Part shown: one piece after another, positions 1-64,000 of the stretch
Numbering within the stretch: the first letter of the stretch is position 1
Layout of the letters: each line of letters starts with the position of its first letter
NCBI GenBank assembly: GCA_027486845.1
Contig: JAIXOL010000036.1
Location: 1-64,000, forward strand
Source of the DNA: Cytophagaceae bacterium
GTDB taxonomy: Bacteria; Bacteroidota; Bacteroidia; Cytophagales; Spirosomataceae
DNA: 64,000 nt
Direction of reading: 5' to 3'
Made by a program: the position numbers and the translations under genes
The notes under the pieces: model-generated
What the model saw: only the letters and a program-made list of their open reading frames with translations
The model's database searches: none
What the model was told of the DNA's origin: nothing

Positions 1-83
1 CACTAAATCCTCAAATAATTCAACAATTCTTAAAATCTCGAAAAATTACCTTGAATTTTTTCAAAAAGTAGCATAAAATAAAA

Positions 84-111
84 GCTGCCCCAAAATTACT
101 TTTGAGACAGC
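84..111 (-). terminator. Rho-independent terminator-like hairpin after the TPM gene
   Basis: Read on the minus strand, an 11-base stem (CTGTCTCAAAA against TTTTGGGGCAG, closed partly by G-U pairs) with a 4-base loop is followed by a T-rich run. It lies about 30 bases past the stop of the TPM-domain gene. The sequence also resembles the GAGGCTGTCTCAAAAG ends of some Bacteroidota insertion sequences, so it could be a relic of one. Confidence 0.6.
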
Positions 112-142
112 CTCTTTTTACTTTACATCTTTCAAAACTATC

Positions 143-880
143 TTAATAATCTCCGCCAGCACCACCGCCTCCGAAGCTTCCTCCTCCGAAGTCGAAACCT
201 CCACCTCCGCTGCTTCCGCCGTCGCTTGACCAGCCACCTGAGGAACTTCCCCAGCCTGTATAGGTTGTGTAAGGTACAAATCCACCGCCACGATTTCCGC
301 CACCTTTACTTCCAAAAAAAATCAATCCTATGATAATGAAGAAAATCACCAAAAATATGACAAGGCCCCAATCTCCATCTTCAGTAGGTTCTGCGTCAAA
401 TTCGCCCGATAAATATTTAAAAATACTGTTCGTAGCCTCATCAAGGCCTTGGTAATATCGTAATTGCTTGAAGTTTGGCTTTACTACAGTTTCGATAATT
501 CGTTTGCTGTAAGCATCTGTCAAACCACCTTCTGCACCGTAACCTGTGGCGATAAAGATTTTTCGATCACCAGGAGCCCATAAAAATACGACCCCATTGT
601 TTTTGTCTTTCTGACCAATACCCCAATCTCGGCCAAGTTTTATGGCATATTCGCTAATATCATAAGGCTGAACACTTTTTACAATTACTATAGCCACTTG
701 CGTAGAGGTTGAATCGTAATACGCTTTTAGTTTTTGCTCTAATTGATTGATTTCTCCTTGACTCAAAAGCCCACCAACCAAATCATTGACAAATCTTGGT
801 GGATTTGGCTTCTGCGGAATATCTTGTGCAAAGACAAAACTTTGTATAAGAAAAAGGAATATGAGAATTCTGTTAAACAT
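143..880 (-). CDS. TPM-domain (YgcG-like) secreted/membrane protein with glycine-rich tail
   Basis: The 245-residue protein starts with a signal peptide ending near FVFAQ. A TPM domain (PF04536; TLP18.3/Psb32/MOLO-1 type) follows at about residues 25-165, with the typical segment GRDWGIGQKDKNNGVVFLWAPGDRKIFIATG spread over residues 80-115. Next come one membrane helix of isoleucine and phenylalanine and a Gly/Ser-rich tail with repeated GGGSFGGGG units. The ATG at 880 is preferred over an upstream in-frame start because the signal peptide then begins directly. It lies in a minus-strand group with a second TPM protein and LemA, a common pairing whose cell-envelope role is not settled. The low-complexity tail is typical of the family. 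Confidence 0.85.
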   Translation of the reverse strand: MFNRILIFLFLIQSFVFAQDIPQKPNPPRFVNDLVGGLLSQGEINQLEQKLKAYYDSTSTQVAIVIVKSVQPYDISEYAIKLGRDWGIGQKDKNNGVVFLWAPGDRKIFIATGYGAEGGLTDAYSKRIIETVVKPNFKQLRYYQGLDEATNSIFKYLSGEFDAEPTEDGDWGLVIFLVIFFIIIGLIFFGSKGGGNRGGGFVPYTTYTGWGSSSGGWSSDGGSSGGGGFDFGGGSFGGGGAGGDY

Positions 881-1015
881 CGAGAGGGTAAAGTGGTAAA
901 CCACCGTTATTTGTTATTAATTATCAATTAGTGGCTTTGTGGTTAAAGCCAAAGTCAATGTTAAAAGCTTGCGGATAATTTTTGGAGTAAATGAGTGGAT
1001 AAACTAATTTAGAGT

Positions 1016-1450
1016 TTATGGTATTGGCTCGATTGAAATCTCGTTCGAAATTTCGTTGATGTCGTTGCTTTGATAAGGAAAATATTTTTTCAGTTGGATG
1101 CCAGCTTCTTTGATTCCCATCTGTAAACCACCGCTAAAATCGTTTTGAGCAAAATACATACGTAGCGTATCACGAGTACTTTCCCAAAAATTTGGTGGAA
1201 CTACTTGGTCTATACCAATATCGCCCAAAATCGCAAATTTACGGTCGACATGAGCCAAATAAAATAGCACGGCATTTCGCTGAGCAGTTGTATCAAGGCT
1301 CAAATACTGGAATACTTGTTTTGCTCGCTCAAAAGGGTCAGCTTCAGGGCAATTTTCTTCGATATGCACCTTTACCTCGCCTGAAGTATTAAGTTCGGCT
1401 TGCTTGATGGCAGCTATGACCTTTTCTTTTTCACTTTCTGACAATAGCAT
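1016..1450 (-). CDS. Short TPM-domain protein, no signal peptide
   Basis: The 144-residue protein is made up of a TPM-like domain only (LNTSGEVKVHIEE, RNAVLFYLAHVDRKFAILGD, GIDQVVPPNFW), with no signal sequence and no membrane helix, so it is predicted to be cytoplasmic or peripheral. The start at 1450 (MLLSESEKEKV) is chosen because the upstream 19 residues are encoded by an intergenic palindrome and look unconserved. It sits between LemA and the larger TPM protein, in the same direction. A pairing of one short and one membrane-anchored TPM protein next to LemA is common in Bacteroidota. The molecular function is unknown. Confidence 0.8.
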   Translation of the reverse strand: MLLSESEKEKVIAAIKQAELNTSGEVKVHIEENCPEADPFERAKQVFQYLSLDTTAQRNAVLFYLAHVDRKFAILGDIGIDQVVPPNFWESTRDTLRMYFAQNDFSGGLQMGIKEAGIQLKKYFPYQSNDINEISNEISIEPIP

Positions 1451-1478
1451 TATTGATTTTTGGGAATTTGATAGAATA

Positions 1479-1501
1479 GCGACGCTGCATCGCAACGTCG
1501 C
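1479..1501. repeat. Short GC-rich intergenic palindrome
   Basis: An imperfect hairpin, GCGACGCTG / CAACGTCGC around CATCG, sits between lemA and the short TPM gene. It is much more GC-rich than the surrounding DNA, like other dispersed palindromes in this window. Confidence 0.5.
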
Positions 1502-1527
1502 CATCAATCTATTTTTACACTAATAAT

Positions 1528-2109
1528 TTAGAACTTAACTGATGGAGCAGCTTGTGCCGAATCAGATGCTTGGAAGAATCCTTTTTCAGCAAAACCAAAG
1601 ATTTTGGCGAAAATCACTGTTGGGAATGATAAAGCTGATGAGTTGTAACCTTGTACTGATGTATTAAAATCATTACGAGCCACTGCGATGCGGTTTTCAG
1701 TTCCTTCAAGTTGAGATTGAAGCTCCAAGAAGTTTTGGTTGGCTTTCAAGTCAGGATATTTTTCAACCGAAACGAGCAAACGACTCAATGCACCGCTTAG
1801 TTGGTCTTGAGCAGCCTGAAACTTCTGAATGTTTGCAGGAGTTAATTCGTCAGCTTTAATATTTACGGCTGTTGCACTTGCACGTGCTTGAATAACTGCA
1901 GTAAGCGTACTTTTTTCAAAATCGGCAGCACCTTTTACAGTATTTACCAAGTTCGGAATCAAGTCTGAGCGGCGTTGATATTGTGTCTGTACGTTTGCCC
2001 ATTTACCTTTTACGTCTTGGTCTTTTCCTACCAAACCGTTGTAAGAGCTGCATCCGTACATACCGAAAATGAGTAAAATACCAACGATGATGAGTGTGCT
2101 TTTGTTCAT
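1528..2109 (-). CDS. lemA: LemA family lipoprotein
   Basis: This is a 193-residue LemA-type protein. The N-terminus is a membrane segment ending in a lipobox-like MYGCSS, followed by the hallmark region NGLVGKDQDVKGKWANVQ and QRRSDLIPNLVNTVKG, then long amphipathic helices. LemA proteins are membrane-anchored helical proteins of uncertain function, often encoded with TPM-domain proteins, as here. A good Bacteroidota promoter lies about 40 bases upstream, so lemA is probably the first gene of a lemA-TPM-TPM operon. Confidence 0.9.
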   Translation of the reverse strand: MNKSTLIIVGILLIFGMYGCSSYNGLVGKDQDVKGKWANVQTQYQRRSDLIPNLVNTVKGAADFEKSTLTAVIQARASATAVNIKADELTPANIQKFQAAQDQLSGALSRLLVSVEKYPDLKANQNFLELQSQLEGTENRIAVARNDFNTSVQGYNSSALSFPTVIFAKIFGFAEKGFFQASDSAQAAPSVKF

Positions 2110-2150
2110 TGTCTTAAATTCGTTTTTTCTGTAATTGGTTAATTTTGATT

Positions 2151-2180
2151 CAAATATAATGATTTGAAAATGATATACAA
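2151..2180 (-). promoter_or_regulatory. Predicted Bacteroidota promoter for lemA
   Basis: On the minus strand a TTG (-33 element, at 2178-2180) is followed after 19 bases by TATATTTG (-7 element, 2151-2158), matching the TTG-N19-TAnnTTTG pattern. The lemA start codon lies about 42 bases further on. Confidence 0.6.
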
Positions 2181-2250
2181 GTGGCTAATGTTATAAATGG
2201 ATAAAACATTCAGCAAGCGGATATTTTTGAGGTCGATTGCGGAAAGTTTT

Positions 2251-3678
2251 TTAGGATTTTATCCATTTACCAATATTAATGATAGGTTTTGGATAATCCT
2301 TACCTAAAATAACGCTATATTTTTTCTGTTCTTCGTCACTTAGGAGGCCGACAAAATGGACTTTCTCCGATGGAATGTTTGCTAGCTCTGGTATCCAAAG
2401 TTTCACAAATTCGCCTTGTTTGTCATACATATCAGCTTGTCGGCCGATATTAAAGTAGCGGTCTTCTCGTGGGTCATTCCCTACACCTGCCAAGTAATTC
2501 CAGTTTCCCCAGTTACTACAAACGTCATAATCAATGAGTTGGCTTTCAAAATAAGCTGCTCCCCAAGTCCAATCAATGCCTAAATCTTTGGTCAAGAAGC
2601 TTGCTACATTTTGGCGGCCACGATTCGACATAAAGCCGGTTTGCTTTAATTCTCGCATATTGGCATCAATAAATGGAACGCCCGTTTCGCCATTTACCCA
2701 TTTCTCGAAATTTACTGTATCTCGTTTCCATGATTTCATTAGGTCGTTCTTTACACCACTTGGCTTGAAAATTCGAGTACCGAACTTTAAGGCAATAAAG
2801 TGGAAATAATCACGCCAAATTAGTTCGAAAACTAACCAATAGGTTGAGTCGTTGGCGGTTGCTTCTTTTTCGTATTTTTTTACCTCTTCGTAAATTGTAC
2901 GAGGAGAAATACAACCCAAACTCAACCAAGCCGAAAATTTTGATGAATAATCTGCTCCGATTAGTTCGTTGCGAGTTTCTTTGTAAGTTTTTAGTAAATC
3001 ATTATCCCAAAAGTATTCGTCAAGTCGATATTGAGCCGCAGTTTCTCCACCTTGAAAAGCCAAAACCGAACGTTTATCGGTTTTAATATTTTCATAACCA
3101 AGGGTTTTTAATGTTGGAATCTCACTGAGTTCAATCGTTTTATCTATTCTTGGAAGGCTTTTTGGTGCATCAAAAGTAAGCCGTATTTTTGCCGAACGTT
3201 CTACTTTTTTTCTAAATTCAGTAAAAACATCTGATAAAAAATTTATTTGAAAAGGTAAATCACGTGCATGATATAGTGTAGCAATCCACACCAATTCGAT
3301 TTCGATATTGAGAGGCTTGAGCCTTTTGGAAAGGCTAGCTTCGATGGTAGTTTCTTCTTGAGTAACTTCTTTACTGGAATAAACTGCCGCTACTTGAAGA
3401 TCAGCCGCCATTTTTGCCAAAATTTCTTCGGGCTTTCCGATTCTGATAACTAAGTCAGAGCCAATTTTTTGTAGACTCTTACGAAGATTTTCTACCGATT
3501 CGATTAAAAATTTTGCACGAAATGCACCAGTTCGCTTAAATCCTAGTTTTGTGTCAATAAACTGGCGTTCATCAAAAATATAGATAGGAATCACATTCCC
3601 TTCTTTGGTTGCTTGTATGAGTGCCTCATTGTCGTGAAGTCGTAAGTCGTTTCTGAACCAGAAAAGAATATTTTGCAT
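2251..3678 (-). CDS. Cryptochrome DASH / deoxyribodipyrimidine photo-lyase family
   Basis: The 475-residue flavoprotein begins with the photolyase-type alpha/beta antenna domain (FWFRNDLRLHDNEAL at the N-terminus). The helical FAD-binding domain holds WLVFELIWRDYFHF, TGVPFIDANMREL, GFMSNRGRQNVASF and DYDVCSNWGNWNYLAGVG. The motifs NWNYLAGVGNDPRED and FNIGRQADMYD are typical of the DASH clade, whose members repair pyrimidine dimers mainly in single-stranded DNA under blue light. Length and start fit the family. It stands alone, with about 270 bases on its upstream side before the next gene. Confidence 0.92.
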   Translation of the reverse strand: MQNILFWFRNDLRLHDNEALIQATKEGNVIPIYIFDERQFIDTKLGFKRTGAFRAKFLIESVENLRKSLQKIGSDLVIRIGKPEEILAKMAADLQVAAVYSSKEVTQEETTIEASLSKRLKPLNIEIELVWIATLYHARDLPFQINFLSDVFTEFRKKVERSAKIRLTFDAPKSLPRIDKTIELSEIPTLKTLGYENIKTDKRSVLAFQGGETAAQYRLDEYFWDNDLLKTYKETRNELIGADYSSKFSAWLSLGCISPRTIYEEVKKYEKEATANDSTYWLVFELIWRDYFHFIALKFGTRIFKPSGVKNDLMKSWKRDTVNFEKWVNGETGVPFIDANMRELKQTGFMSNRGRQNVASFLTKDLGIDWTWGAAYFESQLIDYDVCSNWGNWNYLAGVGNDPREDRYFNIGRQADMYDKQGEFVKLWIPELANIPSEKVHFVGLLSDEEQKKYSVILGKDYPKPIINIGKWIKS

Positions 3679-3948
3679 AAGAAAAGTTTAGACTGATAGG
3701 AAATTTTGCTATTGCAAAAGTAACAGTTTTTCTCTCGACTTTGTTTATCTTATTCCAACTCAATTATATAATATTGATAGGTAATTGACTGAGTGATTTT
3801 GTTTTTGCCTTTGGTCGAAATTCTAGTTCTATTATATTCTTAAACCGTTTCGATGGTTTCTTTTACTTTTTCGTGAACGTCATAGATTTTGCTTAAATTT
3901 GTGTTATTTTTTAAAAAATACGTCTATTTTATTAATTAAACTAACCAA

Positions 3949-4566
3949 TTAACAAAGTTTTGTTTTTAGGAAAGATGTGAGAATATCCAAGCCTTTCTCG
4001 AAATGTAAATTATTATTAATGATGATGTCGGCACTGTATTTTGTTGGTTCGATGTATTTCTCATAAGTCGGAGCTACATGATTTTCCCAACGATAAAGTA
4101 CATCGTTTAAGTCATAGCCACGCTCGTTATTGTCTCTGATAATGCGACGTTTGATTTTTATATGCTCACGAGCATCAATAAATACCCTTAAATCAAGCAA
4201 ATTAGATACTTCTGGTGAATGAAAAACAAAGATTCCTTCAACTACAATGATTGGGGATGACTTGAAAGTCAAGGTTTTCGGAACAACATTAGGGTTATTG
4301 AAAACATATTCTTTGTGTTGAACTGCCTTGCCGGTTTTGAGGTCGTTGATGTGTTGAGCATATAGCTCAAAATCAATGGCTTCGGGTAGGTCATAGTTTT
4401 CTATATTGTTTTGGTCTTTCGGTACAAATTCTTGTGTACGATAATAATTGTCCTGCGAGATTAGGCAAACCTCCTCCTCAGAGAAAGCACCTAATAGTTG
4501 TTGTAAAAAAAATGTTTTTCCTGACGCACTTCCGCCCGTGATACCGACAATGTAAGGTTCTGTCAT
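3949..4566 (-). CDS. udk: Uridine kinase
   Basis: The 205-residue protein has the P-loop GGSASGKT near residues 10-17, then SQDNYY, NYDLPEAIDF, VVEGIFVF and RRIIRDNNERG, as in uridine/cytidine kinases. It phosphorylates uridine and cytidine to UMP and CMP in pyrimidine salvage. Length is normal for bacterial Udk. The gene stands alone on the minus strand, divergent from the nitrilase-family gene with about 140 bases between them. Confidence 0.93.
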   Translation of the reverse strand: MTEPYIVGITGGSASGKTFFLQQLLGAFSEEEVCLISQDNYYRTQEFVPKDQNNIENYDLPEAIDFELYAQHINDLKTGKAVQHKEYVFNNPNVVPKTLTFKSSPIIVVEGIFVFHSPEVSNLLDLRVFIDAREHIKIKRRIIRDNNERGYDLNDVLYRWENHVAPTYEKYIEPTKYSADIIINNNLHFEKGLDILTSFLKTKLC

Positions 4567-4709
4567 GTTTTATGCCCAGTCTGCTGTAAAAATATTTAAT
4601 GTTGATGTTGCCCAATGATGCTTGTTTGTGCAATTTTAAAACAAAATTAAGAAAAGGCTCAGGAATCTTGACAAAATATTTTGAAAATTGCCCATAAAAA
4701 CAACATGAT

Positions 4710-5846
4710 ATGAAAAAAAACTTCAAAACGATACTACTTATCTTACTGGTTTTGGTGGGGGTTTATCTTATTTGGTCAAGTACAAACAAAGGCACAACAC
4801 AACAACCAATATTTAAAATTGATGTGGTAGAGTCTTATGGAGATTCGACTGGAAAGGGGAATGTTATTGGCGTACAAGCATTCATGACGCCCATAGATTA
4901 TGCTTCAGAAGCTAATTTTAGGCAAAAAATTGAATTTTATCTGATTGAGGCTAAGAAAAATAAATGGCTGATTTCGGAGAAAACCATTGTAGTTTTTCCC
5001 GAATACATTGGTACTTTTTTAGTTGCTGTCAACGAAAAGGAAAGTTTATATCAAGCCAAAACCTTAGAGGAAGGTTTGCAAACGATGGTGCTGAGTAATT
5101 TCGGAAAATTTGTAAAAACTTTCATTTTAGCCCCAGATATAGTAATTGATAAGGTGAAATATGCAGCATTTGTCATGAAAGCTACTGAAATGGCAAAAAT
5201 ATATCATAATGTTTTCTCTGAATTAGCTTCAAAATATGCAGTTACAATTGTAGCTGGTTCGATTTTATTACCTATGCCGAGTGTTGAAAATGGTACTTTG
5301 AAAGTAAATGAGGGGCTACTGTTTAATACCTCAACGGTATTTGATAATAATGGAAAGCTAAACCCCAATTTGATTAAAAAAGCATTTCCAACGGCCGATG
5401 AGTTATCGTTTGTATGCCCGGCTAAATCAAAAGATATTCCAGTTTTTGAAACTGCCGTTGGGCGAATGGGCGTACTGGTTTGTGCCGATGCTTGGTTTTC
5501 GGAATCGTACAAAGTTTTGAAACAAAAAGGCGTTAATTTAGTGGTAACTCCCTCGTATTCAAATGGTTATGGCAATTGGAATAAAAAATGGACTGGCTAT
5601 TCGGGAGCAGAAACACCCGCCGATGCCAAAAAGAGTATAGGTAAACTAACGCTCGGGGAAGCTTGGGTAAAACACGCAATGGGTGAAAGAGCAAAAAATG
5701 AAGCAGGGGTAAAGAAGGGGATAAATGTTTTTCTGCAAGGAAGTATCTGGGACTTGGGTGCAGATGGTTCAACAATTATTTTGGATGATTCAGCCAAAGC
5801 CACTCAGCATATTGGCAAAGCGGCTTTGGTGAATTTGTGGCTGTAA
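4710..5846 (+). CDS. Membrane-anchored carbon-nitrogen hydrolase (nitrilase superfamily)
   Basis: The 378-residue protein has one N-terminal membrane helix (KTILLILLVLVGVYLIW) followed by a nitrilase-fold domain. The Glu-Lys-Cys triad is visible: Glu in VVFPEYIG (about residue 98), Lys in NLIKKAFP (about 223) and Cys in VLVCADAWF (about 258). The fold hydrolyses or transfers amide and nitrile groups; the substrate cannot be read from sequence. The domain is probably on the outer face of the inner membrane. Long insertions between the Glu and the Lys separate it from classical omega-amidases and nitrilases. Confidence 0.82.
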   Translation: MKKNFKTILLILLVLVGVYLIWSSTNKGTTQQPIFKIDVVESYGDSTGKGNVIGVQAFMTPIDYASEANFRQKIEFYLIEAKKNKWLISEKTIVVFPEYIGTFLVAVNEKESLYQAKTLEEGLQTMVLSNFGKFVKTFILAPDIVIDKVKYAAFVMKATEMAKIYHNVFSELASKYAVTIVAGSILLPMPSVENGTLKVNEGLLFNTSTVFDNNGKLNPNLIKKAFPTADELSFVCPAKSKDIPVFETAVGRMGVLVCADAWFSESYKVLKQKGVNLVVTPSYSNGYGNWNKKWTGYSGAETPADAKKSIGKLTLGEAWVKHAMGERAKNEAGVKKGINVFLQGSIWDLGADGSTIILDDSAKATQHIGKAALVNLWL

Positions 5847-5884
5847 ATCTCAATTGATATTGAAAATCTCGATTAAATTTTATC

Positions 5885-7780
5885 TCATTTATCTGGCATT
5901 CTATAAGTTTTTACAAACTCCTTACCGATTTGTTTATCATTTCTGAAAATTGCTGCCCTTACAGTGGTCAATTTATTAAATGTCTGTGGCACAAAAATCG
6001 CTGAATTGGCCGTAGGTTTCGAAAAATCAAGCGAATATCGCACTTGTGCATCACGTATGAAAGGTTCAAGTTTTACTTCTACGGTTTGCGTATTTTTGTT
6101 GGGCGTAGCAGTTTCCTTTACATCAAAAATACTCTTGGCGTAATTTACATTCAGTACATCCAATCGCTTGAAATGGGCTTCTAATCTACGTCCAAAATCC
6201 GTAAAATTTTTGTTAATTGATGGTGTCCAAGTAACTTCCGATAGGGCACACGCACGAGGAAATGTCATATATTCGGCATGTTCGGGCGTTGCGACATATT
6301 CTGTCCAAAGATTTACTTGAGCTCCTAAAATATGTTTTGCTTCTTCTGGTTTTAGTTCTGATGGCGTTGGTTCGTAAGAATAAACTTTCTCCAATGTCAA
6401 GAAACCACCAATTCCCAAAGGCTCTGTAATTGGGTGAGATTGGTAATAATCAATATAAACATGCGAGTTTGGTGTCATTACCACATCGTGTTTTTGTTTA
6501 GCTGCTTCAATTCCACCTTGCACACCTCTCCACGACATAACAGTAGCGTTTGGCGAAAGTCCGCCCTCAAGAATCTCGTCCCAACCCATGATTTTTCTGT
6601 TTTTTGAAGTCAAGAATTTATCAATGCGTTTAATAAAATAACTTTGGAGTTCGTGTTCATCTTTCAAGCCTTGGGCTTTCATCAAATCTTGACAAAATTT
6701 ACTTCTTTGCCAAGTAATTTTCGGACATTCATCGCCACCGATATGAATATATTTACTCGGAAACAAGTCCATCACTTCAGTGAGCACATCTTCAATAAAC
6801 CCGAAAGTTTTTTCGGTAGGACAGTAAACATCTTCGATAACTCCCCAAATTTTAGCTACGCTATAAGGTCCACCCGTACAACCCAATTCTGGATATGCCG
6901 CCAAAGCTGCTAAAGCGTGACCAGGCATTTCGATTTCGGGAATAATCGTTACGTATCTTTCTTGGGCATATTTTACAACATCTCTGATTTCATCTTGTGT
7001 ATAAAAACCCGAATGTTCTTTCCCATCAAACTTTAATGGTTGATTATAAGACATTTTGCCATCAATAGTTTCAGAACGCACCGAGCCTAATTGCGTAAGT
7101 CGAGGATATTTCATTATTTCGATTCTCCAACCTTGGTCTTCGGTTAAGTGCCAATGCAAAATATTCATTTTGTGCATTGCCAATAAATCAATTGTTTTCT
7201 TAACAAAAGAAAGCGGCATAAAATGACGACCCACATCAAGCATAAAACCACGGTGTTCGTAGCGTGGTTTATCAACAATGTTTACGCAAGGCATTATTAG
7301 TTGTAAACCATTTACTTTCGCTGAACTATATATTTCGGCAGGAAGCAATTGGAAAAGTGTTTGAAGAGCATAAAAAAAACCTTGCGAACCACTAGCTGTG
7401 ACAGTCACAAGATTTGATTCAACAGAAAGTTTGTAGCCATCTTCGGGCATTGCTTGAGTTGATTTTATAAATAAAATGGCGTTCGTAACTGTCGAAACAG
7501 GAATCGACTTTTTTGTTTTGGGTTTAATTTGAGGCACTTTTGGCAGAGAAACCTCCGTAAAAAGTTTCATCCCCGTTGTAATAGATACCTGATTCGAAAA
7601 AAGTTTAGCAATCGCTGCTGTTGGGGCATCGTTAGTTTGTAAAATAATTCGGGTTTCGTTATTGATTACGAATGTCCCACTTTTGGCTATGAGTGTGTCG
7701 GGTTGAGGAATAATATTGTAAGTGTTTTGTCCCCAAGCGGTCGATACGAAACAAAATAAAATAATAATTAGTCGCTTCAT
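5885..7780 (-). CDS. Beta-N-acetylhexosaminidase, GH20
   Basis: The 631-residue exported enzyme has a signal peptide (MKRLIIILFCFVSTAWGQ), a GH20 N-terminal domain (about 25-160) and a TIM-barrel catalytic domain. The latter shows RGFMLDVGRHF, HWHLTEDQGWR, PEIEMPGHALA and the catalytic Asp-Glu pair in HIGGDECPKITW near residue 350. The C-terminus resembles a chitobiase-type Fn3-associated domain (RYSLDFSKPT). It removes terminal GlcNAc/GalNAc from glycans in the periplasm or outside the cell. The sialidase at 33.2 kb may act on related glycans, but the two genes are far apart. Confidence 0.93.
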   Translation of the reverse strand: MKRLIIILFCFVSTAWGQNTYNIIPQPDTLIAKSGTFVINNETRIILQTNDAPTAAIAKLFSNQVSITTGMKLFTEVSLPKVPQIKPKTKKSIPVSTVTNAILFIKSTQAMPEDGYKLSVESNLVTVTASGSQGFFYALQTLFQLLPAEIYSSAKVNGLQLIMPCVNIVDKPRYEHRGFMLDVGRHFMPLSFVKKTIDLLAMHKMNILHWHLTEDQGWRIEIMKYPRLTQLGSVRSETIDGKMSYNQPLKFDGKEHSGFYTQDEIRDVVKYAQERYVTIIPEIEMPGHALAALAAYPELGCTGGPYSVAKIWGVIEDVYCPTEKTFGFIEDVLTEVMDLFPSKYIHIGGDECPKITWQRSKFCQDLMKAQGLKDEHELQSYFIKRIDKFLTSKNRKIMGWDEILEGGLSPNATVMSWRGVQGGIEAAKQKHDVVMTPNSHVYIDYYQSHPITEPLGIGGFLTLEKVYSYEPTPSELKPEEAKHILGAQVNLWTEYVATPEHAEYMTFPRACALSEVTWTPSINKNFTDFGRRLEAHFKRLDVLNVNYAKSIFDVKETATPNKNTQTVEVKLEPFIRDAQVRYSLDFSKPTANSAIFVPQTFNKLTTVRAAIFRNDKQIGKEFVKTYRMPDK

Positions 7781-7825
7781 GGTAATGAATTTTATAAGAA
7801 GGAAGTTAAGAAAAGAAATATTGTG

Positions 7826-8539
7826 TTAAATATTAAACGCAGCTAAGAAGAGTACGGCCAAAATACCTCCAACGATTGGGCCTACTACTGGAATCCATGC
7901 GTAGCTCCAATCACTAGTGCCTTTGCCCGAAATTGGTAAGACTGCATGAGCGATACGTGGGCCTAAATCACGTGCAGGATTAATTGCGTAGCCGGTCGGA
8001 CCACCTAAAGATAAGCCAATTGACCAAACCAACATACCAACTAAGTATGGAGCAAATCCATTTGGTAAATCAGAAGTAAATGAGTTAGACACTACGATTA
8101 ATACAATTGTGCCAATGATTTCAGAAATGAGATTGCTCGAAGTATTTCTGATGGCAGGGGAGGTGGCAAAAACGCCCAATTTTGCTCCCTTGTCTTCGGT
8201 TATTGCCCAATGAGGTAAATATAGGAGCCAAACGAGTGTAGCACCCAAAAATGCACCAATTAATTGAGCAGAAATAAATGGAGCAACATTCGACCAATCG
8301 CCTGATTTTACAGCCATTGCAATCGTAATAGCAGGATTAAGGTGAGCATCGGGACTACCAAATTTTTGAGCCACAAACACGCCACACATCACTGCAAATG
8401 CCCAAGCTGTTGTTACTACTAACCATCCACCGTTTTCGCCTTTTGAACCTTTTAAAAGGATATTGGCAACAACACCGTCGCCGAGTAAAATAAGTACGAG
8501 CGTACCCAGTAATTCACCAATAAAATTTGAAGTTTGCAT
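7826..8539 (-). CDS. glpF: Aquaglyceroporin, glycerol facilitator type (MIP family)
   Basis: The 237-residue membrane protein has six hydrophobic helices and both NPA pore motifs, HLNPAIT and INPARDLGP. The Asp after NPAR is characteristic of glycerol-conducting members rather than pure water channels. The start at 8539 (MQTSNFIGELLG) is preferred because the 13 residues upstream are polar and not family-like. No glycerol kinase or glycerol-3-phosphate dehydrogenase is adjacent, so the physiological solute is not fixed by context. Confidence 0.9.
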   Translation of the reverse strand: MQTSNFIGELLGTLVLILLGDGVVANILLKGSKGENGGWLVVTTAWAFAVMCGVFVAQKFGSPDAHLNPAITIAMAVKSGDWSNVAPFISAQLIGAFLGATLVWLLYLPHWAITEDKGAKLGVFATSPAIRNTSSNLISEIIGTIVLIVVSNSFTSDLPNGFAPYLVGMLVWSIGLSLGGPTGYAINPARDLGPRIAHAVLPISGKGTSDWSYAWIPVVGPIVGGILAVLFLAAFNI

Positions 8540-8759
8540 TGAGGTTTTGTTTGTTATAAGGTTGAAATTGTTTGGCAAGTTAATTTATTTTGTCAGAACA
8601 CACAATAGGTTTAACTTTGTACTTTGAATTTAGAGTTTGGAGTTTCGATGTTGGATGTTGGTGGGAAGCTAAATAAACTTTCCCCAAAAGATTTTACTCA
8701 ACTAAATCCAATTTTTATCTTCCAAAATCCTAATTTCTAAAGAATTTTACTTAAAAATC

Positions 8760-10103
8760 ATGCTTTTGAATACTCTCACTGCTATTTCTCCTATTGATGG
8801 CCGTTACCGCCGACAAATTGAAAATCTTGCAAAATATTTTTCTGAATTTGGACTCATTCACTACCGTGTGAGAGTTGAAATTGAATATTTTATTGCTCTT
8901 TGCGAACTTCCTTTGCCTCAACTCGAAGGTTTTGATAAAGGTTTGTATAAAAATCTTCGAGCGATTTATGAAAATTTTTCGGAAGAAGATGCACTTAAAA
9001 TTAAAGAAACTGAAAAAGTAACTAACCACGATGTAAAAGCAGTTGAGTATTTTATCAAAGATGCTTTTGAGGTTTTGGGAATCGGACAACATTCGGAGTT
9101 TATACATTTTGGCCTTACTTCGCAAGATGTCAATAATACAGCAATTCCGCTTTCATTAAAAGAAGCGATGATCATGGATGTTGTACCTGCTTTTCAGCAA
9201 ATTTTGGCAAAACTGCATGAATTGGCCGAACAATGGAAAGATATTGCACTGCTTGCACATACACACGGACAACCAGCTTCGCCTACTCGCTTAGGTAAAG
9301 AATTGTTAGTCTTCTGTGAAAGAATCGAAAAACAACTCGAAATGCTTAATGCGGTGCCTTATGCGGCCAAATTTGGTGGAGCAACGGGTAATTTCAATGC
9401 TCATCATGTGGCATATCCGCAGACCGATTGGGTGACGTTTGGGAATAGTTTTGTAAATGATTGCTTGGGGCTTTCTCGCAGTCAGAAAACTACGCAGGTT
9501 GAGCATTACGATATGTTGGCGGCTATGTTTGATGCCCTCAAACGCCTCAATACCATTTTGATTGATTTCTCTCGTGATGTTTGGACGTATGTTTCGATGG
9601 GCTATTTCAAACAAAAAATTAAAGCGGGAGAAATTGGTTCTTCGGCAATGCCTCATAAAGTCAACCCAATTGATTTTGAAAATGCTGAAGGTAATTTAGG
9701 TGTTGCCAATGCACTTTTTGAGCATTTTTCAGCAAAATTGCCGATTTCTCGTCTACAAAGAGATTTGACCGACTCAACGGTTTTGAGAAATCTGGGCGTG
9801 CCGATTGGTCATACAGTTATCGCCTTAAATTCCTTATTAAAAGGGATGAATAAACTCGAACTCAACCAAGAAGCAATCGACCATCATTTGGAAGAAAACT
9901 GGGCTGTTGTGGCCGAAGGTATTCAGACGGTACTTCGCCGTGAAGGTTTCCCGAAACCTTATGAGGCATTAAAAGAATTGACTCGTAAAAATGAAAAAAT
10001 TACCGAAAAACGTATCAAAGAATTTATTGATACCCTTGATGTAGGCGAAAAAGTAAAATATGAACTTCGACGCATTTCTCCTTTTAATTATACAGGGATA
10101 TAG
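8760..10103 (+). CDS. purB: Adenylosuccinate lyase
   Basis: The 447-residue cytoplasmic enzyme catalyses two purine-pathway steps: splitting SAICAR to AICAR and adenylosuccinate to AMP, releasing fumarate. It starts with the typical SPIDGRYR. It holds HFGLTSQDVNNTA, HTHGQPASPTRLG and the fumarase/aspartase signature SSAMPHKVNPIDFENAEGN. Length matches the E. coli-like PurB subfamily. It is followed by a strong bidirectional terminator and faces the acylase gene. Confidence 0.96.
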   Translation: MLLNTLTAISPIDGRYRRQIENLAKYFSEFGLIHYRVRVEIEYFIALCELPLPQLEGFDKGLYKNLRAIYENFSEEDALKIKETEKVTNHDVKAVEYFIKDAFEVLGIGQHSEFIHFGLTSQDVNNTAIPLSLKEAMIMDVVPAFQQILAKLHELAEQWKDIALLAHTHGQPASPTRLGKELLVFCERIEKQLEMLNAVPYAAKFGGATGNFNAHHVAYPQTDWVTFGNSFVNDCLGLSRSQKTTQVEHYDMLAAMFDALKRLNTILIDFSRDVWTYVSMGYFKQKIKAGEIGSSAMPHKVNPIDFENAEGNLGVANALFEHFSAKLPISRLQRDLTDSTVLRNLGVPIGHTVIALNSLLKGMNKLELNQEAIDHHLEENWAVVAEGIQTVLRREGFPKPYEALKELTRKNEKITEKRIKEFIDTLDVGEKVKYELRRISPFNYTGI

Positions 10104-10117
10104 GCAATTTTGAATGC

Positions 10118-10166
10118 TTGAATGATAGAGTGAGTGAATATTTATTCCCTTTATTCTATCATTCAA
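10118..10166. terminator. Bidirectional terminator between purB and the acylase gene
   Basis: A perfect 12-bp stem (TTGAATGATAGA / TCTATCATTCAA) encloses a 25-base loop between two convergent genes. Weaker TTGAATG-like copies flank it. Confidence 0.65.
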
Positions 10167-10184
10167 ACATTATATCGTTCAAAA

Positions 10185-12251
10185 TTATTTCGGTGAGTAT
10201 GTTTTTACTGCACTTTTTATGACTTCGGCTTTATCGAGTGTCATTTTTTTGGTTTTTTGATTCAAATATACCTCCATTTGGTCGGCAAAATGTGGGCTAT
10301 CGGCGTGAGTCGATTGTCCGAAGTTCAGTACTGTTTCGATTTCGGGCAAGCCTTTTTTCGGAAATTTAATTAATCCAATATATGATTCTCCTTGCACGAC
10401 TTTCAATTTGCCGTCTTTATATGGCCGAGTGTGCATAGCCGTGATGACATCTGGCAAACCCCAAGATGGTTTTTCGATATCGCCACGCACCAGTTTTTGC
10501 AAATCTCCAAGTGTAATATCAGTTCGCCCAAAATATTGTTTCATATAAGCATTCACATGGCGAAAAGCTGCAACGGCATCCTCTTTGGTAAGCACATAAT
10601 CTGCTAATTCTTCTTTTTTTGGAAATTCGTTTGTAAAATAATTGAGCATAATCAAAAATTCGGCTGCCCCTTTGCTATCAATATTGGTTTTTCTGTCCCA
10701 AGTATTTAAGATTTCTATAAGTGGCTGTATATCAGTATATTCACTTGGGTTTAGTTGAAATAGAACATCGGTGTTAGCAGGAAAATAAAGTTTTCCTTGC
10801 GGTAATTGGCCATCGTATTTGATGCGTTTGAAATCTTCAAATGAGATTTTATTATACTGTGAAAACATTTCTTGAAAACGAACACTTCGGTTATTGTCTT
10901 TCACTTCGTAGCCCATTGTTTGATCAAAACTTTCGGCTTTTAGGTTGTCTTTTTCACCTGTTGCATTGAAAGGCGTATGATTGGCATTGAATAAATAGCC
11001 ACTTGCAGGATTGATATACTGTGGTAAATCTTTCAAAGGGTGAAATGACGTTGTGAGCGTTTTTGAAGTATTCCCAGGAATTGTGTTTTTCCAATCGTAT
11101 CCTTCAGCACGGAACGGAATTTTGCCATTACTTACATAAAAAATGGTGTCTCGCTTATCGGCATAAATCGTGTTAAAACCGGGGATTGCGGTCATCTGCA
11201 TGGCTTTATAAAACTCCGAAAAATTACGAGCTTTGTCCATCTTATACCATTGTTCGATGCCTCGAATATCTTGATTGGCACTAAATCTGACTGAAAAAGT
11301 ACCTTGCTTGGACTGAATCGTGGCTCCATACTTACTCCACAAAGCTACTTTTTTGATAGGAATTGTGAAAGCCCCCATTTTTACTTTCAGCTTAACGGTT
11401 TTCTGCTCTAAAGTTTCCCATTTCCCATCAAACTTATATTGCATCTTGTTCGCTGGATTCATTTCGAGTTGAAAAACATCGACCTTGTCTTGATAATTAA
11501 CAGTGTGTGTCCAACCCAAATTTTCGTTTGCCCCTACAAAAATCACAGGCCCACCCGGAAACAAGGCTCCAAGTACATTTAAACCTTCTTCACTGCACAA
11601 ATGAGCTTCATACCAAGCCACTGGACCTTCGAGTGGTTGGTGAGGATTGATTGCTAAATACGAACTACCATCACTTGTTTTCGAGCTATGCACCGCTATT
11701 GCATTTGAGCCTGCAGCTTTAAAATCATCAAGTGTTTTGACTTTTTCTTTGAAAATTTTTTGCAAAACCGCATCAACACCCGAAATCATTGAAAGAGAAA
11801 GTACCGTTCCAGTCGTATATTCTTTGGTATTTGTTGGAAATGTGCCTTTCACTAAAACTTCTTCGGGGTGCTTGGCTGCGTAGGCGTTTATGCCAGCCAC
11901 ATAACCTTCGATAAGTGCCTTATATTCAGGCGATAAGGCTTTGTCATATTGCTCTTCGACTACCTCTCGACAGCGTAAAAGTGCGACTACGTAATCAACA
12001 GTTGCACCATCTTTGCCTTTATGGCGGCCAACCATGCCTTTTCCCGCTAAAAGTGTAAGTTGCATAGTTTTGAAATCATCTTCGGCATTTGCCCAAGCCA
12101 ATCCATAAGCTACTTCGGGGTCGGTTTTAGCAAAAATGTGCGGAACGCCCCATTTATCACGTACGATTTTGATGTTTTCGGGATTTATTTGGGCAAAAGC
12201 CCCCATTCCCAAAAAGAGGTTTAAAAGAATAATTAAAAATAGTTTTTTCAT
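10185..12251 (-). CDS. Penicillin acylase family (S45) Ntn hydrolase
   Basis: The 688-residue exported protein has a signal peptide (LFLGMGAFAQ) and the S45 precursor layout. The alpha part opens with IKIVRDKWGVPHIFA. A spacer leads to a Gly-Ser processing site in AAGSNAIAV (Ser about residue 182), which would become the N-terminal nucleophile of the beta chain. NPHQPLEGP, GANENLGWTHTVN and NRSVRFQEMF follow. Relatives cleave amide bonds of beta-lactams, acyl-homoserine lactones or N-acyl amino acids. The substrate here is unknown; quorum-signal or lipopeptide amides are possible. Confidence 0.88.
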   Translation of the reverse strand: MKKLFLIILLNLFLGMGAFAQINPENIKIVRDKWGVPHIFAKTDPEVAYGLAWANAEDDFKTMQLTLLAGKGMVGRHKGKDGATVDYVVALLRCREVVEEQYDKALSPEYKALIEGYVAGINAYAAKHPEEVLVKGTFPTNTKEYTTGTVLSLSMISGVDAVLQKIFKEKVKTLDDFKAAGSNAIAVHSSKTSDGSSYLAINPHQPLEGPVAWYEAHLCSEEGLNVLGALFPGGPVIFVGANENLGWTHTVNYQDKVDVFQLEMNPANKMQYKFDGKWETLEQKTVKLKVKMGAFTIPIKKVALWSKYGATIQSKQGTFSVRFSANQDIRGIEQWYKMDKARNFSEFYKAMQMTAIPGFNTIYADKRDTIFYVSNGKIPFRAEGYDWKNTIPGNTSKTLTTSFHPLKDLPQYINPASGYLFNANHTPFNATGEKDNLKAESFDQTMGYEVKDNNRSVRFQEMFSQYNKISFEDFKRIKYDGQLPQGKLYFPANTDVLFQLNPSEYTDIQPLIEILNTWDRKTNIDSKGAAEFLIMLNYFTNEFPKKEELADYVLTKEDAVAAFRHVNAYMKQYFGRTDITLGDLQKLVRGDIEKPSWGLPDVITAMHTRPYKDGKLKVVQGESYIGLIKFPKKGLPEIETVLNFGQSTHADSPHFADQMEVYLNQKTKKMTLDKAEVIKSAVKTYSPK

Positions 12252-12358
12252 TGTTAGGTTGAATTTGAATTGCCTCTTGCCACTTCGTCGGTCCGATTTT
12301 GCTTGAGGATTTTTAGATAATCACAAATGTAATCTTTTGCTAAGAGTTAAAATAAAAA

Positions 12359-12383
12359 GGGAAGACATTTTAAATGTCCTCCC
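12359..12383 (-). terminator. Terminator of asd
   Basis: On the minus strand a 12-bp stem (with one G-U pair) formed by GGGAGGACATTT and AAATGTCTTCCC is followed by TTTTTATTTT. It lies about 30 bases past the asd stop. A second small hairpin (CAACTT/AAGTTG, 12396-12410) sits directly after the stop codon. Confidence 0.75.
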
Positions 12384-12411
12384 TCTCAAAACTAACAACT
12401 TGGGAAGTTGT

Positions 12412-13404
12412 TTATAATAAATTTGCTTTCAACATATATTCAGCAATCTGAACAGCGTTGGTAGCTGCACCTTTGCGAAGGTTGTCGGCAACCACCCAAA
12501 GATTTAACGTATTAGCTTGAGATTCGTCACGGCGGATACGTCCAACAAAAACTTCATCTTTTCCGTGCGAAGTAATTGGCATTGGGTAAACGAAGTTTTT
12601 AGGGTCATCTTGTACAATAACACCTTCGGTTTCGCTTAATAATCGACGAACTTCGTCTAAATCGAAATCGTTTTCAAACTCAATATTTACTGCTTCTGAG
12701 TGTCCACCAACCGTTGGGATACGCACCGTAGTTGCCGTAACTGCAATGCTATCATCACCCATGATTTTCTTAGTTTCATTTACCATTTTCATTTCTTCTT
12801 TGGTATAACCATTATCTAAGAAAACATCAATGTGAGGCAATACGTTTAAGTCAATTTTGTGGGGATATACTTTCGCAACACTATCGTCGCCAGCACGTTC
12901 TGCAAATAATTGGTCAACGGCAGCCTTACCAGTTCCTGTTACCGATTGGTAAGTAGAAACCACCACGCGTTTGATTTTATATTTATCGTGTAATGGCTTC
13001 ATTACCACTACCATTTGGATTGTAGAACAATTTGGATTAGCAATGATTTTATCTTCTGCCGTAATCGTATTTGCGTTTACTTCAGGAACTATCAACTTTT
13101 TAGTTGGGTCCATTCTCCACGCCGAAGAGTTGTCAATTACAGGAATACCTGCCTCAGCAAACAAGGGTGCTAATGCCAAAGAAGAACTTCCACCTGCCGA
13201 GAAAATCGCAACCGCAGGTTTCATCTTGATTGCATCTTCGTAGCCTACCACCGTAAACTGTTTACCCTTAAACTCAACCTGTTTACCAATTGATTTTTCG
13301 GAAGCAACGGGAATAATTTCACTTACGGGGAAGTTTCTTTCCGCCAATACTTTCAAGATTTCAGTGCCAACTAAGCCAGTTGCACCAACTACTGCAATTT
13401 TCAT
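12412..13404 (-). CDS. asd: Aspartate-semialdehyde dehydrogenase
   Basis: The 330-residue enzyme reduces aspartyl phosphate to aspartate semialdehyde for lysine, threonine, methionine and diaminopimelate synthesis. The N-terminus MKIAVVGATGLVGTEIL is the NADP-binding motif. IANPNCSTIQMVV carries the catalytic Cys, and GGHSEAVNIEF the active-site His region. The start at 13404 is fixed by this motif; the longer open frame upstream only reads through an intergenic palindrome. That palindrome ends 7 bases before the start codon and would fold in the 5' leader. Confidence 0.95.
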   Translation of the reverse strand: MKIAVVGATGLVGTEILKVLAERNFPVSEIIPVASEKSIGKQVEFKGKQFTVVGYEDAIKMKPAVAIFSAGGSSSLALAPLFAEAGIPVIDNSSAWRMDPTKKLIVPEVNANTITAEDKIIANPNCSTIQMVVVMKPLHDKYKIKRVVVSTYQSVTGTGKAAVDQLFAERAGDDSVAKVYPHKIDLNVLPHIDVFLDNGYTKEEMKMVNETKKIMGDDSIAVTATTVRIPTVGGHSEAVNIEFENDFDLDEVRRLLSETEGVIVQDDPKNFVYPMPITSHGKDEVFVGRIRRDESQANTLNLWVVADNLRKGAATNAVQIAEYMLKANLL

Positions 13405-13411
13405 TTTTTTT

Positions 13412-13480
13412 AAAGCCCCCAACCCCAGAGGGGAGTTATTTATATGAAAGATTTGAAGCCCCTCTGGGGTTGGGGGCTTT
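13412..13480. repeat. Perfect 22-bp inverted repeat directly upstream of asd
   Basis: Arms at 13412-13433 and 13459-13480 are exact reverse complements (GCCCCCAACCCC core on the left, GGGGTTGGGGGC on the right) around a 25-base AT-rich loop. The arms are very GC-rich in an AT-rich genome. The repeat lies between asd and the cyclo-ligase gene, which share a strand, so it could end upstream transcription or shape the asd leader. It resembles CCCC/GGGG palindromes dispersed in Bacteroidota genomes. Confidence 0.9.
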
Positions 13481-13534
13481 TGGACTACAAAGATAATGTA
13501 AAATTTGGTTCGACTTCTTGGAAAAGTACTAAAT

Positions 13535-14110
13535 TTATGAAAAACTCCAAATTTTATTTGGCGTAATGCAGTAATCCATTTGTACATCAAACGCAGTGAC
13601 ATCACTGATTTCATCAATTGGCTCAAAAATAGATAGTCCTATTTTCAAAACATTTGGGCGGCATTCGGCCAAAAATCGGTCGTAATAACCTTTCCCATAG
13701 CCAACACGAAAGCCTTTTTTATCGAAACAAAGCAATGGAATTAAAACTAAATCTATATTGAAGACTGAATATTGAAGACTGCCAACTTGAGATGGTTCTG
13801 ATATCCCCCATTTATTTTCCTCAAAAACAGTGTCTTTCGTGAGTAAATAATGGCTCATTGTGCCATCTTCGTGGCTTCTCGGAATGACAATATCTGTGGC
13901 AAAATCTTTTCGTAGTGTATTGATAATGAGATAAGTATCTATTTCATTATTTCGTTTGATTGGCAGAAAAGTATGAATTGTGGCGTAGGCATGCACTGGA
14001 ATATTTCTAAAAAACCAGTCATGAATTTGCTTAGAAAAGACGTCAACTTCTGTTTCGGCGAAGGCTTTTCGTTTTTGTAGAAACTCTTTTCTTAATTCCT
14101 GTTTAGACAT
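13535..14110 (-). CDS. 5-formyltetrahydrofolate cyclo-ligase
   Basis: The 191-residue enzyme converts 5-formyl-THF to 5,10-methenyl-THF using ATP. Family marks are SKQELRKEFLQKRKA at the N-terminus, the substrate-binding stretch around TFLPIKRNNEIDT, and the signature GFRVGYGKGYYDRFL near residue 140. Residues about 106-114 (SLQYSVFNI) are encoded by two near-identical TTCAATATTCAG-like units. They resemble a dispersed intergenic repeat, but the spacing to conserved motifs is normal. It is upstream of asd on the same strand. Confidence 0.92.
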   Translation of the reverse strand: MSKQELRKEFLQKRKAFAETEVDVFSKQIHDWFFRNIPVHAYATIHTFLPIKRNNEIDTYLIINTLRKDFATDIVIPRSHEDGTMSHYLLTKDTVFEENKWGISEPSQVGSLQYSVFNIDLVLIPLLCFDKKGFRVGYGKGYYDRFLAECRPNVLKIGLSIFEPIDEISDVTAFDVQMDYCITPNKIWSFS

Positions 14111-14166
14111 GACGATACTATTTATTATAACTTAACAAACCTACGAAATTTATCAAATAAAAATAT

Positions 14167-14208
14167 ATATTAGTATGCTTGCATACTAATATTGATTGCG
14201 TATATTTG
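14167..14208 (+). promoter_or_regulatory. Promoter overlapped by a 12-bp palindromic operator
   Basis: A perfect palindrome with 12-base arms and a TT centre (14167-14192; core TAGTATGC-TT-GCATACTA) lies between the divergent cyclo-ligase gene and the small gene at 14276. On the plus strand TTG (14179-14181) lies exactly 19 bases before TATATTTG (14201-14208). The palindrome is therefore centred on the predicted -33 element, as expected for a dimeric repressor that blocks RNA polymerase. The regulator is not identified. Confidence 0.65.
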
Positions 14209-14275
14209 TCGCACAATTATGTTTATTTTATAATTATTAATATTAATTCAAGAGTTTTTTTGAAGAGAAATAAAT

Positions 14276-14608
14276 ATGATTTCAGCGGAAGAAAATTTTC
14301 AAAATGAGTTTTTAAGACCAATTTTGAAAGAACAAAATGAATTATTGATTGCAGTTTTTAAGCAATATTTGGTCAAACATAAGGTTCTATTTGAAAGATA
14401 TTCGCCCGAAGACCAAGCCAATTATATAGAAAATACCATCAAAAAGGACGCACAAATACGTAATTATTTTGTTGGAATGATAATCGGGAAACTTTCAGCC
14501 GAACAATACCAAGCTTTTGTACCAATGGAAACTGAGTTGAATCGTCGAATAATAACGATGCTTGTGAAAAGAATACAGAGTCAAGTTATTTTACCACTAA
14601 GAGACTAA
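14276..14608 (+). CDS. Small helical protein of unknown function
   Basis: I do not recognise this 110-residue protein. It is predicted to be almost entirely helical and soluble, rich in Glu, Gln, Lys and Ile, with segments FLRPILKEQNELLIAVFKQY and IENTIKKDAQIRNYFVGMI. There is no signal peptide and no DNA-binding motif that I can name. Its promoter overlaps a palindromic operator, so expression is probably repressed under some condition. The last residues (LPLRD) and the stop codon are encoded by the first unit of an intergenic CACTAAG repeat, suggesting that repeat insertion replaced the original end. Confidence 0.6.
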   Translation: MISAEENFQNEFLRPILKEQNELLIAVFKQYLVKHKVLFERYSPEDQANYIENTIKKDAQIRNYFVGMIIGKLSAEQYQAFVPMETELNRRIITMLVKRIQSQVILPLRD

Positions 14609-14751
14609 GAAACACTAAGGTTATTAAGTACTTTCTTAGTATATCCTTAGTTTCTTGCTTGTGAAAAGAGTACAGAGTCAAGTTGTTTTACCACTTAGAA
14701 ACACTAAGGTTTTTAAGTACTTTCTTAGTGTATCCTTAGTTCCTAAGTGGT
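14559..14751 (+). repeat. 97-bp tandem duplication containing CACTAAG-type repeat arms
   Basis: The sequence from 14559 (TGCTTGTGAAAAGAATACAG) recurs at 14656 with few changes, giving a 97-base period. Unit one contains the last codons of the small upstream gene. Both units carry the arm motif TTTTACCACT(A/T)AG...ACACTAAGG and its inverted partner CTTAGT...CCTTAGT. Unit two forms a near-complete hairpin from ACCACTTAG (14690) to CTAAGTGGT (14751). These are the left-hand repeats of the GxxExxY remnant that follows. Confidence 0.8.
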
Positions 14752-14763
14752 TAATAATAAAAA

Positions 14764-15157
14764 ATGACGAAGAAAAGTATAAATCAATTAATATAGGTGT
14801 GCAATTGAAGTACATAAACAATTAGGAGCAGGTTTACTAGAAAGCGTATATGAATCTTGTTTTTGCCATGAATTACAAAGTAGAGGCTTTAATATTATGA
14901 GACAAATGACTGTGCCTGTAATTTATAAAAACATTCAAGTACAAGCTGAACTAAAACTTGATGTTATGGTAAATGATTCCGTAATTGTCGAACTAAAAGC
15001 TGTTGAACAAATACATCCAATTCACGAGGCACAACTTCTTACTTACATGAAGCTACTCAAAAAGCCTAAAGGTTTACTAATAAATTTCCATACAGATAAT
15101 ATTACAAGAAGCATAAAACCCTTCGTAAATGAATATTTTTCAGCATTACCTGATTAA
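14764..15157 (+). pseudogene. GxxExxY protein gene, frameshifted near its 5' end (copy A)
   Basis: An ATG at 14764 opens MTKKSINQLI, which aligns with the start of the intact-looking copy at 17711, then meets a TAG. A deletion of about a dozen bases shifts the frame. The correct frame resumes with CAIEVHKQLGAGLLESVYES, containing the G-L-L-E-S-V-Y motif that names the family. It continues through LKLDVMVND and VIVELKAVE (the putative PD-(D/E)XK-type Asp and Glu-x-Lys) to a stop at 15157. A shorter product from the ATG at 14897 would lack the GxxExxY motif. The family is small and of unknown function. Confidence 0.8.
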
Positions 15158-15159
15158 TA

Positions 15160-15231
15160 CTTAGTGAATCTTAGTTTCTTAGTGGTAAAAAAAATAAAAA
15201 ATTCACCACTAAGGAACTAAGGTTCACTAAG
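15160..15231. repeat. Right-hand inverted repeat pair beside GxxExxY copy A
   Basis: Arms of 27 bases at 15160-15186 (CTTAGTGAATCTTAG...) and 15205-15231 (...CACTAAG) are reverse complements with 2 mismatches around an AT-rich loop. The second arm matches the repeat at 14593-14619 in direct orientation. The pair begins 2 bases after the GxxExxY stop and ends 29 bases before the fadN start codon, so it occupies the fadN leader. Confidence 0.88.
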
Positions 15232-15260
15232 AAAATAGATAAAAAATCAAACACAAAACC

Positions 15261-17669
15261 ATGAATCGTAGTATCAAAAAAGTAGTTGTTTTGGGTGCGG
15301 GCATTATGGGAAGCCGTATTGCGTTGCACTTTGCTAATATCGGAGTGGAGGTGCTACTCCTCGACATGGTTCCGAAAGAGCCAAACGATGCCGAAAAAGC
15401 AAAAGGACTCGACACCACTCATTTAGCCGTGCGAAATCGAATTGTTGGCGAGTTATTTCAAGTGGCTGTAAAGGCAAGTCCTTCGCCGATTTACAATCAA
15501 AAATCATTAAGTAGAGTAAAATTGGGCAATTTTGATGACGATATGCCTAAAATCGCTACCTATGATTGGATTATTGAAGTAGTCGTAGAACGCCTCGACG
15601 TCAAGAAAATTATCTACGAAAAAGTTGAAAAATTCCGCAAAGCAGGAACTTTGGTAACGTCAAATACTTCAGGCATTCCGATTCATTTGATGGCAGAAGG
15701 CCGTTCGGAAGATTTTCAAAAGCATTTCTGTGGAACGCACTTCTTCAATCCACCACGCTATTTGCGTTTGTTGGAAATCATTCCAACCGATAAAACCGAT
15801 AAATCGGTGCTTGATTTCTTGATGCACTACGGCGACCTATATCTTGGAAAAACAACCGTTTTGTGTAAAGATTCACCTGCATTTATTGCCAATCGTTTGG
15901 GAATTTATGCAATGGTTCAAACCATCAGAGTGGCCGAAGAAATGGGCTTGACCGTTGAAGAAGTTGACAAACTTACAAGCACGGTTGTTGGTCGCCCAAA
16001 ATCGGGTACTTTCCGACTTTCAGATGTAGTTGGTTTGGATACAACAGTGAATGTTTGTAATAACTTGATTAATGTTTTAGAAACTGATGAATCGAAAGAT
16101 GCCTTTATTTTGCCACCAACAATGGCAAAATTAATGGAAAATAAATGGCTCGGAGATAAAACTGGACAAGGTTTCTACAAAAAATCGAAAGACGAAAAAG
16201 GTAAAACGCTCATTCTTGCCTTAGATTTAAAGAGTTTTGAATATAAACCTTCGGAAAAAGTTAAGTTCGCAACCCTCGAAAGTACAAAAAGCATTGACGA
16301 TTTGAAAAAACGTTTTTCGGTTCTTTTGGCAGGAAAAGACAAAGCTGGCGAATTTTACCGCAAAACTTTCGCCGATGGCTTTCGTTACGCAACAAACCGT
16401 ATTCCAGAAATTTCGGACGAATTATATAGAATTGATGCCGCTATTTGTGCAGGTTTTGGCTGGCAAATGGGTATGTTTGAAACTTGGGATGCTATTGGGG
16501 TTCGTCCGATGATAAAAATCATGGAAGATTTAGACCTCAAACCAGCCGCCTGGGTTTATGAAATGTTAGAATCAGGCAGTGAAACTTTCTATAAAGTTGA
16601 AGCAGGAAAACGTAAATATTATGATATTCCGAGTAAATCATACAAAGTAATTCCAGGAACAGAATCGTTCATTATTTTGGACAATCTTCGTCAAACCAAC
16701 GTTATTTGGAAAAATGCAGGTTCAACAATCTTTGATTTGGGCGATGGTATTGCGGGCGTAGAATTCCACTCAAAAATGAATACATTCGGAGCGGAAGTTG
16801 TAGAAGGATTAAATAGAGCCTATGGCATTGCAGAGAAAGATTTTAGAGGTTTAGTGATTGGAAATGATTCAAACGAGGCATTTTCGGCAGGTGCAAACTT
16901 GGCGATGTTGTTTATGTTTGCAATCGAGCAAGAATACGATGAAATAAATATGATGATTGCACAGTTTCAGCAGACGATGATGCGTGCAAGATATTCTTCA
17001 ATTCCAGTTGTTACGGCTGCACATAGTTTAGCTTTGGGTGGTGGTTGCGAACTAAACCTTCATGCCGATAAAGTTGTTGCTCATGCCGAAACCTATATGG
17101 GTTTAGTTGAATTAGGTGTTGGTTTGATTCCAGCAGGTGGAGGAACGAAAGAAATGGCTTTACGTTGCTCAGATTTATACCAAACTGGCGACCCAGAATT
17201 AAATATTCTTCAAAATGCCTTTATGAATATCGCTCAAGCTAAAGTTTCGACTTCGGCACAAGAGGCTTTTGATATGGGTTATTTGAAAACCGATAAAGAT
17301 AAAATTGTATTGAATCGTAGCAGATTGATTGCTGAAGCGAAGGAAGAAGCTATCAAATTGGCCGAAGATGGCTATACGCAACCAAAGCAACGCACCGATA
17401 TTAAGGTTCAAGGAAAAGCAGGAATTGCACTTTTCAAGGCGGGTATCACGGGTATGTTGATGGGTAAATACATCACCGAACACGATGCAAAAATTGCTGA
17501 TAAATTGGCTTATGTTATTTCAGGCGGAGATTTGAGTTATCCACAAATGGTTTCTGAGCAGTATCTATTGGATTTGGAGCGTGAAGCTTTCTTATCGCTT
17601 TGTGCTGAAAAGAAAACATTGGAGCGTTTGCAAGGATTGCTTAGTGGAGGAAAGCCGCCACGTAACTAA
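15261..17669 (+). CDS. fadN: 3-hydroxyacyl-CoA dehydrogenase / enoyl-CoA hydratase, FadN type
   Basis: The 802-residue bifunctional beta-oxidation enzyme begins with an NAD-binding fold (VVVLGAGIMGSRIALHFA). The dehydrogenase domain contains GTHFFNPPRYLRLLEIIPT and CKDSPAFIANRLG. The hydratase/isomerase-like domain lies in the second half (NEAFSAGANLAML, AHSLALGGGCELNLHAD, GLIPAGGGTKEMALR). This order, dehydrogenase first, is that of B. subtilis FadN and opposite to E. coli FadB. It hydrates enoyl-CoA and oxidises 3-hydroxyacyl-CoA. fadA follows after an inserted GxxExxY element; an acyl-CoA dehydrogenase gene lies at 47.9 kb. Confidence 0.93.
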   Translation: MNRSIKKVVVLGAGIMGSRIALHFANIGVEVLLLDMVPKEPNDAEKAKGLDTTHLAVRNRIVGELFQVAVKASPSPIYNQKSLSRVKLGNFDDDMPKIATYDWIIEVVVERLDVKKIIYEKVEKFRKAGTLVTSNTSGIPIHLMAEGRSEDFQKHFCGTHFFNPPRYLRLLEIIPTDKTDKSVLDFLMHYGDLYLGKTTVLCKDSPAFIANRLGIYAMVQTIRVAEEMGLTVEEVDKLTSTVVGRPKSGTFRLSDVVGLDTTVNVCNNLINVLETDESKDAFILPPTMAKLMENKWLGDKTGQGFYKKSKDEKGKTLILALDLKSFEYKPSEKVKFATLESTKSIDDLKKRFSVLLAGKDKAGEFYRKTFADGFRYATNRIPEISDELYRIDAAICAGFGWQMGMFETWDAIGVRPMIKIMEDLDLKPAAWVYEMLESGSETFYKVEAGKRKYYDIPSKSYKVIPGTESFIILDNLRQTNVIWKNAGSTIFDLGDGIAGVEFHSKMNTFGAEVVEGLNRAYGIAEKDFRGLVIGNDSNEAFSAGANLAMLFMFAIEQEYDEINMMIAQFQQTMMRARYSSIPVVTAAHSLALGGGCELNLHADKVVAHAETYMGLVELGVGLIPAGGGTKEMALRCSDLYQTGDPELNILQNAFMNIAQAKVSTSAQEAFDMGYLKTDKDKIVLNRSRLIAEAKEEAIKLAEDGYTQPKQRTDIKVQGKAGIALFKAGITGMLMGKYITEHDAKIADKLAYVISGGDLSYPQMVSEQYLLDLEREAFLSLCAEKKTLERLQGLLSGGKPPRN

Positions 17670-17671
17670 AA

Positions 17672-17709
17672 ATTTACCACGGAGGCACGGATTTTAAGAT
17701 TTACACGGA
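17672..17709 (+). repeat. Left inverted repeat of the GxxExxY element (copy B)
   Basis: This 38-base arm beginning ATTTACCACGGAGGCAC is the reverse complement of 18156-18193 at 36 of 38 positions. It starts 2 bases after the fadN stop and ends 1 base before the GxxExxY start codon. Internally it holds two CACGGA units. Confidence 0.95.
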
Positions 17710-17710
17710 T

Positions 17711-18073
17711 ATGATTACTCAGAAATATATTAACCAGATTACTTATCAAGTTATTGTTTGTGCAATGGAGGTTCATAAGCAACTTGGGCCTGGGCTTTTG
17801 GAATCTGTTTATGAAGAGTGTATGATTGAAGAGTTGAGATTTAAAGGTTTAGCTGTTCAAGCTCAACAAAAAGTGCCTCTTTTTTATCGTGGTAAAGCAT
17901 TAAAAACAGAGTTGCGTTTAGATATTATTGTAAATGACTTAGTGATTTTAGAATTAAAAGCAGTTGAGACAATGATTCCTTTGTATAAAGCTCAATTGTT
18001 ATCTTACTTGAAATTAAGTAGCAAACCAAAAGGACTTCTAATTAATTTTCATTGTGAAAATATAAGAGAATAA
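17711..18073 (+). CDS. GxxExxY protein, PD-(D/E)XK-like, probably C-terminally truncated (copy B)
   Basis: This 120-residue member of the GxxExxY family shows VHKQLGPGLLESVYEEC with the name-giving motif. TELRLDIIVND and VILELKAVE follow, likely the Asp and Glu-x-Lys of a PD-(D/E)XK-type nuclease fold. The frame stops with TAA at 18071-18073. Continuing in frame gives LVALVTDEFSKLPKE and a second stop at 18119-18121. This aligns residue for residue with the tail of copy A, so the stop is a recent nonsense change that removes about 15 residues. The catalytic-like residues are kept. No function is experimentally assigned that I know of. Confidence 0.85.
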   Translation: MITQKYINQITYQVIVCAMEVHKQLGPGLLESVYEECMIEELRFKGLAVQAQQKVPLFYRGKALKTELRLDIIVNDLVILELKAVETMIPLYKAQLLSYLKLSSKPKGLLINFHCENIRE

Positions 18074-18155
18074 TTGGTAGCATTAGTAACTGATGAATTT
18101 TCAAAATTACCAAAAGAATAATCTAAAAATCGAAGGACAGGTTCTATAAATTTTC

Positions 18156-18193
18156 TCCGTGAAAATCTTAAAATCTGTGCCTCCGTGGTAAAT
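18156..18193 (-). repeat. Right inverted repeat of the GxxExxY element (copy B)
   Basis: The reverse complement of this 38-base arm matches 17672-17709 except at two positions. It ends 20 bases before the fadA start codon, so it lies in the fadA leader, and a fadN-fadA transcript could fold the two arms into a very long stem. Confidence 0.95.
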
Positions 18194-18213
18194 AATTAAA
18201 AGAAAACACAAAC

Positions 18214-19392
18214 ATGAACGCATATATAGTAGCTGGCTACCGCAGTGCAGTCGGCAAAGCACCCAAAGGAGTTTTTCGCTTTACTCGCCCCGACGATTTG
18301 GCGGCTGATGTAATCAAGCACCTCATGGCACAAGTGCCAAATCTCGACCCTGCTCGTGTCGATGACCTCATCGTAGGAAATGCCGTTCCTGAAGCCGAGC
18401 AAGGAATGCAAATGGCTCGTTATATTTCACTTTTGTCGTTGGGCAAGAGCGTAGCGGGTGTAACAGTAAACCGTTATTGTGGTTCGGGCGTTGAAACAAT
18501 CGCAATGGCTGCTGCAAAAATTAGTGCAGGAATGGCCGATTGTATCGTAGCGGGCGGAACAGAATCAATGTCGATGGTACCAACAACTGGTTGGAAAATG
18601 GCATTGAATTATGGTTTGGCTTCGCACCACCCAGATTATTATATTGGAATGGGTTTGACGGCCGAACAAGTGGCTCAACAATTCAATGTTACTCGTGAAG
18701 AGCAAGATATTTTCTCGTATAATTCTCATGTAAAAGCATTAGCCGCCCAAGCAGCAGGCAAATTTGATGGTGAAATTGTGCCGATTACAGTAAAAGAAAC
18801 GTATTTCGATGAAGCCACTGGTAAAAAGAAAAACAAAGAATACGTTGTAGCAAAAGATGAAGGTCCAAGAGAAGGAACAAGCGTTGAGGCTTTATCAAAA
18901 CTTCGTCCAGTTTTTGCGATGGGTGGAAGCGTAACGGCAGGAAATTCTTCACAAACTTCTGATGGTGCTGCCTTTGTAATCGTGATGTCGGAAAGAATGG
19001 TGAATGAATTGGGCTTAAAACCTATCGCACGCATGATGGCTTATGCAACAGCAGGAGTTGAGCCGCGTATTATGGGAATTGGTCCGGTGGCAGCTATTCC
19101 GATTGCCTTGAAACAAGCAGGTTTAAAACAAGATGATATTGATATTATTGAATTAAATGAAGCATTTGCAGCTCAATCTTTGGCAGTTATTAAAGAACTG
19201 GGCTTAGATATAAGCAAAATTAATCCAAATGGCGGTGCAATTGCTCTCGGTCATGCTCTTGGTTCAACTGGCGGGCGTCTGACTGTTCAGGTTTTGAACG
19301 AACTTCGCCGCCAAAACAAAAAATATGGAATGGTAACTGCCTGTGTGGGTGGTGGCCAAGGTGTAGCTGGGATTTATGAGTTGTTGAGTTAA
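18214..19392 (+). CDS. fadA: Acetyl-CoA C-acyltransferase (3-ketoacyl-CoA thiolase)
   Basis: The 392-residue thiolase performs the last beta-oxidation step, cleaving 3-ketoacyl-CoA with CoA. The acyl-accepting Cys lies in [10 protein letters not shown] (residue 89). The His of [17 protein letters not shown] and the second Cys of TACVGGGQG complete the active site. It is encoded downstream of fadN and was presumably in one operon before the GxxExxY element came between them. A strong terminator follows about 35 bases after the stop. Confidence 0.95.
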
Positions 19393-19427
19393 AATATCCT
19401 AATTACAGGAAATAGGCAATAGGTAAA

Positions 19428-19463
19428 GGGAGATTAAAGCTACTTTGGTAGTTTAAATCTCCC
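19428..19463 (+). terminator. Terminator of the fadN-fadA region
   Basis: The stem GGGAGATT / AATCTCCC extends through a mismatch into a further 7 pairs with a TTTG loop, followed by TTCTTTGTTTTTT. Confidence 0.85.
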
Positions 19464-19466
19464 TTC

Positions 19467-19497
19467 TTTGTTTTTTGATTTCAAAATCATACATTTG
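19467..19497 (+). promoter_or_regulatory. Predicted Bacteroidota promoter for the ThuA-like gene
   Basis: TTTG at 19467-19470 and TACATTTG at 19490-19497 are 19 bases apart and match TTTG-N19-TAnnTTTG. The -33 part overlaps the T-run of the preceding terminator. The start codon is at 19565. Confidence 0.55.
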
Positions 19498-19564
19498 TTT
19501 TATCAATAAGTGTTTTTTTGACACTAAAATTTTCTTCTTTATTCAATCTTTTATAATCAGAACT

Positions 19565-20332
19565 ATGAAACAGGTTTTTGCACGTACCACAATGTTATTT
19601 TTGATGACATTGGTTTTTTCCATTTCTTCTTTTGCCCAAGGACAATTCAGGGTTTTACTTTTTTCTAAAACCGATGGTTTTCACCACGAATCTATTAACG
19701 ATGGCGTAACGGCTATTAAAAAATTGGCAGAACGACACACTTTTAGCGTAGATTGGCAAGAAAATGCTTCGGTTTTTAATGATAAAGCATTAGAAAGATA
19801 CCAAGCAGTGATTTTCTTGAATACAACTGGAAATATCTTGAACGAAGAACAACAAGCAGCTTTCGAGAAATTTATCAAAGCTGGAAAAGGATTTGTTGGT
19901 ATCCACAGTGCGAGTGACACTGAATATGATTGGCCATGGTATGGTAAATTAGTTGGAAATTATTTCAAGATTCACCCACAACAACAAACGGCTTATTTGA
20001 AAGTGGAAGATAGTAATTTTCCAGGAATGGAGCGTTTTCCTAAAAAAATGCTTTGGACAGATGAGTGGTACGAATTTAAGACACCTTCTCCTGCCAATGA
20101 TTTGAAAGTTTTGGTTTCAATTGATGAAAAATCATATAATCCAGGTACAAAATGGGGCGAAAACGAAGGAAAAGGGATGGGTTTTCATCCGATTTCTTGG
20201 TATCATAATTATGACGGTGGTCGTGCTTTTTATACTGCTTTAGGTCATATTCCTTTGGTTTATAGTGACCAAACTTTTCTTGACCATTTGTATGGCGGTA
20301 TTTACTGGGCAGCTACTGGTAAAGGCCTGTGA
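19565..20332 (+). CDS. Secreted ThuA-like domain protein
   Basis: The 255-residue protein has a signal peptide (MLFLMTLVFSISSFAQ) followed by a ThuA domain (PF06283, glutamine-amidotransferase-like fold). Visible segments are RVLLFSKTDGFHHESINDGV, FVGIHSASDTEYDWPWYGKLVG and the end PISWYHNYDGGRAFYTALGH. Bacteroidota carry many such exported proteins, often near carbohydrate-use genes, with no firm enzymatic role. The start at 19565 is chosen because the signal peptide begins there. It stands alone between two terminators. Confidence 0.88.
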   Translation: MKQVFARTTMLFLMTLVFSISSFAQGQFRVLLFSKTDGFHHESINDGVTAIKKLAERHTFSVDWQENASVFNDKALERYQAVIFLNTTGNILNEEQQAAFEKFIKAGKGFVGIHSASDTEYDWPWYGKLVGNYFKIHPQQQTAYLKVEDSNFPGMERFPKKMLWTDEWYEFKTPSPANDLKVLVSIDEKSYNPGTKWGENEGKGMGFHPISWYHNYDGGRAFYTALGHIPLVYSDQTFLDHLYGGIYWAATGKGL

Positions 20333-20353
20333 TTTTAATGTAATTTTGCTTTT

Positions 20354-20390
20354 ACAAACGCCTCTTTTCTGCTTGAAAAGAGGCGTTTGT
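20354..20390. terminator. Bidirectional terminator with perfect 16-bp stem
   Basis: ACAAACGCCTCTTTTC and its exact reverse complement flank TGCTT. It lies between the convergent ThuA-like and monooxygenase genes. Confidence 0.88.
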
Positions 20391-20409
20391 GGTTTTTGAG
20401 ACAAGCAAT

Positions 20410-21699
20410 TCATCGCTTCATTTCTTTTTCAATAATTCGTTTATAAGTAAAAAAATCAACCTGTAGCGTATGCCTAGGAGTTTGTTTATAGCGTTGAGCG
20501 AGTTTTTGTTTATCTTCTTCGATAGTTTTCAGCATTGTATCTTTTGAAGGTAATTTACTTTCTCCTTTGATAATTTTGGCAATCCATTTAGATTGAATTT
20601 CGGCCAAAGGCATGATTGCACCCAAAGGCTGAATCAAGGCCAAAAAGAATAAATTTTTATAATCGGGGTGAATGACCTTTTTATAAAGTCGAATATCGTT
20701 GGTTTCTTCTATGTCAAATTCAGCGTAATGCTTCAAAAATGGAAACGTGACTTTATAGCCCGTTGCATAAATAATCAGGTCGAAATCTTGCTCTGTTCCA
20801 TCTTCAAAAACCACGGTTTTTCCTCTAAATTCCTTAATATTTGGCTTGAACTTTATCAAACCACGTCCCGAAAGGTTCAATAAATCTTGTGAAAGTGTTG
20901 GGTGTTCACTCAAAACAGGTCGATTAGGTTTTGGTACTCCGTAATCTTCTTGTTTGCCACGAGCCAGCCACAAGGTAGTATTTAGCAAAAAACGCTGCAG
21001 CCAAAGTGGTAGTTTTGCAGTCAACGGATTTGCCAAATTATCAAAAGGCATACTCCAAATCCAGTTAGGTGTAATATAAGCACCACTTCGGGTCGAAATC
21101 ACGACCTTTCCTTTATGCTGGCGAGCAGCTTCGCAAGCAATATCAACGGCCGAATTGCCAATGCCTACGACCAACACATTTTTATCTTGCACTTGTTCCG
21201 CATCACGGTAATAATGTGAATGAAGAATTTCACCAGTAAATTCTCCCTTAAAAGCAGGAGTTGGAAAACGTGGATTCCAATGGTGACCGTTTGCGACTAT
21301 AATATACTGATAATCAAAAGATTGCCGATTGTCGAGTGTGATATTGTAGCTGCCGTCCGAATTTCTTATAACATCAGTAACTGAGGTATTGAAAGTAATA
21401 TGCTCACGTAATTTGAAATGTTCAACATAATTTTCAAAATATTCAATAATGTCAGAATGATGCGGAAACATCGGATAATCATCGGGCATCGGAAAGTCGG
21501 AATAGGCCATCACAATACGGTTTGTATTGATATGCAAACTTCTATAAGCCGACGACAGGCCATTATCGTTGTTGAATCGCCAAACGCCTCCAATATTTGA
21601 GCCTTTTTCAAAGCAATCGAACGAAATTCCTTTTTCTTTTAGAGCTTTGGCAGCAGTAATTCCAGAAGAACCAGCTCCGATGATACACACTTGTTTCAT
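20410..21699 (-). CDS. Flavin-containing monooxygenase (FMO-like)
   Basis: The 429-residue class B flavoprotein monooxygenase has an FAD-binding GAGSSG motif near residue 8 and GGVWRFN. The FMO fingerprint F-x-G-x3-H-x3-Y appears as FTGEILHSHYY, and a second nucleotide-binding motif (VVGIGNSAVDIA) serves NADPH. YATGYKVTFPFL near the end is the usual late motif. Such enzymes oxygenate soft nucleophiles or act as Baeyer-Villiger-like enzymes; the substrate is unknown. It is transcribed downstream of an SGNH hydrolase gene on the same strand. Confidence 0.9.
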   Translation of the reverse strand: MKQVCIIGAGSSGITAAKALKEKGISFDCFEKGSNIGGVWRFNNDNGLSSAYRSLHINTNRIVMAYSDFPMPDDYPMFPHHSDIIEYFENYVEHFKLREHITFNTSVTDVIRNSDGSYNITLDNRQSFDYQYIIVANGHHWNPRFPTPAFKGEFTGEILHSHYYRDAEQVQDKNVLVVGIGNSAVDIACEAARQHKGKVVISTRSGAYITPNWIWSMPFDNLANPLTAKLPLWLQRFLLNTTLWLARGKQEDYGVPKPNRPVLSEHPTLSQDLLNLSGRGLIKFKPNIKEFRGKTVVFEDGTEQDFDLIIYATGYKVTFPFLKHYAEFDIEETNDIRLYKKVIHPDYKNLFFLALIQPLGAIMPLAEIQSKWIAKIIKGESKLPSKDTMLKTIEEDKQKLAQRYKQTPRHTLQVDFFTYKRIIEKEMKR

Positions 21700-21746
21700 A
21701 GCAGTTTGAGTGTAAAATAGTATAATTTTTAAGTTTATGACAAAAA

Positions 21747-22586
21747 TTAAGCAATTGCATCTTTCACTAAATCTCTTATCATTCCGCCTGCAATTGAGTT
21801 TTGGTGTAAATTATCAGGCGTTAGTTGAAAGCCGTGCTTAGTCGAAATCTCATCCCAGTTTTTACCTAGTAAATAATAATTGATTACTGAAAAGTTGAGC
21901 AGTTTGTAGGTTTCTTCAAATGTATGCTTTAGTGGCTGCGGATTATTCTGCAAAAACTCCTTTTGTTTTTCTCTAACTGGTAAATAAATAAGTTGCTCAT
22001 CGGTGGCGAGTTGTTTCACAAATTCACTGTATTTATCGGCTTTCTGATTAGCTTCATGGGCTAAATCTTCGCCTAAAACAGGCAATGACATTACTGCGAT
22101 TTTTGCTTGAGTTTTTGCTTTTAATAGACGAATAATTTCAATGTAATTTTTCTTAAAATCTTCAAAATTAGGCGATATATCTTTGCTTACTCTTCCTAAA
22201 TCTTGGTAGCGTTTTTCCATTATCTTTCCCATTGTTGAATTTACATCGTTTGTGCCAATCAAAATCGTAATAAAATTTGGTTTACATGCAATTACATCAT
22301 CAATACGTTGGAGCAAAGTATAAGTTAAATCGGAGTTTATTCCAGCATTAAAAACCTGATAGTCAGTTAGCTGAGAGCTCAAGTCGTTTACCCAATTATA
22401 ACTCACGTTGCCGTGTGTATTGCTATCACCAAAGCAAACCAATACCTTTTTTGAAGCATCTATTTGTTGGCGGTTTTGAGGATTTGGATAGTTTTCGGGA
22501 ATATGCTTCGATACTTTTCGGTATAACCAAGCGTAAATAAGCCCAAGAGTTAAGGCGATACAAAGAATCACAATGAGAATAGACAT
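21747..22586 (-). CDS. Membrane-anchored SGNH/GDSL hydrolase
   Basis: The 279-residue protein has one N-terminal membrane helix (ILIVILCIALTLGLIYAWLY) followed by an SGNH esterase fold. Block I is LVCFGDSNTHG with the nucleophile Ser; block III contains LIGTNDVN. A late Asp-x-x-His is visible in TPDNLHQN. It probably hydrolyses an ester or acetyl group at the outer face of the inner membrane. It lies 47 bases upstream of the monooxygenase gene and may be co-transcribed with it. Confidence 0.85.
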   Translation of the reverse strand: MSILIVILCIALTLGLIYAWLYRKVSKHIPENYPNPQNRQQIDASKKVLVCFGDSNTHGNVSYNWVNDLSSQLTDYQVFNAGINSDLTYTLLQRIDDVIACKPNFITILIGTNDVNSTMGKIMEKRYQDLGRVSKDISPNFEDFKKNYIEIIRLLKAKTQAKIAVMSLPVLGEDLAHEANQKADKYSEFVKQLATDEQLIYLPVREKQKEFLQNNPQPLKHTFEETYKLLNFSVINYYLLGKNWDEISTKHGFQLTPDNLHQNSIAGGMIRDLVKDAIA

Positions 22587-22798
22587 TTGATAGTTTAGGT
22601 TTTGTTGAGATTTATGTAAAGTTAGTAAATTGTTTGGTGTTAAAAAGTGTTAAATAAACCATAATTTTGATTTTATGGCGTTAATTTCGTGGGAGAATAA
22701 AAGTCAATAGTTTTCAGTCAGCAGTGAGCAAATTATCAAAAATCAAGACTTGCTGCGATACTAAATCTTGGAATCTTAAAAACCGCTTTAATCCTGTC

Positions 22799-24700
22799 AT
22801 GAATTTTCGTAATATCATCGTTGTCATGTTGCTTGCTTTGATAGGTCTGATGGCCTTTCAGTGGTATTGGATTGAAAATGCGATTGCCGTAAAAAAAGAA
22901 CAGTTCGACCGTGACGTGAATGATGCCATGGTTGCGACCGTCAAGAAAATTGAAAAACAAGAGGTGATTTTCTTGGCAAATCAGCAAATGAAAGCCCAAG
23001 AACAACAAAAACTCTTGGCCATAACGCAGCACAAAGTTCATAGGCAAAAAAAGTCCAAACCTGCGGCTCAAGAAATTCAGTCGCAAAATGAAGAGCTTGT
23101 GCTGAATGTTGAAAATCCTGAAAAAGAAAACCATAAAGTGATACTTTTGCCAAAAGGCATGAGCAATCATACAATTACGATTGCCCCATCGGATATTTTT
23201 TGGGCAGAACCAACATTCGAGATTCCTGAACGACAAATGGGCTTGATAAAAGACATGCTCGAAGAGCAAAATTTGGCTTGGGAAGAACTTACACAACCTA
23301 CTCGCTCATTGCTGATGCGTCAGCGAAGTGTAGAAGATTTAGTTGGAGAAATCAATCGTCAAGTGATTCAATTGAGTCGTAACGAACGAAATCGAGAGCC
23401 TAAAAACCTAAGAGTAAATATCGAAAATCAACAAGGAGTAGTTACTTATAAGTATTATTATGATAACTCACAAGCGACTGATTCTTTGAGTTTTTCTAGA
23501 AAAATGGCAAATAAAGTTGATAGACCGATTGAAATTAAGAAAAAAAGTCAAGAAAAAGATTTTCATGCTAACTTTGAGCGAACCCAAAATAAAGTCGAAC
23601 TCGTGAGAAATGTCTTGACCGATGTGATTCATGGAAGTCGTGATATTTATGAGCGTCTCGACCGGCAAACGCTTGATACTTTACTGAAAAAAGAACTTAA
23701 AAGTCGAGGAATTTCCATTCCCTACCAATACGGTGTGAAGAATAGTTCAAATATGATTTTTTCATCTTTTGCAGTCAATTACACGCCAGAATTGCTCAAA
23801 AAAGCCTATAAAGTTTTGCTTTTTCCGAATGATTTACAGCCACAAAATCATTTTCTATATGTTTACTTTCCTGATACACAAGGTTTTATCTTACGTAATA
23901 TGTGGTCGGTATTTTTGAGTTCTTTACTTTTGTTTTTGGTAGTTGGAGGCGTGTTTTATAGCTCGATAAGTACGATGTTTAAACAGAAAAAATTGGCCGA
24001 GATTAAGAATGATTTCATCAACAACATGACGCATGAATTTAAGACGCCAATATCAACGATTTCGTTGGCGGTGGAGGTAATGAAAGACAGCGATGTAAAA
24101 AAAGATAACGGTAAAATGAATCGATATCTAAATATTATTCAAGATGAAAATCGCCGATTGGGTACACAGGTAGAGAAAGTGCTTCAAATGGCTCTACTCG
24201 ATAAAGGTGAAGTAAAACTAAGGCTGGATAGCGTTGATATTCACGAAACTATCGAGCAGGTGCTGACAAATTTAAGTGTTCAAATTGAGCAAAAAAACGG
24301 CATTGTAAATCTCGAATTAGAAGCCGATAATTCAGAAATTGTGGCCGATGAAGTACATTTGACCAACATTATTTACAATTTGCTCGATAATGCTAATAAA
24401 TATTCGCCAGAAAATCCAGAGATAATGATTCGTACTGAAAATCTAGGTAACCTTTTGAAAATCAGCATTTCTGATAAAGGAATCGGTATGACAAAAGACC
24501 AAGTGGCTCGCATTTTTGAACGCTTTTACCGAGTTCCGACTGGTAATTTGCACGATGTGAAAGGTTTTGGTTTGGGGCTTAGTTATGTCAAGAAAATGGT
24601 AGAACTGCACAACGGACAAATATTTGTTGAAAGTAAGTTGGGCGAAGGTAGCAAGTTTGAAATTATATTTACAGGTAGGGGCGTATCACATACGCCCTAA
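22799..24700 (+). CDS. Sensor histidine kinase
   Basis: The 633-residue membrane kinase has a first helix at about 5-25 and an extracytoplasmic sensor region of about 340 residues with long helical, Gln/Lys-rich segments. A second helix lies at about 369-391. The HisKA domain carries the phospho-accepting His in NNMTHEFKTPIS (residue 412). The HATPase domain shows IYNLLDNANKYS, ISDKGIGMT, IFERFYRV and GFGLGLSYVKKM. The ATG at 22799 directly precedes the first helix and is preferred over an upstream GTG. The last residues, GRGVSHTP, are encoded by a palindromic repeat. The response regulator follows 19 bases later. Confidence 0.94.
   Translation: MNFRNIIVVMLLALIGLMAFQWYWIENAIAVKKEQFDRDVNDAMVATVKKIEKQEVIFLANQQMKAQEQQKLLAITQHKVHRQKKSKPAAQEIQSQNEELVLNVENPEKENHKVILLPKGMSNHTITIAPSDIFWAEPTFEIPERQMGLIKDMLEEQNLAWEELTQPTRSLLMRQRSVEDLVGEINRQVIQLSRNERNREPKNLRVNIENQQGVVTYKYYYDNSQATDSLSFSRKMANKVDRPIEIKKKSQEKDFHANFERTQNKVELVRNVLTDVIHGSRDIYERLDRQTLDTLLKKELKSRGISIPYQYGVKNSSNMIFSSFAVNYTPELLKKAYKVLLFPNDLQPQNHFLYVYFPDTQGFILRNMWSVFLSSLLLFLVVGGVFYSSISTMFKQKKLAEIKNDFINNMTHEFKTPISTISLAVEVMKDSDVKKDNGKMNRYLNIIQDENRRLGTQVEKVLQMALLDKGEVKLRLDSVDIHETIEQVLTNLSVQIEQKNGIVNLELEADNSEIVADEVHLTNIIYNLLDNANKYSPENPEIMIRTENLGNLLKISISDKGIGMTKDQVARIFERFYRVPTGNLHDVKGFGLGLSYVKKMVELHNGQIFVESKLGEGSKFEIIFTGRGVSHTP
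24678..24697 (+). repeat. Palindrome absorbed into the 3' end of the kinase gene
   Basis: GGGCGTAT and ATACGCCC around CAC form a perfect 8-bp stem whose reading supplies the final kinase residues GVSHTP just before the TAA. The GGGGCGTAT...ATACGCCC form resembles dispersed repeats in Bacteroidota and is far more GC-rich than the surroundings. It may also act as a small hairpin between the two translated genes. Confidence 0.8.
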
Positions 24701-24719
24701 TTGCAAAAAAACTAAAATT

Positions 24720-25403
24720 ATGGCAAAAATCCTTTTAACCGAAGATGACCCAAATTTGGGCATGTTGTTGCAAGAATATCTACAAGCCAAAGGTTTTAAG
24801 ACCGATTTGGCCAAAAATGGCGAAGAAGGGCTCAAGTTTTTCTTAGAAAAGGACGGTTACGATATGTGTATTTTTGATGTGATGATGCCAAAAAAAGATG
24901 GTTTTTCGTTAGCGAAAGAAATCAGAATGAAGGATAAAGATGTGCCAATAATATTTCTGACGGCCAAATCAATGAAGGAAGATACGATTCAAGGCTTTAA
25001 GCTTGGGGCAGATGATTATATCACAAAACCATTTAGCATGGAAGAATTATTGATGCGAATGAAGGCGATTTTACGAAGAATAAACAAGCAAGAGCCTGAT
25101 ATTCAAGTCAATAACTACAAAATTGGTGCTTATGATTTTGATTCCCAAACCAATAATTTAATTATCAATGATTCACAAAATAAACTTACTACCAAAGAAT
25201 CGGAGCTTTTGAAATTGCTTTGTCAAAACAAAAACCAGTCAGTGAGTAGAAGTTTTGCCTTAAAACTCATTTGGGGTGATGATAGCTATTTCAATGCCCG
25301 AAGTATGGATGTTTATATAACGAAACTAAGAAAACACCTCAAAGAAGATCCTTCGCTGCAAATAATGAATATGCACGGCGAAGGTTTTAAGTTGATTTGT
25401 TGA
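24720..25403 (+). CDS. OmpR-family response regulator
   Basis: The 227-residue regulator has a receiver domain with the acidic pair in LTEDDPNLG, the phosphorylated Asp in IFDVMMPKKDG (residue 53) and the Lys in DDYITKPF. The C-terminus is a winged-helix DNA-binding domain (LTTKESELLKLLCQNKNQSVSR, RSMDVYITKLRKHL). It is the partner of the kinase directly upstream. Nothing in the neighbourhood shows which genes it controls. Confidence 0.95.
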   Translation: MAKILLTEDDPNLGMLLQEYLQAKGFKTDLAKNGEEGLKFFLEKDGYDMCIFDVMMPKKDGFSLAKEIRMKDKDVPIIFLTAKSMKEDTIQGFKLGADDYITKPFSMEELLMRMKAILRRINKQEPDIQVNNYKIGAYDFDSQTNNLIINDSQNKLTTKESELLKLLCQNKNQSVSRSFALKLIWGDDSYFNARSMDVYITKLRKHLKEDPSLQIMNMHGEGFKLIC

Positions 25404-25431
25404 GGAAGGAATTTAAGTGCAAAACGTAATG

Positions 25432-25472
25432 CTTTTCTTCGTCCAATGTTACAAACTTTGGACGAAGAAAAG
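25432..25472. terminator. Terminator of the two-component operon
   Basis: A perfect 15-bp stem (CTTTTCTTCGTCCAA / TTGGACGAAGAAAAG) with an 11-base loop lies between convergent genes. The CTTCGTCCAA half recurs in the hairpin before the gene at 31094. Confidence 0.75.
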
Positions 25473-25511
25473 ATAGAATTTATTGGCAATTAACTGTTGT
25501 CATTGCACCAA

Positions 25512-25982
25512 TCATCTCATTCTATCAGCATCTTTAACTATGTTCTCATCACGACGAATTAGGCGATTGGCTACCCAATTCAATGCTAAAGCCACAAATG
25601 CTGCCCAAAAACTAAAACTAAACTCACCTTGATTTTCAGGAGCGAAAATTTTATTGGAATCCATTTGGATTTGATAAACAGTTGCCCCTAATAAACCCGC
25701 TCCAACAAGCGAATTAAGTGAAACCAACAACATCTGGCGTACACGATTTTTGTATTGAAAAATTGTAAAAATCGAAAGTCCTGCCGAAAGCACGGCCAAA
25801 ACTGCTAAATAATAGACAGGCGTATTTTTTACGATAGAGCCAGCTTTTACGTAAGAAAGATTGTAAGCATTCAACGATATTGATTCTGTACCTACGGTTT
25901 TGTGCCAAGTTTCTGTTCCCAAAAAGAAAACCATGCAAACAGCGACAAGTAATAATAAAAATGATTGCGGACGTTGTAACAT
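25512..25982 (-). CDS. DUF4293 family membrane protein
   Basis: The 156-residue protein has four predicted membrane helices and the family start MLQRPQSFLLLLVAV, ending in charged RRDENIVKDADRMR. DUF4293 is largely restricted to Bacteroidota and has no known function. It is downstream of the DUF985 cupin gene on the same strand, with about 80 bases between them. Confidence 0.85.
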   Translation of the reverse strand: MLQRPQSFLLLLVAVCMVFFLGTETWHKTVGTESISLNAYNLSYVKAGSIVKNTPVYYLAVLAVLSAGLSIFTIFQYKNRVRQMLLVSLNSLVGAGLLGATVYQIQMDSNKIFAPENQGEFSFSFWAAFVALALNWVANRLIRRDENIVKDADRMR

Positions 25983-26060
25983 CTTGATAAATAATTTGTT
26001 TTTTTGAAAATATTCTGCAAAAATACGACAGATTTGACAACTTTCTAAAAAGTTGTCAAA

Positions 26061-26564
26061 TCAATCATGTGTAAGCATTTTGATAATGGTTTCATGCTGT
26101 GGAAATTCCTGTATAAGTGTTTGTCGGTCGGGCATTTCAAAATCTGCAAAATCGAAACCTGGAGAAACTGTACAACCAACCAAAGAATAAGAGTTTTCGA
26201 CAGCTGGTTTGCTACCAAACCAAACTCCCGCAGGCACAACTGCCTGAAAAACTTCCCCGTTTTCGGGGTTATTGCCCAGTTTTATGATTTGCATATTTTC
26301 TTCAATATCAATGTAATACACATTTAGGGCATTGCCAGCGTAAAAATGCCACATTTCGTCAGACTGTATGCGGTGAAATGCCGAAAAATGATGACTTTCC
26401 AACAAAAAATAAATGCAGGTGCTGAAATTTCTATCACCCGAAAATCGTTTAGATAGAGAGTTTTTGTCAATCGTTTCGGTCGAACGATAAGTTTCAGCAA
26501 AAAATCCACCTTCAGGATGGCTTTGCATTTTTAATTTTTCGACCCAATATTTGGCAGGAAACAT
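26061..26564 (-). CDS. DUF985 cupin-fold protein (cupin_5 family)
   Basis: The 167-residue protein matches the cupin_5/DUF985 pattern: WVEKLKMQSHPEGGFFAETYRS at the start, STCIYFLLESHHFSAFHRIQSDEMWHFYAG in the middle, then VPAGVWFGSKP and LVGCTVSPGFDFADFEM near the end. The fold is a single beta-barrel that may bind a sugar-like ligand or metal; no enzymatic role is established. It is soluble and cytoplasmic. Confidence 0.88.
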   Translation of the reverse strand: MFPAKYWVEKLKMQSHPEGGFFAETYRSTETIDKNSLSKRFSGDRNFSTCIYFLLESHHFSAFHRIQSDEMWHFYAGNALNVYYIDIEENMQIIKLGNNPENGEVFQAVVPAGVWFGSKPAVENSYSLVGCTVSPGFDFADFEMPDRQTLIQEFPQHETIIKMLTHD

Positions 26565-26610
26565 AGAAAAAGCAGGAATTAAAGAATGAATGTTTTATTT
26601 TTGAGTAAAA

Positions 26611-26745
26611 TTTCTTTTACAAGGCACAGAGTAACAAAGGCACAGTTATAAAGGCATAAAGATACAGATGTGTTTACAAAGTAGATACTTTTCAGATAAA
26701 TTAGGTATCTATTTTTTTCTATGTGCCTTTGCCATTGAGTACCTA
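26611..26745. repeat. Degraded inverted repeat of the GGCACAGAG type, no gene inside
   Basis: ACAAGGCACAGAG and AAAGGCACAG units on the left are faced about 90 bases later by TGTGCCTTTGCCATTGAG on the right, an imperfect inverted repeat. The layout recalls the arms around the GxxExxY gene at 17.7 kb, but only AT-rich filler lies between. It ends shortly before the gldG start codon. Confidence 0.5.
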
Positions 26746-26763
26746 AGTCTAAATAATTAAATA

Positions 26764-28443
26764 ATGAAAAATAAATTTGTTGTAACTCTGCTGATTATTG
26801 GCGGAATCGTTTTACTCAATATTGCCGCTTCTTTTGTTTTCTTTCGCCTTGACCTCACAGAAGAAAAACGTTATTCGTTGTCGGATGCTACCCAAAGCTT
26901 GTTAGAAAACCTTTCTGCTAATGACTCAACCGATGTTTTTGTGAAAGTTTATTTAGATGGAGAAGAGCTTCCAGGTGGGTTTGAACGCCTAAAACGTGCC
27001 GTTACCGAAACCCTCGAAGAGTTTAAGGTTTATGGCGGCACAAATATCAACTATAAGTTTATCAATCCAAATGCCGAAACTGATAAAAAGAAACGGGAAG
27101 AGTTTTATGTAGAATTGGCAAAAAAAGGCATGAATCCCACTCGTGTGGTTGATACAAAAAATGGTCGTCAAATCGAAAATATCATTTTTCCTTACGCTCT
27201 CGTGAGTGCGGGTGGGTACGAAGTTCCAGTTTTATTGCTAAAAGGCACACAAGGCAAAACTGCCGAAGAAAAACTCAATCAATCGAACGAAAATGTAGAA
27301 TACGAATTAGCAACGGCGATTCGTAAACTTACTTTGAAAGAACGCAAAAAAATTGGTTTATTGGCCGAGTTTACAAAGCTAAAACCGCTTAATTTTTCCG
27401 ACTTAATTGCTTCACTGCAAGAACGTTACGATTTATTTTTTATCGATGCTAAAAGTTCACCAAGCTTCCAGGGGCTCGATGCTTTGATTTTACCCAAGCC
27501 CGATTTTCCTGTTGATGATAGCACAAAATATAAAATCGATCAGTTTGTGATGGGTGGCGGAAGTGCTTTGTTTTTCGTTGATGGTTTGAAAGTCGATTCG
27601 GTGAGTTTGGAAGGTAATTTTGCTCAACCTTTAGAACTCAATCTGACCGATTTGTTTTTTAAATATGGCGTAAGAGTCAACTCAAATATTATTAAAGATG
27701 GAGCAAGTTGTGCACTTATTCCTTTGGTGGTGGGAGATTTAGGCGATAAGCCCAATATCCAGCCGGTTCCTTACCGATATTTTCCTTTGATTAATAACTT
27801 CGGTAAGAGCCTTATTACCAACAATTTGGATTTAGTATTTAGTCGATATGTTGCTTCGATTGATACCGTTCGGGCCGATGGAGTGAGCAAAACTCCATTG
27901 TTAATGACTTCACCTTATACCAAAGTTCTGAATGCTCCCGTTTTCGTGACTTTCAACGATGCCCAAACCGATACCGAACAGGCCGAATATCAAGGCGGTA
28001 TAAAAACGATTGCATATTTGCTCGAAGGGAAATTCCAATCATTATATAAGAATCGGTTATTACCCAATGATCCAAAATTTGCCGATTTTAAGGCCGAAAG
28101 TTTACCAACAAAAATTATTATTTGCTCGGATGGTGATTTAATTGTAAACGAAGTTAGTCAGAAAACCGGTAATCCTTTACCCCTCGGTTATGACAAAACC
28201 ACGCAGCATACATTCGGCAATAAAGACTTCGTAATGAACGCAATTGACTATTTAATAGACGAAGATGGAGTAATTCAAGCAAAAGGAAAAGAAGTGAAAT
28301 TACGACCGCTCGACAAACTTCGTACTCGTGATGAGCGAACTTTTTGGCAGATTCTTAATATTGGTTTGCCTGTTGCGTTGGTTTTATTATTTGGGTTTAT
28401 TTTACAATGGTCAAGAAGACACAATTATGGTTTTATCGATTGA
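26764..28443 (+). CDS. gldG: Gliding-motility-associated ABC transporter protein GldG
   Basis: The 559-residue membrane protein has an N-terminal helix, the signature RLDLTEEKRYSLSDATQSLL, a large extracytoplasmic ABC_transp_aux-type region (YKFINPNAETDKKKREEF, VEYELATAIRKLT, IGLLAEFTKL) and a C-terminal helix (GLPVALVLLFGFILQWSRR). GldG works with the permease GldF and ATPase GldA in Bacteroidota gliding and envelope functions. In many relatives gldF lies directly upstream; here the upstream gene is an unrelated cupin on the other strand, so gldF must be elsewhere or absent. Confidence 0.92.
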   Translation: MKNKFVVTLLIIGGIVLLNIAASFVFFRLDLTEEKRYSLSDATQSLLENLSANDSTDVFVKVYLDGEELPGGFERLKRAVTETLEEFKVYGGTNINYKFINPNAETDKKKREEFYVELAKKGMNPTRVVDTKNGRQIENIIFPYALVSAGGYEVPVLLLKGTQGKTAEEKLNQSNENVEYELATAIRKLTLKERKKIGLLAEFTKLKPLNFSDLIASLQERYDLFFIDAKSSPSFQGLDALILPKPDFPVDDSTKYKIDQFVMGGGSALFFVDGLKVDSVSLEGNFAQPLELNLTDLFFKYGVRVNSNIIKDGASCALIPLVVGDLGDKPNIQPVPYRYFPLINNFGKSLITNNLDLVFSRYVASIDTVRADGVSKTPLLMTSPYTKVLNAPVFVTFNDAQTDTEQAEYQGGIKTIAYLLEGKFQSLYKNRLLPNDPKFADFKAESLPTKIIICSDGDLIVNEVSQKTGNPLPLGYDKTTQHTFGNKDFVMNAIDYLIDEDGVIQAKGKEVKLRPLDKLRTRDERTFWQILNIGLPVALVLLFGFILQWSRRHNYGFID

Positions 28444-28557
28444 ATATCGGAGAATGACAAAACCGTTTAATAAAGATATTTTATGCTAAAATTATTATTA
28501 TTATTATTGAAAACGTACAAATTCAAATTATAAAATTAGTACAAAACATATAAAACG

Positions 28558-28598
28558 TTGTATAAAAATAGGCTCATTTTGAGCCTATTTTTATACAA
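28558..28598. terminator. Strong terminator with perfect 19-bp stem
   Basis: The arms 28558-28576 and 28580-28598 (core AATAGGCTCA / TGAGCCTATT) are exact reverse complements around a 3-base loop and run into a T-rich tail. It separates gldG from the AraC gene. Confidence 0.88.
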
Positions 28599-28682
28599 AA
28601 TAGTGGAATTTTACCAATTTGAACAATAAATGTTGTAATAGATAAATTTTTGTAAATTAGATTTTTTTTAGAAAAATGGTCT

Positions 28683-28743
28683 TAAATTTGCAAAAGTGTA
28701 TAACGAAAGGAACATTTTATTTTTTTTAAAAAAAAAAAAAAAA
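28683..28743 (+). promoter_or_regulatory. Leader of the AraC gene: TAAATTTG box and long T/A homopolymer
   Basis: The 383-base gap 28444-28826 holds the terminator above and then this region. TAAATTTG (28683-28690) matches the -7 element; no TTG is found at the usual distance. Eight T bases (28720-28727) run straight into sixteen A bases (28728-28743), about 83 bases before the ATG. Such a run is prone to slippage and could vary leader length or promoter strength. Nothing else is seen in the gap. Confidence 0.45.
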
Positions 28744-28826
28744 TATTGAAATTATTAGATTTGTCCAAATTTGTTAATACATTGCACTATATATTCTTAG
28801 CAAATACTGAAAAACATTCTTTCACC

Positions 28827-29750
28827 ATGGAAGACTACAATAAAATAATCGAATCTCTTGGCGTAAAATTCGCTAAGGCACGTCATATTAGAATCTTACA
28901 AACAATTAAGATTAAAAATGTATATGACGTAGAAAACACCATTCTTGTACTTTACAATGGTGAAGTAAAACTCGCAGGTAACGAAGAAAAAGTTGAGCCA
29001 GGTGATTTACTTTTTATCCCAGGTGGAAAAGCTGCAACGCTGACCTACGGAACCGGCGAACCAAAAAATATCTCCTACGAAGAGTTTATGACTCGCCGTG
29101 AAAGTTATTTCGAGTCAATGACTAACCCTTCAGACATCGGACAAGTACCAAATTCGTTTGGTTTGATTGCCTTTGAAGCAAAAGTTTTCGACTCTGTTAA
29201 CTTCTTTACTTCCTTGGATATTCCGCCATTTTTTATCAAGGCTCACAGTAAACTTGGCTCGTTGATTCATGATATTTTGAAGGAAGATTGCTCGGATGAA
29301 GCAGGTCGTGGCCGTGTGATTAGAAACAAAACCGAAGAAATCGTTATCGAAATCGTGCGTCATATCTTGAAAAACAGAATGTTTGTGGAGCAATTGGCCA
29401 CCAACAGTACGTATTTCAAAGATCCTCGTTTGATTGATATTTTTACATACATCAAAAATAGTCTTCCAGGTGATTTATCGAACAAGCAATTGGCAAACGT
29501 TGCCAATGTTTCTGAAGATTATGTTGGTCAATACTTCAAAATGTTGACCGGTATCAACCCACAAGATTATATTGAGTACCAACGTATGGAGGCCGCTGTC
29601 ACGCTACTGCGTACATCGAAGAAAAGCATCCGTGCCATTGGGCATGAGGTTGGTTACAAAGATACCGCCTATTTTTGCCGTCGTTTCAAGATGATGTTTG
29701 GAATTCCAGCAGGAAAAATGCGTAGAAGAGAATCATTAATGATTGGTTAA
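28827..29750 (+). CDS. AraC family transcriptional regulator
   Basis: The 307-residue protein has an N-terminal cupin-like sensing domain (VLYNGEVKLAGNEEKVEPGDLLFIPGG) and a C-terminal AraC domain with two helix-turn-helix units. These are LANVANVSEDYVGQYFKMLTG and the signature RAIGHEVGYKDTAYFCRRFKMMFG. The ATG at 28827 is chosen over an in-frame TTG at 28746 that follows the poly-A run. The ligand and target genes are not evident; it is monocistronic. Confidence 0.92.
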   Translation: MEDYNKIIESLGVKFAKARHIRILQTIKIKNVYDVENTILVLYNGEVKLAGNEEKVEPGDLLFIPGGKAATLTYGTGEPKNISYEEFMTRRESYFESMTNPSDIGQVPNSFGLIAFEAKVFDSVNFFTSLDIPPFFIKAHSKLGSLIHDILKEDCSDEAGRGRVIRNKTEEIVIEIVRHILKNRMFVEQLATNSTYFKDPRLIDIFTYIKNSLPGDLSNKQLANVANVSEDYVGQYFKMLTGINPQDYIEYQRMEAAVTLLRTSKKSIRAIGHEVGYKDTAYFCRRFKMMFGIPAGKMRRRESLMIG

Positions 29751-29791
29751 GATTTTTATCCGTTTATCGTTGTTAATACTTCATAAAAGCT

Positions 29792-29819
29792 AAAGTCGCT
29801 CGTGTAAACGAGTGGCTTT
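29792..29819 (+). terminator. Terminator of the AraC gene
   Basis: AAAGTCGCTCGT and ACGAGTGGCTTT pair (with two G-U pairs) around GTAA, followed by a run of T. Confidence 0.85.
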
Positions 29820-29927
29820 TTTTGTTGAATTGTTCTACCGGTTTAAAATTAAATTAGTCCTTTTTGAGAATTTAAAAAAAAACTCTCGTAAATTCGTTTT
29901 TATGATTTTACTGAAATAACTCAACAA

Positions 29928-30986
29928 ATGCCCTCTAAAAAAACGTCAGAAAACTCTCGTCGAAACTTTTTAAGTGCTTCAATATTAGCAGCTTACGGTC
30001 TGACAAATCTGAATTTTACCGCTAAAATCGATAGTCTTAAAATTATCAAACCAGCTGCACTCAAAAAAGGTGATACAATCGGTTTGGTTTGCCCTGCTTA
30101 TTCGGCATTTATAAAAGAAGAAGTGACGATTGCCGTTGAAGGTCTGCAAGCAATGGGCTTTAAGGTATTATTAGGGAAACATATTTTCGACCGCTACGGA
30201 AACCTCGCTGGAAAAGACGAAGACCGTGCTGCTGACATCAATGAGATGTTTGCCAATAAAAAAGTTGATGCCATCATGGCCATGCATGGAGGTTGGGGAA
30301 GTGCCAGGATTTTATCACTTATTGACTATGAAATCATCAAAAAAAACCCAAAGATTTTTATTGGATATAGTGATATAACTGCCTTATTATTAGGGATATA
30401 CAGCCAAACAGGGCTCGTTACTTTTCACGGACCAGTTGGTTCTTCAACCTGGAATGCTTTTACGGTTGATTATTTCAAAAGCACCTTAATTGATGGAAAC
30501 GCTACTCGTATGACCAACCCTATTCGGAAAGAAGACGCTTTGGTGCAAATGGAAGACCGCATTTATACGATTCATGGAGGGAAGGCTAGTGGAAGATTAA
30601 TTGGCGGAAACCTAACAGTGCTTTCGCATATTCTTGGCTCAATGTACGTTCCTGATTTTAAAGGTGCAATTCTGTTCATCGAAGATGTACAAGAAGACAC
30701 CTATCGCATCGACCGCATGATGACGCAACTCAAAATCACAGGAATTTTGAATCAATTATCAGGAGTCGTTTTCGGAAAATGTACTGACTGTCCACCGTCA
30801 AAAAACTATGGCTCACTAACGCTCGAAGACATTTTTGAAGACCACATAAAACCACTCAAAATTCCAGCGTTTTCAGGGGCAATGATTGGACATATTAAAG
30901 ATAAGTTTACAGTTCCGATTGGCATCGAAGCCACCATTAATGCCGACGAAGGAGTTATTAAACTCAAAGAATCAGCTGTTATCTAA
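29928..30986 (+). CDS. LD-carboxypeptidase (S66 family) with Tat-type signal
   Basis: The 352-residue protein begins with a twin-arginine signal (NSRRNFLSASILAAYGL) and then an S66 domain. Segments are KKGDTIGLVCPAY, MAMHGGWGSARIL, the nucleophile Ser in FIGYSDITALLLG, RLIGGNLTVLSHILGS and FIEDVQEDTYRIDRM. The family cleaves the terminal D-Ala from tetrapeptides of peptidoglycan (L,D-carboxypeptidase) or related peptides. The Tat signal implies folding in the cytoplasm before export, unlike the cytoplasmic LdcA of E. coli. Confidence 0.9.
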   Translation: MPSKKTSENSRRNFLSASILAAYGLTNLNFTAKIDSLKIIKPAALKKGDTIGLVCPAYSAFIKEEVTIAVEGLQAMGFKVLLGKHIFDRYGNLAGKDEDRAADINEMFANKKVDAIMAMHGGWGSARILSLIDYEIIKKNPKIFIGYSDITALLLGIYSQTGLVTFHGPVGSSTWNAFTVDYFKSTLIDGNATRMTNPIRKEDALVQMEDRIYTIHGGKASGRLIGGNLTVLSHILGSMYVPDFKGAILFIEDVQEDTYRIDRMMTQLKITGILNQLSGVVFGKCTDCPPSKNYGSLTLEDIFEDHIKPLKIPAFSGAMIGHIKDKFTVPIGIEATINADEGVIKLKESAVI

Positions 30987-30996
30987 TGTGGTGCGA

Positions 30997-31012
30997 ACCG
31001 AGCGACGGCCGC
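30997..31012 (-). repeat. Dispersed GC-rich repeat, copy 1 (ACCGAGCGACGG)
   Basis: The 16-base sequence ACCGAGCGACGGCCGC matches the reverse complement of 53793-53808 at 15 of 16 positions. It sits just after the LD-carboxypeptidase stop, in otherwise AT-rich DNA. Confidence 0.6.
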
Positions 31013-31049
31013 ATCCTTGATCGCTGCATTTTTTTACCTTACAACAACT

Positions 31050-31082
31050 GACGAAGTGCAAGTAAACTTTGCCTGCTTCGTC
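31050..31082 (+). repeat. Hairpin in the leader of the FG-GAP/TIM-barrel gene
   Basis: GACGAAG and CTTCGTC (with extra inner pairing GCAAGT/ACTTTGC) form a stem ending 11 bases before the start codon. The CTTCGTCCAA part is shared with the terminator at 25432. It may serve as a terminator of the upstream gene or a leader structure. Confidence 0.55.
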
Positions 31083-31093
31083 CAACAATAAAT

Positions 31094-33094
31094 ATGAAAA
31101 CTAAACTTATTTCACTCTTTATTTTATTTGGTATTTTTGCAACAAAAGCACAAAAATGGGAGCGAATATCAAGCGAGGATGGTACAATTCCTCTTTCTTG
31201 GAAAATCACTAAGCAAACTGCCTCACTTTCGGTCGATATTGACAAAGATGGTGTCGAAGAATTTGTAATTGCTGGATCTGGACAATCAACTTCGATTATG
31301 TACCTTAAATTCGACCGTGCAATTGGCTGGCGAGAGTTTGCAGTTGAGAAGGAAGCCCTTCCTATCGAAACTGGCGGTACATTCTATGATATCGATAGTG
31401 ATGGCGACAATGACTTGGTTTTTGGTGGCGACGCCCAAAGTAATAAAATTTGGTGGTGGGAGAATCCCGCTCCGTTTTTTAATCCAAATGTGCCGTGGCA
31501 TCGTTACGAAATCAAAACCGATGGCCAAAATCAGCATCAAGATATGGTTTTCGGCGATTTTAAGCAAACTGGTAAAGCACAATTTGCATTTTGGAATCAA
31601 GGAGCAAAAACGTTATTTGTGACTGATATTCCAAGTGAAGTTCGTCGAGAAAAATGGGTTTTCGAGCCAGTTTTTGTGGCAGAAAATAACATAAAAAATC
31701 TCAAAGGTTGTGTAGCCGCCGATATTGATGGCGATGGAAATAAAGATTTAGTTGCTGGAAATTATTGGTTTAAATACGTTGATGGAAAATTTAAGTCCAC
31801 GAAAGTTTGCGAAGAAGGTGGAAGAGTGGTAGCTGCCAAATTTAGAGCAGGTAAAAAAGTGCAACTTGTGTTTGCTCCAAGCGATAATAAAGGTCGTTTG
31901 ATGCTTTACGAATGTGCTGGAAGTGCCGAAGTATCTGCCAACTGGAAAGGCCATGACTTGATTGGGCGTGAACTCTCAAACGCACACACACTCGAAGCGG
32001 CCGACATCAACGATGATGGTGATTTAGACATTCTTTGTGCAGAAATGGTTAAATGGGAATCCACTCAGGGGGACGAAAAGGCAACCACAAATTATAACCC
32101 AAATGCTGAATCTTTCATTCTTTACGGTGACGGAAAAGGTGGTTTTACAAAAACAAATTTTCAAAAAGGCACAGATTTTCATGAAGGAAAAATAACTGAT
32201 ATTGATGGCGATGGTGATATGGATATTCTCTCAAAATCATACATTTGGAAAACTCCAAAAGTAGAAATGTGGTTACAAAATGGTACTGGCGAACGCCAAG
32301 CAAATATCAGTAAAGTATTAAACGACCGCATCGGACTTGAATTGTATAGTTTAAGAGATTATTTGAAAACCGATGTAAAAGGTACGCTTGCTTACGCAAA
32401 AAGTCTCGGTATCACCGAGGTTGAAGTTGCAGGTACTTACGGTATGAAAACCGAAGATTTTAAAGTTGAATTAGACAATGCAGGGCTAAAACCATATAGT
32501 ACATTGCTTGATTTTAATCTTTTCAAAGATAGTATCCAAAAAGTTGTGGCAACTTGTAAAGCGTTGGGTATAAAGTACGCTGGTTGTGCTTGGATTCCTC
32601 ATGTAAGCAATAAATTTGGTAAAGAAGATGCCGACAGAGCCATCATGGTTTTCAACAAAGCAGGTGAGGCCCTGGCAAAAGAAGGTATTAAGTTTTTTTA
32701 TCATTGTCATGGCTACGAATTTAAACCGACTGCAGAAGGCACGCTTTTCGACTATATTGTAAAGCAAACAAACCCTGACAATGTTGGTTTTGAATGTGAT
32801 GTTTATTGGGCGTTTCATGGTGGGCAAGACCCTGCTCTTTTGCTCAAAAAACACAAAGGTCGTTTTGTGGCTTTGCATATCAAAGATATGAAAAACGGCC
32901 AAGAAACTGGTGAATTGTCGGGTGGAACGCCATTAACTTCTGACGTGGCCATTGGAACTGGGCAATTAGATTTTAAAAAAATCTTGCGAGCGGCCATTCA
33001 GACAGGCGTAAAATTCTATTACATCGAAGATGAAAATGCCGAGGTAAAAGAGCATTTGCCAATTTCACTACGTTATCTCAGAAATTTAAAATAA
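31094..33094 (+). CDS. Secreted FG-GAP (VCBS) repeat protein fused to a sugar isomerase-like TIM barrel
   Basis: The 666-residue exported protein has a signal peptide (FILFGIFATKAQ), then at least five calcium-binding FG-GAP-type repeats up to about residue 400. These have loops DIDKDGVEEF, DIDSDGDNDL, DIDGDGNKDL, DINDDGDLDI and DIDGDGDMDI, consistent with a beta-propeller. From about residue 410 it continues as an AP-endonuclease-2/xylose-isomerase-like TIM barrel (IGLELYSLRDYL, GFECDVYWAFHGGQDP, ALHIKDMKNG, YYIEDENAEV). The barrel family includes sugar-phosphate isomerases, epimerases and aldolases. The propeller may bind glycans; the true substrate is unknown. Confidence 0.88.
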   Translation: MKTKLISLFILFGIFATKAQKWERISSEDGTIPLSWKITKQTASLSVDIDKDGVEEFVIAGSGQSTSIMYLKFDRAIGWREFAVEKEALPIETGGTFYDIDSDGDNDLVFGGDAQSNKIWWWENPAPFFNPNVPWHRYEIKTDGQNQHQDMVFGDFKQTGKAQFAFWNQGAKTLFVTDIPSEVRREKWVFEPVFVAENNIKNLKGCVAADIDGDGNKDLVAGNYWFKYVDGKFKSTKVCEEGGRVVAAKFRAGKKVQLVFAPSDNKGRLMLYECAGSAEVSANWKGHDLIGRELSNAHTLEAADINDDGDLDILCAEMVKWESTQGDEKATTNYNPNAESFILYGDGKGGFTKTNFQKGTDFHEGKITDIDGDGDMDILSKSYIWKTPKVEMWLQNGTGERQANISKVLNDRIGLELYSLRDYLKTDVKGTLAYAKSLGITEVEVAGTYGMKTEDFKVELDNAGLKPYSTLLDFNLFKDSIQKVVATCKALGIKYAGCAWIPHVSNKFGKEDADRAIMVFNKAGEALAKEGIKFFYHCHGYEFKPTAEGTLFDYIVKQTNPDNVGFECDVYWAFHGGQDPALLLKKHKGRFVALHIKDMKNGQETGELSGGTPLTSDVAIGTGQLDFKKILRAAIQTGVKFYYIEDENAEVKEHLPISLRYLRNLK

Positions 33095-33114
33095 AAAGCA
33101 TTTGTTTTGTTCGT

Positions 33115-33160
33115 TGAGCCAAGCCGAAATGCTCAAAAATGGGAACTTCGGCTACGCTCA
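33115..33160. repeat. Dispersed palindrome, TTCGGCTACGCTCA type
   Basis: TGAGC and GCCGAA on the left pair with TTCGGC and GCTCA on the right around an 18-base loop, each arm interrupted by three bases. It lies between two convergent genes. A related AGCTGAGCG fragment occurs at about 49769. Confidence 0.65.
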
Positions 33161-33185
33161 GCTAACTCTTTTAAATTCTTAATAA

Positions 33186-34331
33186 TCATCGCCATTTTAT
33201 GGCCTTAAATACAATTTGAGAGTAGTTATTCTTTTCATATAAAATCCCGATGTGGTTTTTATCCATTTTTACAATATCAGAGTAAGCAGCATAATCCTTC
33301 ACTTTTTTATCGTTGCTTTTTTCTATGATTTGCGGCCATTCCCAAGTTTTTCCTTCGTCAAAACTAATTCTTAGTGTTAGATTATCTCGATTTTGAGTAT
33401 CGGCAGCATTGCAAAAGGCTATAATGTGCTTACCTTTTTTTATTCCCAATGATAAAATACTTCCTTCACAAACAGGGTCAGGTAGATTTGGGTCGAAATA
33501 AGTTTTTTCCCAAGTTTCTCCTCCATTTTTGCTAATTGCTACTATTCGCTGACGAATATCTCCTTTCTGATTCCTCATATTCATCATCAAACCATTCTCT
33601 GAAATTTCGGTTGCGGTGGCTTCATTGCTTCCTGCAAGTTCAATAGTTTGACTTAAACGAAACGTTTTACCATGGTCGTCCGTAAAAAATCCATGAGCAG
33701 CATAATCTGTAAATTGCTTTTGTGGCTCACCCGCCGAATGATTAGCTGCAACAAAAATCCGTCCCTTGTATTTTCCTGACTGAAACTGTATTGCGTGTCC
33801 TGGTGTATTGGCATACGACCGCCAATCTTCTATGAAACGATATGCAGCTTTTGGTTGATTAGGTCGATGCACTTGACTTGTAATATTCAAGCCTTCGCTC
33901 CAAGTTTTGCCTGCATCAGTCGAGGTTTTGTACCAAACTTCTCTTAAACCTTTACCTTTTCTTACTTCATTTTCGTGGTTATTTCCTGTATTATAAAATA
34001 AAAACAAACGCCCTTTTGGAAATTCGGGGTCAGTAGCATCAAAAACAGGAGCGGGATTGCCAGCTTGTAAAGAATCATAATTGACAACCGTCGTCGGCTC
34101 GCTCCAAGTTTTTCCATTATCCGAGCTTCGCTTCAATACAATATTTATATCCCCAAAATCGCCACTTCCTTTTACTCTGCCTTCAGCAAAAGCCAATAAT
34201 GTACCGTTTGGAGTCTTAACGATAGCAGGAATTCTATAAGATTTATGGCCTTCCCTTCCTGATACAAAAATGGGTGTTTGAGCCATGAATTGGGTGGAAG
34301 TAAGTAAAACTAAAATAAATGATTTATACAT
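33186..34331 (-). CDS. Secreted exo-alpha-sialidase (GH33-like)
   Basis: The 381-residue protein has a signal peptide (FILVLLTSTQFMAQ), then the sialidase fold. The Arg-Ile-Pro motif appears in KSYRIPAIVKTPNGTLLAFAEGR (residues near 32-54). Five Asp-box-like repeats follow: SSDNGKTWS, STDAGKTWS, TDDHGKTFR, SKNGGETWE and SFDEGKTWE. It should release terminal sialic acid from glycans outside the inner membrane. The GH20 enzyme at 5.9 kb could act on the uncovered hexosamine, but no sialate uptake genes are in the window. Confidence 0.92.
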   Translation of the reverse strand: MYKSFILVLLTSTQFMAQTPIFVSGREGHKSYRIPAIVKTPNGTLLAFAEGRVKGSGDFGDINIVLKRSSDNGKTWSEPTTVVNYDSLQAGNPAPVFDATDPEFPKGRLFLFYNTGNNHENEVRKGKGLREVWYKTSTDAGKTWSEGLNITSQVHRPNQPKAAYRFIEDWRSYANTPGHAIQFQSGKYKGRIFVAANHSAGEPQKQFTDYAAHGFFTDDHGKTFRLSQTIELAGSNEATATEISENGLMMNMRNQKGDIRQRIVAISKNGGETWEKTYFDPNLPDPVCEGSILSLGIKKGKHIIAFCNAADTQNRDNLTLRISFDEGKTWEWPQIIEKSNDKKVKDYAAYSDIVKMDKNHIGILYEKNNYSQIVFKAIKWR

Positions 34332-34461
34332 AACAAATAGGTGTATTGAGGTTGAATAAAATTCAAAATAACAAATTCTTGGGTATTTTTCTCACTACTT
34401 TTCAGTTTATTGATTAAATAATTACCTTTGAGCATCCTTACATTTTAATGACTCTAACTTA

Positions 34462-34857
34462 ATGCCTCACGTCTTTTATTTGCCCATTACGGTTGCTCCC
34501 GAAGATATTGACGAGCTCAATCACGTAAATAATATCGTTTATCTGCGTTATGTGCAAGATGCGGCCATTGGGCATTGGAAAACCGTACCGCAGGAAATTG
34601 CCTCTCAGATTATTTGGATGGCTCGCCGACACGAGATTGATTACCTCAAACAAGCTTTTTTAGGAGAAGAATTGGTAGCCAAAACTTGGGTTGATGATTT
34701 TGTGGGTGTAAAAAGTATACGTCATTGCGAAATCATGCGTGGCGAAGATATCTTGGCTCGCTCAGTTACGCATTGGATTTCGCTCGATGCCCAAACTTTA
34801 CGCCCGAAACGCATCACAGAAGAGATTGTAATGCAATTTTTCCCCGAATCGGAATAA
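34462..34857 (+). CDS. Acyl-CoA thioesterase, 4HBT/YbgC-like hot-dog fold
   Basis: The 131-residue protein has the hot-dog motif EDIDELNHVNNIVYLRYVQDAAIGHW, with the catalytic Asp before HVNN, and a strand-rich second half (SIRHCEIMRGEDILARSVTHWISLD). It hydrolyses acyl-CoA thioesters; chain-length preference is not readable. A TACCTTTG box at 34423-34430 may be its -7 element. It is followed by ftsY on the same strand after about 120 bases. Confidence 0.88.
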   Translation: MPHVFYLPITVAPEDIDELNHVNNIVYLRYVQDAAIGHWKTVPQEIASQIIWMARRHEIDYLKQAFLGEELVAKTWVDDFVGVKSIRHCEIMRGEDILARSVTHWISLDAQTLRPKRITEEIVMQFFPESE

Positions 34858-34979
34858 AGATAATTAAAAAAAACTCCGATTTTCTAATAAAATAGTCCTA
34901 TTTTTGTCATTAAGTGAAAAAGTGTATCTATCAAATATAGTACACTAATAAAGATAATAGATAACTAATAACTGCCAAA

Positions 34980-35936
34980 ATGGGACTTTTTGACTTTTTT
35001 AGCAAGGAAAAAAAAGAAACGCTTGACAAAGGCTTAGAAAAAACAAAAACCAGTATTTTTGATAAAATATCACGGGTAATTGTTGGCAAATCGAAGGTTG
35101 ATGAAGAGGTTTTAGACGAATTAGAAGAAATTTTGATTAGTTCTGATGTGGGTGTTGAGACGACAGTGAAAATTATTCGCCGAATCGAAGCAAGAGTAGA
35201 TAGAGATAAATATACTAATGTCGAGGAATTAGACAATATTTTGCGTGAAGAAGTTGCGGCACTTTTGTCGGAAAATAACTCACAGGATGTTAAAGATAGC
35301 TACGAGACCGAGCACCTACCGAAACCTTATGTTTTGATGGTTGTGGGAGTAAATGGTGTTGGAAAAACAACTACCATTGGAAAATTGGCACATCAGTTTC
35401 ATAAAAGAGGCAAAAAAGTGGTTTTGGGAGCAGCCGATACTTTCAGAGCGGCAGCCGTTGACCAACTCAAACTTTGGGGCGAACGTGTAGGAGTAGTTGT
35501 CGTTGATCACGGGATGAATACTGACCCATCGTCGGTAGCATTCGATGCTGTGAAAAAAGGGATAGAACTAGGTGCCGACATTATCATCATAGATACGGCT
35601 GGACGTTTGCACACAAAAGTAAATTTGATGAATGAATTGGGTAAAATTAAACGTGTTGTGCAAAAATTCTTACCTGAAGCTCCGCACGAAGTAATGCTTG
35701 TTTTAGACGGAAGTACTGGTCAGAATGCGGTAATACAAGCAAGGGAATTTACGAAAGTGACAGAAATTAGTTCTCTGGCCATTACAAAACTTGATGGTAC
35801 GGCCAAAGGAGGCGTAGTTATCGGGATTTCGGATGAATTCAAGATTCCAGTTAAATATATTGGCGTTGGCGAAAAAATGGACGATTTGCAGGTTTTCAAT
35901 AAAATAGAATTTGTTGATTCACTGTTTAAGAAATAG
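34980..35936 (+). CDS. ftsY: Signal recognition particle receptor FtsY
   Basis: The 318-residue SRP receptor has a short charged N-terminal region, a helical N domain (VDEEVLDELEEILISSDVGVET) and a GTPase G domain. The latter shows the P-loop GVNGVGKTTTIGKLA, GAADTFRAAAVDQL, DTAGRLHTK and SLAITKLDGTAKGG. It docks the ribosome-SRP complex at the inner membrane. The A domain is minimal, as in many Bacteroidota. TATTTTTG at 34899-34906 may be its -7 promoter element. Confidence 0.96.
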   Translation: MGLFDFFSKEKKETLDKGLEKTKTSIFDKISRVIVGKSKVDEEVLDELEEILISSDVGVETTVKIIRRIEARVDRDKYTNVEELDNILREEVAALLSENNSQDVKDSYETEHLPKPYVLMVVGVNGVGKTTTIGKLAHQFHKRGKKVVLGAADTFRAAAVDQLKLWGERVGVVVVDHGMNTDPSSVAFDAVKKGIELGADIIIIDTAGRLHTKVNLMNELGKIKRVVQKFLPEAPHEVMLVLDGSTGQNAVIQAREFTKVTEISSLAITKLDGTAKGGVVIGISDEFKIPVKYIGVGEKMDDLQVFNKIEFVDSLFKK

Positions 35937-35974
35937 GTATTTATGGCTTAAATTCCATCGCTCATTCATAATCT

Positions 35975-36003
35975 AAAAGCAACGGTTTAAAATCGTTGCT
36001 TTT
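35975..36003 (+). terminator. Terminator of ftsY
   Basis: A perfect 10-bp stem, AAAAGCAACG / CGTTGCTTTT, with a 9-base loop and a T tail. Confidence 0.88.
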
Positions 36004-36075
36004 TTGGTGGCAAAAAATCAGATAGACCCGTTAAAACTCATAACTTTACAAAACTATTCAACACTAAAACCTAAT

Positions 36076-38181
36076 ATGAAAGACTTGATACACTTTCGCA
36101 CTTGCAATCTTTGTGAGGCCATGTGCGGACTCGAAATAAAGGTAGAAGACGGTATCGTAACCAAAATTGAAGGTGATAAAAATGACCCTTTCAGTCGAGG
36201 TCATATTTGTCCGAAAGCGGTTGCTCTGAAAGATATTTATGAAGACCCCAATCGCCTAAAATCCCCAGTAAAACGTACCGAAAATGGCTGGCAACAGATA
36301 ACCTGGGAAGCTGCTTTTATGGAAGTTGTTGGTAAAATCAAGGAAATTCAAGCAAAAAATGGTAATAATGCTGTGGCGATGTATCAAGGAAATCCTTCGA
36401 TTCATAATTTAGGGACTACCATGAATTCTCCGCTATTTGCAAAATCATTACATACTAAAAATATGTTTTCGGCAACTTCGGCTGATCAACTTCCGCATCA
36501 TTTTGCTGCTTGGCAAATGTTTGGGCACCCGATGTTGATGCCTATACCAGATATTGATTTTACTGATTTTATGCTCATCATTGGCGGCAATCCAATTGCT
36601 TCCAATGGAAGTATTATGTCGGTCCCAGATGTGGCTAATCGTCTAAAAGCCATTCAAAAACGTGGAGGAAAGGTGGTGGTTATCGACCCACGTTTTACCG
36701 AGACTGCTGCCAAAGCTGACCAACATTTTTTCATTTGTCCAGGCACAGATGCTTTTTTACTTTTAGCAATTATTCAAACACTATTTGCTGAAAACTTAGT
36801 AAATCTTGGCAGATTAAACGATTTTACTGATGGAATTGAATTGTTGAAAGAAATTTCTGATGAATTTTCCCCCGAAATAGTCGAAAAGCAAACGGGTATT
36901 TCCGCCGAAAATATTCGCCAACTTACACATGAGTTTGTGCAGGCAAAATCGGCAGTTTGCTACGGTAGAGTAGGGGTTTCGGTGCAAACTTTTGGAAGCA
37001 TTGCTCAATGGTTAATCAACGCTATCAACGTGCTTACAGGAAACCTTGACCGAACAGGCGGAGCAATGTTTACCGCTCCTGCTGTCGATTTTCTCGCAAG
37101 AGCCAAAACCGATAATCGTTTTAATCGTTGGCAGAGTAGCGTGCGTGGTTTGCCTGAGTTTTTGGGCGAATTGCCTGTTGCTACCCTTGCCGAAGAAATA
37201 TTGACCAAAGGTGAAAATCAGATAAAATGTTTGATTACAAGTTGTGGAAATCCGATTTTATCCACACCTAATGGTGGACAACTCGATAAAGCCTTCGATT
37301 CGCTCGAATACATGGTGGCGATTGATATTTACATCAACGAAAGCACCCAACACGCAGATATTATTTTACCACCCGCTACGGGTTTAGAGGTGCCTCATTA
37401 TGATATGACTTTTCACGTTTTGGCGGTAAGAAATACAGCTAAATTCTCAGAGGCACTTTTCCCGAAAGCCGAAGGTGCAAAGTATGATTGGGAAATTTAC
37501 CAAGAGTTAGCTTACAGAATGGCTCATCCAACATCAAGCAATGAAGGCTTTGTTTCGGAAGCTCCCGAAGTAAAATTAGATTTGGGCTTACAATTTGGCC
37601 CTTATGGACTTTCCTTGCAAAAACTCAAAGAAAATCCTCATGGAATAGATTTAGGAGCATTAAAATCTTGCTTGCCAGTTCGACTTTTTACAACCGAAAA
37701 AAGAATCAATATTGCCCCAGAGATTTTAGCAAAAGACATTGAAAGACTACGTAAATCGCTGAATAATAGTGGTTTAAATAATGGATTTGAATATTTATTA
37801 ATCGGTAGAAGGCATTTGCGAGATAATAATTCGTGGATGCACAATTCAGAAAGATTAGTAAAAGGTAGAAACCGTTGTACACTGATGATGCACTCAGAAG
37901 ATGCAAAAAATTTGAATCTCGAATTGAATTCTTTGGTAAAAGTGACGTCAAGAGTTGGTTGTATAGAACTTCCAATCGAAATTACCGACCATATGATGCG
38001 TGGGGTTGTGAGTATGCCGCACGGATATGGTCACGCCCGAAAAGGTGTAAAACTCGACATAGCGACACAACACGCGGGAGTGAGTATCAATGACCTTACC
38101 GATGAGTTGGTTTTAGACGAACTCACTGGAAATGCTGCTTTCAATAGTGTAGCCGTGAAAGTTGAAAAAGTTAAAAACTAG
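36076..38181 (+). CDS. Cytoplasmic molybdopterin oxidoreductase with one 4Fe-4S cluster
   Basis: The 701-residue enzyme of the DMSO reductase/formate dehydrogenase superfamily has Cys ligands in HFRTCNLCEAMCG and RGHICPKA for a 4Fe-4S cluster. Molybdopterin-binding segments are GNPIASNGSIMSVPDV, VVVIDPRFTETAAKADQH and the C-terminal dinucleotide-binding domain (LLIGRRHLRDNNSWMHN, VSMPHGYGHARKG). There is no Tat signal, so it acts in the cytoplasm. The residue expected to bind molybdenum falls around SATSADQLPHH, where I see no Cys or selenocysteine. The start at 36076 is chosen because the upstream 24 residues read through the ftsY terminator. The substrate is unknown. Confidence 0.87.
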   Translation: MKDLIHFRTCNLCEAMCGLEIKVEDGIVTKIEGDKNDPFSRGHICPKAVALKDIYEDPNRLKSPVKRTENGWQQITWEAAFMEVVGKIKEIQAKNGNNAVAMYQGNPSIHNLGTTMNSPLFAKSLHTKNMFSATSADQLPHHFAAWQMFGHPMLMPIPDIDFTDFMLIIGGNPIASNGSIMSVPDVANRLKAIQKRGGKVVVIDPRFTETAAKADQHFFICPGTDAFLLLAIIQTLFAENLVNLGRLNDFTDGIELLKEISDEFSPEIVEKQTGISAENIRQLTHEFVQAKSAVCYGRVGVSVQTFGSIAQWLINAINVLTGNLDRTGGAMFTAPAVDFLARAKTDNRFNRWQSSVRGLPEFLGELPVATLAEEILTKGENQIKCLITSCGNPILSTPNGGQLDKAFDSLEYMVAIDIYINESTQHADIILPPATGLEVPHYDMTFHVLAVRNTAKFSEALFPKAEGAKYDWEIYQELAYRMAHPTSSNEGFVSEAPEVKLDLGLQFGPYGLSLQKLKENPHGIDLGALKSCLPVRLFTTEKRINIAPEILAKDIERLRKSLNNSGLNNGFEYLLIGRRHLRDNNSWMHNSERLVKGRNRCTLMMHSEDAKNLNLELNSLVKVTSRVGCIELPIEITDHMMRGVVSMPHGYGHARKGVKLDIATQHAGVSINDLTDELVLDELTGNAAFNSVAVKVEKVKN

Positions 38182-38187
38182 TTAGAA

Positions 38188-38751
38188 ATGTCAATTGAAA
38201 CAGAAAAAATAGCTAAAAATACCCGTATTTATCGTAAAATTCATAAGTGGATTTCTGTTCCTCTGTTTGTATTTATGTTTCTTATTGGAGTAACAGGCTT
38301 ACTTTTAGGCTGGAAAAAAACAGCTGGAATTTTACCAAGCACAAAGAAAGGCTCAAATATCGAAGCCAGCAAGTGGATTTCGTTGGATAGTATTCAAGCG
38401 ACCGCCCAAAAATTTGCCAAGGACAGCCTAAAACTTTCCACCGAAATTGACAGAATTGATGTTCGGCCACAAAAAGGCGTAGCCAAAATCGTTTTCATTG
38501 AGCATTTCACCGAATTACAAATTGACTGTACAACAGGTAAAATCCTTTCCATTTCACAGAGAAATTCGGATATTATCGAAAAAATTCACGATGGTTCGAT
38601 TCTTGATTTTTTCGTGAAAACCAAAAATGATGAAATCAAACTTTTTTATACAACTATTGTGTCTTTAGGCTTAATTTTGCTGTCTTTTAGTGGTTTTTGG
38701 CTTTGGTATAACCCCAAACGCATCAAAAAGCAAAAGTCAATTCAATTATAG
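38188..38751 (+). CDS. Small PepSY-type membrane protein
   Basis: The 187-residue protein has two membrane helices (about 23-43 and 153-173). The start RIYRKIHKWISVPLFVFMFLIGVTGLLLGW is typical of PepSY-associated membrane proteins; a PepSY-like extracytoplasmic domain lies between the helices, and IEKIHDGSIL precedes the second. The His residues near both helices could bind haem. It begins 6 bases after the molybdopterin enzyme gene, so it is almost certainly co-transcribed and may be a membrane electron partner or anchor. Confidence 0.82.
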   Translation: MSIETEKIAKNTRIYRKIHKWISVPLFVFMFLIGVTGLLLGWKKTAGILPSTKKGSNIEASKWISLDSIQATAQKFAKDSLKLSTEIDRIDVRPQKGVAKIVFIEHFTELQIDCTTGKILSISQRNSDIIEKIHDGSILDFFVKTKNDEIKLFYTTIVSLGLILLSFSGFWLWYNPKRIKKQKSIQL

Positions 38752-38852
38752 TTATTGGGTATATCGGTTCTTGTTTTTGGTCTAAAAATCAGCTATTAAG
38801 TAAGAAAATTGTTTTAAATCATTTAATCTTATAATCCCGAAATCGTTTAATC

Positions 38853-39614
38853 GTGTCTATTTTTCTCGCATGTTTGGCTGCATTTGCGGCAGGATTTATT
38901 GATTCAATCGTTGGTGGTGGTGGATTGGTGCAAGCTCCTGCATTATTCATTTTATTCCCAAATTATTCCGTTCCACAGATTATCGGAACAAATCGTTTTG
39001 CTTCCTTTATGGGAACTGGCGTTGCGGGCTATCAATATTCTAAAAAAGTAAAAATTCCGCTAAAAACCGTTCTTTTTGCTGGAATTGGAGCGGGCGTAAT
39101 GTCATATTCGGGAGCGTTGATTTCGAGTTTGATGAGCGAACGCATCTTGAAACCAACAATTTTGGTCTTGATGACGCTCATAGCAATTTATACTTATTTC
39201 AAAAAAGATTTAGGACAAGAAGATAATCATCGCTTTGAATTGGGTAAAATACCCCTTTACGGGCTTTTAATAGGAATGACAACAGGGTTTTATAATGGTT
39301 TTGTTGGGCCAGGAACTGGCAGTTTGCTTGTTTTTGGCTTTGTAAGTATTATTGGCTATAATTTTCTTACGGCATCGGCAATCTCGAAAGTAGTCAATGT
39401 GGTAGCCGATATTTGTTCGTTGATATTTTTTGTGGCTAAAGGTTATGTGATGTTTAGCATTGCGATACCGATGATGGTCTGTAATATGGCTGGCTCGTAT
39501 GTAGGTAGCCGAATGGCACTACTCCGAGGCAATGGCTTTATCAGAATCTTATTTTTAGTAGTAGTTTTTGGTTTGATTCTGCGATTTGGTTACGATATTT
39601 GGATGATGTATTGA
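38853..39614 (+). CDS. TSUP (TauE/SafE) family permease
   Basis: The 253-residue membrane protein has about seven to eight helices and the two family repeats, with DSIVGGGGLVQAPALFILFP near the start and GMTTGFYNGFVGPGTGSLLVFGFV in the second half. TSUP members move sulfite, sulfoacetate or other organosulfur anions, usually outward. The gene starts with GTG (38853), which gives the usual family N-terminus; no in-frame ATG lies nearby upstream. It could export a product linked to the molybdopterin enzyme upstream, but this is only suggested by position. Confidence 0.88.
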   Translation: MSIFLACLAAFAAGFIDSIVGGGGLVQAPALFILFPNYSVPQIIGTNRFASFMGTGVAGYQYSKKVKIPLKTVLFAGIGAGVMSYSGALISSLMSERILKPTILVLMTLIAIYTYFKKDLGQEDNHRFELGKIPLYGLLIGMTTGFYNGFVGPGTGSLLVFGFVSIIGYNFLTASAISKVVNVVADICSLIFFVAKGYVMFSIAIPMMVCNMAGSYVGSRMALLRGNGFIRILFLVVVFGLILRFGYDIWMMY

Positions 39615-39631
39615 ATCCTTTTTTCAAAATA

Positions 39632-39763
39632 TTCCGTAGGGATTGTATATCGGTAGAATATAGATGCTACTCCTAAGAATCAGTGTGCCGTAGGTACGCA
39701 ACATTACCTACGAGATTTTGTGGCTATTGTTCCTACCGATATTTAATGCCTAACGGTATATCG
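39632..39763. repeat. Structured intergenic repeat of the CCGTAGG type
   Basis: The stretch contains CCGTAGGGATTG, GCCGTAGGTACGCAAC, ACCTACGAG and TTCCTACCGAT units that can pair with each other (CGTAGGTA/TACCTACG in particular), giving a branched fold of about 130 bases. It resembles noncoding repeats commonly seen in Cytophagales genomes. It lies between the TSUP gene and the accC terminator. Confidence 0.55.
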
Positions 39764-39777
39764 AAATCGCAAAAAAT

Positions 39778-39809
39778 AAAGCCCCTACGAAATTATTCGC
39801 AGGGGCTTT
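39778..39809. terminator. Terminator of the accB-accC operon
   Basis: AAAGCCCCT and AGGGGCTTT pair perfectly around a 14-base loop (with CG/CG inner pairing). Read on the minus strand it follows the accC stop by about 25 bases. Confidence 0.85.
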
Positions 39810-39834
39810 GATATAATTTAGAATCAAAGGATTC

Positions 39835-41178
39835 TTACAAGTCTGAAAAATCAAAAGTTTCTAAAAACGCAGTTGTAAACAAACCAGATTTGAAAGTTTC
39901 ATCATCCATTAATTTAATGTGGAACGGAATCGTAGTTTTGATTCCTTCAATCACAAATTCTTGTAAAGCACGCTTCATTCGAGTCAAAACTTCTGCTCTT
40001 GATTGCCCTGTAACGATAAGTTTCGCAATCATTGAGTCATAGTTTGATGGAATCGTATAACCAGCATAAACGTGGCTATCAATTCTAACACCGTGCCCAC
40101 CTGGGAAATGCAAATTCGTGATTTTACCTGGTGATGGGCGGAAATTATTTTTCGGGTCTTCAGCATTGATACGGCATTCCATTGCGTACAATTTTGGAAA
40201 ATAATTTGTACCCGAAATCGGCACACCCGCCGCAACTTTTATTTGCTCTTTAATCAAATCGAAATCAGTAACTTCTTCCGTAATCGGGTGTTCAACCTGA
40301 ATACGAGTATTCATTTCCATGAAGTAGAATTTACCGTGTTTATCAACCAAAAACTCAATTGTTCCTGCACCTTCGTAGCCAATGGCCGCTGCACCTTTGA
40401 TGGCTGCCTCACCCATTTTCTCACGTAATTCTTGCGAAACAATCGGTGAAGGAGTTTCTTCAACCAATTTTTGGTGACGACGCTGAATCGAACAATCACG
40501 CTCAGAAAGGTGACAAACTCGACCGTTTTGGTCGCCTACAATCTGAATCTCGATGTGGCGAGGCTCTTCGATAAATTTTTCTAAATATAACCCATCGTTT
40601 CCGAAAGCTGCACCCGATTCCATTTTGGCATCGTCCCAAGCTTTCTGAAAATCTTCGGCTTTGTGAATAATTCTCATTCCACGACCACCGCCACCAGCGG
40701 TAGCTTTCACGATAACAGGATAACCCATTTCGTTAGAAAGACGAATACCTTCCTCAACTGATTCGAGCAAACCATCAGAACCTGGGATTACGGGAACGCC
40801 CGAATCTCTCATAGTAGCTTTGGCAGTTGCTTTATCGCCCATTGAGTTGATTTGGTCGGCTGTTGCACCGATAAATTTGATGCCATATTCAGCACAAATT
40901 CTCGAAAATTCAGCATTTTCTGACAAAAAGCCGTAGCCTGGGTGAATCGCATCGGCATTAGTAATTTCAGCCGCCGAAATGATATTCGGAATGCTCAAAT
41001 ATGACTGACGACTGGCCGCTGGCCCGATACAAACAGCTTCATCGGCAAATCTAACATGCAGACTTTCACGGTCGGCAGTAGAATAAACCGCTACTGTTTT
41101 TATGCCCATTTCACGGCAAGTTCTGATAATTCGGAGGGCGATTTCGCCTCGGTTAGCTATTAATATTTTTTTGAACAT
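39835..41178 (-). CDS. accC: Biotin carboxylase subunit of acetyl-CoA carboxylase
   Basis: The 447-residue ATP-grasp enzyme carboxylates the biotin on AccB, the first step of fatty-acid synthesis. Segments are [33 protein letters not shown], the glycine-rich ATP loop [52 protein letters not shown] and CRINAEDP. It is the last gene of the minus-strand cluster, but four accessory genes separate it from accB, which usually lies directly upstream. Confidence 0.96.
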
Positions 41179-41182
41179 CTTT

Positions 41183-41464
41183 TCAAGGAAATGATTTGTA
41201 AATTTCTTTTCTGCTTAAAACTCTCGACAGAATTAAGGTATCTTCTTCTAAATAAAAACCCATTCAAAAATCTTTATTTCGGTTAAATTTTAATCGAAAT
41301 GCTTTTAATTTGGGGTAGCCACTCATCTTTTTTACAGAGTATGGAATGTCAGAAATTGTTTGAGCTTGCTTGATGGCAATTACTACATCTTGAATCTCAT
41401 GGAGTAAATCTAAGTCCAGTTTCTTGACATCTCTTTCAAAAGATTTTTCAATGATGTATTTCAT
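41183..41464 (-). pseudogene. RelE/ParE-like toxin gene with internal TGA
   Basis: The first 66 residues (MKYIIEKSFERDVKKLDLDLLHEIQDVV... FRLKFNRNKDF) look like the N-terminal two-thirds of a RelE/ParE-superfamily toxin. A TGA at 41264-41266 interrupts the frame. Reading through it gives [26 protein letters not shown] and a stop at 41183-41185, exactly the expected C-terminal strand and tail of such toxins. The interrupted codon probably was CGA (Arg). The toxin is therefore most likely inactive. Its ATG abuts the antitoxin stop, and the remnant ends 4 bases before accC. Confidence 0.82.
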
Positions 41465-41680
41465 CTATTTAGCAAATAGCCATTGTTCAAAGTTTTTTTG
41501 CTCTTCAGCATTCATACGACCTTCTTTTTTGCCTTCGACTATTGCCTTTAATAGCTTAGCATCTTCCTGCTCTTCGGTCATATAAAACTTATCAACCTCC
41601 TGTACAGAGCCATTTACAGCCTTTGCTGTTTCCATAAATAGTCGTTTATACTTTTTATCTACTTCGATTAATAGTTTCAT
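41465..41680 (-). CDS. Putative antitoxin of a type II toxin-antitoxin pair
   Basis: The 71-residue acidic protein (MKLLIEVDKKYKRLFMETAKAVNGSV...EEQEDAKLLKAIVEGKKEGRMN) has a short strand followed by helices and an extended acidic tail. It is immediately upstream of, and touching, the RelE-like toxin frame. I do not recognise a named antitoxin family; the assignment rests on size, charge and gene order. It appears intact although the toxin is broken, as often seen when toxins decay first. Confidence 0.65.
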   Translation of the reverse strand: MKLLIEVDKKYKRLFMETAKAVNGSVQEVDKFYMTEEQEDAKLLKAIVEGKKEGRMNAEEQKNFEQWLFAK

Positions 41681-41701
41681 CGTACAAAATTTTGGTTTGT
41701 T

Positions 41702-42227
41702 TTACTTACAAAGGCTATATGTGGCGGTTGGGTCTTTTTGCCAATAAAAACTATTATATTTGTGGGTGTCTTTTGTCGTACTATTTGTATTTGCTTTGGC
41801 TACATCTGCGACACAAGTAGTTTTGATTTGGTTATTATTACACCATAAATATTTTTAAATTAACATTTTTACTGACATCTAAAACTATTAATTGATTAGA
41901 GTAACAATCCAAGTGTTGTAAATTAATATTTTTACTAACATCTAAAACTGTTAATTGATTATTGCCACAATCCAATTCTTTTAAATCCGTAAACGCTTCA
42001 ATTCCAGCAAGGCTTTTTATTTGCCGTCGAGATACATCTATTTCTGTCACGCCTTTCGCATCAACAACGGCCATCTTACCATTTGCTATCCCATCTTTAT
42101 CAATTTTTTCATGAATCAAGTATTTTTCAAAATTAGCATCAGGAATATTTACAAAAGTAGGAGATACTTCCTTTGTTTTACAGGCACTAAATAAAATTAT
42201 AACAGCAAAGAGTAGTGTTTTTTTCAT
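41702..42227 (-). pseudogene. Leucine-rich-repeat lipoprotein with a single-base frameshift
   Basis: From the ATG at 42227 the protein starts with a lipoprotein signal (LLFAVIILFSACKT), then FVNIPDANFEKYLI and LRR units of the form LKELDCGNNQLTVLDVSKN and LQHLDCYSNQLIVLDVSKN. The frame runs into a stop at 41838. One base fewer in the five-T run at 41852-41856 would continue NLKYLWCNNNQIKTTCVADVAKANTNS over 50 residues to a stop at 41702, in clear homology with the repeat. So this is a frameshifted gene, a slippage site, or a sequencing error. It starts 2 bases after the Uma2 stop. Confidence 0.8.
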
Positions 42228-42229
42228 TC

Positions 42230-42790
42230 TCAACTCGGCAATGTAAGCAAATTATTCACACTTATTTCAAAATCATCAAGAACAGGTTTTGCCGAACAAA
42301 TATCATCGTCAGTACAAATCTGTACGTTTTTAGGTGACGTAAATATGTGTACTTGTTTGAGATTTGGCATAATCAACCAAATGACTTGCACACCTGCCGC
42401 AAAATATTCTTGATTTTTTTCTAAAATTTTATTCTGGTTATCGCTCGGAGAAATGATTTCAATGACAAATGCAGGAAGCGGAACGCCGCCCGCTTGATTG
42501 ATACTCTTAGCCATTCCAATAATTTGTTCCCCTGTAAAATACGAAAAGTCAGGTCTTCGCAATTGGTTGGAAGATGTCATAATATCAACCACTGACATTA
42601 ATTCACCACCACTTTGAGATGCTATAGTTTTGAAAAAAAGTCTTTTTAGATTTTGAATAATATAGAACTCGGCTTGTTTAAAATGCTCAGTTTTCTCTAT
42701 TTCCCCCTTATTCCACTCATATTTATAGCGAGTTTCGGGTTTCCAGTTAAGGAAACCTTGAAATGTGCGAGGATAATGAACAGATGCCAT
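42230..42790 (-). CDS. Uma2 family protein (DUF820, PD-(D/E)XK-like)
   Basis: The 186-residue protein has the Uma2 pattern: YKYEWNKGEIE near the start, RRPDFSYFTGEQI with the Asp, PAFVIEIISPSDNQNKILEK with Glu and Lys, and EYFAAGVQVIWLIMP near the end. The family has a restriction-endonuclease-like fold, is abundant in cyanobacteria and some Bacteroidota, and its biological role is not known. Here it lies 14 bases after accB and 2 bases before an LRR lipoprotein gene. It is translated as part of the accB-accC transcript unless a hidden promoter exists. Confidence 0.87.
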   Translation of the reverse strand: MASVHYPRTFQGFLNWKPETRYKYEWNKGEIEKTEHFKQAEFYIIQNLKRLFFKTIASQSGGELMSVVDIMTSSNQLRRPDFSYFTGEQIIGMAKSINQAGGVPLPAFVIEIISPSDNQNKILEKNQEYFAAGVQVIWLIMPNLKQVHIFTSPKNVQICTDDDICSAKPVLDDFEISVNNLLTLPS

Positions 42791-42804
42791 GAGCGTATTA
42801 GATT

Positions 42805-43284
42805 TTAGTTTGGCTCAACCAAGAACAAAGGCTGGTCGAACTCAACTGGTGTTGCGTTTTCTACTAAAATTTTAACGATTTTGCCAGAAATTTCCGACTC
42901 AATTTCGTTGAAAAGCTTCATTGCTTCGATGATACAAACAACTTTCCCGATTTCAACAACATCACCAATTTCAACAAAATTTGCTTTGTCTGGCCCTGCC
43001 GAACGGTAGAAAGTACCAATCATTGGCGATTTTATTGTTATCAAATTGCTTGCTTCGGCAACAGGTGCAGTAGCAACTGGAGCGGCAGCGGCAACTTGGG
43101 GAACTGGTGCTGGAGCAGCTACTGGAGCTGGAGCGACATACGTTGGTTGTGCTTGAACTGCAACTGGAGCAGCATTAGAATAACGTTTGATGGCAAGTTT
43201 CAACTCCGAAGTTTCGATATTTACTTCGTCTAAACCTGATTGAGATATGAAATCTATTAATTTTTGGATGTCTTTTGTTTCCAT
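42805..43284 (-). CDS. accB: Biotin carboxyl carrier protein of acetyl-CoA carboxylase
   Basis: The 159-residue protein has an N-terminal helical region, a Pro/Ala-rich linker at about residues 38-75 and the biotinyl domain with the biotin-accepting Lys in [13 protein letters not shown]. Start and end ([21 protein letters not shown]..., [11 protein letters not shown]) are standard. It carries carboxybiotin between AccC and the carboxyltransferase. A long hairpin lies upstream, between efp and accB. Confidence 0.95.
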
Positions 43285-43339
43285 GAAGGGTATAAGATTA
43301 TTCGTGGTTTTTGAGTATTGGTCTTACAAATGTAAAAAG

Positions 43340-43427
43340 AAAGACGATACCTACAAAGAAATAAGAAAACAGAAACACCTTACAGGAAGTGTCGTTGTTC
43401 TTTTAAACTTGTAGAGGTATCGTCTTT
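43340..43427 (-). repeat. Long hairpin between efp and accB
   Basis: Arms of 17 and 19 bases (AAAGACGATACC... and ...GGTATCGTCTTT) pair with a two-base bulge around a loop of about 52 bases. On the minus strand the stem is followed by CTTTCTTTTTAC, so it can end efp transcription or act as an attenuator in the accB leader. No known riboswitch is recognised. Confidence 0.6.
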
Positions 43428-43506
43428 GGTATGTTTCAATATCTGATTCAATCAATTTGTATAAATGTCTTAAAACAAAAGGCTTTTATTGAAAATTGTT
43501 GATGTA

Positions 43507-44079
43507 TTATTTGGCTTCTTTTACTCTTGAATCGTATTCGTAAGTATTGGTATTTACACGAATCAATTCATCGTTATCAATAAAAAGTGGTACTTTGATA
43601 GTTGCACCTGTTTCGACTGTTGCTGGTTTGTTGGCACTTGTAGAAGTATCGCCTCTTAAACCTGGCTCGGTATAAGTTACACGAAGTTCAACGTATTGAG
43701 GCAATTCAACGCTCAAAATAGTCTCAGTTTCAGCGTGAACCAATACCGATACTTCTTGACCGTCTTTCATCAAATCGGCTTGTGGAACTAACTTTTCGTC
43801 AAGATTAAATTGCTCAAAATTTTCATTTTCCATGAAATTGTAGCCGGTTTCATCTTTATACAAGAATTGGAATTCTCTTTTTTCAATACGAGCTGTTGTT
43901 ACCGTAACACCTGCATTGAAGGTATTATCAATAACTCTTCCTGTTTTAATATTTCTAAGTTTTGTTCTCACAAAAGCTGGGCCTTTACCTGGCTTCACGT
44001 GCTGAAACTCAGTAATCGTATAGAGGTCATTATTATATACTAAACAAAGACCATTTCTAAAATCTGCGGTTGTTGCCAT
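43507..44079 (-). CDS. efp: Elongation factor P
   Basis: The 190-residue protein relieves ribosome stalling at proline runs. KOW/EF-P N domain (MATTADFRNGLCLVYNNDLYTITEFQHVKPGKGPAFVRTKLRN, spread over residues 1-43), with Lys in the tip loop PGKGPAF. The OB and C-terminal domains end with the motif TGATIKVPLFIDNDELIRVNT. It is encoded after fabH in a conserved Bacteroidota order. Confidence 0.96.
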   Translation of the reverse strand: MATTADFRNGLCLVYNNDLYTITEFQHVKPGKGPAFVRTKLRNIKTGRVIDNTFNAGVTVTTARIEKREFQFLYKDETGYNFMENENFEQFNLDEKLVPQADLMKDGQEVSVLVHAETETILSVELPQYVELRVTYTEPGLRGDTSTSANKPATVETGATIKVPLFIDNDELIRVNTNTYEYDSRVKEAK

Positions 44080-44195
44080 TATTAAATATATCTTTTTTTA
44101 ATGATAATGTGTAATTGAGATAGGGTCGCCCGAAATGTGTACAATGAATTTCAATAAAAGATACTATAAGTTTTCAATTATTCATTATCCATTAG

Positions 44196-45182
44196 TTAAA
44201 TTGCCCATTTTATATAAGCTGCTCCCCACGTAAATCCACCACCAAAAGCTGCCAAAATTAGGTTATCCCCTTTTTTGATTTGTTTTTCATAATCGAATAA
44301 ACACAATGGAATTGTTGCGGCTGTTGTATTACCGTATCTTTGGATATTGAGCATTACTTTTTCATCGCCAATACCCATGCGGCGTGCTGTTGCGTCAATA
44401 ATACGTTTATTGGCTTGGTGAGGAACTAACCATGCGATATCATCACCCGTGAGGTTATTTTTTTCCATAATTTCGGCCGAAACATCTGCCATATTTGTCA
44501 CGGCAAACTTAAATACCGATGGCCCTTCTTGATGAATATTGTGCCATCTGTTATTAACTGTTTCGTGGCTGGCTGGGAAGCGGCTTCCGCCACCTTTCAT
44601 AATTAAATGATTTTCGCCAGTACCATCAGATTTCAAGATAAAATCCATCAGGCCTTCATTTTCGGTGGTTGGTTCGAGCAAAACAGCTCCTGCACCATCG
44701 CCGAAAAGTACACAAGTTGTGCGGTCGGTATAATCAACGATTGCCGACATTTTATCAGCACCAATAACAATTACTTTTTTGTATCTGCCCGATTCAATAA
44801 ACTGTGAGCCAATTGAAAGTGCATATAAAAAACCTGAACAAGCTGCCAAAATATCGAAACTACCAATCGTCGGAATGCCGCATTGCGTACACACCAAATT
44901 GGCGGTCGAAGGAAACATATAATCAGGTGTTACCGTCGCACATATTACCAATTCAATATCTTTTGGGTCAGTTCCTGTTTTTTCAAGTAAGCCTTTCACT
45001 GCTGCTGCTGCCATGTGTGAAGTTGCCAAGCCTTCACCTCGTTGAATATGGCGTTCTTTAATACCAGTACGAGCAATAATCCACTCGTCGTTTGTGTCTA
45101 CCAATTTCTCTAAGTCTTCGTTGGTTAAAATATCTTCTGGCACATAGCCATGAATACCAGTGATAGCAGCTTTTAATTTCAT
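44196..45182 (-). CDS. fabH: 3-oxoacyl-ACP synthase III
   Basis: The 328-residue thiolase-fold enzyme starts fatty-acid synthesis by condensing acyl-CoA with malonyl-ACP. The nucleophile Cys is in [11 protein letters not shown], the His in [12 protein letters not shown], and the Asn in [13 protein letters not shown]. The start [19 protein letters not shown] is typical. It follows plsX, with a palindromic repeat in the 134-base spacer. Confidence 0.96.
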
Positions 45183-45195
45183 TTTATAAAATTTA

Positions 45196-45301
45196 GCTAT
45201 AAGCGATATGCAGTAGGCTTTATGCTTATAGGAATCATTTCAACTTGTTTTCAACAAAAATAATTGAAGTAACTTAAAGCGTGTAGCGTAATGCTTATAG
45301 C
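45196..45301. repeat. GCTTATAGC-type repeat between plsX and fabH
   Basis: GCTATAAGC (45196-45204) and GCTTATAGC (45293-45301) are perfect inverted 9-mers. A further ATGCTTATAGG copy lies at about 45222. The unit resembles simple dispersed repeats common in Bacteroidota intergenic DNA. Confidence 0.6.
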
Positions 45302-45316
45302 TTTTTAAATAGATAA

Positions 45317-46258
45317 TCAATCTTCGTATGATTCGATAATCTGTTCGGTTACTTTTGATTCGACTTGACGCTTTGCCAAGAAAATCATATTTTTGATAGC
45401 TTCGGGCGACGAAATTCCGTGTGCAACAATTACGTTGCCTCTGATACCAATAATCGGGCTGCCGCCACCTACCTCGTAATTCATACGGTCAATGAGAGGG
45501 TCTTTTATACCTCTTGAGGCCGCATAATCATAGAACGATTCGCCCATTTTGAAGATAACATTACCTGTAAAACCTTCAGTTACGATTACATCAGCTTTTC
45601 CATCAAACAAATCACGTCCTTCTACGTTGCCAATGAAGTTGATTTTTTTGTTGATTTTGAGTAATTGATGAGCTGCTTGCACTACTGTTGAGCCTTTTTG
45701 TTCTTCTTCACCAATATTTAGTAATGCAACTTTAGGATTAACAATTCCGAATGCAAATTTTGTGTAAAGTGAACCTAGCTCGGCAAATTCGGCTAAAACC
45801 TCGGGTTTACAGTCGGCATTAGCACCAATGTCTAGCATCAGGCTATATTTGCCATTTTTTAGCGGAAGAAAACCCGCAATAGGTGGGCGTTGGATATTTC
45901 CAACGGTTTTAACTGTAAAGAGTGAACCTACCATCATAGCACCAGTGTTTCCAGCACTACAAAAAGCATCGACTTGTTTCTCCTTTAAAAGTTTAAACCC
46001 AACTCCAATGCTGGAATTGGGTTTCTGAGAAAAAGCCCTTGTAGGATGTTCACTCATCTCTATAACATCGTCAGCATTAACCATTTCAATAGCAAGAGCA
46101 GGATATTTCATTGTTTGTAAAATATCAAGCATTATACTTTGTTTACCAATCAACACCAGCTTTACGCCTTCGGGTAATTGGTTGGCGGCATTTACAGCAC
46201 CTTCGACGATGGCTTTGGGAGCAAAATCACCCCCCATAACATCTACGGCAATTTTCAT
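45317..46258 (-). CDS. plsX: Phosphate acyltransferase PlsX
   Basis: The 313-residue enzyme makes acyl-phosphate from acyl-ACP for phospholipid synthesis. Marks are MKIAVDVMGGDFAPKAIVEGA, the SAGNTGAMM motif, MLDIGANADCKPEVLAEFA, NIGEEEQKG and VTEGFTGNVIFKMGE. It sits between rpmF and fabH, the usual order in bacteria. Confidence 0.96.
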   Translation of the reverse strand: MKIAVDVMGGDFAPKAIVEGAVNAANQLPEGVKLVLIGKQSIMLDILQTMKYPALAIEMVNADDVIEMSEHPTRAFSQKPNSSIGVGFKLLKEKQVDAFCSAGNTGAMMVGSLFTVKTVGNIQRPPIAGFLPLKNGKYSLMLDIGANADCKPEVLAEFAELGSLYTKFAFGIVNPKVALLNIGEEEQKGSTVVQAAHQLLKINKKINFIGNVEGRDLFDGKADVIVTEGFTGNVIFKMGESFYDYAASRGIKDPLIDRMNYEVGGGSPIIGIRGNVIVAHGISSPEAIKNMIFLAKRQVESKVTEQIIESYED

Positions 46259-46374
46259 AAAAGCAATCTCTTAGTTGAGTAAATATTTGTTTTTGGGTAA
46301 CGGCTACTGGTGTTTGTTATGTGCTAAGCACACAAGGTAATAGGTAAGTAACCAGTATCCAGCCACAAGCATTA

Positions 46375-46566
46375 TTAAGCTTTCTGGTAGCCTTCAGCAA
46401 CTAATTTGCCTTTGTAGAATAAGTTGCCTTCAAATACGTGTGCACGATGACGAACATGAATTTCGCCAGTAGTTGCATCTACCGATAAGGCTTTAGTTGA
46501 TAAAGAATCGTGCGTTCTACGCTTATCTCTTCTTGTTGTCGAATGTCTTCTCTTAGGATGTGCCAT
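46375..46566 (-). CDS. rpmF: 50S ribosomal protein L32
   Basis: The 63-residue basic protein begins MAHPKRRHSTTRRDKRRTHD and continues through a typical L32 fold (CxxC zinc-ligand pairs are absent, so this is a zinc-free type). It follows the DUF177 gene, as in most bacteria. The spacer before plsX holds a small GTGCTAAGCAC palindrome (46321-46331). Confidence 0.94.
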   Translation of the reverse strand: MAHPKRRHSTTRRDKRRTHDSLSTKALSVDATTGEIHVRHRAHVFEGNLFYKGKLVAEGYQKA

Positions 46567-46656
46567 TTTACTATTAACAATTAACTATTTACAAAATTTA
46601 TATATCTAAATTAATCAGCGAAAAAGAATATTTAGCTCAAAGCTCATTCTTCATTC

Positions 46657-47199
46657 TTAATTATTCATTCTTAATTTACCAAGAGCAGCCCATCTTGGGT
46701 CGACCTCTTGCACTTTTAGTTCTTCGGTTGGCTCTTGTTCTTTTTCGGAAGTATAAACCCAAAAACCATCTTCGTCAATATCTTCATTTCTGAACCTTGG
46801 ATGAAGCTTCTTCATCGGAAGCGAAATGCCAATAAAATCATAAATGTGTTGAGCGATATTGATAGTGTCGGCTCCGTAAGGAATCATTTCGATTTCATCA
46901 GAAATTTCTTCGTAACGGTCGCCAAACTTATAAATATATTTCTCTGAAATCTGTACTTCTTCATTAAATAATTCAAGACTACGGTCACAGGTCAATTCGA
47001 GCGTTGCAGTAATATCAAAATTCAACTGAATCAAAGCTGAGTTCTTGTTGAGCCTTAGGATTGCTTTGAAATTACCATTAGTAATGAAACTCTGCTCGAA
47101 AGCCCCAAAAAACCTTTCATCGCCCTCGAATTCGAAAGTATGAACCTTTTCTTCGAGTCCTTGAATGTTAATGTAATATTTTGATAGTATCTTGCTCAC
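46657..47199 (-). CDS. DUF177 (YceD) family protein
   Basis: The protein of about 180 residues is of the YceD/DUF177 type, linked to 23S rRNA and L32 accumulation. Features are VHTFEFEGDERFFGAFEQSF, the Cys-containing LELTCDRSLELFNEEV (one of the usual two pairs) and a C-terminal VDPRWAALGKLR. No ATG opens the frame. A TTG lies at 47220, but a TAAATTTG box overlaps it, so GTG at 47199 (VSKILSKYYINI) is the more likely start. It heads the minus-strand cluster DUF177-rpmF-plsX-fabH-efp-accB. Confidence 0.85.
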   Translation of the reverse strand: MSKILSKYYINIQGLEEKVHTFEFEGDERFFGAFEQSFITNGNFKAILRLNKNSALIQLNFDITATLELTCDRSLELFNEEVQISEKYIYKFGDRYEEISDEIEMIPYGADTINIAQHIYDFIGISLPMKKLHPRFRNEDIDEDGFWVYTSEKEQEPTEELKVQEVDPRWAALGKLRMNN

Positions 47200-47217
47200 G
47201 TTTTCAAAGAAAGGATG

Positions 47218-47237
47218 CAAATTTACGGCTAATTTTG
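47218..47237. promoter_or_regulatory. Divergent -7 elements between DUF177 and PAP2 genes
   Basis: On the minus strand TAAATTTG occupies 47218-47225 and on the plus strand TAATTTTG occupies 47230-47237, both matching TAnnTTTG. No clear -33 TTG is found for either. The intergenic space is only about 60 bases, so the two promoters would nearly abut. Confidence 0.4.
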
Positions 47238-47262
47238 GAATTACGAAAGTTTCTTAGAGAAA

Positions 47263-47907
47263 ATGCTTAAAATACTTACTAATAATCGTTTATTTTTCAT
47301 TCTCTTCCTTATTTGGGTGGTTTTTGGGGCTGTTTTGCAGCTACTTTTTACACCAACCGAAATAATGTTTTGGATAAACCGACATCATAATTCACTGTCC
47401 GATAGCTTTTTTTACTATATAACGCTACTCGGCGAGGATACAATTTGGCTCGGATTACTCGCTTATTTTACTTTTGAAAAATATATAAAAGGTAAAGAGA
47501 ATAATCATGTGATAAAAGTACTGATAATTAGTTGGTTATCAAAAGTTTTGGTATCGGTTTCGTTGAAGAATATCTTTAATTATCCAAGACCAATCGAAGT
47601 TTATCAATTTTCGACCCAAGCTATACATTTGGTGGATGGCGTTACGATACATCATTGGCAAAGTTTTCCGTCGGGGCATACCATGACGGCTTTTGCTTTC
47701 GCATGTGTGTGCTTGTTTGTGCTAAATAGACCTCGTTTGGCAATCATTTCTTTATTGTTGGCAATGCTCGTGGGTTATTCTCGTATGTACCTTTTTCAAC
47801 ATTTCCCGAGAGATGTTTTTGCGGGTGGGGTGTTGGGTGTGGGAATACTTCTTGTTCTAAAGGGAGCTAAAATACTTTTTTTGAAATTGAAAAGCCGTTT
47901 TTTATAA
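47263..47907 (+). CDS. PAP2-family membrane phosphatase
   Basis: The 214-residue membrane protein has five to six helices and the three phosphatase motifs: KNIFNYPRP, FPSGHTMTAFAF and SRMYLFQHFPRDVFAGG. It dephosphorylates a lipid such as undecaprenyl pyrophosphate or phosphatidic-type substrates on the outer face of the membrane. It precedes the acyl-CoA dehydrogenase gene on the same strand. Confidence 0.9.
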   Translation: MLKILTNNRLFFILFLIWVVFGAVLQLLFTPTEIMFWINRHHNSLSDSFFYYITLLGEDTIWLGLLAYFTFEKYIKGKENNHVIKVLIISWLSKVLVSVSLKNIFNYPRPIEVYQFSTQAIHLVDGVTIHHWQSFPSGHTMTAFAFACVCLFVLNRPRLAIISLLLAMLVGYSRMYLFQHFPRDVFAGGVLGVGILLVLKGAKILFLKLKSRFL

Positions 47908-47931
47908 TTTAATTATTTTTAATATTTAACT

Positions 47932-47968
47932 CCCCAATTAGGGGACGGTCCGACGATTCGGTGGGGGG
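47932..47968 (+). repeat. CCCC/GGGG palindromic repeat touching the acyl-CoA dehydrogenase start
   Basis: ACTCCCCAATTAGGGGACGG is followed by TCCGACGATTCGGTGGGGGG, two small hairpins (CCCC/GGGG and CCGA/TCGG). The GC-rich unit ends about 2 bases before the ATG at 47971, where a ribosome-binding site would normally be. It is unlike the surrounding AT-rich DNA. Confidence 0.65.
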
Positions 47969-47970
47969 TC

Positions 47971-49758
47971 ATGTTTTACTCAAAACGAGATTTACAATTT
48001 CAGTTGTTTGAAGTGCTTGATAGTGAGTCACTTACAAAGTATGAATATTTTCAAGACCATAATCGTGAATCATTTGAGATGGTGCTTGAAGCTGCCGAAG
48101 GCATTGCTACCAAAATGATGCTTCCACTTTTAACTGAAATGGACAGAAAAGAGCCGCAGTTAGTTGATGGCAAAATCAGAATCCACGAAGGAATGAAGGC
48201 TATCATCAAGAAAATGGGTGAAGATGGTTGGGTAAATGCCGCTTTTCGCTACGACGAAGGTGGACAACAGTTGCCAATTACATTTTTGAACGCTGCTGGA
48301 TTTATTTTTCAAGCTGCCAATTATTCTTCGAGTATTTTTTCATTTATGAGTGGCGGTTCAGCTAATTTGATTCGCACTTTTGGTTCTCAAACATTGATTG
48401 ATACTTTTACGCCCAATATGTATTCTGGTAAATGGCAAGGCACAATGGCTTTGACCGAACCCGATGCCGGAAGTTCACTTTCTGATATTTCGACTTCAGC
48501 AGAAGCTACCGATGTGGAAGGTGTTTACAAGATAAAAGGACAGAAAATCTACATATCTGCGGGTGACCACGATGCTTGCGAAAATATCGTTCACTTGATG
48601 CTTGCCAAAATAAAAGGCGGGCCAATTGGAGCAAAAGGAATTTCACTTTTTGTTGTTCCTCAAAAACGTATCAAAAATGCAGAATTGATTGATAATGATG
48701 TAGTTACGGCTGGCATTTTTCATAAAATGGGTTATAAGGGAGCTCCTATTGCACATTTAAGCGTAGGTTCAAATGATGGAGCCGAAGGCTATTTAGTTGG
48801 TGAGCCGCACAAAGGTTTGAGTTATATGTTTCAGTTGATGAATGAGGCTCGCATAGGCGTAGGTATGAATGCAACGGCAATAGGTACGGCAGCATATTAT
48901 ACTTCGTTAGCTTATGCAAAAGAGCGTCCGCAAGGGCGAAGAATTTCTGAGAAAGACCCTGCCAAACCTCAAATTTCAATCATTCATCATGCTGATGTGA
49001 AGCGAATGTTGTTGTTTCAAAAATCAGTAGTGGAAGGTTCGCTTGCTTTGAACTTATACTGTAGTCAATTGTCTGATTTGATTCATGTGGAAGAAGGTGA
49101 AGCTAAAGAACGAGCAAATTTGTTGCTCGATTTGCTGACGCCAATAGCCAAATCATATCCTTCCGAAATGTGCTGCCTTTCGACGAGTGCGGCTGTACAG
49201 GTTTTGGGTGGTGCTGGTTATACAACTGATTTTACGGTCGAACAATTTTACCGAGAAGCTCGTATTCACCCAATTCATGAAGGTACAACGGCTATTCATG
49301 GTATAGATTTATTAGGCAGAAAAATCACGATTCATAACGGAAAATCAACTCAAATTTTCTTTGAAGAAGTAAATAAAACCATGGCAGAGGCTTCTAATCA
49401 AGCTTCTTTACAGCCTTTTGTGGAAAAATTACAGAGATCATTGAGTAAAGCTCAGCAAGCCACGGGCTATTTGCTCGGTTTGGCAGGAAAGGGTGAAACT
49501 GAAAAGTTCTTGGCCGATGCCACGCTTTATCTCGAAATGTTTGGCATCATTACGATTGCTTGGCAATGGCTTAATCAAGGAATTGTGGCTCAACAAAAAC
49601 TAAATGATGCTCACGAAGCCGACCAAAATTTTTATCAAGGAAAATTGGCTACGATGAGGTATTTTTATGAATATGAATTGGTGAAAGTAGATTCACTCGT
49701 AAAACGCCTTCAAAGCACAGATAATGTAACGATTGAAATGCAAAGTGATTGGTTTTGA
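47971..49758 (+). CDS. Acyl-CoA dehydrogenase (large, with C-terminal extension)
   Basis: The 595-residue FAD enzyme performs the first beta-oxidation step. Segments are GKWQGTMALTEPDAGSSLSDI (flavin site), KIYISAGDHDACENIVHL, MNEARIGVGMNATAIG and QVLGGAGYTTDFTVEQFYREARIHPIHEGTTAIHGIDLLGRK, containing the likely catalytic Glu region. About 120 further helical residues form a C-terminal extension found in the FadE-like long-chain group. In related bacteria it is often next to fadN and fadA; here those lie 28 kb away. Confidence 0.94.
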   Translation: MFYSKRDLQFQLFEVLDSESLTKYEYFQDHNRESFEMVLEAAEGIATKMMLPLLTEMDRKEPQLVDGKIRIHEGMKAIIKKMGEDGWVNAAFRYDEGGQQLPITFLNAAGFIFQAANYSSSIFSFMSGGSANLIRTFGSQTLIDTFTPNMYSGKWQGTMALTEPDAGSSLSDISTSAEATDVEGVYKIKGQKIYISAGDHDACENIVHLMLAKIKGGPIGAKGISLFVVPQKRIKNAELIDNDVVTAGIFHKMGYKGAPIAHLSVGSNDGAEGYLVGEPHKGLSYMFQLMNEARIGVGMNATAIGTAAYYTSLAYAKERPQGRRISEKDPAKPQISIIHHADVKRMLLFQKSVVEGSLALNLYCSQLSDLIHVEEGEAKERANLLLDLLTPIAKSYPSEMCCLSTSAAVQVLGGAGYTTDFTVEQFYREARIHPIHEGTTAIHGIDLLGRKITIHNGKSTQIFFEEVNKTMAEASNQASLQPFVEKLQRSLSKAQQATGYLLGLAGKGETEKFLADATLYLEMFGIITIAWQWLNQGIVAQQKLNDAHEADQNFYQGKLATMRYFYEYELVKVDSLVKRLQSTDNVTIEMQSDWF

Positions 49759-49790
49759 GATTAGCAGTAGCTGAGCGGAGTTAGCGATAA

Positions 49791-49821
49791 TTTGTGGCAC
49801 ACCTCGAAGGTATGCCACAAA
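49791..49821. terminator. TGTGGCACA-type hairpin terminator
   Basis: TTTGTGGCA and TGCCACAAA pair perfectly, with ACCT/AGGT inner pairing. It lies between the convergent acyl-CoA dehydrogenase and DoxX-like genes. Its TGTGGCAC core recurs at 50322-50365 and 61214-61262. Confidence 0.75.
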
Positions 49822-49831
49822 TATTTGTCCT

Positions 49832-50251
49832 TTACCCTACCAAAGTAAAGGTAAAAAGTCCAAAGGCTATCAATAAAAAATAACCTACCAATGAGGCTGC
49901 TCCTGCGTAATCTTTAGCGATACGTTGGCCTGTAAACAAACATAGAATAGAAAGCAACGAAAGCTCTAAGCCGAGAATTGCAAAGTCTTTTTGCCCTTCG
50001 ATGAAATAGAAAATTGCTCCGAAAAATGAAGCTAATCCTGCCAAAACTTCCAGAATTGTAATAATTACGAACAAAATTCCCGAAAAAGAATTAAAAAATG
50101 TTTTGGCAAATACATTCTGAATATAGCCTTTATTTCCTTTAAAATCAAAAACTTTATCGAAGCCTGATTGTAAGAAAAGTACACTCGAAAAAAGCGAAAT
50201 AAGCACCTGAATGATTTTTAATAAAGTATGGTCGAAAATGTGCATTGACAT
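49832..50251 (-). CDS. DoxX-like integral membrane protein
   Basis: The 139-residue protein has four predicted membrane helices, beginning MSMHIFDHTLLKIIQVLISLFSSVLFLQSGFDKVFDFKGN. This resembles the DoxX/DoxD group (first helix followed by SGFDKV). Function in this group is poorly known. An in-frame TTG at 50272 would extend it by seven polar residues; ATG at 50251 or 50245 is more likely. Confidence 0.65.
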   Translation of the reverse strand: MSMHIFDHTLLKIIQVLISLFSSVLFLQSGFDKVFDFKGNKGYIQNVFAKTFFNSFSGILFVIITILEVLAGLASFFGAIFYFIEGQKDFAILGLELSLLSILCLFTGQRIAKDYAGAASLVGYFLLIAFGLFTFTLVG

Positions 50252-50321
50252 TAATGGTTTAGTTTTGGACAAAGATAGAAATTCAGTGAATAAATATCAG
50301 TTTTCGATTAACAAAAAATAT

Positions 50322-50365
50322 AATGTGCCACACTTGTTCACAACGAAAATAAGGTGTGGCACATT
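50322..50365. repeat. Perfect 12-bp inverted repeat of the TGTGGCACA type
   Basis: AATGTGCCACAC and GTGTGGCACATT enclose a 20-base loop. It follows the outer-membrane protein gene by 14 bases on the minus strand and could act as its terminator. Confidence 0.8.
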
Positions 50366-50379
50366 TGGCTTTAAAGATT

Positions 50380-51090
50380 TTACAAACGAATCCCAAATGA
50401 AATGGCATTGCCATTGATTGGGTTATTATCTTTGAAAAGTGGTGTGGCCTCGTAGCGAGCAAAAACGGCAAAACCTTTACGACCTAATTCTGCGGCAAAT
50501 CCATAGTGGAATTTATTGAGGTTATAAGCACTTTTGAAGTGTTCTTTTGCTCCAGTTTCTTCTTTGGTTTTTACGTAGCTACCTATTCTCATACCACCAT
50601 AAGCACCTACTCCAAGTCTCCATTTGCTTTCTTTAAAGCCAAACTGTAACATCAACGGAACATTGAAACTCGATACCACAAATTTCGATTTATCAAGATT
50701 TTCTTTTACATCTATAAAACCTGCTCCATTGGTGGTATTTTCTAAGCGAATTTTCTCTTTCATCATATAATTATTCCAAGCAAACTCGAAGCCCGTTCCG
50801 AAAGCAACATCTACATGATTACCAGTAATTAGGCGATGGTTTTTCTTCCAGTTTAAGGCTAAGTATCTCGAACGTTCATTGTTAAGCTCAGGTAAATTCT
50901 TTGATTTATAGGTGTTTAGACCAACATACAGACCAAAGTCTTCGTGAGAAAACATATTGTGTTTCTTTGGTGAATAATGCGATGATTGTTTGTATTCTCT
51001 TGAATCGTCATCTTTATATTGGGCAAATGCACCCAAATTTACAGTAAAAGCCATAGCTAAAACAGCGATTGTTTTTACAAGCATTTTCAT
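50380..51090 (-). CDS. Predicted outer-membrane beta-barrel protein
   Basis: The 236-residue exported protein has a signal peptide (VLAMAFTVNLGAFAQ), a short charged linker, then alternating strands (FGLYVGLNTYKSK, VDVAFGTGFEFAWNNYMM, FNVPLMLQFGFKESKWRLGVGAYGGMRIGSYV). It ends in an aromatic-type strand, NAISFGIRL. This fits a small porin-like or PorT-like barrel of eight to ten strands. No specific function is evident. Single gene with a terminator-like repeat downstream. Confidence 0.75.
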   Translation of the reverse strand: MKMLVKTIAVLAMAFTVNLGAFAQYKDDDSREYKQSSHYSPKKHNMFSHEDFGLYVGLNTYKSKNLPELNNERSRYLALNWKKNHRLITGNHVDVAFGTGFEFAWNNYMMKEKIRLENTTNGAGFIDVKENLDKSKFVVSSFNVPLMLQFGFKESKWRLGVGAYGGMRIGSYVKTKEETGAKEHFKSAYNLNKFHYGFAAELGRKGFAVFARYEATPLFKDNNPINGNAISFGIRL

Positions 51091-51324
51091 GATTTAATAA
51101 ATTTAATGTGAGTGATTGAGACTTTACAGTGATAGAAATATGGATTTCTATCGGCTATATTTGTAAAACCTCTGCAGTAGTTTTTGAAAATTTGCTTTTC
51201 GTAATGAAGATGCAGAAAATAGGAGAGAGGGTTGCAGAGAAAAATGAAAAATCTAATAATCAAGCTGAAAATAAAATTTAAGTGCTTGATTATCAGATTT
51301 ATACCAATGAGGAATATTTTTATT

Positions 51325-52341
51325 TTAGATAAAATTAACCTCGGCCGAAAGTTGAATGCCAAATTTCTCTTTTACCGAAGCTTGTATTTTTTGTGATAAT
51401 TCTTTAATTTCTTGACCTTTGCCTCCGCCATAATTGACCAAAACCAAAGCTTGTTTGGCATGTACGCCTATATTACCAAAACGTTGACCTTTCCAACCTG
51501 CTTGCTCAATAAGCCAACCAGCAGGAACTTTCGTCGTGGTTTCGCTAACTGGGTAAGCTGGAATCGTTGGAAATTGTGCTTTCAGAGCCTCAAATTGTGT
51601 ATTTGGAATTTCTGGATTTTTGAAGAAGCTTCCCGCATTTCCGATTTCGGCAGGATTTGGTAATTTGCTTTGGCGAATATGTATCACGGCATCGCTGATG
51701 GATTTGATGCTCATTTCTGAAATATTCATTTCGGCCAAAGTATCTTTAATTGCACCGTATTCTATGTGGAAAGTGGGCTTTTTATTCAATTTAAATGTTA
51801 CATTCAAAATGATATATTTGCCTTTAGCTTCGTGTTTAAAAATGCTTTCTCGATAACCAAAATTACACATGGCTTTATCAAAAGTTTTGATTTCGCCAGT
51901 TGCTATTTCGAGGGCTTGCAATTCCTCAAAAACCTCTTTTATTTCTATACCATAGGCTCCAATATTTTGCATAGGAGCCGCACCAACCGTTCCTGGAATT
52001 AGCGAGAGATTTTCCATTCCTGCATAATTTTGGTTGACACATTGCATCACTAAATCATGCCAAACAAGGCCAGCTCCTGCTTTTATCCAAATATTATCTT
52101 CGTTTTCGTTTACAACTTCAAATCCTTTGATAGCTATTTTTATAACCAATCCATCAAAATCTTTTGTGAGAAGCATATTGCTCCCCCCGCCCAAAATCAA
52201 ACGTTCAGTTGATTGATAATCAGGGCTTTGTAATATTTCTTGAAGTTGCTCAAGGCTTGAAATTTCGATAAAATATTTGGCGGTTGCTTCGATTCCGAAG
52301 GTATTAAAAGGCTTTAGCTGTACGTCTTTTTGAACAATCAT
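51325..52341 (-). CDS. murB: UDP-N-acetylmuramate dehydrogenase
   Basis: The 338-residue FAD enzyme reduces UDP-GlcNAc-enolpyruvate to UDP-MurNAc in peptidoglycan synthesis. Marks are LKPFNTFGIEATA at the start, the FAD site LILGGGSNMLL, SLIPGTVGAAPMQNIGAYGIEI, the active-site Arg in NFGYRESIFK, and the Ser in NAGSFFKNPEI. It is type I by length. The region 51091-51324 downstream holds only AT-rich sequence. Confidence 0.95.
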   Translation of the reverse strand: MIVQKDVQLKPFNTFGIEATAKYFIEISSLEQLQEILQSPDYQSTERLILGGGSNMLLTKDFDGLVIKIAIKGFEVVNENEDNIWIKAGAGLVWHDLVMQCVNQNYAGMENLSLIPGTVGAAPMQNIGAYGIEIKEVFEELQALEIATGEIKTFDKAMCNFGYRESIFKHEAKGKYIILNVTFKLNKKPTFHIEYGAIKDTLAEMNISEMSIKSISDAVIHIRQSKLPNPAEIGNAGSFFKNPEIPNTQFEALKAQFPTIPAYPVSETTTKVPAGWLIEQAGWKGQRFGNIGVHAKQALVLVNYGGGKGQEIKELSQKIQASVKEKFGIQLSAEVNFI

Positions 52342-52538
52342 TGTGTAATAAGAAAGAAAGAGGTTTGTTAGAAAAACTCGTCAAAGTTAGCGATTTTTGT
52401 AAAATCTTGACGAGATATGTGCTATTGTACAATTAAGAATCATGAATGTAGAATGTAGAATGTTGATTATCAATGTATTAATCAATTTTGATTCGACAAA
52501 AAAACAATATCTCTACTGAAATACTAAACAATAAATCA

Positions 52539-53510
52539 ATGTCGAATGTGAAACATAATTTTTTAAAGATACTCCTATTTTTAAGCATTTTCCTCATACT
52601 TGCGTGCGGGCGAACGATTATTGATGATACTATTCCCTCTTTAACGCCGCCTGCTCTTACATCAATAGATATTTTACCCAATAATAAGGTGAAAATAAAT
52701 TGGTATTTTGATGAATATCAAGAACCGATTGTAACGGGTTTTCGTATCGAACGCTCCGAAAATAATGGTAAATTCCAAGTACTTTCTGTTGATATTACGC
52801 CAAATCAACGTTCGATTGAATTGGCCGAGCCTTTTCGTAGTGGAAAAGTCTCGTTTAGGCTTTTATGCAAAACCATTAAAGATACAGTTGCATCAGCGGT
52901 TGTAAGTTATTTTGCACAAGCAGTGCCGAACAATGCTTTTTGTTCGTCAATTTCGGCAACTTTGCTGCAAGGTATCGATAAGCCAAATGTTTATTTATCA
53001 TGGAAATTGGCGGCAAATTCGGTCAATTATGCAGGAAATTATGTTGTTCAACGCTCGGTTAATAAAGCACCCTTTCAGACAATTGCCACAACTCGGAATC
53101 TATATTTTTTAGATACAAATACTGAAGTAGGTCTAAATTACAATTATATCGTTCGACTGGCGACCAATAATTGTCCTTCCAATGAAATACCAATTACAGT
53201 AAATAACCAATCGTTGGGGCTTTGTCCACAAAATTTTAAACTTAATTTTATTTCAAGAAGAGATAAAAAATCGGTTCTGCTGAACTGGGATGCTCAGTTG
53301 GCCGATTTTGCAACTTTTTATGTTTTCAGAAAAGCATCTGAGTCAGGGGTTGTCGAAAAATTAACTCCTGCGGGAATCCGAACAACAGTTTTTGAAGATA
53401 AGACGGAATTAAAGGCAAAAACTACCTATTTCTATAAAATCAACACGCAAATCGACTCTCAGCCACCGATTAATTGTGAAACTTCGGAGCTTGAAATTAA
53501 AAATTATTAA
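52539..53510 (+). CDS. Fibronectin type III-like lipoprotein
   Basis: The 323-residue protein has a lipoprotein signal (ILLFLSIFLILACGR), then three beta-rich repeats of the fibronectin type III kind: INWYFDEYQEPIVTGFRIERS, LSWKLAANSVNYAGNYVVQRS and LNWDAQLADFATFYVFRKA. Each is followed by a Tyr-rich strand (NYNYIVRLATNN, TTYFYKINTQ). It is probably attached to a membrane facing the periplasm or outside and serves in binding rather than catalysis. The start at 52539 is preferred over an upstream TTG. It is followed by a candidate small RNA. Confidence 0.75.
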   Translation: MSNVKHNFLKILLFLSIFLILACGRTIIDDTIPSLTPPALTSIDILPNNKVKINWYFDEYQEPIVTGFRIERSENNGKFQVLSVDITPNQRSIELAEPFRSGKVSFRLLCKTIKDTVASAVVSYFAQAVPNNAFCSSISATLLQGIDKPNVYLSWKLAANSVNYAGNYVVQRSVNKAPFQTIATTRNLYFLDTNTEVGLNYNYIVRLATNNCPSNEIPITVNNQSLGLCPQNFKLNFISRRDKKSVLLNWDAQLADFATFYVFRKASESGVVEKLTPAGIRTTVFEDKTELKAKTTYFYKINTQIDSQPPINCETSELEIKNY

Positions 53511-53573
53511 TTTTTTTTAATAATGCTTTAGAGTATTATATTTTTTCTCAAAAATGTACTATATTTGTATTAC

Positions 53574-53704
53574 CCTATTCAACCTAACTCTTTTTTTTCT
53601 TCTGCAACTTATTCAACCTAAGCTATTTTGAAATATTTATATTATTTTAAATAGATGATGTTGAAATAAAAAGGCGATAAATTTCGATTTGTTGCCTTTT
53701 TTGT
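53574..53704 (+). ncRNA. Candidate small RNA in a 465-base intergenic gap
   Basis: TATATTTG at 53560-53567 matches the -7 element and would start a transcript near 53574. A strong hairpin with a T tail ends it near 53704, giving about 130 bases with no open frame. Near the 5' end the sequence ATTCAACCTAA occurs twice (about 53576 and 53611) around a pyrimidine-rich stretch. No known RNA family is recognised. The rest of the gap 53511-53975 holds a degraded repeat (53768-53808) and the fabV terminator. Confidence 0.45.
53668..53701 (+). terminator. Terminator of the candidate small RNA
   Basis: AAAAAGGC and GCCTTTTT pair, and the inside (ATAAAT with ATTTGT through one G-U pair) extends the stem; a T-run follows. 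Confidence 0.75.
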
Positions 53705-53767
53705 GTTTTACATCCAATCAAGTTTTCAAAAACGGCTTAATACATTGAAAATGAATTATACTCAAAA

Positions 53768-53808
53768 GGTACAGAGTTGTAAAGGTTTAGAGGCGACCGT
53801 CGCTCGGT
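53768..53808. repeat. Degraded repeat and dispersed GC-rich repeat, copy 2
   Basis: GGTACAGAG and AAAGGTTTAGAGG recall the GGCACAGAG repeats at 26.6 kb. Directly after lies GCGACCGTCGCTCGGT (53793-53808), the reverse complement (15 of 16) of the repeat at 30997-31012. Confidence 0.55.
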
Positions 53809-53855
53809 GCAAAGTCCTGATAGTGAGATAATTAAATATTTGTTTGTTTGTATAA

Positions 53856-53911
53856 ATCAATAAACACACAAAAGGCGAAGATTTCTCTTCGCCTTTTGTG
53901 TGTTTATTGAT
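53856..53911. terminator. Very strong terminator with perfect 26-bp stem
   Basis: The arms 53856-53881 and 53886-53911 (core AAAAGGCGAAGA / TCTTCGCCTTTT) are exact reverse complements around TTTC. It follows the fabV stop on the minus strand. Confidence 0.9.
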
Positions 53912-53975
53912 GAATGATAATCAAGGTTTTGACTAAAAATATTTTGAAGACTATTTACTGCTGACTGGCGTATTT

Positions 53976-55166
53976 TCAAACTAAGCCATTAATTTCAACT
54001 ACTTCGTTTACATCTGCTTGATAATCAACACCTTCAAAGCCAAAACCAAATAGATTTAGGAAATCTGATTTGTAGCCATTCAAGTCGCCGATTGCAGGAA
54101 GTGTTTCTGTGGTTGCTTGTTCCCATAATTCAGCAACTTTTGCCTGAATATCTTCAGCCATTTCTAAATCATCAATTCTGATTCTACCTTTTTCGTCAGT
54201 CGGGATTGCTTGATTTGTATAGAGATGTTCCTTAAATAAGCGATTAATTTGCTCGATACAACCTTCGTGAACGCCTTTTTCTTTCATTTTTTTGTACAAC
54301 AATGAAATATATAAAGGAATTACAGGAATTGCTGAGCTCGCTTGTGTAACCAATGCTTTATTAACCGATACATAAGCTTTTCCACCGATATTGTTTAATT
54401 TATCAGTAATCTTAAACGCCGTAGCTTCCAAATGATCTTTTGCACGACCAATTGTTCCTTTGCGATAAACAGCTTCTGTCAACGACGGCCCAATATATGA
54501 ATAAGCAATTGTGAGAGCGTTATCCGATAATGCGTTGGCCTCTGTTAGGGCATCAATCCACATTTCCCAGTCTTCGCCACCCATTACGGCTACAGTGTTT
54601 TCAATGTCCTCGTCAGTGCACGGTGCAATCGTAATATCAGTAACATTTCCTGTGTGGAAATCAACGGTTTTGTTCGTAAAAGCATTTCCAATTGGCTTCA
54701 AAACTGAACGATGCAACACACCTGTTACTGGATTTGTGCGTACTGGCGAAGCCAAACTATATATTACCAAATCAACTTTGCCTAAATCAGCTTTAATTAA
54801 TTCGATTGTTTTATTTTTTATTTCTGTAGAAAAGGCATCACCATTGATACTTTTGGCATAAAGACCCGATTTTTCAGCTTCCTTCTGAAAAGCTGCACTA
54901 TTATACCAGCCTGGTGAGGCAGTTTTGCCTGGTGCAGGAGCTTTTTCAAAAAAAACACCTATCGTAGCGGCATTCGAGCCAAATGCACTCGTAATTCTTG
55001 AGGCAAGACCAAATCCTGTAGAAGCACCGATAACTAAGACTTTCTTTGGGCCATCAATTTGTCCGATTGATTTGGTAATTTCAATTTGGTTTAAGATGTT
55101 TTTTTCGCATCCTTTCGGGTGGGAAGTCAAACATATAAATCCTCTCATTCTTGGTTCTATAATCAT
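53976..55166 (-). CDS. fabV: FabV-type enoyl-[ACP]/trans-2-enoyl-CoA reductase
   Basis: The 396-residue reductase starts MIIEPRMRGFICLTSHPKGCEKNI and has an NADH-binding site (VLVIGASTGFGLASRI). The active-site region is AYSYIGPSLTEAVYRKGTIGRAKDHLE, with Tyr and Lys, and the long C-terminus is typical of FabV/TER. It completes each round of fatty-acid elongation and is less sensitive to triclosan than FabI. The ATG at 55166 fits the family; an in-frame ATG 21 codons upstream would add a basic extension. The ArgF' gene ends 66 bases upstream on the same strand. Confidence 0.94.
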   Translation of the reverse strand: MIIEPRMRGFICLTSHPKGCEKNILNQIEITKSIGQIDGPKKVLVIGASTGFGLASRITSAFGSNAATIGVFFEKAPAPGKTASPGWYNSAAFQKEAEKSGLYAKSINGDAFSTEIKNKTIELIKADLGKVDLVIYSLASPVRTNPVTGVLHRSVLKPIGNAFTNKTVDFHTGNVTDITIAPCTDEDIENTVAVMGGEDWEMWIDALTEANALSDNALTIAYSYIGPSLTEAVYRKGTIGRAKDHLEATAFKITDKLNNIGGKAYVSVNKALVTQASSAIPVIPLYISLLYKKMKEKGVHEGCIEQINRLFKEHLYTNQAIPTDEKGRIRIDDLEMAEDIQAKVAELWEQATTETLPAIGDLNGYKSDFLNLFGFGFEGVDYQADVNEVVEINGLV

Positions 55167-55232
55167 AATTTTATTTTTCTTATAACGTTTAAAGGTACGA
55201 AGTTTTCTTGTATTTTTTGCATTTATCAACTT

Positions 55233-56186
55233 TTACAACCCTTTCATTTCAACTAAAATACTCTTCAAAACCGCTTGTGCTGACCATTCACGGTTGGCGG
55301 CTTGTTGAACCACAACTGATTGATTATCAAGCACTTCATCGCTCACTTTTAGGTTTCTACGAACTGGCAAGCAGTGCATAAAAAGTCCATTATTTGTTAA
55401 ATCCATTTTCTCTTTTGTAATCATCCAAGAAGAGTCTTTCGAAAGTACTTGGCCGTAATTTGTATAAGATGACCAGTTTTTGCCATATACAAAATCTGCA
55501 CCTTTGAGGGCTTCGTTTTGGTCGTAGATTACTTTGGCATTACCAACTATTTCGGGAGCTAAATCGTAGCCTTCTGGATGAGTAATTACGAATTCATAAT
55601 CGGTTTTGTTAACCCATTCTGAAAACGAATTGGCAACGGCCTGTGGCAAAGATTTGAAGTGTGGCAACCAAGTAAGCACCACTTTCGGACGATCAACTTT
55701 CTTTGTCTCTTCGATAGTTATCAAATCAGCCAAAGATTGACAAGGATGACGAGTTGCCGATTCTAAATTGACGATTGGAACACCGGCATACTGCCGAAAT
55801 TTTTCCATAACTATCTCTCTATAATCAGCGTCACGGTCTTTCAATTCAGCAAATGCACGTACTGCAATAATATCGCAGTAGCTTCCAATTACGGCAGCGG
55901 CTTCTTTTACGTGTTCGGCTTTATCACCGTTCATGATTATGCCATCTTCCATTTCAAGTTGCCAACTATCTTGACCGACGTTCATCATTAAGACATTCAT
56001 TCCTAGATTTTCGGCAGCTTTTTGTGTGCTTAGACGTGTACGAAGACTTTGATTGAAAAAAAGTAAACCAATGGTTTTGTTTTTTCCGAGTGATTGATCA
56101 GCGAAACGATTTGCTTTTTGTCTGATACCTTCTTGTACTAATTCTTGCACGTTATCAACATCGTGCAGAGAGATAAAATGTTTCAT
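55233..56186 (-). CDS. argF': N-acetyl/N-succinyl-ornithine carbamoyltransferase (ArgF')
   Basis: The 317-residue transcarbamylase has the carbamoyl-phosphate site FFNQSLRTRLSTQKAA, NLESATRHPCQSLADLITI and the late motif MHCLPVRRNLKVSD. Its sequence matches the Bacteroidota ArgF' branch, which acts on an acylated ornithine in arginine synthesis rather than on free ornithine. The loop reported to set succinyl versus acetyl specificity reads MNGDKAEHVKEA here; by my recollection B. fragilis has Pro where Ala lies. The preferred acyl group is therefore open. Confidence 0.88.
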   Translation of the reverse strand: MKHFISLHDVDNVQELVQEGIRQKANRFADQSLGKNKTIGLLFFNQSLRTRLSTQKAAENLGMNVLMMNVGQDSWQLEMEDGIIMNGDKAEHVKEAAAVIGSYCDIIAVRAFAELKDRDADYREIVMEKFRQYAGVPIVNLESATRHPCQSLADLITIEETKKVDRPKVVLTWLPHFKSLPQAVANSFSEWVNKTDYEFVITHPEGYDLAPEIVGNAKVIYDQNEALKGADFVYGKNWSSYTNYGQVLSKDSSWMITKEKMDLTNNGLFMHCLPVRRNLKVSDEVLDNQSVVVQQAANREWSAQAVLKSILVEMKGL

Positions 56187-56275
56187 TTTTCTTCGGATTT
56201 CTAAAAATGCACAGTTTTATGGGTAATATTTACACTTTAACTGGCTGTTAATCAAACAACTATATAACTATTAAA

Positions 56276-57205
56276 TTATTCATACAAAATTGCTCTGCTA
56301 ACTTTTACTGGTAGTGGCCCCATTGTTGTTAGTTTCAAAACTGCGATGTTTGCTCCTGCTTTTGCACAAGTTTCAATACTTTTTCCTTCTAAAAATGCTG
56401 TCAAGAAACCTGACCAATAAGAATCTCCCGCACCTGTAGCATCTACAACCTCGATTTTCCGAGCGGCTATTTCAAAACTTTTCTTACCGTTTTCGTAAGA
56501 AATAATGCTTCCTCGATCACCCATCGTAAAACATACTACCGATGCTCCCATGCGATGTAAATCGGCAATTGCTTTTTTAGGTTCGATAGCTTTGCCGTAC
56601 AAACGTTGGGCATCGTCTTCACTCATTTTTGTCAATGCTCCGTGCTTGATATACGCCTCAATTATCTGCATGGCTTCTTCTCGGTCAGGCCAAATCGTTG
56701 GGGCATAGTTCAAATCAATACTCAGTTGGCAACCTAATTGTGCTGCTCTTTCGGCGGCATCAACGATGGTTTTTTGAGCGGGATTTTGACTCAAAGCAAA
56801 ACATGTTGTATGAAAAATGGCACTTTGACTCAATAACTCGTCTGAAATATGCTTTGGTCGAATCATGCGGTCGGCAGTTCGATAAGCAATAAAATCAGGC
56901 GTTCCTTTTGAGCGAGACACAACCACAATGCTTGATGGCTCTTGTTTATCAATCGCTACGTGACTTATATCAACACCCGTTTCACGGACTTTTTCTACTA
57001 AATATTTCCCTAAATTATCATCCCCTACGCACGAAACAATAGCGGTATGATTAGCCAAACGAGCCATATTGGCGGCTAAATTAGAGGGGCTTCCGCCTTG
57101 AAAACGTTGAAATCTTTCGGCTGTCGAAATATCTTCTGTAATCTCCATACCAATAAAGTCAGCCAGCAATTCGCCAACTGCTAAAAGTGCATATTTTCGA
57201 TTCAT
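56276..57205 (-). CDS. PfkB-family carbohydrate kinase (fructokinase-like)
   Basis: The 309-residue sugar kinase has both family signatures: QGGSPSNLAANMARLA in the first third and VDATGAGDSYWSGFLTAFL with the catalytic Asp near the end. A substrate loop appears at GELLADFIGMEI. It phosphorylates a sugar such as fructose, 2-keto-3-deoxygluconate or ribose; the exact one cannot be read. It lies downstream of an APC permease and about 2 kb from a DeoR regulator, which may control it. Confidence 0.87.
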   Translation of the reverse strand: MNRKYALLAVGELLADFIGMEITEDISTAERFQRFQGGSPSNLAANMARLANHTAIVSCVGDDNLGKYLVEKVRETGVDISHVAIDKQEPSSIVVVSRSKGTPDFIAYRTADRMIRPKHISDELLSQSAIFHTTCFALSQNPAQKTIVDAAERAAQLGCQLSIDLNYAPTIWPDREEAMQIIEAYIKHGALTKMSEDDAQRLYGKAIEPKKAIADLHRMGASVVCFTMGDRGSIISYENGKKSFEIAARKIEVVDATGAGDSYWSGFLTAFLEGKSIETCAKAGANIAVLKLTTMGPLPVKVSRAILYE

Positions 57206-57315
57206 AGGTTAGAGTTTTTGCAAAGATTGTAGTATTTACTAAAGAATTAAAAAAAAGCGTTAATATTTTTCTGATTTTCTCTAAAATATAGTCAATTTGA
57301 CTTTAAATCAAGACT

Positions 57316-58656
57316 TTATAGGTTAATTTTTTTTGTCATCAAGAATAATGGATAACTCAAAACCAAGAAAATAAGGGCATACATACTACTATTGATGTCG
57401 GAATAAATTGCTCCAATCAGGAACATAATCGAGATAATAATCAGTACAAAAGGAATATAAGGGTAGCCAATAACTTTATAAGGTCGAGGTAAATTTGGTT
57501 CTTTTCGGCGAAGCATAATTACCGAAGCAAAACCGGCGGCATAAGTCATTACGAAAAAGAAAACTGCAATATCAGAAAGACGCTCGCAAGTGTCTTTTCC
57601 ACTGATTATTAATAGAATAGAGCAAATTCCTGTTAAAGGCATTGCAAAGGCAGGAGTTCCGCCGCTATTTACTTTTTGGGCAAGTTTGAAGAAGAGACCA
57701 TCATTACTCATCGAATAAATAACTCTCGGGGCAAACATGATTTGGGCGTTTAGCATTCCGAGAATTGAGACCATCAAGAAAAACGTTACGATTTTGCCTG
57801 ATTTTTCACCAAAAATCAATCTGATAGCATCGGCTGCCGCCAGTTTTGAAGTAGCCAAGGTTTCAATCGGCATGATGTGGAGAATCGCCAAGTTGACCAA
57901 TAAATAAATTGCAATCACCACCAATACGCCACTAATCATTGATTTGGGTAGATTTTTGGCAGGGTCGGTGTTTTCTTCGGTAAAATATGCGGCAGTGTGC
58001 CAGCCATCGAACGCATAAAAAACTTGTTGAAAAGCAATGATTAGTCCTGTCAATAAAGCAGGCTGAGCAACTCGCTGAGTGGTTGCGACTAAATCTTGCG
58101 TGTTTACATCTCCACCATAAATAAAGCACATGCCAATAAATACAAAAAGCCCGATTGCTTTCAGAAACGACATAATTTCCTGCGATTTTCCTGCTGATTT
58201 TGTACCAAGCCAATGAAAACCCATTAAAATTATTAAGATACTGATTGCCATCCAGCGAATAATCGGCTCTGTATTAGGCCAAACCAAAGCTATGTATTCA
58301 CTCATTGTGTAAGCTCCAAAACCCAAAGCAGCCACAGTTCCAAGCCAACTCGTAATACCCGTTACGAAACCAACGTAATCGCCAAAAGCTCGGCGTGCAT
58401 ATACATACCAAGCACCCGCACGAGGAATAGAAACACCTAGTTCAATCGTGCAAAGTACACCCAAGAAAGCATACAAACTCACCAAAGTCCAAACCAACAT
58501 TATGAGCGAAGGGTCTCCGAGGTTAGCAGCAATTGGGCCAGGTTTCCGTAAAATACCAGTACCGATTGTTCCGCCAACGGTTACGGCAATGCCAAAACCC
58601 ACGCCGAGAAGTTTAAGAAGTTTGTTCGAGTCTTCTTTTTGAATATTTTGATTCAT
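57316..58656 (-). CDS. APC-superfamily amino acid permease
   Basis: The 446-residue membrane protein has twelve predicted helices. The N-terminus VGGTIGTGILRKPGPIAANLGDPS carries the GxG(I/T) substrate-binding loop of APC transporters. Next come RAGAWYVYARRAFGDYVGF and the end YPYIPFVLIIISIMFLIGAI. It resembles the amino-acid transporter branch (LAT/YfnA-like) and would import amino acids with protons or exchange them. The PfkB gene follows 110 bases downstream. Confidence 0.9.
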   Translation of the reverse strand: MNQNIQKEDSNKLLKLLGVGFGIAVTVGGTIGTGILRKPGPIAANLGDPSLIMLVWTLVSLYAFLGVLCTIELGVSIPRAGAWYVYARRAFGDYVGFVTGITSWLGTVAALGFGAYTMSEYIALVWPNTEPIIRWMAISILIILMGFHWLGTKSAGKSQEIMSFLKAIGLFVFIGMCFIYGGDVNTQDLVATTQRVAQPALLTGLIIAFQQVFYAFDGWHTAAYFTEENTDPAKNLPKSMISGVLVVIAIYLLVNLAILHIMPIETLATSKLAAADAIRLIFGEKSGKIVTFFLMVSILGMLNAQIMFAPRVIYSMSNDGLFFKLAQKVNSGGTPAFAMPLTGICSILLIISGKDTCERLSDIAVFFFVMTYAAGFASVIMLRRKEPNLPRPYKVIGYPYIPFVLIIISIMFLIGAIYSDINSSMYALIFLVLSYPLFLMTKKINL

Positions 58657-59057
58657 TTAGATGAAGTTTTTTTGTTAGTTTTGAAACGAAGATAATGATT
58701 TTAAGTAAAAGTCAAAACCTGACTTTAGAAGAGCAAATATTGTAAAGCGTTTGGAAATATCACTAATGATTTGATAGTCAATGTAATAAAGCAGAAATAT
58801 TTGTGAAGCAGGCAAAAAAAATGGTCAGTTTACTGACCGACCACACTATCTATTTTAAACTCAATTAAGCTTCAAACAAGTGTTTTGACTTAATTTATAA
58901 AAAAACTCTGACAGTATATTTTTTAGGTAAGGGTAAAATAACAGGTAAGTATTAATCTTCAATGTGTTTAGGTTCTCTTGGTAGGTTGCCAGTTTTATCC
59001 AACAACCCCTTAGAGATATTTACATTTCATCATAGGTTATCAATTCTAAAAGAATAC
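58657..59057. other. Intergenic space between the APC permease and DeoR genes
   Basis: The gap between the divergent genes runs from 58657 to 59141. In this part I see AT-rich DNA and one small perfect hairpin, GGTCAG-TTTA-CTGACC (58823-58838), which could be an operator or a remnant terminator. No convincing open frame or RNA gene is seen. The remaining part, next to the DeoR start, holds the operator array. Confidence 0.5.
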
Positions 59058-59134
59058 TGCAAATGTATGCAAAGTTTTTTAATATTGTCAAGAAACATTT
59101 GCATTTATTTGCAATATTTGCACAAATATTTGCA
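59058..59134 (+). promoter_or_regulatory. TTTGCA operator array before the DeoR gene
   Basis: Four TTTGCA boxes (59098, 59108, 59117, 59129) in direct order and two inverted TGCAAA boxes (59058, 59068) lie within 77 bases. The last box ends 7 bases before the ATG. Arrays of short direct repeats are typical binding sites of DeoR-family repressors, so self-repression is likely. Confidence 0.65.
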
Positions 59135-59141
59135 ATAAATT

Positions 59142-59894
59142 ATGCTAAAGGAAGAAAGACAACGCTTAATACTTGATAAACTTAACACCGATAAGAAAAT
59201 CAATTTTGTAGAGCTGGGGAAATTCTTGGATGTCTCTTATGACAGTATTCGTCGAGATATTATCGAATTGGAAGATAAAGGCTTCTTGAAAAAGGTACAC
59301 GGAGGAGCTGTAGCCAACTCTTATTTATCGGTTTTAGGAACAAAAACAAATGGGGCAAGCAGCAGCGAAGAACTAGGAATTTTATCAAAAAAAGCACAAA
59401 AACTCTTTGAAAACCGTCAAACCATCATCATGGATGGCGGAACGACCAATTTTTTCATGGCTGAGCAATTGGCAAAAACGCTCGAATTAACGATTGTTAC
59501 CAACAGTACTCCATTGGCAATGGCCTTGAACGAACACCCAAGAATCGACGTGATTTTTTTGGGAGGAACGTACTTCAAACGTTATCAGATCACACTCGGA
59601 AGTGAGGTTTCTCGCCAACTTGAACACATCAATGCCGACTATTATTTTATGGGTGTCAATGGCGTTGATGCTCAAAAAGGGCTTAGTATTCGCCATTATG
59701 AGGAGTCGTTAATCAAGCAGCAAATGATGCAAGCTGCAAAAAAAACAGTTTGCTGCACTATAGAAGAGAAGCTAAATGTGCAAGAAGCTCACAGAGTTTG
59801 CAATTTTCAGCAATTAGATTTGATGATTACGAATCTAAAACCAACCGATGTCGCTCTGAAAGATTTTCAGAAACAGGGTGTTGAGATTATTTAA
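59142..59894 (+). CDS. DeoR/GlpR-family transcriptional repressor
   Basis: The 250-residue regulator has an N-terminal helix-turn-helix (MLKEERQRLILDKLNTDKKINFVELGKFLDVSYDSIRRDIIELEDKGFLKKVHGGA over residues 1-56). The C-terminal sugar-phosphate sensor domain shows IIMDGGTTNFFMAEQL, TNSTPLAMAL and MGVNGVDAQKGLS. Such proteins are released from DNA by a phosphorylated sugar. The divergent APC permease and PfkB kinase genes are the nearest candidates for control. Confidence 0.93.
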   Translation: MLKEERQRLILDKLNTDKKINFVELGKFLDVSYDSIRRDIIELEDKGFLKKVHGGAVANSYLSVLGTKTNGASSSEELGILSKKAQKLFENRQTIIMDGGTTNFFMAEQLAKTLELTIVTNSTPLAMALNEHPRIDVIFLGGTYFKRYQITLGSEVSRQLEHINADYYFMGVNGVDAQKGLSIRHYEESLIKQQMMQAAKKTVCCTIEEKLNVQEAHRVCNFQQLDLMITNLKPTDVALKDFQKQGVEII

Positions 59895-59996
59895 TTGCCC
59901 GCTGAAATCGCAGATATTCGCAGAATAGGACGCATAATTTTAGCGTTTTTTTTGAAATCTACAGTAAAAAATATTGATAAATAAATCGCACTCAAA

Positions 59997-60863
59997 ATGC
60001 AACAGAAATACCTTTTTGTCTTACTTCTTTTTGTAGGTTCGTTCATTACAAAAGCACAAATTGTAGATGATTCTCTTTTAATCGAGGGGCATCACAGAAG
60101 TTTTCACTTTTTGAAATCGGTGAAACCAAATGCTTCGCTGGTGTTTGTGTTGCATGGTTCGGGTGGAAATGGTACGCAAATGAGAGGAAGAGCCAAGTCT
60201 TTGGAGGGAATTGCTTCAACCGAAAATATTTTATTGGTTTACCCCGATGGTTATAAAAAATATTGGAATGAATGCCGAAAAACAGCCAATTCGGCGGCTA
60301 ATTTAGAGAATATCAATGAAAATGCTTTCTTTGAGTCGATGATTGGTTATTTTAAAGAACGCTATCAAATCAACGAAAAGCAGATTTTTGCAGTCGGAAC
60401 ATCGGGCGGTGGACACATGGCGTATAAACTGGCTTTGACAATGCCAAAAAGATTCAGAGCCATTACGGCACTGATTGCCAATTTGCCCGATACAAATAAT
60501 ATCGATTGCGAAGAAAAACGCATGGCCATACCCGTAATGATTGTCAATGGAACGGCTGATAAAACAAATCCGTATGAAGGTGGGGAAGTGATTACCAATA
60601 ATATTAGCTTAGGAATAGTTCGCTCAACTGACCGAACATTTACCTATTGGTCATCGTTGGCGGGTTATAAAGGTAAACCTCAAATGCAAAATTTACCCGA
60701 TACCGACCCAAAAGATGGCAAAACGATAGAAAAATATACTTTCAAGAAGAAAAGAAAACCCGAAGTTACGCTACTGAAAGTCATTAATGGGAAGCACGAT
60801 TATCCAAATGATATTGATGTGCATTTGGAAGCTTGGGAGTTTTTTAAGCGAAGTCTGAAATGA
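59997..60863 (+). CDS. Secreted PHB-depolymerase-like esterase (LpqC type)
   Basis: The 288-residue exported alpha/beta hydrolase has a signal peptide (LFVLLLFVGSFITKAQ), the oxyanion segment VFVLHGSGGNG and the nucleophile Ser in VGTSGGGHMAYKLAL. The acid is likely Asp in NGTADKTNPYEGG and the His is in NGKHDYPND. The family includes feruloyl esterases and extracellular polyester depolymerases; the substrate is not fixed. Its last four bases overlap the start of the NUDIX remnant. Confidence 0.87.
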   Translation: MQQKYLFVLLLFVGSFITKAQIVDDSLLIEGHHRSFHFLKSVKPNASLVFVLHGSGGNGTQMRGRAKSLEGIASTENILLVYPDGYKKYWNECRKTANSAANLENINENAFFESMIGYFKERYQINEKQIFAVGTSGGGHMAYKLALTMPKRFRAITALIANLPDTNNIDCEEKRMAIPVMIVNGTADKTNPYEGGEVITNNISLGIVRSTDRTFTYWSSLAGYKGKPQMQNLPDTDPKDGKTIEKYTFKKKRKPEVTLLKVINGKHDYPNDIDVHLEAWEFFKRSLK

Positions 60864-61075
60864 TACATCTGCTTGATATTGATAAAATTGCTTACGTCAG
60901 AGTAGAAATTGGGAAAAGATTAGGCATAAACTCGAAAAGGAAAACGAAGTTTTATTTTTCTAATGGAAAAAGAGAAAATAATGAAACTGATGAAGAAACG
61001 CTCATTAGGGAGTTTCGAGAAGAGTTGGATGTATCAATAATTTTGGGAACAATCAATAATTTCGGTGCTACATAA
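60860..61075 (+). pseudogene. Truncated NUDIX hydrolase
   Basis: The 71-residue frame contains a complete NUDIX box (GKRENNETDEETLIREFREELDV, residues 36-58, with the G-x5-E-x7-REF-x-EE pattern). However, it ends at NFGAT* where a NUDIX domain of 130 or more residues should continue. No other frame downstream continues the match. The usual glycine pair before the box (GG) reads NG. It is a remnant of an ADP-ribose or nucleotide pyrophosphatase, probably inactive. Confidence 0.75.
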
Positions 61076-61213
61076 CATTTATTAGGTTTGCTTATCTAAT
61101 TCTAAACACACAAAATAGCCGTTTATCATATTTTGACTTATTCCAAAAATTTATTTAGCCTATAATCGTTATAGACTGGATTGCTTTTTTTTAATTTAGT
61201 AGCAGCAATTTAT

Positions 61214-61262
61214 GCAATGTGTGCCTCACCTGTTTGATGCTATAGAGATGCGTGGCACAATT
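61214..61262. repeat. Imperfect palindrome of the TGTGGCACA type
   Basis: AATGTGTGCCTCACC on the left faces GCGTGGCACAATT on the right. This is the third member of the family also found at 49791 and 50322, here less regular. It lies before the C-terminal processing protease gene. Confidence 0.5.
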
Positions 61263-61310
61263 ATTTTAGCTTAATTGCAAATTTATCCATTTAAAACACC
61301 TGTTTGTGAC

Positions 61311-63428
61311 ATGAAAAAGCCAAGTTTGTTTATTAAGGCATTTTTGAGCATATGTTTGTTGACGATTTTTATTGCGGCAACACCCCTCAATAACGACCCA
61401 CCAAGTAAAAACGAAACTATTCTTCGATACGTTGGGGCGATGCTCGAACAAGGACATTATAGTCCGAAAAAGATTGATGATAATTTCTCGAAAGAGATTT
61501 TTAGTGAATTTTTGAAACGTCTCGACCCAAGCAAACGTATTTTGCTCGAAAAAGACATAGCCAAATTGCGAAAGTTTGAAACAACGATTGATGATGAAAT
61601 TCATGGTTCGCCCTTAGCATTTTTTGCGGCGGCTGATGAAATCTATAAAAACAGAATCATTGAGGCTGAAGAAATGTATAAAAATTACATCGAAAAACCA
61701 TTTGAGTTTACAAAAGATGATGTTTTAGAATTAGATGCCGATAAAGTAGATTTCGCCTCAAATGACTCAGAAAAAAAGGAACGTTGGAGAAAATACCTAA
61801 AATGGCAGACCCTTGACCGCTTTATTGATGCCCAAGAAACGCAAGAAAAAAACAAAGCTAAGAAAGATTTGATAGTGAAATCTGACCAAGAGTTGGAGAA
61901 AGAGGCACGTGCGAAAGTGAAAAAAGCAATGGACAAATATTTTGACCGTTTGCGAAATAAATTCGACGAAAATCAACGCTTTGCGATGTTGGTCAACACA
62001 ATCACCAACGAAATGGACCCACATACCGATTTCTTTCCACCAGTGGAAAAACGTTCGTTTGATGAACGTTTGAGTGGTCGTTTCTTCGGGATTGGTGCAT
62101 TATTGCAGCAAGAAGATGATAAAGTTAAAATCAAAACCGTCACAACTGGTGGCCCAGCTTGGAAGTCGGGTGAGATTCAAGCCAATGATTTTATTGTAAA
62201 AGTAGCCCAAGCAACGGGCGAAGCCGAAGATATTACGGGTTATACGACTGATGATGCCGTGAAACTTATCAGAGGTGCCGAAGGTACGGAAGTGAAAATC
62301 ACCGTTCAGAAACCTGACGGCACTTTAAAAACCGTTTCGATGATTCGTGCAGAATTGAAATTGGATGAAACTTTTGCTCGTAGTGTAATCATCAATAGTG
62401 GCAAACACAAAATTGGTTTGATTGATTTACCTGCATTTTATGCCGATTTTCAACGTCCACAAGCAGCTCGTTGCTCGCAAGATGTAGCCAAAGAAGTAGT
62501 TCGTTTGAAAGCCGAAGGCGTAGAAGGAATTATTCTTGATATTAGAGATAATGGCGGTGGTAGCTTGCAAGAAGTGGTAAATATGGTTGGTTTATTTATC
62601 AAAACTGGTCCTGTGGTGCAAATTCGTGACCGTTCTGGTCGCCCTTCGCAAATGGGCGACAATGATGCTTCGGTGCTTTATGATGGCCCATTAGTAGTGA
62701 TGGTAAACGAACGCAGTGCTTCAGCTTCTGAGATTTTTGCATCGGCTATTCAAGATTATAAGCGTGGGGTAGTGGTTGGTTCAAGTTCTACTTTTGGTAA
62801 AGGAACTGTTCAACGTGCATTCCCAGTTGGTGGCAATGGTACAGGCAGCGGAGCGGGCGATTTAGGTGCTGTGCATCTTACTCTACAAAAATATTATAGA
62901 GTAGATGGCGGAGCAACGCAACTAAAAGGCGTAGAATCTGATATTGTTTTGCCAGGTTTGTACGAGGCTTACAAAGTACGTGAAAAAGATAGTCCAAATG
63001 CTCTCGTTTGGGACGAAATGCCGAAAGCATCTTATCAAACTTGGACATATGCTCCTGATTTAGTGGCTTTGCAACAAAAAAATCAAGAACGTTTAACGAC
63101 CAATACTGCATTTAAGGAAATAAAAGACAAGACAAATATTTTGGCTGATAATCGCAAAACGTCACGTTCGTTGGAAATACAAAAGTATAAAGCTCAACAA
63201 AAAGAAGTAAAAGATATTTCGACTCAGGTTAGAAATTTAACTCAGCTTAAAGATGATTTATCAGTAGCTAATTTATCAAACGATTTAGAAGCTATCAATT
63301 CTGATTCGTTGAAAAAAGATAGAAACGATTTTTGGGTAAAATACTTGAAAAAAGATGTTTATCTAGGCGAAACGCTTAATATCATGAACGATGTAATTCA
63401 ACAAAAAGGAATGGCATTGAAAAATTAG
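61311..63428 (+). CDS. Carboxy-terminal processing peptidase (Prc/Tsp type, S41A)
   Basis: The 705-residue exported protease has an N-terminal signal (LSICLLTIFIAATPL) and a long helical N-terminal domain. A PDZ domain (about residues 240-320: GIGALLQQEDDKVKIKTVTTGGPAW) precedes the S41 core. The catalytic Ser is in NERSASASEIFASAIQDY and the Lys in STFGKGTVQRAFPVGG. A DUF3340-type C-terminal region ends it. Such proteases trim or degrade periplasmic proteins with nonpolar tails. The ATG at 61311 is chosen because the signal peptide begins there. Confidence 0.93.
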   Translation: MKKPSLFIKAFLSICLLTIFIAATPLNNDPPSKNETILRYVGAMLEQGHYSPKKIDDNFSKEIFSEFLKRLDPSKRILLEKDIAKLRKFETTIDDEIHGSPLAFFAAADEIYKNRIIEAEEMYKNYIEKPFEFTKDDVLELDADKVDFASNDSEKKERWRKYLKWQTLDRFIDAQETQEKNKAKKDLIVKSDQELEKEARAKVKKAMDKYFDRLRNKFDENQRFAMLVNTITNEMDPHTDFFPPVEKRSFDERLSGRFFGIGALLQQEDDKVKIKTVTTGGPAWKSGEIQANDFIVKVAQATGEAEDITGYTTDDAVKLIRGAEGTEVKITVQKPDGTLKTVSMIRAELKLDETFARSVIINSGKHKIGLIDLPAFYADFQRPQAARCSQDVAKEVVRLKAEGVEGIILDIRDNGGGSLQEVVNMVGLFIKTGPVVQIRDRSGRPSQMGDNDASVLYDGPLVVMVNERSASASEIFASAIQDYKRGVVVGSSSTFGKGTVQRAFPVGGNGTGSGAGDLGAVHLTLQKYYRVDGGATQLKGVESDIVLPGLYEAYKVREKDSPNALVWDEMPKASYQTWTYAPDLVALQQKNQERLTTNTAFKEIKDKTNILADNRKTSRSLEIQKYKAQQKEVKDISTQVRNLTQLKDDLSVANLSNDLEAINSDSLKKDRNDFWVKYLKKDVYLGETLNIMNDVIQQKGMALKN

Positions 63429-63450
63429 TCTTCAGTTGGCAGTCTTTAAA

Positions 63451-63494
63451 AAAGTAAAAAACTCGTAAAATAAATTTACGAGTTTTTTTACTTT
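63451..63494. terminator. Bidirectional terminator after the C-terminal protease gene
   Basis: The AAAGTAAAAAACTCGTAAA arm pairs with TTTACGAGTTTTTTTACTTT around a 5-base loop (one bulged T). It separates two convergent genes. Confidence 0.82.
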
Positions 63495-63533
63495 AAAAAA
63501 TGGCTGAAAACTACCCACTATAAACTCAAAAAA

Positions 63534-64000
63534 TTATCTTTTGAAACTTTTAAACCAACTCCAAACTTTCATCATAATTACGCCAAAAATAGCTTCTTGA
63601 AAAATCTTGCTAGACATTTTTGATACGCCTTTTGTGCGGTCAGTGAAGATAATTGGCACTTCTATAATGTTAAATTTATACAAAAAAGCGTTGAATTTCA
63701 TTTCAATCTGAAAAGCATAGCCGATAAAGGTAATTTTATCCAGTGGAATGGTCTTCAATACTTCTTGTCGATAGCAAATAAATCCACCCGTTGGATCCAT
63801 GATTTTCATACCCGTAATCATTCGTACATAAACACCCGCAAAATACGACATCAGTACTCTCCCCATCGGCCAGTTGACAACGTTTACACCTTTAATATAG
63901 CGAGAGCCAATTGCCACATCGTAACCATCAATTTTGCAAGCTTTACAAAGCTTTACTAAATCTTCTGGATTGTGTGAGAAATCAGCATCCATTTCATAAA
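63534..64000 (-). CDS. Polyprenol-phosphate mannose/glucose synthase-like glycosyltransferase (5' end outside window)
   Basis: The visible C-terminal 155 or so residues belong to a GT2 enzyme of the dolichol-phosphate mannosyltransferase (DPM1) type. The acidic metal site is EMDADFSHNPEDL at the window edge. Then come YDVAIGSRYIKGV, MDPTGGFICYRQEVL and the late motif DRTKGVSKMSSKIFQEA. There is no membrane helix after the catalytic domain. It transfers a sugar from a nucleotide donor to a polyprenyl phosphate. The frame runs past position 64000 without a start. Confidence 0.88.
   Translation of the reverse strand, partial: YEMDADFSHNPEDLVKLCKACKIDGYDVAIGSRYIKGVNVVNWPMGRVLMSYFAGVYVRMITGMKIMDPTGGFICYRQEVLKTIPLDKITFIGYAFQIEMKFNAFLYKFNIIEVPIIFTDRTKGVSKMSSKIFQEAIFGVIMMKVWSWFKSFKR

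Follow-up and report, generated by a model that had tools for sequence, protein, structure and literature searches.

GxxExxY genes between inverted arms appear to form small, spreading DNA elements of a widespread, little-described kind

Results

The element in the fadN-fadA spacer

In the 64,000-nt stretch of Cytophagaceae DNA analysed here (the window), a fadN-like gene and a fadA-like thiolase gene lie on the same strand, and the spacer between them holds a short unit made of two inverted arms and one small gene:

15261 to 17669, + strand: fadN-like gene with 3HCDH and ECH domains, ending 2 bases before the left arm
17672 to 17709, + strand: left arm of the element, a word array of ACCACGGAGG, CACGGATT and CACGGA, extending to 17667-17716
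17711 to 18073, + strand: GxxExxY / PDDEXK_3 gene, 120 aa
18156 to 18193, - strand: right arm of the element, an inverted copy of the left arm (36 of 38), extending to 18149-18198
18214 to 19392, + strand: fadA-like thiolase gene, its ATG 20 bases past the right arm

A recount of the arms, 17672-17709 and 18156-18193, bore out the 36 reverse-complementary positions of 38 reported in the earlier note, together with its distances of 2 bases from the fadN stop to the left arm and 20 from the right arm to fadA. An inverted-repeat search extended the pair to 50 nt at 86%. The inverted-repeat score of 33.0, against a maximum of 26.5 over 1752 mispaired flank pairs, places the pairing beyond chance. 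Folded as RNA, the unit gives a long stem whose loop carries the gene (z = -7.26), and none of 100 shuffles reached so low a value. At the Rfam gathering threshold, ten sources yielded only a tRNA, and Rfam reported no rRNA in the window.

That a single GxxExxY gene lies between the arms also held, since the ORF at 17711-18073 matches both PF13366 (131.1 bits, cut-off 22) and the TIGR04256 GxxExxY profile (137.2 bits, cut-off 35). PF13366 is its sole Pfam family at E 0.001, and no transposase family was found for it at this level among the Pfam and TIGR profiles. The stop of the gene lies 16 codons short of that of the nearest homologue, and the same frame continues to 18121.

Further units in the window

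A second GxxExxY element (14586-15193), now decayed, lies directly upstream of the fadN-like gene, which is thus flanked by elements on both sides. Three gene-less units elsewhere in the window are word hairpins of other families:

10103 to 10184, no strand: gene-less hairpin with GAATGAT-like heptads, S23-type words by eye
14586 to 14619, + strand: left arm of the second element, CACTAAG words
14604 to 14755, no strand: duplicated CACTAAG arm stretch in the second element (copies 14604-14655 and 14693-14744)
14764 to 15157, + strand: second GxxExxY gene, decayed near its start (longest listed ORF 14897-15157)
15160 to 15193, - strand: right arm of the second element
26622 to 26744, no strand: gene-less inverted pair, CACAGAG / AAAGGCACA words
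45195 to 45302, no strand: gene-less inverted pair, TATAAGC-like words

Most of the right arm of the second element (15160-15189) is also matched, in inverted orientation, by 15202-15231. The window also holds a perfect 22-nt inverted repeat, AAAGCCCCCAACCCCAGAGGGG, at 13412-13480 with its arms 25 nt apart; similar GGGG/CCCC stems occur in spacers of relatives, apparently as another family of spacer hairpins. At 53856-53911, in the gap between convergent ORFs, lies a perfect, terminator-like 26-nt hairpin with a 4-nt loop.

GxxExxY and S23 copies in the same genome

The window's genome contains five PF13366 matches, all of them between inverted arms according to the repeat search. The arm words vary by copy: CACGGAG in the query, CACTAAG upstream of fadN, CGCAGATTTTTATGATT at L009, CGCAAAG at L012 and CACAGATGACACTGATT at L013. 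The last of these scored 33 in its flank comparison, not above the mispaired maximum of 34, and stood above the 95% mispaired-flank threshold in the larger test described below (score 16.0). Of the five genes, the one at L009 is open and the other four have suffered stops or frame loss. Arm-like sequence is present elsewhere in the genome.

The same genome encodes 11 S23 genes (23S_rRNA_IVP, PF05635), most of them enclosed by inverted arms. These arms are made of short tandem words, which vary from one gene to the next; 8 of the 11 genes exceed the 95% threshold.

At two GxxExxY loci the arms run into neighbouring coding sequence. At L009 the left arm (1429-1469) extends over the final codons of the gene upstream, which looks hisA-like by eye; in the relative G006 these codons differ, as if the arm had replaced the gene end. 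At L013 the right arm (1868-1912) appears to supply the start of the downstream CDS, the N-terminus of which differs from that in G006 by eye. Together, the two sites indicate that spacer DNA is replaced rather than merely split. Gene names such as hisA, era, pruA, aroB and ORF6N are those that we take the sequences to carry.

Arms as a general trait of both gene families

We scored the best inverted match between the two flanks of each gene and compared it with matches between mispaired flanks. Loci with flanks shorter than 150 nt, listed duplicates and matches below 25 bits were dropped, which reduced the GxxExxY set from 159 to 146 and the S23 set from 65 to 61. Arms exceeded the 95% threshold at 112 of the 146 GxxExxY loci (null, 75 of 1752) and the 99% threshold at 82 of 146, while 34 of 146 had no significant arms; all three counts include the best 80 of at least 584 named loci, and orthologous loci of close relatives were kept, so that the loci are not independent. 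In named genomes, spread over many phyla, 62 of 80 loci (the best 80 of at least 584 confirmed) stood above the 95% threshold; they were found through the motif G[PAT]G..E..Y and lean towards the window's type. The corresponding count for the window's genome and its relatives was 50 of 66, with 63 of 91 listed places in relatives included (29 loci and 34 regions). S23 genes behaved alike, with 49 of 61 above the 95% threshold (null, 32 of 732) and 29 above the 99% threshold; within relatives, 41 of 50 passed the former. Among control ORFs of 90-200 aa from the same loci, which are open frames rather than proven genes, 1 of 234 scored above 16.5.

The arms are word arrays with a period that differs between the two families. 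By autocorrelation, GxxExxY arms peak at lags of 8 (z = 12.6) and 9 (z = 9.7) and S23 arms at lags of 7 (z = 20.6) and 14 (z = 15.8), arms shorter than 18 nt being left out (111 of 112 and 47 of 49 kept, respectively). At least two CRCNNAG words are present in 52 of 112 GxxExxY arms versus 1 of 49 S23 arms, and the arms listed commonly open with T-rich DNA and ACC[AG]C. The S23 gene at L014 is an exception to the word split, with GxxExxY-like CAAAGG-type words in its arms; the relative G006 has a GxxExxY element there (L357), and arms are possibly shared between the two kinds at this pair of loci. A study of the Coxiella 23S intervening sequence (IVS) describes tandem GACAGAT heptads near its 5' end, in numbers that vary between strains (PMC4990558), which is consistent with the 7-nt S23 class found here.

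Arms follow the protein, and gene-less hairpins follow the gene

When arm types (AG, ATT or unclear) were mapped onto a tree of the 112 GxxExxY proteins, they required 20 changes versus a shuffled mean of 33.4, and none of 200 shuffles was as low; the labels, based on simple word counts, are approximate (the query, for one, is labelled ATT), and near-copies contribute to the clustering. In a supported clade of 18 proteins (98/93), arms are ATT in 15, unclear in 3 and AG in none. For pairs whose flanks share no homologous ORF within 2 kb, the similarity of the arms grows from 0.19 at less than 35% protein identity to 0.67 above 80% (n = 5); at 50% identity or more it is 0.288 in this set, where shuffling gave 0.245 on average and 0.259 at most. 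Arms and protein lineage thus go together, also at unrelated sites.

Arms also occur without a gene. The window's genome has about ten places where two arms of the CACGGAG or CACTAAG type oppose each other, their starts separated by 51-74 bp, with no intervening gene. With one mismatch allowed, a reversed-pattern control gave 16 matches against 41; many one-mismatch matches are therefore due to chance, and the test for presence across genomes relied on exact matches only. In this test, 296 genomes were drawn from the phylum. The exact arm pattern had 764 matches versus 67 for the control in the 151 genomes with PF13366, and 94 versus 89 in the 145 without a detected PF13366 gene, an association in which the counts ignore descent and a single strict word pattern leaves ATT-type, CGC-type and heptad words uncounted. 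Excluding one large gene-poor family, the figures were 763 to 65 with PF13366 and 80 to 61 without; in 58 relatives, they were 217 to 32 with a detected relative of the query protein and 19 to 16 without. Five or more matches were found in 51 genomes with PF13366 and 1 without.

These matches include gene-bearing arms, as the pattern matches 32 of 292 gene flanks. Of the 51 genomes, 31 had more matches than twice their number of genes and 20 did not, so gene-bearing arms should explain only part of the matches. The one genome with many matches and no detected PF13366 gene, G162, has 26, in good part in local tandem arrays, and four stretches read there had no GxxExxY or S23 profile match. At L368 (C70) it carries tandem arrays of hairpins of about 108 bp with CAC words. 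G162 apart, an excess of arm-only hairpins over the control is confined to genomes with a detected PF13366 gene. Of four hairpins read in G050, two are largely alike in their interiors but not in their flanks.

The GxxExxY protein

Seven residues of the GxxExxY protein (G26, G28, E31, Y34, D71, E81 and K83) are invariant in 73 sequences; the first four are part of the search pattern for the named loci, and D71, E81 and K83 are not. Eight of ten close pairs gave dN/dS values of 0.04-0.24, the other two giving no dS. The protein is thus under purifying selection where the gene is kept, with the predicted nuclease residues intact.

The AlphaFold2 model (pLDDT 94.2) has the order helix-helix-strand-strand-strand-helix-strand. 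Foldseek returned no match at E 0.001, the best being SSO0001 (4ic1; E 4.9e-3), which we take to be a Cas4, and a search by sequence found no solved relatives up to E 1. Structural realignment of the model gave Z 8.1 over 93 residues for 4ic1, 6.7 for the archaeal Hjc (1gef), 5.8 for the R2 retrotransposon, and 5.8 and 5.6 for the XisH-type fdxN excision factors 2okf and 2inb; Z values under 8 can reflect a common arrangement. The model thus weakly suggests that the nearest folds are PD-(D/E)XK nucleases.

Searches of defence and phage families gave no convincing match (best PADLOC E 0.011-0.023, for two proteins). The query gene had no Pfam match to Cas4 at E 0.001 and a PADLOC Cas4 E of 0.023, and the second GxxExxY copy just reaches the Pfam Cas4 cut-off (22.7 bits), with a far higher score for PF13366. 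Carriage on plasmids was rare: 8 of 72,556 records match, all below 60% identity.

Orientation within operons

With two ORF neighbours required within 600 bp (95 of 112 GxxExxY and 45 of 49 S23 elements), both neighbours were in sense to the enclosed gene in 76 of 95 GxxExxY and 38 of 45 S23 elements, and both antisense in 4 of 95 and 5 of 45, respectively. Background ORFs had both neighbours on their own strand in 106 of 226 cases. The domain begins a median of 76 nt after the upstream ORF, a distance that would leave little room for a promoter.

Turnover of the sites

The earlier note had proposed comparing the fadN-fadA junction among related genomes and looking there for target-site duplications. 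The spacer differs in state among the 20 genomes compared, a non-random set to which G049 and G053 were added since the S23 search had placed an S23 gene beside fadA. It holds a GxxExxY element in G000 and G005 and an S23 element in G007 and, from another family, in G049. In G053 a bare heptad hairpin is present, whereas G004 (L128) and G006 (L333) have other genes there, with no obvious word arms and one of them ORF6N-like by eye; 13 genomes have no element (26-105 bp). The 11 same-genus genomes, a fair set unselected for content, comprise two with GxxExxY elements, one with an S23 element, two with other genes and six without an element. The gene in G005 is 74% identical to that of the window, and its arms mix CACTAAG, CACAGAG and CACGGAG words. 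As the S23 elements of G007 (L096) and G049 (L139) belong to two families of the order, the spacer has been entered more than once. We considered a pure hotspot account of this spacer; it is softened by the G004 and G006 genes without obvious arms, which make the spacer look permissive in general.

Upstream of fadN, GxxExxY elements are present in G000, G007 and G010 and bare hairpins in G002 and G009, and no element was visible in the 160 bp viewed in G001, G003, G004 and G008. A wider comparison was made with G006, the flanks of which are 88-97% identical; of 14 gene sites listed outside the window, 12 were queried and 10 were comparable. Two of these are shared and eight differ: one S23 site holds a GxxExxY element instead, three sites are bare hairpins of other words, one is a hairpin of neither class, and three are without an element, one of them with a right-arm-like remnant. 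Five solo sites correspond in G006 to two heptad hairpins, a degenerate CAC-type hairpin, one other sequence and one site without a hairpin. A unit of another word family thus occupies 6 of 15 sites, compared with any such unit in about 5 of 52 window spacers by eye, a rough estimate that suggests recurrent sites. The sites turn over fast, and GxxExxY elements share them with the similarly built S23 elements.

No target-site duplication was seen by eye at fadN-fadA, five solo sites, eight gene sites and one pair of like hairpins, in spacers that have diverged; the relatives compared yielded no empty allele with identical flanks and no transposition event.

Discussion

The earlier note had read the unit as a compact element whose repeats serve to spread or maintain it. 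Relatives in which the unit is missing or other content occupies the site support that reading; the site is not constant, and the arms recur elsewhere, often as gene-less hairpins. To this the present analysis adds that S23/IVS genes are mostly armed too, that GxxExxY and S23 elements exchange sites, and that all five GxxExxY genes of the genome are armed, with different words. The explanation we favour, at a probability of about 0.6, is a minimal mobile element that combines REPIN-like and IVS-like hairpin features and has a predicted nuclease in place of a transposase. The GxxExxY unit and the turnover of its sites are well supported, and the role of the nuclease is one that we infer.

In outline, a pair of inverted arms, each built from a few tandem words at a spacing of 8-9 nt, encloses one small PD-(D/E)XK ORF, and the GxxExxY gene is presumably read from the host operon. 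The nuclease could act on the hairpin or cruciform formed by the arms and on spacers that bear hairpins; repair of a cut spacer by copying the element in would then replace spacer DNA and leave no target duplication. The arms would also pair in RNA, where RNase III may cut as it does in a 23S IVS, which could make an insertion into an operon tolerable.

S23 elements would have to be accommodated in such a scheme. S23 proteins are not known as nucleases, so the nuclease by itself cannot account for a shared mechanism; as S23 elements have the same build, the host or different partners may supply catalysis, and the common factor would be the word-armed hairpin. It is conceivable, though we would put it at somewhat under even odds, that GxxExxY and S23 elements are two wings of one hitherto unrecognised class of bacterial mobile DNA, the word-armed hairpin elements, in which each protein reads its own word (8-9 nt for the PD-(D/E)XK protein, 7 nt for the S23 ring), mobilises solo hairpins in trans and exchanges one hairpin in a spacer for another without target duplication, homing into spacers instead of transposing in the classical way, with the 23S IVS as the sole long-described case.

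Among the alternatives, an RNA-borne element akin to the 23S IVS fares best, and we regard it as unlikely. Its arms would serve for folding in the transcript, the unit would be excised by RNase III and copied from RNA by a hypothetical reverse transcriptase acting in trans, and the nuclease would merely open the target, as in R2. The strong RNA stem of the query unit, the R2 nuclease domain among the weak fold matches and the identity of S23 as the IVS protein, distantly like Avd of diversity-generating retroelements, all fit this route, as does the Coxiella IVS with its tandem GACAGAT heptads, which is reported to be cut by RNase III (PMC4990558). Sense orientation in operons fits it as well, but is also expected if only expressed copies keep a working gene, and the solo hairpins are symmetric and hence uninformative on strand.

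It is less probable still that ordinary spacer repeats, such as terminators or mRNA-stabilising stems, are spread by host recombination or template switching, with the small genes as passengers between the arms. Such a process could account for arms that overlap host coding ends at two sites, for the several kinds of hairpin, plain terminators included, found at one site in different relatives, and for words within an element that look homogenised, as by slippage or template switching. Passengers, however, would be of many kinds, yet a single one of the 234 control ORFs scores as the two families do; word period and word type follow the protein, and the excess of solo hairpins over control is seen, G162 apart, only where a PF13366 gene is found. 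That the unit is a host-serving defence or repair system, in which a small Cas4-like nuclease is regulated through the hairpin arms and the solo hairpins are regulated targets, is very improbable: the weak Cas4 resemblance and the purifying selection on the protein would suit it, but defence families gave no convincing match (best PADLOC E 0.011-0.023), and copies are decayed and frequently lost between relatives.

The favoured reading, a minimal mobile element with a predicted nuclease, has parallels in several known systems. REPIN/RAYT systems, as known from PMC3116915 and general background, likewise have a gene with inverted repeats, gene-less two-arm hairpins in spacers and an excess of these where the gene is present. 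The GxxExxY gene differs in belonging to PF13366 rather than encoding a tyrosine transposase, its arms are arrays of tandem words, several differently worded elements occur per genome, and a second class, S23, shares both build and sites. The likeness to the 23S IVS lies in a small ORF inside complementary arms, in tandem short words like the Coxiella heptads, in an ORF in sense to the host transcript and in sporadic presence at recurrent sites (PMC4990558). In contrast, the query element lies between the protein genes fadN and fadA rather than inside an rRNA gene, its ORF encodes a PF13366 nuclease-family protein instead of S23/IVP, its words have a period of 8-9 instead of 7, and its excision is hypothetical.

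Like MITEs and IS elements, the unit has a single ORF between terminal inverted repeats as well as copies with similar ends but no gene; it differs in that no transposase family was found and, in the diverged spacers compared, no target duplication was seen by eye. XisH, the fdxN element excision controlling factor, and archaeal Hjc are, like GxxExxY, small proteins tied to DNA rearrangement, although the fold resemblance is weak and the context different. From Cas4 the GxxExxY protein is set apart by its shorter length and by its far higher PF13366 scores. In short, the GxxExxY element behaves as a REPIN and its RAYT do and resembles an IVS placed outside rRNA, but belongs to neither kind.

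In the literature searched, which was mostly open-access and comprised titles, abstract starts and passages, we did not find GxxExxY elements, or their joining to S23 elements, described; the term 'GxxExxY' occurs in PMC8934634 and PMC12085832. GxxExxY elements appear to represent a type of small, spreading DNA element that is widespread and little described. If the interpretation given here is true, a large orphan nuclease family, PF13366, which is present in 151 of the 296 phylum genomes, would acquire a role, and the mover of DNA would be a lone protein of about 120 residues. The riddle of the 23S IVS and the S23 protein would then fall inside a general class of mobile elements, and many short spacer repeats of environmental bacteria may be explained. 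The functions of GxxExxY and S23 proteins would become directly testable, as each comes with a candidate substrate attached.
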